Of a stretch of DNA of 21,357 nucleotides, positions 1-21,357 are shown in pieces. Positions within the stretch are counted from its first letter, which is position 1; every line of letters begins with the position of its first letter. The DNA lies in contig DDBE01000208.1 in assembly GCA_002332715.1 (NCBI GenBank), forward strand, positions 1,111-22,467, written 5' to 3'. The notes under the pieces are model-generated. The model was given only the letters and a program-made list of their open reading frames with translations, searched no databases and had not been told where the DNA came from. Source of the stretch: Flavobacteriales bacterium UBA2040. Its GTDB lineage: Bacteria; Bacteroidota; Bacteroidia; Flavobacteriales_D; Crocinitomicaceae. Both the position numbers and the translations under genes were made by a program.

Positions 1-5
1 ATATA

Positions 6-641
6 ATGAAAAAAGTACAATTGAGCGGTTCGCTTAGAGCGAGCGTAGGGAAAAAGGGTGCAAAGGCAACTAGAGATGCTGGGTTGGTCCCTTGTGTGCT
101 TTATGGCTTAGGTGAGCAAACTCACTTTGCTGTAAAGGTAAACGATATCGAAAAAATCGTTTTCTCACCGAATGTTTACCAAGTAGAATTAGATATTGAC
201 GGAAAAAAAGCAGTTGGAATCATCCAAGAATTGCAACAACATCCAGTTAAAGACATAATTCAACACGTTGATTTCTTAGAATTAAATGACAAGAAAGAAG
301 TGAAAGTTGGTCTTCCAGTTCGTTTAGAAGGAAATTCAAAAGGAGTTATGAACGGAGGTCGTTTGTTACAAATCTTCCGTCGTTTGAACGTTCAAGGTTT
401 ACCTCAAGATTTACCAGAGGAAATCGTTGTTGATATTACTGATCTACGTATTGGAAAATCAATTCGGATTTCGGATATCTCAAAAGGAAAAATCAATTAT
501 CTACACGCAATGAATTCTGTAATCTGTTCAGTAGCACGATCTCGTGTATCTATTGAAGAAGAGGAAGAAGCAGAAGCGGAAGCAGCTGAGGAAGCAGGTG
601 AAGGAGCAACAACTCCAGCAGAAGAAACATCAGCAGAATAA
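6..641 (+). CDS. rplY: 50S ribosomal protein L25 (TL5/CTC family)
   Basis: Binds 5S rRNA in the large ribosomal subunit. The 211-residue product is the long, two-domain form (TL5/CTC type) rather than the short E. coli L25. Residues about 1-90 form the 5S-binding domain, with a typical HPVKD...HVDFLEL segment near 80-94. Residues about 95-182 form the C-terminal beta domain. It ends in a low-complexity acidic tail (about 184-211, runs of Glu/Ala), which is common in Bacteroidota L25. The ATG lies five bases from the window edge, so any upstream partner (often prs in related genomes) is not visible. A strong hairpin terminator follows 21 bases after the stop. The family call is secure; the exact role of the acidic tail is not known from sequence. 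Confidence 0.96.
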   Translation: MKKVQLSGSLRASVGKKGAKATRDAGLVPCVLYGLGEQTHFAVKVNDIEKIVFSPNVYQVELDIDGKKAVGIIQELQQHPVKDIIQHVDFLELNDKKEVKVGLPVRLEGNSKGVMNGGRLLQIFRRLNVQGLPQDLPEEIVVDITDLRIGKSIRISDISKGKINYLHAMNSVICSVARSRVSIEEEEEAEAEAAEEAGEGATTPAEETSAE

Positions 642-661
642 GTTGAATATTTTAAAATTAA

Positions 662-697
662 AAATCCCGTTTCGGTTTATCGAAACGGGATTTTTTT
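662..697. terminator. Bidirectional intrinsic terminator between rplY and the thioesterase gene
   Basis: A perfect 13-bp stem pairs 662-674 (AAATCCCGTTTCG) with 681-693 across a 6-nt loop. A T run follows to 697 on the plus strand, and an A-rich flank on the left gives Us on the minus strand. It lies between two convergent genes (rplY ending at 641 and the thioesterase ending at 710), so it probably terminates both. Confidence 0.93.
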
Positions 698-709
698 GTT
701 GGTATAATT

Positions 710-1231
710 CTATTCCTCCAGAAACAACTTCTTCAATTCCGTTGCCTCACTCGGCCTCATTTTTCCAGCTAAAATAAGACTCAATTGTTTCCTTCTCAAA
801 GCTCCTTCGTAGCGCATTTTTTCCTCTTCCGTTTCAGGGATTAATTCCGGAACATCAATCGGACCACCGTTTTGATCAACAGCTACAAACGTATAAATCG
901 CTTCGTTGCATTTTGTTCTCTTTCCCGTCACAAAATCTTCCATAAAAACATCGATAAATACTTCCATCGAAGTATTAAAAGAACGCGAAACTTTTGCTTC
1001 TAAAGTTACAATAGCGGAATGCGGAATGGGATGATTAAAGGACACGTTATTCACAGAGGCAGTTACCACTACCCGTTTACAGTGACGATGCGCTGCAATG
1101 CTCGCACCAACATCCATCCACGCTAAAAGTTGACCTCCAAATAAGTTGTTGTGGGTATTGGTATCATTTGGCAAAACGATTTTCGTTGTTATTGCCAATG
1201 TTTCTTTTGCGGTTCTTGCTCTTGGTGTCAT
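710..1231 (-). CDS. Acyl-CoA thioesterase, hotdog fold (YciA/ACOT type)
   Basis: Predicted cytoplasmic acyl-CoA hydrolase that releases CoA from acyl-CoA thioesters. The 173-residue protein has one hotdog domain with the family pattern PNDTNxxxNLFGGQLLAWMD (residues 21-40), in which Asp40 matches the conserved catalytic Asp. A second hotdog strand segment, SVNNVSFNHPI, follows. After the fold (about 130-173) comes a charged helical C-terminal extension, seen in many hexameric YciA/BACH-like enzymes. The ATG is supported by a TAnnTTTG-type -7 box ending 14 bases upstream. It is monocistronic and convergent with rplY. The acyl-chain preference cannot be read from the sequence. Confidence 0.9.
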   Translation of the reverse strand: MTPRARTAKETLAITTKIVLPNDTNTHNNLFGGQLLAWMDVGASIAAHRHCKRVVVTASVNNVSFNHPIPHSAIVTLEAKVSRSFNTSMEVFIDVFMEDFVTGKRTKCNEAIYTFVAVDQNGGPIDVPELIPETEEEKMRYEGALRRKQLSLILAGKMRPSEATELKKLFLEE

Positions 1232-1245
1232 GCTTTAATTTTTTG

Positions 1246-1253
1246 CAAAGGTA
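1246..1253 (-). promoter_or_regulatory. Bacteroidota -7 box of the thioesterase gene
   Basis: On the minus strand this reads TACCTTTG, an exact match to TAnnTTTG, 14 bases before the ATG. No clear TTTG lies at the usual -33 distance. That region is instead occupied by the palindrome at 1267-1280. Confidence 0.55.
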
Positions 1254-1266
1254 TTGATTTTTTATG

Positions 1267-1280
1267 TTTAACATGTTAAA
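1267..1280. promoter_or_regulatory. 14-bp perfect palindrome, candidate operator
   Basis: TTTAACATGTTAAA is its own reverse complement and overlaps the expected -33 position of the thioesterase promoter. A dimeric regulator could bind here, but AT-rich palindromes can arise by chance. Confidence 0.3.
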
Positions 1281-1311
1281 TTCAAATGCCCTAACGGCTT
1301 CGAATTAAAAA

Positions 1312-1974
1312 TCACTTCAACAACTCTGGATGTTTCGCCTTAAAACGATTTAAACGGGGAACACTCACCGATTGCACATAACCTTGATTGGGATTCAAAC
1401 GTTCGTAATCTTGATGGTACTCCTCGGCAATGTAGAATATGTCGTAAGGAACAACTTCTGTCGTGATTTTTGAGAATTCCTTTTTAAGAAGTGCATTAGT
1501 AGTGTAATTTTCAGCCAATCCTTTTTCTTTGTCGTTCTGATAGAAAATCATTGAGCGATATTGCGGTCCACGATCCGGCCCTTGTTGGTTCAAGGTACTT
1601 GGATCATGCGAATCGAAAAACACAGTCAAAAGGGTAGAATAAGAAACTAAATTGCTATCGTAATACACTTTCACAGCTTCGGCATGGCGTGTTTTTCCTG
1701 TACAAATCAATTCATACGATGGATTAACTATTTTTCCACCAGAATAACCGGATTCTGCTTCTGCCACACCTTTAACGGATTCAAAAACAGCTTCCACACA
1801 CCAAAAACATCCGCTGGCAAAATACGCTACTGAATTAGGGACAATCGGATCTGAAATTTCTTTAGAATCGGCAGCCGACGCTAAATTTTCAACGGTCTTT
1901 GCCGAACTATTTTGACAAGCCACTTGAAAACTTGCCATTAAAACAATCAATAAATTTTTCATGTGATACTTCAT
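1312..1974 (-). CDS. msrA: Peptide-methionine (S)-S-oxide reductase, predicted lipoprotein
   Basis: Reduces methionine-S-sulfoxide in oxidised proteins. It carries the MsrA active-site motif GCFWC and the segments GYSGG and CTGKTRHAEAV. Also present are FFDSHDPSTLNQQGPDRGPQYRS (written here in two parts: FFDSHDPSTLNQQGPD and RGPQYRS) and EEYHQDY, which cover the whole catalytic domain. The N-terminus (KNLLIVLMASFQVAC) looks like a lipoprotein signal with Cys at the end of the lipobox, so the enzyme probably acts in the periplasm. The start is uncertain: ATG at 1974 or at 1962, and a TTG at 1986 is also in frame. The NPxGYC resolving cysteine near the C-terminus of most MsrA proteins is replaced by Val (NPNQGYV). 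The remaining cysteines are the lipobox Cys, the two in GCFWC and the one in CTGK. Confidence 0.92.
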   Translation of the reverse strand: MKYHMKNLLIVLMASFQVACQNSSAKTVENLASAADSKEISDPIVPNSVAYFASGCFWCVEAVFESVKGVAEAESGYSGGKIVNPSYELICTGKTRHAEAVKVYYDSNLVSYSTLLTVFFDSHDPSTLNQQGPDRGPQYRSMIFYQNDKEKGLAENYTTNALLKKEFSKITTEVVPYDIFYIAEEYHQDYERLNPNQGYVQSVSVPRLNRFKAKHPELLK

Positions 1975-2143
1975 TGTAAAAACCAACTTTATATGACCTT
2001 GTATTATGCCGATATAGGTTTAAAGGAGCATTAATGCGACATTTAAAACGATGATCGGTAATATATAAACGTTTGTAACTCCTGTTTGGTTTTGATTCCA
2101 AATAATTTTTAAATCGAATCTGCCGATACAGGGCACAAATTTT

Positions 2144-2169
2144 CACGAATACATTGGTGTTCATTCGTG
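2144..2169. repeat. Short inverted repeat CACGAAT / ATTCGTG
   Basis: CACGAAT (2144-2150) and ATTCGTG (2163-2169) are inverted around a 12-nt spacer, and TATTAGTGGC follows. The sequence resembles the ATTCGTG-rich dispersed intergenic repeats I associate with flavobacterial genomes. It lies in the gap at 1975-2201 between msrA and the TPR gene, where I see no convincing gene. Confidence 0.3.
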
Positions 2170-2201
2170 TATTAGTGGCAAGAATGTTGAGCGCTTATTA
2201 T

Positions 2202-4028
2202 TTATAATTCGTCCTCAGTTGTAACATCGCCGCGTAATCTTCGGAAACGTTTTCGAGCTTCAATGGTGTGCATGCTCCCTTTGTAATCAAAAAGGATTGT
2301 TTTGTAAAACCCAGCTGCTTTTTCACTGTCGAATAAATGATTTTCATAAATGTCGCCCAGCTGGAAAACAGCGTCGTCAGCTAGTATGTCGTATGCGTAA
2401 AACTTCAACAACTCATCCAAATATTGGACGGCTTCATTCCATTTTCCTTGTAATTGCATGGCCTCCGATTTTTTAATCAGGATATCATCTCCCAAGGAAT
2501 GGTAATTGTACTTATCCTGGATACTATCAAAAAAGATAAATGCCGAATCATATTTGTGCTGCGCTATCATCAAATCACCTTGGGCAAACCAATACATGGC
2601 TTCGTAATTGCTATCCAACCCAAAATTTTCGGTAATTAGCAAAGACAACTGCATGGCGTCGTTTGCAATTAGTTTGGTTGTTGATTGTTTCAAAATATCC
2701 AACTGTGATTGGGCAAAATTAAATTCGCCATCAAAATAAAATATCCGTGCATTCTTGAATTTTGCCTCTTGTCCAATTGGTTCAAATTTGAAATCTTTTT
2801 CAATTTGCATGTAATAGATGGACGCTTGCCACACATCAGCGTTGAGGACATTGATGTCGGCCAGTTCCATTCGGATTTCGGCACGCTGTATGTCCGAAAT
2901 CCGCGGAATTTCAAGTGCTTTTTCCAATCGATTCAAAGCAGAAAGCGGAGCATTTCCATAAAATGCTTCAATCTGCCCCAACTCCAAGACTAAAGGAATG
3001 ACGGATGCATTGTTTCCTAGCCGGGCTAGTGCACTTTCATACTCGACAATTGCCGCTTGTATTTCGGTTTGACCATAATTTCTATTGGTCCTGACCTCTA
3101 GGTATCGCGTATTTAGCAATGCAAGTTCTGCTCTATAAAACAAGCGGTTCGTTTCGCCTAAATCACGAACATACTTATAGGCATTTCGAGCAACTTTGTA
3201 ATCTTTATTCTCCTTACAAATGTCACCTAATTCAAACACTCGTGCGCCGTCACCATTTTCTCTACGATCTAATGCTTGAACTTGAATTAAGGCGGCATTG
3301 AAGTTTTTCTTCTGAATAAACAACCAAACCAACATATCACTGTAGGTTCCCTTTTCGGGTTGACGCTGCACCTTATCCAATAAAACCGTTTTCAGATAAT
3401 CGTATTCCTTGTCTTCTTCGGCCGTGAAATCGATTTGTCGGGCCAATATGTTTTGTACGTATTTTGCATATGATGGATAATTGTCAAGAAGATCCATATA
3501 GGATTCCATCATCTTTTGTGTTTCACCCATAGCACCATACAAATCAGCAAATTGAAGCTGAAGAGGATAGGTGTTTTTCAATATTTTTTTTCCGTTTTGT
3601 AAGGTTTGTAATGCAAAATCATTTTTCCCTTTTGTTCGGAAGGCATTATAGATATTAACTATTACGCTGGCATTTTTGGGCAAATCATTTACTAAATCTT
3701 CGTACACTTTCTGTGCTTTGCTTGGGTCATTGTTATCCTCATAAAACTGACCCAATAAAACGGGGTATTCGAAATCGTGCTTATAATTTTTTATTTGCTT
3801 TTTTAGTAGTTTTTCGGCGTCACTTGCTTCTTTTGTTTGGATGTAGCAATCGTACAAACGAAGAAAATTAGCTTTCGAAGGGTCCCTGTCGTACACTTTT
3901 TCACTGTATACTACTGCCTTCTCATATTCCTGGCGGCTGTAATATGCCTGAGCCAATTGCTCATCATTTCCCTGCCCGAACGATGGTGCGGAAAGTAAAA
4001 TCAATAAGAAAAGTATGCAGTATTTCAC
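2202..4028 (-). CDS. Tetratricopeptide-repeat protein, secreted or periplasmic
   Basis: A 608-residue protein with an N-terminal signal peptide (about 1-19, hydrophobic core followed by SFGQ) and TPR-like helical repeats over nearly its whole length. One example is AQAYYSRQEYEKAVVYSEKV at about 26-45. Others lie near 75-120, 255-300 and 470-600, the last group including the pair FQLGDIYENHLFDSEKAAGFYK. No catalytic domain is evident, so it is probably an envelope scaffold or protein-interaction module. The start codon is GTG, overlapping the TGA stop of the upstream lipoprotein gene by 4 bases (GTGA), which suggests translational coupling. Function unknown; the TPR call is firm. Confidence 0.85.
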   Translation of the reverse strand: MKYCILFLLILLSAPSFGQGNDEQLAQAYYSRQEYEKAVVYSEKVYDRDPSKANFLRLYDCYIQTKEASDAEKLLKKQIKNYKHDFEYPVLLGQFYEDNNDPSKAQKVYEDLVNDLPKNASVIVNIYNAFRTKGKNDFALQTLQNGKKILKNTYPLQLQFADLYGAMGETQKMMESYMDLLDNYPSYAKYVQNILARQIDFTAEEDKEYDYLKTVLLDKVQRQPEKGTYSDMLVWLFIQKKNFNAALIQVQALDRRENGDGARVFELGDICKENKDYKVARNAYKYVRDLGETNRLFYRAELALLNTRYLEVRTNRNYGQTEIQAAIVEYESALARLGNNASVIPLVLELGQIEAFYGNAPLSALNRLEKALEIPRISDIQRAEIRMELADINVLNADVWQASIYYMQIEKDFKFEPIGQEAKFKNARIFYFDGEFNFAQSQLDILKQSTTKLIANDAMQLSLLITENFGLDSNYEAMYWFAQGDLMIAQHKYDSAFIFFDSIQDKYNYHSLGDDILIKKSEAMQLQGKWNEAVQYLDELLKFYAYDILADDAVFQLGDIYENHLFDSEKAAGFYKTILFDYKGSMHTIEARKRFRRLRGDVTTEDEL

Positions 4029-4612
4029 TTCGTGTTAGGTATCAATTTATTTGCCCGTTTTTTCTTTTTCTCGTAGGTCTCAAGCAGATCCATGGAAAAT
4101 GTATTTAGTTCGTCAAACAATAGATCGTACGTTGTATACGCCTTCTCTCTTTCCGTAATATAATTACTTCCCATGCGCGTCAACATATTCATTTTTGACT
4201 GCTCGTGGATTATATATTCGTCGTATTTTTTACGGTCGCCATCAGCGTTCTCTATATCATAACGCAACAAACGTACACTTTCTTTCATTTCAGTGCATCC
4301 TTTTAACAGATTCAAGCAATCGTTGTGTAAATGACCAAGCGTTTTTCTAGCTTGTTTCATGTCGTTAATTTTATTGGCCAGGACTCGGTCCACAGAATCG
4401 GCAAAATAAAACTGTTTGAAGCGCAATTCAATGTCACGTGCGCGTTCAGACATTTCGAAACTAGAATCTGAAGGATTAGAAGATATAACTTTTTCAAGAC
4501 TATCCACAGAAGTTGTTATTTGATCTAATTTTTGAATGCGCTCAGCTCTATTCACATTGGTACATGCGCCAAAAATAAGCAAGCCGAAAAGGAAGAAAAA
4601 GATTGTTTTCAC
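4025..4612 (-). CDS. Predicted lipoprotein with coiled-coil helices, unknown function
   Basis: A 195-residue protein with a short lipoprotein signal ending in IFGAC (Cys17). A mostly helical, highly charged region follows, with several likely coiled-coil stretches (about 25-180) and a basic C-terminus (EKKKKRANK). I do not recognise the family. The start is GTG, preceded by an A-rich leader, and no in-frame ATG exists near the signal peptide. It overlaps the downstream TPR gene by 4 bases and lies 66 bases after serS. The lipoprotein and TPR protein are therefore probably made together and may form an envelope complex (inference). Confidence 0.8.
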   Translation of the reverse strand: MKTIFFFLFGLLIFGACTNVNRAERIQKLDQITTSVDSLEKVISSNPSDSSFEMSERARDIELRFKQFYFADSVDRVLANKINDMKQARKTLGHLHNDCLNLLKGCTEMKESVRLLRYDIENADGDRKKYDEYIIHEQSKMNMLTRMGSNYITEREKAYTTYDLLFDELNTFSMDLLETYEKKKKRANKLIPNTK

Positions 4613-4678
4613 TTTTTTTATTGTAAATGTAAGAGAAAATGAAGCGAAATCTAGCCTTTTAGCAATAATTAAGAAGAC

Positions 4679-5950
4679 TTAATCAATGCGATCGAAACCT
4701 GTGAATCCTCTTAGAACCTCTGGTATTTCGATACCGTTTTCAGTCTGAAAGTTCTCCATCAACGCTGCAACAATTCTAGGCAAGGCTAGTGCAGAACCGT
4801 TTAATGTATGGCACAATTGCGTTTTCTTATCTTCATTCTTAAAACGCAATTTCAAACGATTGGATTGGAACGTATCGAAACGAGAGACAGAACTAACTTC
4901 CAACCATTTCTTCTGAGCGGCTGAATATACCTCGAAATCATACGTCATGGCTGAAGCAAAACCAGTATCTCCACCACATAAACGTAATACACGGTATTGT
5001 AAACCTAGCTTTTCAAGTATTCCTTTTACGTGATCCACCATTTCGTCTAGCGCTTTAGCAGAATTATCTGGGTGTTCAATACGTACGATTTCTACTTTGT
5101 CGAACTGATGCAAACGATTCAATCCGCGAACATCTTTTCCATAAGATCCTGCTTCCCGTCTAAAACACGGTGTGTATCCGGTCAGTTTTATAGAATAATT
5201 TTCATCTGGAAGAATGACGTCTCTATAAATGTTGGTCAATGGAACTTCGGCAGTTGGTATCAAGTATAAATCGTCGATTTGACAATGGTACATTTGACCT
5301 TCTTTATCGGGTAATTGTCCCGTTCCGATTCCAGAAGCTTCGTTTACAACAAGAGGGACTTGCATTTCTTCATAACCTGCATTTTCGGCTTCGGAAAGGA
5401 AGAAGTTGATCAAAGCCCGTTGTAATTTCGCTCCTTTTCCTCTGTAAACAGGAAATCCAGCGCCAGAAATTTTAACTCCCAATTCAAAATCGATGAGGTT
5501 GAATTTGTTGGTCAATTCCCAATGGGGAAGAGGTTCAAAGTTAAATGTAGGTTCTTTTCCTGCTTCAAAAACGGTTTCATTGTCCAATTCACTCTTCCCG
5601 GCTTTCACCAATTCATTCGGAAGATTAGGGATTTGGTACAACAATTCTTGAATTTCGTTTTCAAATGCTTCAACTTCCGTTTTTAAGCCCGCTTCACTTT
5701 CTTTAAGATCAATTGTTTTCGCTTTGGCTTGATTTGCCTCCTCGACTTTTCCACTCTTAAATAGCATACCGATTTCCTTCGCTAACCCATTCAAATCAGC
5801 GGAAACCGTTTCCATTTCCGTTTTTTTAGAACGCCATTGCTCATCTTTGTCCAAGATGGAATCCACTACAGAAGTAACATCCAAGTTGCGTTTTTTCATT
5901 CCTTCGATGATGGCCTCTTTTTCGGTTCGGATACGGGTGATTTCGAGCAT
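4679..5950 (-). CDS. serS: Seryl-tRNA synthetase
   Basis: Cytoplasmic enzyme that charges tRNA-Ser with serine. At 423 residues it is the usual bacterial length. Residues 1-105 form the N-terminal antiparallel coiled-coil arm that grips the tRNA long variable arm. The class II catalytic core follows, with TAEVPL (233-238, serine binding), motif 2 FRREAGS (263-269), and motif 3 starting at about 384 (NGSALALPRIVAALMENFQ). The ATG is the only plausible start. A TAAATTCG sequence upstream is close to a -7 box but lacks a matching -33. The lipoprotein and TPR genes follow on the same strand and may be cotranscribed. Confidence 0.97.
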   Translation of the reverse strand: MLEITRIRTEKEAIIEGMKKRNLDVTSVVDSILDKDEQWRSKKTEMETVSADLNGLAKEIGMLFKSGKVEEANQAKAKTIDLKESEAGLKTEVEAFENEIQELLYQIPNLPNELVKAGKSELDNETVFEAGKEPTFNFEPLPHWELTNKFNLIDFELGVKISGAGFPVYRGKGAKLQRALINFFLSEAENAGYEEMQVPLVVNEASGIGTGQLPDKEGQMYHCQIDDLYLIPTAEVPLTNIYRDVILPDENYSIKLTGYTPCFRREAGSYGKDVRGLNRLHQFDKVEIVRIEHPDNSAKALDEMVDHVKGILEKLGLQYRVLRLCGGDTGFASAMTYDFEVYSAAQKKWLEVSSVSRFDTFQSNRLKLRFKNEDKKTQLCHTLNGSALALPRIVAALMENFQTENGIEIPEVLRGFTGFDRID

Positions 5951-6012
5951 TTTTTGTTTAATTTTTAGAACTGCGAATTTAGTGAATTGGTTTTAATATT
6001 TGATAAGCTTGC

Positions 6013-6028
6013 CTTCGACTCCGCTCAG
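6013..6028. repeat. CTTCGACTCCGCTCAG intergenic repeat
   Basis: This 16-mer lies between serS and the rpmA terminator. From memory, CTTCGACTCCGCTCAG-type sequences recur in intergenic regions of many Bacteroidota genomes. Only one copy is in this window, so its repeat status rests on that recollection. Confidence 0.45.
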
Positions 6029-6033
6029 CACAT

Positions 6034-6066
6034 AAAAAAAGCGCCTCAGTCAAACCAAGGCGCTTT
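6034..6066 (-). terminator. Intrinsic terminator of the rplU-rpmA operon
   Basis: AAAGCGCCT (6038-6046) pairs with AGGCGCTTT (6058-6066) around an 11-nt loop. On the minus strand the stem is followed by a run of seven Us (A run at 6034-6040). It lies 20 bases after the rpmA stop. Confidence 0.9.
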
Positions 6067-6086
6067 ATAATAATATAAGACGATTC

Positions 6087-6356
6087 TTATGCCTCAGCTG
6101 TTTCAAATGGAACAACCGATACAAATGAACGATTATCTTTTTTCTTACGGAATTCTACTAAACCATCCTTCAACGCGTAAAGCGTATGGTCTTTGCCAAT
6201 TCCTACGTTTGTACCTGGGTGGTGTTGCGTTCCTCTTTGACGAATAATGATGTTTCCAGCGATTGCTGCTTGACCCCCAAAGATTTTCACACCTAAGCGC
6301 TTGCTCTGAGATTCACGACCATTTTTCGAACTACCGACTCCTTTTTTATGTGCCAT
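6087..6356 (-). CDS. rpmA: 50S ribosomal protein L27
   Basis: Large-subunit protein whose N-terminal tail reaches the peptidyl-transferase centre. The 89-residue sequence begins [21 protein letters not shown] right after Met, the typical tail without the cleavable extension found in Firmicutes. It continues with [17 protein letters not shown] and [17 protein letters not shown]. It follows rplU by 52 bases in the conserved L21-L27 order and is followed by a hairpin terminator. A 7-bp hairpin lies just upstream of its start codon. Confidence 0.98.
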
Positions 6357-6372
6357 TGTTTCTAATTTTTTC

Positions 6373-6389
6373 TTTCAGCTAGGCTGAAA
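6373..6389 (-). promoter_or_regulatory. Hairpin in the rplU-rpmA intercistronic region
   Basis: TTTCAGC (6373-6379) and GCTGAAA (6383-6389) form a perfect 7-bp stem with a 3-nt loop, 16 bases before the rpmA ATG on the transcript. The 3' flank is A-rich rather than U-rich, so it is not a terminator. It may affect rpmA translation or mRNA processing. Confidence 0.4.
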
Positions 6390-6408
6390 ATGTTTTCAAT
6401 TCGTTTTA

Positions 6409-6720
6409 TTAAGCTTTGATGCTTTTAATTGCAATTGAAGTGAAAGCTTGACGGTGTCCGTTTTTCTTTCTGTAACCTTTTCTTCTTTTCTTGCGAAAGA
6501 CGATTACTTTATCTCCTTTTACATGAGCAAGAACCTCTACGGTAACTTTTGCTCCTTCTATAGCCGGGGCGCCAAGTGTAATTTTTCCATCATTGTCAGC
6601 TAAAAGCACTTTGTCGAAATCAAGTTTCGCTCCTACTTCTGCTTTTAAACGATGAACATACAACTTTTGGTCTTTTTGCACTTTAAATTGCTGCCCTGCT
6701 ATCTCTACGATTGCGTACAT
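6409..6720 (-). CDS. rplU: 50S ribosomal protein L21
   Basis: Large-subunit protein that binds 23S rRNA. The 103 residues match the usual length. Family segments include [15 protein letters not shown] at the N-terminus and the basic rRNA-binding stretch [20 protein letters not shown] (about 74-93). It is first in the rplU-rpmA operon and is preceded by a promoter with a 41-base leader after the -7 box. No clear hairpin is visible in that leader. Confidence 0.97.
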
Positions 6721-6761
6721 ATAGCTTGTTATTTGTTTGTTTAAAATCCTAAATCGGACGG

Positions 6762-6792
6762 CAAAGATAGAGAATTGTTTTGAGAGTGCAAA
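6762..6792 (-). promoter_or_regulatory. Bacteroidota-type promoter of rplU-rpmA
   Basis: On the minus strand a TTTG (6789-6792) is followed by exactly 19 nt and then TATCTTTG (6762-6769). This matches the TTTG-N19-TAnnTTTG consensus of Bacteroidota primary sigma promoters. It is the clearest promoter in the window. Confidence 0.85.
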
Positions 6793-6797
6793 TAGTA

Positions 6798-6888
6798 TAT
6801 CGACTTTTTTTTCTTTTAAGAGGTTCTTGGGTGTTTAGTCTTAAGGCATAGGTTTATCGGTAGTTCGTCGAATGCCCAAAAGTCGATA
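6798..6888. repeat. 11-bp inverted repeat upstream of rplU
   Basis: TATCGACTTTT (6798-6808) and AAAAGTCGATA (6878-6888) are perfect inverted copies with a 69-nt spacer. The first arm lies 5 bases upstream of the rplU -33 element. The region 6793-6912 otherwise holds no recognisable gene. The repeat could be a paired operator or a chance match. Confidence 0.35.
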
Positions 6889-6912
6889 GAAAAGGGGAGA
6901 CTTCAAATGCTT

Positions 6913-7590
6913 TTACACTTTTAAGTAATCTTTAAAACTTTCCTCTGCGTATACCTTATCCTGATTCACATTCGCCCAAATGGTTTGCATAAATTCCTTC
7001 TTATTTTCAACTGCACCGAAAGGCATGTTTAATTGAAGATCATCCTTGTAATTAAAATGTAGTGTTTCTTGATGAACGAATATTTTACGTAGCCCAAGAA
7101 AATAAAGTGCTTTAACTTCTCTGTCGGCTAAGACAACGGCTTTTTTTGTAATTCCAATTCTCCAAGTTTTACTGAACCATGAAAAAAAAGAAGTGAAGAG
7201 AATTTCGAGTCCACCAATACCATATGCCAATGGGATCGGCCATCCCTGTGGACAAATTCGATACAATCCATAGGCCAAAGAAAACAAAGTCAGGGCTTCT
7301 AAAAAGTTATATAGAAGAATTCGAACTTTTCGTTCCTTACTCACCTCTTGGTTCCAAAAAAATTTTTGTTTTTGATTGAGAATTTGCATTCCAGTCCAGC
7401 GTTTTAGGCTTCTTCGGATGAGTATGACAAACAATAATGCTGCTGCAACCCAAAAAATAGCTTGTTGGTAAGGGATTTGTCCACCGGTTGTTTTCAGCAT
7501 ATCGATGGGTAAATCTCCACCTATGAAAATGCATATCAACATTATAGGTAATGTAACCAGTAATAGGAAGATGTTGGTGATTTTATTCAT
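6913..7590 (-). CDS. Small integral membrane protein, unknown function
   Basis: A 225-residue protein with about four predicted membrane segments (residues 6-24, 43-59, 91-110 and 117-136). A hydrophilic C-terminal part of about 85 residues begins WRIGITKKAVVLAD and has a mixed, probably beta-rich composition. I do not recognise the family. The ATG overlaps the end of the DUF349 gene by 8 bases, and both belong to one minus-strand operon with the PfkB-type kinase. No terminator hairpin is evident downstream. Confidence 0.75.
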   Translation of the reverse strand: MNKITNIFLLLVTLPIMLICIFIGGDLPIDMLKTTGGQIPYQQAIFWVAAALLFVILIRRSLKRWTGMQILNQKQKFFWNQEVSKERKVRILLYNFLEALTLFSLAYGLYRICPQGWPIPLAYGIGGLEILFTSFFSWFSKTWRIGITKKAVVLADREVKALYFLGLRKIFVHQETLHFNYKDDLQLNMPFGAVENKKEFMQTIWANVNQDKVYAEESFKDYLKV

Positions 7591-9283
7591 TCGGAATCAG
7601 CTTCAATTTGCGTTTTAGGTCTTCAATACGCATAACGTTCTTTTCAATTTTCACTTCGAATTCTTTTTTCATCGCGTCAGCCCCTTTTGAACGACCGAAG
7701 AATCCGAGGTTGTTTTCGAATTGAATATTTTCTTGCTTGATGGCATCGATTTGTCTGCGGATATCAGATTTTTCTTTGTCTAAAAGTCGTCCAGCGTTTG
7801 GTGAAGCTTTGAAAGTGTCCATTTTTGCTTGGAACATCACTTTTTCTTTCTCCGCACCTTCCAATTTCAATTCATCGTAATGTGTATCCAAGGCTTTTTT
7901 GAAATCAGCGTACACATTGTCTTTCTGCTTGATTGGAACGTGTCCAATTGCGTTAAACTTTGTCGCAAATTCTTTCAAGTCTTGAATTCCTTCTTTTTTA
8001 TCGTCACTAATTTTGTAAGCAATGATTTGGTCAATCAGGGCTTGTTTTTCATGAAGATTCGTTTCGTTTTCCTTGTCTTTCTCATCAAATTGAGCTTGAC
8101 GAGCACTGAAGAAAACATCACACGCAGCACGGAATTCCTTCCATAATTTTTGTTCCGTTCGGTGTCCGGTATGACCGATGGTTTTCCATTTTTTTTGAAG
8201 CTGAATCAATTTATTTGAAGCTTCTTTCCAATCTGTCGACGAATTGATTTCTTTCGCCTGATCGATCAAATTTTGTTTGGCTGTTACCAAATGCTTGCTC
8301 TCTTCTCTGATAACGTCAAAGAATGCTTTTTTGGCATTAAAGAAAACATCACACTCTGTTCTAAAATCTTTCCAAACTGCTTCGTTTTCTTTTTTAGGTC
8401 CGAAACCAATTTGTTTCCATTCCTCTTGTATAGCAAGAACCTCCTTCGTTTTGGCTTCCCATTCTTTCGAATTGGTGTATTCTTCCGTACCTTGAATAGT
8501 CGTTTTTACTTTTTCAATCAGCTCCTTTTTCTTGTCGATGTTGGCCGATAATTTCTCACGACGAGCATCATAAAAAGTATTGATTTTAGCATAAACAGCT
8601 TTCACATTATTCCAATATGCTTCCTTTATTTTTTCCCATTCACCTTCGGTTACCGGTCCAATCTCTTCCCACTCATTTTGCAATGATTTCAATTGCGTTT
8701 CGGTTTCCTTCATCGAATCTAAAGGAATGAGGGCTTGAATTTTTTGAATTACCTCCAGTTTCAACTGTTCATTTCTGTGGTAGTCGTGCTCCTTCAACTC
8801 TTTGTAAATCTTCATGTTGTAGAAGAAACTTTCCAATAGTTTAGAGTATTCGGCTTGAACATCATCCCTTTTTTCACGTGGAATATCGCCTGTTTCTTTC
8901 CACTTTTCGTGAATTTCTTTGTGCGCGTTGTATGCTTTACCGATATTTTCTTCGTTCTGAATTACTTTAGAAAGTTGTGAAATAAGTGATTTTTTGGTTT
9001 TTAAATTGTTCTCTTGAACTTCTTTTTTCAAGTCCACAACATCTTTTCGTTTCATTTGAAAGATACGAGCAATTTCGTAGAATTCCTCTTTGATTGGGTC
9101 GATTTCTTTGTTTTCTTCCACTGGTTCTCCAGCTTCCAACAAAGCTACTTGACGCAAACGTTCTTCTTCAATCAAAAAATCTTCAAATTTCGATTTCAGT
9201 TCATTTACCTCACGACTTACTTTCAAAACTTCTGGATTTTCAACCAAAGTTTTTAAGTTTTCTAAAAATTCTACTTTTTCCAT
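7583..9283 (-). CDS. DUF349 repeat protein, coiled coil
   Basis: A 566-residue, highly charged, almost wholly helical protein. A motif W-K/E-x-I/T-G recurs near residues 128 (WKETG), 205 (WEEIG), 289 (WKQIG) and 366 (WKTIG). A degenerate fifth copy, FNAIG, lies near 443. This gives a period of about 80 residues, the hallmark of tandem DUF349 domains. Two units also share CDVFF(N/S)A, encoded by an identical 15-nt stretch (8109-8123 and 8340-8354). The ATG at 9283 is preferred over a TTG at 9301 because it lies 10 bases after the pfkB stop. There is no signal peptide or membrane segment, so it is probably cytoplasmic. The biochemical role of DUF349 proteins is not clear. Confidence 0.9.
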   Translation of the reverse strand: MEKVEFLENLKTLVENPEVLKVSREVNELKSKFEDFLIEEERLRQVALLEAGEPVEENKEIDPIKEEFYEIARIFQMKRKDVVDLKKEVQENNLKTKKSLISQLSKVIQNEENIGKAYNAHKEIHEKWKETGDIPREKRDDVQAEYSKLLESFFYNMKIYKELKEHDYHRNEQLKLEVIQKIQALIPLDSMKETETQLKSLQNEWEEIGPVTEGEWEKIKEAYWNNVKAVYAKINTFYDARREKLSANIDKKKELIEKVKTTIQGTEEYTNSKEWEAKTKEVLAIQEEWKQIGFGPKKENEAVWKDFRTECDVFFNAKKAFFDVIREESKHLVTAKQNLIDQAKEINSSTDWKEASNKLIQLQKKWKTIGHTGHRTEQKLWKEFRAACDVFFSARQAQFDEKDKENETNLHEKQALIDQIIAYKISDDKKEGIQDLKEFATKFNAIGHVPIKQKDNVYADFKKALDTHYDELKLEGAEKEKVMFQAKMDTFKASPNAGRLLDKEKSDIRRQIDAIKQENIQFENNLGFFGRSKGADAMKKEFEVKIEKNVMRIEDLKRKLKLIPNE

Positions 9284-9293
9284 TATTCTGCAA

Positions 9294-10223
9294 TTAGACA
9301 AGAGTTTCGTTCATCGTGAAACTCGATAGTGCAACAAATTTTTGTATTCTTCGGGTGATATCTTCATTGGAAATTGTAGTCAATCTTTCTGTACCAAATT
9401 TTTCACAACAAAAAGAAGCCAACGCCGAGCCAACGATGATCGCTCGTTTCATGCTCTCGAAACTGATATCGCCAGTGCTTGATAAATACCCCATGAATCC
9501 ACCAGCAAATGTATCGCCAGCGCCAGTTGGATCAAAAACTTCTTCCAAAGGGAGGGCTGGAGCGAAGAAAACTTCATCTCCGTGAAACAAAAGTGCTCCG
9601 TGTTCACCTTTTTTGATGATCAAGTATTTGCAACCCATTTTGCGAATTACTTTAGCTGCTTTCAACAAACTATATTCTCCAGAAAGCTGGCGAGCTTCTT
9701 CGTCATTAATGATCAGTAAGTCCACTTTTGAAATTGCTTTTTTCAAATCGTCAAGAGCGATATCCATCCAAAAGTTCATGGTATCCATAGCCACCAATTT
9801 AGGCCGAGTGGTTAATCGGGCGATAACCGTAGACTGAACTTGCGGCGATAAATTACCCAACATCAAAAACTCCGTTCCTTGGTAAGACGCAGGAATGATT
9901 GGGTCAAAATTTTCAAGCACATTCAACTCAGTCACCAATGTATCACGAGAGTTCATGTCGTTGTGATATTTCCCGGACCAGAAAAATGATTTTTCACCTT
10001 CTTTAATCTGAAGTCCTTCAAGATCTATATTTCTACTTTCTAAGGTATCCAGCATTTCTTGTGGAAAATCGTCACCGACAACTGCACAAATCTGTTGATT
10101 TTTTTCGTAGAAAGATGCCGCCAAAGCGATATAGGTTCCCGCACCTCCAATTATTCTATCTGTTTTGCCAAAAGGCGTTTCTATCGCATCGAACGCGACA
10201 CTTCCAACTGTTAATAAACTCAT
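9294..10223 (-). CDS. PfkB/ribokinase-family carbohydrate kinase
   Basis: Cytoplasmic kinase that phosphorylates a sugar, nucleoside or related alcohol using ATP. The 309-residue protein has the N-terminal GGAGTYIALAASFY segment (26-40) typical of PfkB signature 1. Signature 2 is DPTGAGDTFAGGF (231-243), in which Asp237 is the catalytic base and GAG forms the anion hole. IINDEEARQL (171-180) and LIIKKGEHGALL (201-212) are further family blocks. Substrate cannot be assigned; an adenosine, ribose or fructose-type kinase is possible. It is the first gene of an operon with the DUF349 and membrane-protein genes, transcribed from the promoter just upstream. Confidence 0.92.
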   Translation of the reverse strand: MSLLTVGSVAFDAIETPFGKTDRIIGGAGTYIALAASFYEKNQQICAVVGDDFPQEMLDTLESRNIDLEGLQIKEGEKSFFWSGKYHNDMNSRDTLVTELNVLENFDPIIPASYQGTEFLMLGNLSPQVQSTVIARLTTRPKLVAMDTMNFWMDIALDDLKKAISKVDLLIINDEEARQLSGEYSLLKAAKVIRKMGCKYLIIKKGEHGALLFHGDEVFFAPALPLEEVFDPTGAGDTFAGGFMGYLSSTGDISFESMKRAIIVGSALASFCCEKFGTERLTTISNEDITRRIQKFVALSSFTMNETLV

Positions 10224-10241
10224 TCTTTAAATTTTGCCCCG

Positions 10242-10272
10242 CAAAGATAGGTAAAATGGGCAAAGCACCGAA
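10242..10272 (-). promoter_or_regulatory. Promoter of the pfkB-DUF349 operon
   Basis: On the minus strand TTCG (one mismatch to TTTG) is followed by 19 nt and TATCTTTG (10242-10249), 18 bases before the ATG. It is divergent from the promoter of the SGNH-MBOAT operon. Confidence 0.7.
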
Positions 10273-10322
10273 TTTTGTGGATAGTTTCATGATGTAAAGT
10301 TCCTGCGTTTAGATTCTAAGTG

Positions 10323-10330
10323 TATTTTTG
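10323..10330 (+). promoter_or_regulatory. -7 box of the SGNH-SGNH-MBOAT operon
   Basis: TATTTTTG matches TAnnTTTG and ends only 9 bases before the ATG at 10340. No good TTTG lies 19 nt upstream (TTCC instead). If used, the mRNA would be almost leaderless. Confidence 0.5.
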
Positions 10331-10339
10331 TAATTGAAA

Positions 10340-11791
10340 ATGAACTCATCAAATTCACTTCGGGTTTTGGTTTTTACGGCTGGTGTAGCTGCAATATTGG
10401 CTGTGATGTCTTTATTAATGCCCAAAGACGGAGTTTCAATTGGCGATGTAAAATTGAAATTTCTTTCAGCTGAGCAAATTGTATCTGCTAAAAAGCAAGA
10501 AATAAAAGATATTTCGTCAATTGTTTCCAATGTAAACACAAAGGAAACCGAGGAAAAGAGACTTATAAAGCATAAGAACATCACCAATGGAGGTGTTGGT
10601 GCTCCTCAAATAGTGAATTATGAGATGAATAGAGCATCTCAATTTTCACTGTCGTCCACTGGTATGAAGGCCTTGCGAAATTTTTTTAAGAAATTAGAAC
10701 GAGCAGCGGTTGATAAAAACAAAATTCATATTCTTCATTTTGGCGATTCACAAATTGAAGGCGATCGTATGACGAGTTTCATTCGTCAGCGAATGCAGGA
10801 GAAATTTGGTGGCTACGGTCCAGGGTTGATTGCAGCGAATAATATTTACCCCACGCTTTCTTACCGCCAAAGCTATTCGCCTAATTTTGTACGTTACACG
10901 TGTTTCGGAGGTGCTAAACTGAGCAATAAACAATATGGTGTAATGAATTCTGCAGCACGGTTCACTTCTGAGAGTGTGGACTCCAATGCAACCGTTCAAG
11001 ATGCTTGGATAACGATTGGCCCTGATAATCGTGCACATAGTAGGGCGCAAAGCTTCAATAAAGTTAATATGTTTTACAATTCGTGCGAAGTGTCTTGTTT
11101 GCTGCAGGTTGAGAGCAATGGCAAAATAATACATGAAGAATATTTGGTGACCGACGGCAATTCACATGTTGTAAAATTGGTGTTTGGACGAACCCCTGAA
11201 TCATTAAAATTCAATTTTAAAAGTGTGAAAAGTCCAAATATTGTTGGCTTTTCGTGTGAAGGCGATTACGGCGTTCAAGTAGACAACATCGCCATGCGTG
11301 GTTCAAGCGGCACATTTTTTGGTTCAGTCAATAGAAATTCATTTAAAAAGATGTTGAACGAGCTGAATACGGAACTAACAATTTTACAATTTGGCGGTAA
11401 TTCGATGCCTTATTTAAAAGATAGTGCGGCAGTAAGAAAAGAAGCTAGATATTTCAAAAGTCAAATTCAAACTTTAAAAAGTTTGAAATCAGATATGGCG
11501 ATTATCATGATTGGGCCAAGTGATATGTCGAAGCTTAAAAATGGAGTATATGAAACATATCCATTATTGGAATATCATATCTCTCAATTGAAAAAAGCAG
11601 CATTGAGTGCAGGAGCCGGATATTGGAATTTGTTTGATGCCATGGGCGGAAAAAATTCGATGCCAGCTTGGGTTGAAAAAGATTTAGGGCGACCTGACCA
11701 TGTCCATTTTAGTATAAAAGGAGCAACAATTGCGGCTCAATTATTTTATGATGCATTTATGTCTGAATACTTAAAATTTGAAGGAAAATGA
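10340..11791 (+). CDS. SGNH/GDSL hydrolase-like envelope protein, first of a pair
   Basis: Predicted envelope esterase or acetyltransferase of the SGNH fold. At 483 residues it has a hydrophobic N-terminal segment (about 7-28, signal anchor or signal peptide). All four SGNH blocks are recognisable: block I HFGDSQIEGD (Ser137), block III FGGNS (Asn near 354), and block V DHVH (Asp453, His456). About 215 residues separate block I from block III. This insertion is beta-rich, as in SGNH proteins carrying an inserted jelly-roll. The C-terminus GxxIAAQLFYDAF matches the next gene's product. ATG at 10340 is preferred over an in-frame TTG at 10334. The stop overlaps the next start (ATGA). Partnered with the MBOAT protein, it may pass an acyl group to an envelope glycan (inference). 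Confidence 0.85.
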   Translation: MNSSNSLRVLVFTAGVAAILAVMSLLMPKDGVSIGDVKLKFLSAEQIVSAKKQEIKDISSIVSNVNTKETEEKRLIKHKNITNGGVGAPQIVNYEMNRASQFSLSSTGMKALRNFFKKLERAAVDKNKIHILHFGDSQIEGDRMTSFIRQRMQEKFGGYGPGLIAANNIYPTLSYRQSYSPNFVRYTCFGGAKLSNKQYGVMNSAARFTSESVDSNATVQDAWITIGPDNRAHSRAQSFNKVNMFYNSCEVSCLLQVESNGKIIHEEYLVTDGNSHVVKLVFGRTPESLKFNFKSVKSPNIVGFSCEGDYGVQVDNIAMRGSSGTFFGSVNRNSFKKMLNELNTELTILQFGGNSMPYLKDSAAVRKEARYFKSQIQTLKSLKSDMAIIMIGPSDMSKLKNGVYETYPLLEYHISQLKKAALSAGAGYWNLFDAMGGKNSMPAWVEKDLGRPDHVHFSIKGATIAAQLFYDAFMSEYLKFEGK

Positions 11792-13110
11792 TTTGGCGAA
11801 TTAACATATTCTTGGCGTTCATCCTTTCTTCCAGTCAGACTGGGTCATTGGCGCAGATAGCACCGTTTGGCGATTCCTTAGCTGCTTTCCATCCACCTAA
11901 AATTAGTAGTCTGGATAGCTCCTATTTGAAACGATACCCAGTTGTCGATTTCGATTTGAATTATTTTCAATTTTACACGGAAGAAAGTCACAACTGGGAA
12001 ATTTTGTTCGAAAAAATGAGCAAAATGAAAGAAACGAAGCAAGGGAAGTTGAATTTTTATCATGCTGGAGGTTCACATTTGCAAGCAGATATCTACACAC
12101 ACGAAGTAAGAACGAAATTTCAATCACAAAACGAATTACTAGAAGGCGAACGAAATTGGGTTTTCCCGTATGACCTTGCTAAAACGAACAATCCTTGGAA
12201 TTATGAATTTACCTCGCCGAATTTCTGGAAAAGGTACCGAAGTGTGGTGAAAGACCAAGCTAATGAAGCGTATGGCTTGTCAGGGATTAAAATCTCATGT
12301 TCTGATTCTATTTCATCGATGAGTTTTAGTTACGACAAAACCAAAGTGAAACCCGTAATTCAACGGATTCGAATTTTTCACAACAAAGGTGTATTTCCTT
12401 TTCAATTGGATTGGAAGGAGCAAAAAGACAATGTTGAACATATTATCACAGACACAATAATTGGTTTTACAGAAGTCAAGTTTAAAAGACCGTTTATAAC
12501 GTTTGAAGTGGAATTTGAACGAACGATTCCAATTGCGTACGAACTTGAAATCTATGGTCTTCAATTGATGAATTACTTTCCGGGTGTTTCTTATTCGAAT
12601 ATTGGAACAAACGGAGCAGCCTTGTGGAATTATTTGGCTTGTGCTCGTTTAGAGGAAGAGTTGAGAATGACACCACCGGACTTTTTTGCTTTTTCAGTTG
12701 GGACAAATGATGGCAACGTCCCACCAGAATCATTCGATCCAGAGGAGTATAAAAATAATTTAGAACGTTTGATGAAGATTGTTCTTCGCACGAATCCCGA
12801 ATGCGCTCTGTTATTGACTGTGCCCAACGACTCTTATTTTCACCGGAGCCATTTGAATCCAAATATCGCTAGAGAAAGAACGGTTATTCGGGAGCTTGCT
12901 CAAAAATACAATTGTCCAGTATGGGATTTATATGGAATAATGGGTGGTTTAGGTTCATCTAAAACATGGTATATGAACAAATTAATGCAAAAAGATTTGG
13001 TACATTTTACAAAAGCCGGTTATCATTTGAAAGGTGATTTATTTTATGATGCTTTTGAAAAAGGCGAAAGACAATTTGAAACGCGCAAAATCAAAACTGC
13101 AAAAAACTAA
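11788..13110 (+). CDS. SGNH/GDSL hydrolase-like secreted protein, second of a pair
   Basis: A 440-residue protein with a signal peptide (about 1-22, ending SLAQ). Block I reads HAGGSHLQAD, so the usual GDS is GGS, keeping Ser96 but replacing Asp with Gly. Block III is GTND (305-308) and block V is DLVH (Asp403, His406). As in its neighbour, block I and block III are split by about 200 residues, here including IQRIRIFHNKG. Both proteins also share WxLxxxMGG and LFYDAF near the C-terminus. The pair is therefore probably an old tandem duplication. The GDS at residues 28-30 is outside the fold and is not the active site. Translation is coupled to the upstream gene by a 4-base overlap. Export suggests it acts outside the inner membrane. 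Confidence 0.85.
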   Translation: MIWRINIFLAFILSSSQTGSLAQIAPFGDSLAAFHPPKISSLDSSYLKRYPVVDFDLNYFQFYTEESHNWEILFEKMSKMKETKQGKLNFYHAGGSHLQADIYTHEVRTKFQSQNELLEGERNWVFPYDLAKTNNPWNYEFTSPNFWKRYRSVVKDQANEAYGLSGIKISCSDSISSMSFSYDKTKVKPVIQRIRIFHNKGVFPFQLDWKEQKDNVEHIITDTIIGFTEVKFKRPFITFEVEFERTIPIAYELEIYGLQLMNYFPGVSYSNIGTNGAALWNYLACARLEEELRMTPPDFFAFSVGTNDGNVPPESFDPEEYKNNLERLMKIVLRTNPECALLLTVPNDSYFHRSHLNPNIARERTVIRELAQKYNCPVWDLYGIMGGLGSSKTWYMNKLMQKDLVHFTKAGYHLKGDLFYDAFEKGERQFETRKIKTAKN

Positions 13111-13134
13111 AAGGTGGAAAGTTGGTCGCGTTTC

Positions 13135-14970
13135 ATGGATGTTTTTTCTTTAAGTTTCGATGATGCGTCTCCATTAAACTTTGTTCAACTTAATTTCTGG
13201 ATATTTTTTTTGGTGGCGATCAGCGTCTACACCATTCTTGATTTATCCAAGAAAACCAAAACCAATGCCTTTTATATCACAATTGGATTGGCAATTGTTG
13301 GTGTTTTAGGAATAACAATCAGTGCCATTCAAAGCGGTTTTGGAAATTTCGAGTTCAAACTCACAGTACTTGATTGCTGGTTGATGTTTATCGCTGGTGT
13401 ATTTTTCCTATCGCGATTCAAAGAGAAATTTTGGGTAAGGAGCTTCTTCTTGACCGTTATCAGCTTCTTCTTTTATTTCAAATCATCCGGCTTATTCGTT
13501 GTTTTATTGGGCCTTAGTTTAGTGGTGAATTATTTCATAGGCAAGAAAGTATTTGCCTCCGAAAAGGAGGGAACAAGAAAGTGGATTTTAGCTTTGGGAA
13601 TCGTATTTAATGTAGGAATACTCTTGTATTTCAAGTATGCTTATTTCTTTACTGAGGCATTCAACACCACCTTCGCAACAAACTTTGAACCGATAAACCA
13701 TTTTGCACATTGGGCCAATGGATTCTTCGGAGAAGGAACTTTTATTGAACGGATTTTGCTTCCCGTCGGTGTGTCTTTTTTCACTTTTCAGAGTATTTCT
13801 TATAGTGTAGATATATACCGAAAAGAGATTGAACCCGTCAAAAGTTTCTTCGATTATTCATTTTTCGTCACCTTTTTCCCTCAACTCGTTGCAGGACCAA
13901 TCGTTCGGGCAAAAGACTTCATTCCTCAAATTAGAAAGCCGTACGAACTCGACAATACAGATTTCAGTTGGGCGATTGTTCAAATCGTCAAAGGATTAAT
14001 AAAAAAGATTGTTTTAGCAGATTACATCGCCATACATTTCATTGATCACATTGCTGAAGCTCCAGAAATGTTCCCAGGATTTGTGAGCATTTTAGCCATG
14101 TGGGGATATTCCTTACAGATTTACGGCGATTTTTCTGGCTATACCGATATTGCAATTGGGCTTTCCAGATTGATGGGATTCAATATAAAAGAGAATTTCA
14201 ATTCACCTTACAAAGCCTTGAGTGTGGCCGACTTTTGGAGAAGATGGCACATTTCCTTGGGTTCATGGTTGCGTGATTATTTATACATTCCTCTTGGCGG
14301 AAACCGTCGTGGTGGTTTAGGAACTTATGTCGTGTCAACTATCATTTTCATTTTCTTAATTTTTATAACGAAGTGGTATGCTTTGATATTTGTTTATATC
14401 GGCATGCTCATCATTTATACCTACGGTTGGCTTTTTATCAAAGATTTTAATCGTTTGGTGCATAGAGATTTGAATTTATTGATAACTATGGTTATAGGAG
14501 GATTGTGGCATGGTGCAAGCAAGAATTTTGTTATTTGGGGAGCACTAAATGGTATTGCATTGGTGATTTACAAGTATTGGAAGAAGATTAGCCCATATAA
14601 GGAAAACACATCTGGTCTCTCTCGTTTTTGGAAGATTTTTATCACCTTTAATTTCATCACTTTCACGCGAATTTGGTTTCGTTTAGAAGACGACGACCTG
14701 CCACTGCAAATGTTGAATCAAATTGTACATCATTTCGATTTTTCTTGGACAGTATTTCTTGAAGTAATTTCTACCTATTGGAGTGCATTTGCACTTATTG
14801 TAATTGGATTTGTACTTCACTGGTTGCCTGGAGCAATTAAAAAAGGATGGGAACTACGATTTGAAAAAATGACCTTACCCTTAAAAGCACTATCTGTTGC
14901 ACTTATCATCTTTTTAGTCTACCAAACAGCTGTTGATGGAGGTAAACCTTTCGTTTATTTCCAGTTTTAA
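13135..14970 (+). CDS. MBOAT-family membrane O-acyltransferase (AlgI/DltB type)
   Basis: Integral membrane enzyme expected to move acyl groups from a cytoplasmic donor across the inner membrane. The 611-residue protein has about ten or more hydrophobic segments. It shows the AlgI/DltB core: PVGVSFFTFQSISYSVDIYR, FFPQLVAGPIVRA, IYGDFSGYTDIAIG, and ADFWRRWHISLGSWLRDYLYIPLGGNR (given here as consecutive family motifs). The conserved His of WRRWH (372) and the catalytic His of GGLWHGAS (459) are present. About 55 residues with two extra hydrophobic stretches separate GGNRRGG from GGLWHG. A GTG at 13114, four bases after the previous stop, is an alternative start giving 618 residues. It is third in the SGNH-SGNH-MBOAT operon; the acceptor is unknown. 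Confidence 0.9.
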   Translation: MDVFSLSFDDASPLNFVQLNFWIFFLVAISVYTILDLSKKTKTNAFYITIGLAIVGVLGITISAIQSGFGNFEFKLTVLDCWLMFIAGVFFLSRFKEKFWVRSFFLTVISFFFYFKSSGLFVVLLGLSLVVNYFIGKKVFASEKEGTRKWILALGIVFNVGILLYFKYAYFFTEAFNTTFATNFEPINHFAHWANGFFGEGTFIERILLPVGVSFFTFQSISYSVDIYRKEIEPVKSFFDYSFFVTFFPQLVAGPIVRAKDFIPQIRKPYELDNTDFSWAIVQIVKGLIKKIVLADYIAIHFIDHIAEAPEMFPGFVSILAMWGYSLQIYGDFSGYTDIAIGLSRLMGFNIKENFNSPYKALSVADFWRRWHISLGSWLRDYLYIPLGGNRRGGLGTYVVSTIIFIFLIFITKWYALIFVYIGMLIIYTYGWLFIKDFNRLVHRDLNLLITMVIGGLWHGASKNFVIWGALNGIALVIYKYWKKISPYKENTSGLSRFWKIFITFNFITFTRIWFRLEDDDLPLQMLNQIVHHFDFSWTVFLEVISTYWSAFALIVIGFVLHWLPGAIKKGWELRFEKMTLPLKALSVALIIFLVYQTAVDGGKPFVYFQF

Positions 14971-15045
14971 TAATCGATTCAATTATATTCTTAATATTGT
15001 GTGACAAATGTGGCGGTGATTCGTCTAGAAGAATAAAAAAGCTAT

Positions 15046-17271
15046 ATGACCAATGTTGTAAAAAAGTTTGGGACGACTCCGGTATTTTTAACGGGAATTT
15101 CTACCATTTTAGGAGCAGTAATGTTCTTGCGTTTTGGTTACGCCGTAGGAAATATTGGGTTTTTAGGCACACTAGGAATTATTATTATCGGTCACATGGT
15201 TACCATTCCAACAGCCATGGCCATCGCGGAAATTTCCACCAACCAAAAAGTAGAAGGTGGAGGCGAATACTTTATTATTTCACGATCATTCGGTTTAAAT
15301 ATAGGTTCCGCAATAGGGATTAGTCTCTATTTATCACAAGCCATTTCCGTCGCCTTTTATATTGTGGCCATGGGAGTCGCTTTTGAGCCTTTGATAGAGT
15401 GGGTAGGTCAAACCTATGGCTTTTACATCATGGATATGCGTTTGGTGACTTTACCATGTTTAGGACTTTTAACCTTGTTGATTTTAACAAAAGGTGCCGA
15501 TTTGGGAATGAAGGCACTTTATTTTGTTGTCGCCATTTTATTTGTTTCACTGATCTTCTTTTTTATGGGTTCAGGCACTGGTGAGGCTATTTCATTGACT
15601 TCATTAACCAGCCACATTGAAGATGGAGATTCTTTTTTCATTGTTTTTGCGATTTGTTTCCCGGCCTTTACAGGTATGACAGCCGGTGTAGGATTGTCTG
15701 GTGATTTGAAGGATCCGAGCGAATCTTTGCCGAAAGGAACGATGATGGCAACATTAGTTGGTATGGTTATTTATGTTTTCATTGCTTTAAAACTTGCTAC
15801 CTCGGCGTCTTCTGCTGATTTAGCCTCCGATCAATTAATCATGAGTCAAATTGCCATTTGGGGACCTATTATTCCAATTGGACTAGCAGCAGCGACATTC
15901 TCCAGTGCACTTGGTTCTTTTATAGTGGCTCCTAGAACACTGCAAGCCTTAGGGAAAGACAAAGTTTTCCCGAACAAACAAGTCAATCGCTTTTTTGCAA
16001 AAGGTAAAGGAAAAAACAATGAGCCATTTTCTTCTAGTCTGGTGACGCTTTGTATCGCTACAGTTTTTGTGGCCATTGGCGATGTCAATTTCGTTGCAGA
16101 AATCATTTCCATGTTCTTTATGGTTACTTATGGTGCGCTTTGTTTGATTTCGTTTTTCCAACATTTCTCAGGCGATCCATCGTATCGTCCAACATTTAAG
16201 TCAAAATGGTATATCTCTTTATTCGGTGGAGTGATGTGCGTGTTCATGATGTTTAAAATGAACCCTTTTTATGCTGTATTTGCGATAATTTTAATGTTAT
16301 CCATTTACTATTACATCTCTTCTAAAAATGACAAAAAACAAGGCATTACGGCCATTTTTCAAGGGGTAATTTTCCAATTCAGTAGAACGGTTCAAGTGTT
16401 TTTGCAAAAAGCGGAGAAAGATCAAAAAGATGAAACATGGCGACCTTCGATAGTTGCTTTCTCTAACCAAACATTCGTCCAAAACTCCAATTTCCAGATT
16501 ATGAAATGGATGACGCGGAAACACGGTTTTGGTTCCTACATACACTGGATTAAAGCTGAGTTGAACGAAGATACGGTGTTGGATTCGAAAGAAACTTTAT
16601 CGAGAATGATACGAATTTCAAATATTTCGAAAAGCAATTTCTATCTACAGACTCACGTAGCGCCTTCATATACTGGGGCAATTTCTCAGATGTTGCAATT
16701 ACCAGGTGTTTCAGGTAAGGACAATAATATGATTCTGTTGGATTATGAACGAGGAAAAATGGACCAGCTTAACCAGATCAAGGAGAATTACACTTTGATG
16801 TTCGCTAGTCATTTTGATATCTGTGTTTTATCGACGGGCAGCAAAGGGTTTGGTGTAATGGGCGATATTCATATTTGGGTAGAAGCAAATCAAACGAGTA
16901 ATGCACAATTAATGATTGTTATGGCCTATATCATCCTTGGAAGCCATGATTGGCGAAAAGGGAAAGCGACGCTTCATGTTGCTTTAAATGAGTCTGTTTT
17001 CGAGTCAGAGAAAACCCTGATGCAAGATTTAATTTTCCAAGGAAGTTTACCAATATCTGAAGCAAATGTTCAATTTCACAAGATTCGTGACAATGAAACA
17101 CTGAATGAAAAGATCTGTAAAAACTCGAAAGATGCCGACTTGATAATGATTGGATTTAATCACCATACTCTTGATACTGAGTTTACAGTTCAAGAAAATG
17201 AATTAAAATCATTGTGTAATATTCTTTACATCAATAGTAACACAACGAAGAATTTTGGTATTGAGGAATAG
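15046..17271 (+). CDS. Cation-chloride cotransporter (SLC12 family, APC superfamily)
   Basis: A 741-residue membrane transporter with about 12 helices (residues 10-425) and a soluble C-terminal domain (about 465-741), the layout of SLC12 cotransporters. Family blocks include VEGGGEYFIISRSFG (69-83), CFPAFTGMTAGVGLSGDLKDP (204-224), FSSALGS (285-291), APRTLQALGKDKVFP (295-309) and FAKGKGKNNEP (317-327). Tyr105 in helix 3 fits the K+-coordinating Tyr of NKCC/KCC. Ser286-Ser287 fit the helix 8 Na+-site serines of NKCC/NCC that KCCs lack. Na+-K+-Cl- cotransport is therefore likely, though not proven. It starts 75 bases after the MBOAT gene on the same strand, and no terminator lies between. Amino-acid permease is the broader alternative label. 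Confidence 0.88.
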   Translation: MTNVVKKFGTTPVFLTGISTILGAVMFLRFGYAVGNIGFLGTLGIIIIGHMVTIPTAMAIAEISTNQKVEGGGEYFIISRSFGLNIGSAIGISLYLSQAISVAFYIVAMGVAFEPLIEWVGQTYGFYIMDMRLVTLPCLGLLTLLILTKGADLGMKALYFVVAILFVSLIFFFMGSGTGEAISLTSLTSHIEDGDSFFIVFAICFPAFTGMTAGVGLSGDLKDPSESLPKGTMMATLVGMVIYVFIALKLATSASSADLASDQLIMSQIAIWGPIIPIGLAAATFSSALGSFIVAPRTLQALGKDKVFPNKQVNRFFAKGKGKNNEPFSSSLVTLCIATVFVAIGDVNFVAEIISMFFMVTYGALCLISFFQHFSGDPSYRPTFKSKWYISLFGGVMCVFMMFKMNPFYAVFAIILMLSIYYYISSKNDKKQGITAIFQGVIFQFSRTVQVFLQKAEKDQKDETWRPSIVAFSNQTFVQNSNFQIMKWMTRKHGFGSYIHWIKAELNEDTVLDSKETLSRMIRISNISKSNFYLQTHVAPSYTGAISQMLQLPGVSGKDNNMILLDYERGKMDQLNQIKENYTLMFASHFDICVLSTGSKGFGVMGDIHIWVEANQTSNAQLMIVMAYIILGSHDWRKGKATLHVALNESVFESEKTLMQDLIFQGSLPISEANVQFHKIRDNETLNEKICKNSKDADLIMIGFNHHTLDTEFTVQENELKSLCNILYINSNTTKNFGIEE

Positions 17272-17322
17272 AACAAAAAAACTGTCACGAGGTTAGTCAC
17301 GACGATTTATAAACATCTGATT

Positions 17323-19374
17323 TTATTGCGATTGATCATGTTTTTTGACCATGGTAAGAATGGTGGCTAACGCAACAGTTTCTCCTGTTTCATCGTACAC
17401 ATCAACCAAGAATTTCACAATTCCTTTCGCAATATCATCTTCAGAACGTTTTTCTTGATCCATTTTTTCTTTTACAGTAAATCGAACACCGATTGTTGCA
17501 CCTGGATAAACAGGTTTTACAAAACGGGCATCTTCAAGACCATAATTCAATAACACAGGACCTTTTTTCGGGTCGACGAACAATCCAGCTGCTTTTGAAA
17601 GAATGAAATATCCGTGCGCTACTCTTCCTTCGAAAATCGTTCCCTCGAGAGAAGTGGTATCCATATGTGCGTAAAAATTATCGCCAGAAACGTTAGCAAA
17701 ATTCACAATGTCTGCATCTGTTACAGAGTGTTTATGTGTGAAAACAGTATCCCCAATTCTTAAATCTTCAAAGTGTTGTCTGAAAACATGTGGATTCGCT
17801 TCTGGTTGTTCAGCGCCAACTTGAAATTGTTTTGTAATTGCCGTGATTGTCGTTGGATGTCCTTGAATTGCTGTGCGTTGTAAATAATGTAAAACACCAC
17901 GTTTACCACCCATTTCTTCACCACCACCAGCACGACCAGGTCCACCGTGCGTGAGCAAAGGCATTGGTGAACCATGACCCGTACTTTCTTTAGCACAAGC
18001 TTCGTTCAAAACGAGAATACGACCGTGCATAGATGCAGCACCTAGCACAAATTCAGTTGCTTCTTTATCGTTTGGTGTCACTATTGAAGAAACCAAGGAC
18101 CCTTTCCCCATTTTTGCCAATTGAATCGCATCTTCCGTTTCTTTGTATGGCATGATAGTCGAAACTGGACCAAATGCCTCAATGTCATGAACGTCAGTGT
18201 TTTTGTATGGGTCATTGTTTCTAAATAGAATAGGAGAGAAGAAAGCTCCTTTGTTTTTGTCGGCGCCTGAAACTGTAAAATTATCCATGTCACCATAAAC
18301 GATTTCTTGCGATTTCGATAAGGCATTCACGCTTTCTTTCAAGCGATCTACTTGCGACATTACGGCCAATGAGCCCATTCGTACTCCTTCTATACTCGGG
18401 TCGCCAATAGTTGTACTCGCCAATCTTTTGGCTATTCCGGCTTGTACTTCGTCTATGAAATCTTCTGGGACTATAATTCGACGGACAGCGGTACATTTTT
18501 GACCTGCTTTTACTGTTATTTCACGTGTGACTTCTTTAATGAAAAGGTCAAACTCAGCTGTTCCAGGTGTAGCGTTTTTCCCTAAAATTGCAGCGTTAAG
18601 AGAATCAGCTTCTAAGTTGAAAGGAACACTTCTTTCTGTGAATTGCGGAAGTGATTTTAACTTTCTTCCAGTAAATGCGCTTCCTGTAAAGGTCACAATA
18701 TCCTGTGAGTCGACGTGATCGATAATTCCTCGACCTAATCCAGCAACAAGCTGCAAAGAACCTTCGGGCAATATGTTAGAGGCAATGATGTCCTTTACCA
18801 TCACTTCTGTTAAATAGGAAGTATGCTCAGACGGTTTTACGATAGCTGGAACACCCGCCATTAAATTCACGGCAATTTTTTCCAGCATTCCCCAAATTGG
18901 GAAGTTAAAGGCATTGATATGAATCGCAACGCCTTCTTTCGGAACCATAATGTGATGTCCGATAAACGTTCCTTCTTTTGAAAGTGGCGCGGCAACTCCA
19001 TCGACGTAATAAGGCAAATCAGGAAATTGCTTTCTCAAAGACGCATTGGCAAATAAATTTCCAATTCCACCTTCAATATCAATCCAAGAATCAACTTTTG
19101 TTGCACCAGTCCAAGCACTTACTTGGTAATATTTTGATTTCAACTCCATCAAATGCAGGGCTAATGCTTTAAGCATTCGACCTCTTTCCTGGAAAGTCAT
19201 TTTCCGAAGAGCATATCCACCGTTTTTCACGGCATACTCCATCATGGCTTTGTAGTCAAGGCCAATACTGGATACTTCTCCTATTTTCTCTCCTGAAATT
19301 GTGTTGTAAAGTGAAGTTTCAACTCCTTCACCATTAAACCATTTACCTTCTGCGTAGTTCTGATATCGTTGCAT
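17323..19374 (-). CDS. paaZ: Bifunctional PaaZ: oxepin-CoA hydrolase / semialdehyde dehydrogenase
   Basis: Ring-opening enzyme of aerobic phenylacetate degradation. It hydrolyses oxepin-CoA and oxidises the resulting 3-oxo-5,6-dehydrosuberyl-CoA semialdehyde with NADP+. The 683-residue length matches E. coli PaaZ. The aldehyde dehydrogenase domain (1-about 520) has VTFTGSAFTG (227-236), the catalytic Glu255 in FNLEAD and Cys294 in AGQKC. The C-terminal MaoC-like hotdog domain (about 530-683) carries SGDNFYAHMD, with Asp565 and His570 as the hydratase pair. Both active sites are intact. No other paa genes are in view: its neighbours are the cotransporter and dusB. The convergent 51-base gap to the cotransporter holds no hairpin. 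Confidence 0.93.
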   Translation of the reverse strand: MQRYQNYAEGKWFNGEGVETSLYNTISGEKIGEVSSIGLDYKAMMEYAVKNGGYALRKMTFQERGRMLKALALHLMELKSKYYQVSAWTGATKVDSWIDIEGGIGNLFANASLRKQFPDLPYYVDGVAAPLSKEGTFIGHHIMVPKEGVAIHINAFNFPIWGMLEKIAVNLMAGVPAIVKPSEHTSYLTEVMVKDIIASNILPEGSLQLVAGLGRGIIDHVDSQDIVTFTGSAFTGRKLKSLPQFTERSVPFNLEADSLNAAILGKNATPGTAEFDLFIKEVTREITVKAGQKCTAVRRIIVPEDFIDEVQAGIAKRLASTTIGDPSIEGVRMGSLAVMSQVDRLKESVNALSKSQEIVYGDMDNFTVSGADKNKGAFFSPILFRNNDPYKNTDVHDIEAFGPVSTIMPYKETEDAIQLAKMGKGSLVSSIVTPNDKEATEFVLGAASMHGRILVLNEACAKESTGHGSPMPLLTHGGPGRAGGGEEMGGKRGVLHYLQRTAIQGHPTTITAITKQFQVGAEQPEANPHVFRQHFEDLRIGDTVFTHKHSVTDADIVNFANVSGDNFYAHMDTTSLEGTIFEGRVAHGYFILSKAAGLFVDPKKGPVLLNYGLEDARFVKPVYPGATIGVRFTVKEKMDQEKRSEDDIAKGIVKFLVDVYDETGETVALATILTMVKKHDQSQ

Positions 19375-19393
19375 AAAATTCTAAAATGAGCTT

Positions 19394-19401
19394 TAAAGAT
19401 A
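19394..19401 (-). promoter_or_regulatory. Possible -7 box of paaZ
   Basis: On the minus strand TATCTTTA is one base from TAnnTTTG and ends 19 bases before the paaZ ATG. No -33 element is apparent. Confidence 0.4.
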
Positions 19402-19458
19402 GCTAAATTAGAGATTCTAGGCAGTAGAGATTTTGATTGAAAAAGTTAGATAAACAGT

Positions 19459-20451
19459 TTAAACAAGAAAGAACTCCTCGGCATTCGCTTCAATATAATC
19501 TAAAGTGTCATATATTTCTTGCAAGTCAAAGGTCGTAACCAATTTGGTTCGATATTCCTTGAAATGCGAAATCCCTTTAAAATAATTGGAATAATGTCGC
19601 TTCATTTCGGCAACACCAAGAACCTCACCTTTCCAATTTACACTCATGGTCAAATGTTCTTTGGTTATGGCAACACGTTCCTTTATACCTGGAGGAGCTG
19701 AATGTTCTCCTGTTTTTATAAAGTGTTTTATCTCATTGAAAACCCATGGGTAGCCAATACTAGCACGACCTATCATTACACCGTCAACGCCATATTTTTC
19801 TTTGTAAGCAATGACTTTTTCAGGCGAATCGATATCCCCATTTCCAAAAACGGGAATGTGCATTCTTGGATTGTTTTTCACATCACCAATAAGTTGCCAA
19901 TCAGCTTCTCCCTTGTACATTTGTTTACGCGTACGACCGTGAATAGAAATTGCCTCAATTCCAACATCCTGCAGTCGTTCAGCAGTATTCACAACAAATT
20001 TCGAATTGTCATCCCAACCCAATCTTGTTTTCACGGTCACAGGAAGGTTTGTAGCCTTCACAATAGCTTCCGTCATACGCACCATCTTAGGAATGTCTTG
20101 TAGGATTCCAGCACCAGCGCCTTTGCAGGCTACCTTTTTTACTGGACATCCATAATTGATGTCAATGATATCTGGATTGGTTTTCTCAATAATTTGAGTC
20201 GCCATTTTCATGCTTTCGATATCGTAGCCAAAAATTTGAATTCCAACAGGACGTTCATATTCGTAAATATCCAGTTTCATAACAGATTTAGCCGCGTCGC
20301 GAATCAATCCTTCCGATGAAATAAACTCGGTATACATCAAATCGGCTCCATTTTTCTTGCAAAGCGCACGGAACGGAGGGTCACTCACATCCTCCATTGG
20401 AGCGAGTAAAAGCGGGAATTCACCCAATTCAATATCTCGTATTTTTACCAT
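19459..20451 (-). CDS. dusB: tRNA-dihydrouridine synthase, DusB type
   Basis: FMN enzyme that reduces specific uridines in the tRNA D-loop. The 330-residue protein is a TIM barrel plus a helical domain. It carries LLLAPMEDVSDPPFRALC (14-31), the catalytic Cys102 in NYGCPVKKV, VKTRLGW, SIHGRTRKQMYKGEADW, GNGDI and GVMIGRASIGYPW. The last two form the flavin phosphate-binding region. Sequence and length fit the DusB group better than DusA or DusC, though the subclass is less certain than the family. A TATTTTTG box ends 8 bases before the ATG, implying a very short leader. It is transcribed away from the secreted protein gene at the window edge. Confidence 0.94.
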   Translation of the reverse strand: MVKIRDIELGEFPLLLAPMEDVSDPPFRALCKKNGADLMYTEFISSEGLIRDAAKSVMKLDIYEYERPVGIQIFGYDIESMKMATQIIEKTNPDIIDINYGCPVKKVACKGAGAGILQDIPKMVRMTEAIVKATNLPVTVKTRLGWDDNSKFVVNTAERLQDVGIEAISIHGRTRKQMYKGEADWQLIGDVKNNPRMHIPVFGNGDIDSPEKVIAYKEKYGVDGVMIGRASIGYPWVFNEIKHFIKTGEHSAPPGIKERVAITKEHLTMSVNWKGEVLGVAEMKRHYSNYFKGISHFKEYRTKLVTTFDLQEIYDTLDYIEANAEEFFLV

Positions 20452-20459
20452 TCGTGGTG

Positions 20460-20467
20460 CAAAAATA
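20460..20467 (-). promoter_or_regulatory. -7 box of dusB
   Basis: On the minus strand TATTTTTG matches TAnnTTTG, with only 8 bases to the dusB ATG. The -33 region has no TTTG. The 133-base gap to the next gene is divergent and holds nothing else I recognise. Confidence 0.5.
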
Positions 20468-20584
20468 GCCCATTTTTAACGAACTTGGAATTAAATAGTG
20501 AGGACATTTTAATCTACAGGGTGACTTTTCTTCTCCGAAAGAGTGTTATTTTTACTACAAAAGAATTAAAAAAAACAAAATACT

Positions 20585-21357
20585 ATGAAATTTCAAACAT
20601 TACTAACTCTAGTTTTATTGATTGTGACTTCTAATTTGCAGGCGCAAAGCTCAGGAGATACAATTGTGGTAAACACCTTCAACTATACCCAAACTGCGGG
20701 TGGAGGAATCCGAGATACAATGATTGCTTTTCCGAATTTGCCAGGGGTAACGTATGAAAAGATCATCATGAAATACAACATGCGTTGTAAGAATGGATTA
20801 GTTTCTCCGCCAGTTTCTGGTCAAACAAACATTGGCTGTGGAGAATGGGATTATAGTTGTAATACATATATTCATGATTCAACACGAATAGATTCAGTTG
20901 GTTATACGACGCCTTCGCATACGATAACTGGATTCAGTGGAACTGTCTTCAATTATACCAATTCGCAACCTTATGATTATTATCAATATACGCAACAACA
21001 AGTTGTATTGAATAGTATTACAAGCGAAAACCAATTTCCCGTTTTAACAGGAACGGCACCTTCTTCGGATGCATTGGCAGCAAGCAATATTTCTGGGAAA
21101 TCACAATACCTATTTACCGCTGCCGAATTGACAATAGCTGGTATGTCAGTGGGTAACATTGATGGGTTTTTAGTCAATGCATTGAACGGTGGAGGAGTTA
21201 ACTTTTTACGTATTAATATGAAAGGTACATCTGCCAATATTCTTGACTCAACCAATATTGAAACAACCGGATTTACGGAAGTTTATTTTTCAGATTACAA
21301 TTTTGTAACAGGCTCAAATCGAGTTCAGTTTTATACACCTTTTGTGTGGAATGGAAC
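20585..21357 (+). CDS. Secreted protein with PNGase F N-terminal-like domain (partial)
   Basis: An open frame that runs off the window after 257 complete codons, with no stop. A signal peptide (1-20, MKFQTLLTLVLLIV then SNLQA) shows export. The mature start resembles the N-terminal domain of peptide-N-glycosidase F: VVNTFNY, then a FP...KIIMKYNMRC segment, then GCGEWDYSCNTYI (residues 84-96). Asp89 aligns with the catalytic Asp60 of PNGase F (CDEWDRYANVYV), and Cys68 and Cys85 fit its first disulfide. Arg61 of the enzyme is Tyr here. Later residues (about 230-257) end in the beta-sandwich-like stretch VQFYTPFVWNG. The C-terminus, possibly with a T9SS sorting domain, lies outside the window. 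Deglycosylase activity is possible but unproven. The gene begins after an A-rich leader. Confidence 0.7.
   Translation, partial: MKFQTLLTLVLLIVTSNLQAQSSGDTIVVNTFNYTQTAGGGIRDTMIAFPNLPGVTYEKIIMKYNMRCKNGLVSPPVSGQTNIGCGEWDYSCNTYIHDSTRIDSVGYTTPSHTITGFSGTVFNYTNSQPYDYYQYTQQQVVLNSITSENQFPVLTGTAPSSDALAASNISGKSQYLFTAAELTIAGMSVGNIDGFLVNALNGGGVNFLRINMKGTSANILDSTNIETTGFTEVYFSDYNFVTGSNRVQFYTPFVWNG

Follow-up and report, generated by a model that had tools for sequence, protein, structure and literature searches.

The 21,357-nucleotide stretch of Crocinitomicaceae DNA analysed here, which we call the window, carries three adjacent genes, SGNH1, SGNH2 and an MBOAT acyltransferase, that very probably form a module for O-acetylating peptidoglycan and removing the acetyl again, a local version of the 'OAP' cluster of 2005, whichever SGNH protein plays which role. 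A first-pass annotation had proposed an envelope O-acylation module in which an MBOAT of AlgI/DltB type has two SGNH partners that could share the work between them; this part of its interpretation stands, and such a division is probable. Its view of an under-described system without a lead to the acceptor does not, as the gene set has been known from gut Bacteroides since 2005, and the Ape1-type SGNH pair, the ape1b-ape1c-pat layout and the wall hydrolase genes beside the cluster in relatives make peptidoglycan the leading acceptor. In the open-access literature we found no study that tests the Bacteroidota cluster by genetics or biochemistry. The string 'bacteroid' occurs nowhere in the text of the PatAB mechanism paper (PMC12148441), and passages of a 2024 gut review (PMC11382707) give Pat enzymes for Pseudomonadota and Campylobacterota only, ascribing O-acetylation in some Bacteroidota to OatA/OatB.

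The three tightly linked ORFs lie where the first-pass annotation had placed them, with a four-base overlap followed by three bases between the SGNH2 stop and the MBOAT start (Table 1), and the interior of the trio has no space for an additional gene. Pfam assigns SGNH1 to Lipase_GDSL at 0.1 bit above the cut-off (E 6e-5), SGNH2 to Lipase_GDSL_2 (E 1e-12) and the third protein to PF03062 (E 1e-21). The order SGNH1-SGNH2-MBOAT on one strand recurs at 73 of 80 named loci, so the linkage is not due to chance, and a trio that is not conserved, the outcome named in advance as refuting the proposal, was not what the neighbourhoods revealed. Five of the remaining loci are truncated at a contig end and two (L138 and L145, in genomes G033 and G013) have no adjoining MBOAT, the gene lying 13 kb off and on a separate contig, respectively. 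An SGNH2 match was absent from 18 of 60 family genomes. In a deep protein search all organism names among the matches listed, at least 120, were unclassified Bacteroidota, Bacteroidetes or Bacteroidia MAGs, and many of these matches carried no name.

Table 1. Features of the trio. SGNH1 residues are numbered from the TTG at 10334. Residue counts here and in the text refer to loci chosen as matches and sorted by profiles built partly from the same sequences; the SGNH1 set includes two proteins without a nearby MBOAT (L191, L195), the SGNH2 set a few lone or paralogous proteins (e.g. L059, L060, L062, L063, L065), and the genome's second MBOAT is counted in the MBOAT set.
Feature	Positions	Strand	Remarks
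SGNH1	10340..11791	+	ATG at 10340, ORF itself opens at TTG 10334; predicted membrane-anchored Ape1 fold; equivalent of Bacteroides 'Ape1b'
SGNH1 N-terminal hydrophobic helix, residues 8-28	10355..10417	+	Structure model; probable membrane anchor
SGNH1 block I: Asp138, predicted catalytic Ser139, Gln140	10745..10753	+	
SGNH1 beta-rich insert, block I to block II, residues ~160-310	10811..11263	+	Borders approximate
SGNH1 block II: Arg322-Gly323	11297..11302	+	Arg/Lys 63/63, Gly 61/63
SGNH1 block III: Asn356	11399..11401	+	63/63
SGNH1 block V: Asp455 to His458	11696..11707	+	Asp and His both 63/63
ATGA, SGNH2 start overlapping SGNH1 stop	11788..11791	+	Four bases
SGNH2	11788..13110	+	Predicted exported Ape1 fold; equivalent of Bacteroides 'Ape1c'
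SGNH2 probable signal peptide, residues 1-22	11788..11853	+	Modelled helix 2-20; cleavage site by eye
SGNH2 block I: Gly95, predicted catalytic Ser96, His97	12070..12078	+	
SGNH2 beta-rich insert, block I to block II, residues ~117-262	12136..12573	+	Borders approximate
SGNH2 block II: Asn275-Gly276	12610..12615	+	Asn 59/64, Gly 63/64
SGNH2 block III: Asn307	12706..12708	+	64/64
SGNH2 block V: Asp403 to His406	12994..13005	+	Asp 63/64, His 64/64
MBOAT acyltransferase, PatA/AlgI type, 618 aa	13114..14970	+	
MBOAT conserved His466	14509..14511	+	67/67
MBOAT C-terminal hexapeptide, FXYXXF acyl-shuttle motif	14950..14967	+	Tyr615 at 14956-14958

The two SGNH proteins had been described as dissimilar partners. 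They are instead full-length homologues within one subfamily (profile-profile E 1e-45), and both are Ape1-type. Their structure models align with Ape1 (4k3u) over 344 (SGNH1) and 343 (SGNH2) residues, at a sequence identity of only ~20%, and in both the SGNH fold is split after block I by a beta-sandwich, as in Ape1. In the SGNH1 model this insert occupies the place of the carbohydrate-binding-module-like domain of Ape1. The modelled N-terminal helices are anchor-like in SGNH1 and signal-peptide-like in SGNH2; beyond the helix the SGNH1 linker is poorly ordered (pLDDT <50 at residues 74-85), and the SGNH2 model falls below the same value at residues 21-27. That SGNH1 is anchored whereas SGNH2 carries a signal peptide is probable, a contrast drawn from two structure models and a few sequences read. 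A signal-peptide heuristic gave no clean separation, with a cleavage-like motif in 39/64 SGNH1 and 54/66 SGNH2 proteins, and a hydrophobic N-terminal stretch above threshold in 60/64 and 28/66, respectively.

Within the active site of SGNH1 the block I serine is present in all 62 relatives with letters at the site, and in none is the next residue histidine. The block I His and block II Asn of Ape1 are missing from every SGNH1 protein, and the block III Thr from 61 of 63. In SGNH2 the block I serine and histidine are each found in 64/64 relatives with letters there, and the block III Thr in 50/64. Measured against the GDSH, Asn-Gly and Thr-Asn pattern of Ape1, the window protein has Gly at the block I Asp, a position that is Asp in 25/64 relatives.

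Neither protein is an evident PatB. BLASTP against known PatB returned no match for SGNH1 and only E >1 for SGNH2, and a three-row PatB profile, run without a positive-control genome, found nothing in 60 family genomes. Profile comparison with PatB gave E 7e-7 for SGNH2 and 2e-4 for SGNH1, a weak, general SGNH similarity. Transferase activity has been tied to a Ser or Asn that replaces the block II Gly (PMC12148441); this Gly is retained in both proteins (SGNH1 Gly323, SGNH2 Gly276; counts in Table 1), which in the case of SGNH1 would speak against a transferase. The criterion itself has shifted, since an earlier review (PMC6174289) termed a Gly invariant in PatB.

The MBOAT combines the conserved His with an FXYXXF tail, the motif and its acyl-shuttle role being taken from PMC12148441, and Tyr615 of the tail is present in 67/67 relatives. 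It matches DltB (6bug) with E 3e-17, and its NCBIfam DltB score of 152 bits compares with a cut-off of 375. In an MBOAT tree the Bacteroidota trio MBOATs, those of Bacteroides included, stand apart from pseudomonadotal PatA, under a fork that also holds the genome's second MBOAT. As the tree has a midpoint root and weakly supported deep forks (80/65, 83/75), it does not establish descent from PatA. This second MBOAT of the genome, encoded on contig C121, lies next to a gene for an ALGX-domain protein.

O-acetylated peptidoglycan resists lysozyme, and the modification, which is abundant in gut Bacteroides, controls turnover of the wall. The sequence establishes the genes, their predicted folds, and the conservation of residues and linkage; for the donor, the substrate and the SGNH roles we infer the following scheme. 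The MBOAT would transfer acetyl from cytoplasmic acetyl-CoA to its own tail Tyr615, via His466; a periplasmic SGNH protein, to which we assign SGNH1, would load the acetyl on its catalytic serine and pass it to muramic acid of the wall; the other, assigned as the exported SGNH2, would strip the acetyl and so let wall-cutting enzymes act. SGNH1 as the transferase is a tentative assignment, with a chance slightly under even, and SGNH2 is the proposed O-acetylesterase. The marks of a remodelled SGNH1 would be the serine without a following His, the Arg preceding the block II Gly and the predicted membrane anchor. It is possible, if somewhat more doubtful than this assignment, that wall acetylation in Bacteroidota dispenses with PatB because a remodelled Ape1-fold SGNH1 became the transferase. 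Writer and eraser would therefore be paralogues within a single family of esterases, in many cases encoded immediately downstream of a wall hydrolase whose action the mark would limit; in some lineages eraser and acyl pump would have become one fused protein, and in one class a Dlt-like ligase and carrier would supply the same core of MBOAT and SGNH1. With a conserved, PatB-less trio often found behind a wall hydrolase, the question of which SGNH protein is the transferase becomes directly testable.

Within the same peptidoglycan module the roles could be swapped, SGNH2 acting as transferase at the MBOAT and SGNH1 as esterase, an arrangement we consider unlikely. SGNH2 adjoins the MBOAT in the window, and the two are fused at three loci of one family (L202-L204), four more genomes of which have open frames of 932-944 aa. 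SGNH1 is located elsewhere in six genomes of two families, and in the three such loci read (L210, L211, L217) SGNH2 still adjoins the MBOAT. The slightly better PatB profile score of SGNH2 points the same way, as does the insert missing from Bacteroidaceae SGNH2 (two proteins, of 305 and 332 aa; the window SGNH2 has 440 aa), as in PatB (PMC12148441). However, nearly all Ape1 esterase residues are kept in SGNH2 and not in SGNH1, and in a 20-locus set the MBOAT lies between the SGNH genes in three loci, SGNH2 lies opposite a one-strand SGNH1-MBOAT pair in two, and SGNH1 and MBOAT occur without SGNH2 in the stretch in six, whose genomes yielded no separate SGNH2 by a family-only profile. At three of these six (L192, L193, L197, relatives belonging to a different class of the phylum) SGNH1 and the MBOAT are separated by an AMP-binding ligase and a small ORF resembling an acyl carrier. 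This arrangement might suggest an acyl group other than acetyl, perhaps delivered by a carrier protein in the manner of Dlt systems, but we regard this as very improbable, since no such ligase was found among the scanned window ORFs or between trio genes in other layouts, and PatA with an identical tail motif uses acetyl-CoA (PMC12148441).

Also improbable, if a little less so, is that Ape1-fold enzymes have been re-used for an acceptor other than peptidoglycan, either lipopolysaccharide or a surface polysaccharide. MBOAT/SGNH pairs do modify alginate, cellulose and other glycans (PMC12148441), the SGNH proteins are distant in sequence from Ape1, and genes of sugar-nucleotide type adjoin the cluster at L210 and L211 (nucleotidyltransferase and SIS-CBS) and L187 (epimerase-type). 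Peptidoglycan is nevertheless favoured, because a wall hydrolase or LysM gene lies directly before SGNH1 in 12 of 28 relatives (28 of 39 scanned, without a random-gene control). Cluster-bearing Bacteroides species also O-acetylate their peptidoglycan, with 69.4% of muramic acid modified in B. fragilis and 27.0% in B. thetaiotaomicron (PMC1199599), and a scan of 17 window ORFs, three of them without a good family match, revealed no gene recognisable as one for polysaccharide synthesis, in line with the first-pass annotation. Several points count against the peptidoglycan module. In the window, the place before SGNH1 is taken by a gene for a divergent pfkB-type kinase and not by a wall hydrolase gene. 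AT3-family (PF01757) proteins, a possible alternative route to O-acetylation, occur in 21/21 family genomes searched, the window's own included (19 over the cut-off), and the OatA/OatB assignment of PMC11382707 weighs in the same direction. The sugar-nucleotide-type genes at L210, L211 and L187 count here too, as does a sulfatase that adjoins the cluster at L215.

Among known systems, DltB-DltD of teichoic acid D-alanylation likewise pairs an MBOAT with an SGNH protein that receives acyl groups, but there the tail motif is on DltX, whereas in the trio it is on the MBOAT itself. Membership was rejected, as no DltA-type ligase or AMP-binding domain was recognised among the 17 ORFs. A crude search for motifs in 166 ORFs of 30-110 aa gave no FXYXXF ending and a single carrier motif that looks like chance. 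The alginate system AlgI-AlgJ-AlgX-AlgF shares the MBOAT type and, according to the abstract of PMC4148444, has two SGNH-type partners, AlgJ and AlgX. Neither an ALGX domain nor any gene for alginate or for polymer export was recognised in the window, and with these partners missing (Pfam, 17 ORFs; NCBIfam, nine) membership of AlgIJFX was likewise rejected. The patA-patB-ape1 set of Neisseria, Proteus and Campylobacter is a small stand-alone cluster that shares the FXYXXF-tailed MBOAT, two SGNH proteins and the Ape1 fold, but differs in gene order and contains PatB, which has no sequence relative here. The ape1b-ape1c-pat cluster of Bacteroides and Porphyromonas (Weadge et al. 2005, PMC1199599) matches the trio in its three protein types and in their order, linking Ape-family SGNH proteins to the MBOAT in a small cluster, although its authors termed both SGNH proteins esterases. 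Their Ape1c lacks a ~100-residue segment after motif I, whereas the window SGNH2 keeps its beta-rich insert and so falls outside that subfamily definition. By sequence, equivalents of the trio are present in B. finegoldii, P. massiliensis and P. distasonis, as sampled from a plasmid collection.

The three linked genes in the window encode two Ape1-fold SGNH proteins, SGNH1 and SGNH2 (the equivalents of Bacteroides Ape1b and Ape1c), and a PatA/AlgI-type MBOAT, all on one strand. The first-pass annotation had read them as an envelope O-acylation module, and this was correctly seen, with each gene in place and supported by Pfam. Very probably these genes are the peptidoglycan O-acetylation cluster of Bacteroidota, a type that is already known. 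A divergent pfkB-type kinase gene lies 5' of the trio, and a cation or amino-acid permease gene, followed by PaaZ and then DusB, lies 3'. The permease (window 15046-17271) has an amino-acid-permease domain; its K-Cl cotransporter subfamily match is sub-threshold (296 bits vs a cut-off of 953). Family scans of the ORFs in the window recognised no polysaccharide genes, which agrees with the earlier statement that no polysaccharide-synthesis gene is adjacent. The source genome is a MAG of 2.1 Mb, 83% complete, with Crocinitomicaceae such as Fluviicola and Brumimicrobium as named relatives. Its second MBOAT, on contig C121 of this genome, G000 (L064:4398-6970), follows a DUF5686 protein and forms a separate, more conventional AlgI/AlgX-like pair with the ALGX-domain protein beside it.

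Genes of the trio in the window
Gene	Position	Strand	Remarks
SGNH1	ATG 10340, stop 11791	+	Pfam support bare
SGNH2	11788-13110	+	4-base overlap with SGNH1 gene; Pfam-supported
MBOAT	13114-14970	+	3-base gap after SGNH2 gene; Pfam-supported

The neighbourhood survey suggested at first pass found the order SGNH1-SGNH2-MBOAT kept on a single strand in 73 of 80 named loci, retained out of 526 confirmed; three of the other seven end before SGNH1, two end after SGNH2 and two are without an adjacent MBOAT. Within the family Crocinitomicaceae SGNH2 was matched in 42 of 60 genomes, with no match in 18. The wider family loci L034-L053 hold the complete trio in 17 of 20 cases, the exceptions being L051, with SGNH2 only, and L049 and L050, without an adjoining MBOAT, whose genomes (G033 and G013) carry an MBOAT elsewhere (E 1e-259 and 1e-255). 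All three genes are present in 7 of the 15 loci L054-L068, which were picked for weaker or odd matches and include the second MBOAT of the window's own genome. The genes flanking the trio differ between family loci and a few recur, for example a DUF255 protein. One locus titled Glaciecola amylolytica (L108, CP034120.1) carries a Crocinitomicaceae-type trio, and the title is perhaps wrong.

Family-only profiles searched against 148 phylum genomes matched SGNH2 in 35 and SGNH1 in 30, and with a broader SGNH2 profile, at an E cut-off of 0.001, 260 of the 396 class genomes were matched, part of them weakly. Loci were selected for having a match, and the counts that follow are therefore layouts, not frequencies. 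In 20 phylum loci we observed SGNH1-SGNH2-MBOAT (6), SGNH1-MBOAT-SGNH2 (3), SGNH1-MBOAT with a convergent SGNH2 (2) or without SGNH2 (3), SGNH1-ligase-carrier-MBOAT (3), SGNH1 without either partner (2) and SGNH1 ~18 kb away from SGNH2-MBOAT (1). Three loci of family f14, from another class of the phylum (L192, L193, L197), have an AMP-binding ligase (572-574 aa) and an ~80-aa ORF between SGNH1 and MBOAT, and a short GDSL protein ahead of SGNH1. The small ORF has an acyl-carrier-like PGWDSL motif by eye, the one scanned giving no Pfam match, and the whole resembles a Dlt-like donor arm combined with an Ape1-fold SGNH protein and with an MBOAT carrying its own Tyr tail. In L196 (genome G090) a tandem pair of MBOAT genes follows SGNH1, each ending PFIYFQF.

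The ordered trio is present in 13 of 20 further class loci, including L209, which has a 216-aa ORF ahead of MBOAT. In one more, L213, an overlapping ORF masks the SGNH genes and profile searches place all three adjacent. Three loci of family f44 (L202, L203, L204) encode SGNH1 and then an SGNH2-MBOAT fusion protein of 948-970 aa; in L202 the opposite flank holds a gene for a penicillin-binding transpeptidase. The last three, from two families, have SGNH2-MBOAT without a neighbouring SGNH1. Since a strong SGNH1 (E 1e-112 to 1e-127) was located elsewhere in six genomes of these two families, the three parts tend to co-occur in a genome even where separated on the chromosome, with exceptions in the phylum loci without SGNH2 and in genome G041, where SGNH1 is matched at best weakly (E 8e-44). 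In L210 and L211 (family f75), with SGNH1 elsewhere in the genome, SGNH2-MBOAT adjoins a nucleotidyltransferase with a ManC-type helix and a SIS-CBS protein.

The first-pass annotation saw no lead to the acceptor, and here one had been missed, as wall hydrolase genes beside SGNH1 in relatives point to peptidoglycan. The gene ahead of SGNH1 is on the same strand in 39 fetched loci, and 28 of these were scanned with Pfam (L037, L049, L050, L061, L182, L191, L194, L195, L196, L216 and L221 fall outside the scan). In 12 of the 28, from several families, the gene directly before SGNH1 has an SLT transglycosylase domain (L202, L204, L208, L209, L220), a glucosaminidase (L185, L186, L189, L198, L219) or LysM only (L056, L183), a raw, uncontrolled count. 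These kinds make up 10 of the 14 scanned genes lying within 20 bases of SGNH1, the remaining four being a DUF218 protein (L184) and short GDSL proteins (L190, L192, L197). Among the other 16 are genes of unrelated function (dehydrogenases, a sulfatase, BatD-like proteins) and some that match no family. A wall hydrolase gene is absent before SGNH1 in the window and in most of the close family, where a divergent gene often stands instead. Because peptidoglycan O-acetylation inhibits lytic transglycosylases (PMC1199599), these neighbours independently support peptidoglycan as the acceptor and raise our confidence in the module. A peptidoglycan O-acetylation and de-O-acetylation module, under either assignment of the SGNH roles, is in our judgement highly likely.

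In the proposed module one SGNH protein would be the transferase and the other the O-acetylesterase. Both proteins were compared with gonococcal Ape1 through alignments and the residue list in PMC6174289, with an inferred numbering offset. SGNH2 shares with Ape1 the Ser, His, Asn-Gly, Thr-Asn, Asp and His, its sole departure being Gly for the block I Asp, which 25 of 64 relatives retain. SGNH1 retains the triad and oxyanion residues; His after Ser occurs in 0 of 62, Arg or Lys occupies Ape1's Asn position in 63 of 63, and the Thr of Ape1 is rare (2/63). Eight pseudomonadotal records were matched and six read (N. gonorrhoeae, P. mirabilis, A. junii, C. portucalensis, Sphingomonas and Novosphingobium), the other two being second records of N. 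gonorrhoeae and P. mirabilis. In all six, one SGNH gene is GDSH and its partner GDSL, GDSM or GDSF, with roles experimentally known for Neisseria only, and in three gut Bacteroidales SGNH1 is GDSF and SGNH2 GDSH. One N. gonorrhoeae record (L225; NZ_CP119142.1) and one P. mirabilis record (L226; NZ_OL790811.1), deposited as plasmids of 2.2 and 4.1 Mb, are chromosome-like. In three aligned PatB the residue before the block II position is Gln or Arg, close to the Arg of SGNH1.

Because SGNH2 keeps almost all of the Ape1 residues and SGNH1 does not, and because of the GDSH/non-GDSH pairing and the PatB Gln/Arg, we tentatively give the transferase role to SGNH1, an assignment drawn from sequence whose chances we put slightly below even. 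Three points count against SGNH1 as the transferase: the block II Gly retained in SGNH1, the SGNH2-MBOAT fusions and the fact that SGNH2 scores slightly better than SGNH1 in profile comparison with PatB. The last two would fit the swapped roles, with SGNH2 as transferase and SGNH1 as esterase, a less likely reading. The MBOAT itself has His466 and a tail Tyr615, both shared by all 67 relatives compared, paralogous MBOATs among them, and the tail agrees with the FXYXXF acyl-shuttle motif. According to PMC12148441, PatA acetylates the Tyr of this tail and the acetylated tail peptide serves PatB as donor. The absence of PatB from the Bacteroidota cluster is the point of remaining interest in a result that is otherwise useful but unsurprising.

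The genes ape1b, ape1c and pat were described in 2005 in B. thetaiotaomicron, B. fragilis and P. gingivalis; that description (PMC1199599) places ape1b upstream of pat, in some cases with ape1c between them, and a cation-efflux transporter upstream of the Bacteroides cluster, and gives O-acetylation of 69.4% for B. fragilis and 27.0% for B. thetaiotaomicron. A gut review (PMC11382707, in part) reports a higher value than the latter, 56-66% MurNAc O-acetylation in three Bacteroides species; the same text assigns Pat enzymes only to Pseudomonadota and Campylobacterota, and for some Bacteroidota it names OatA/OatB. All 21 family genomes searched contain AT3 (PF01757) proteins, most of those listed being open frames of <500 aa, and these may provide a second wall acetylation route. 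The open-access literature searched contained no experimental test of the Bacteroidota cluster genes. Sequence comparison with three named gut species was used to test equivalence to the 2005 cluster. In P. distasonis and P. massiliensis, genes 1, 2 and 3 are matched by the SGNH1, SGNH2 and MBOAT profiles respectively; in B. finegoldii, which has efflux genes upstream of the cluster, genes 2 and 3 are matched by the SGNH2 and MBOAT profiles and gene 1 by BLASTP (E 2e-25). Two Bacteroidaceae SGNH2 proteins are without the insert, the beta-rich domain between blocks I and II, in agreement with the description of Ape1c in PMC1199599.
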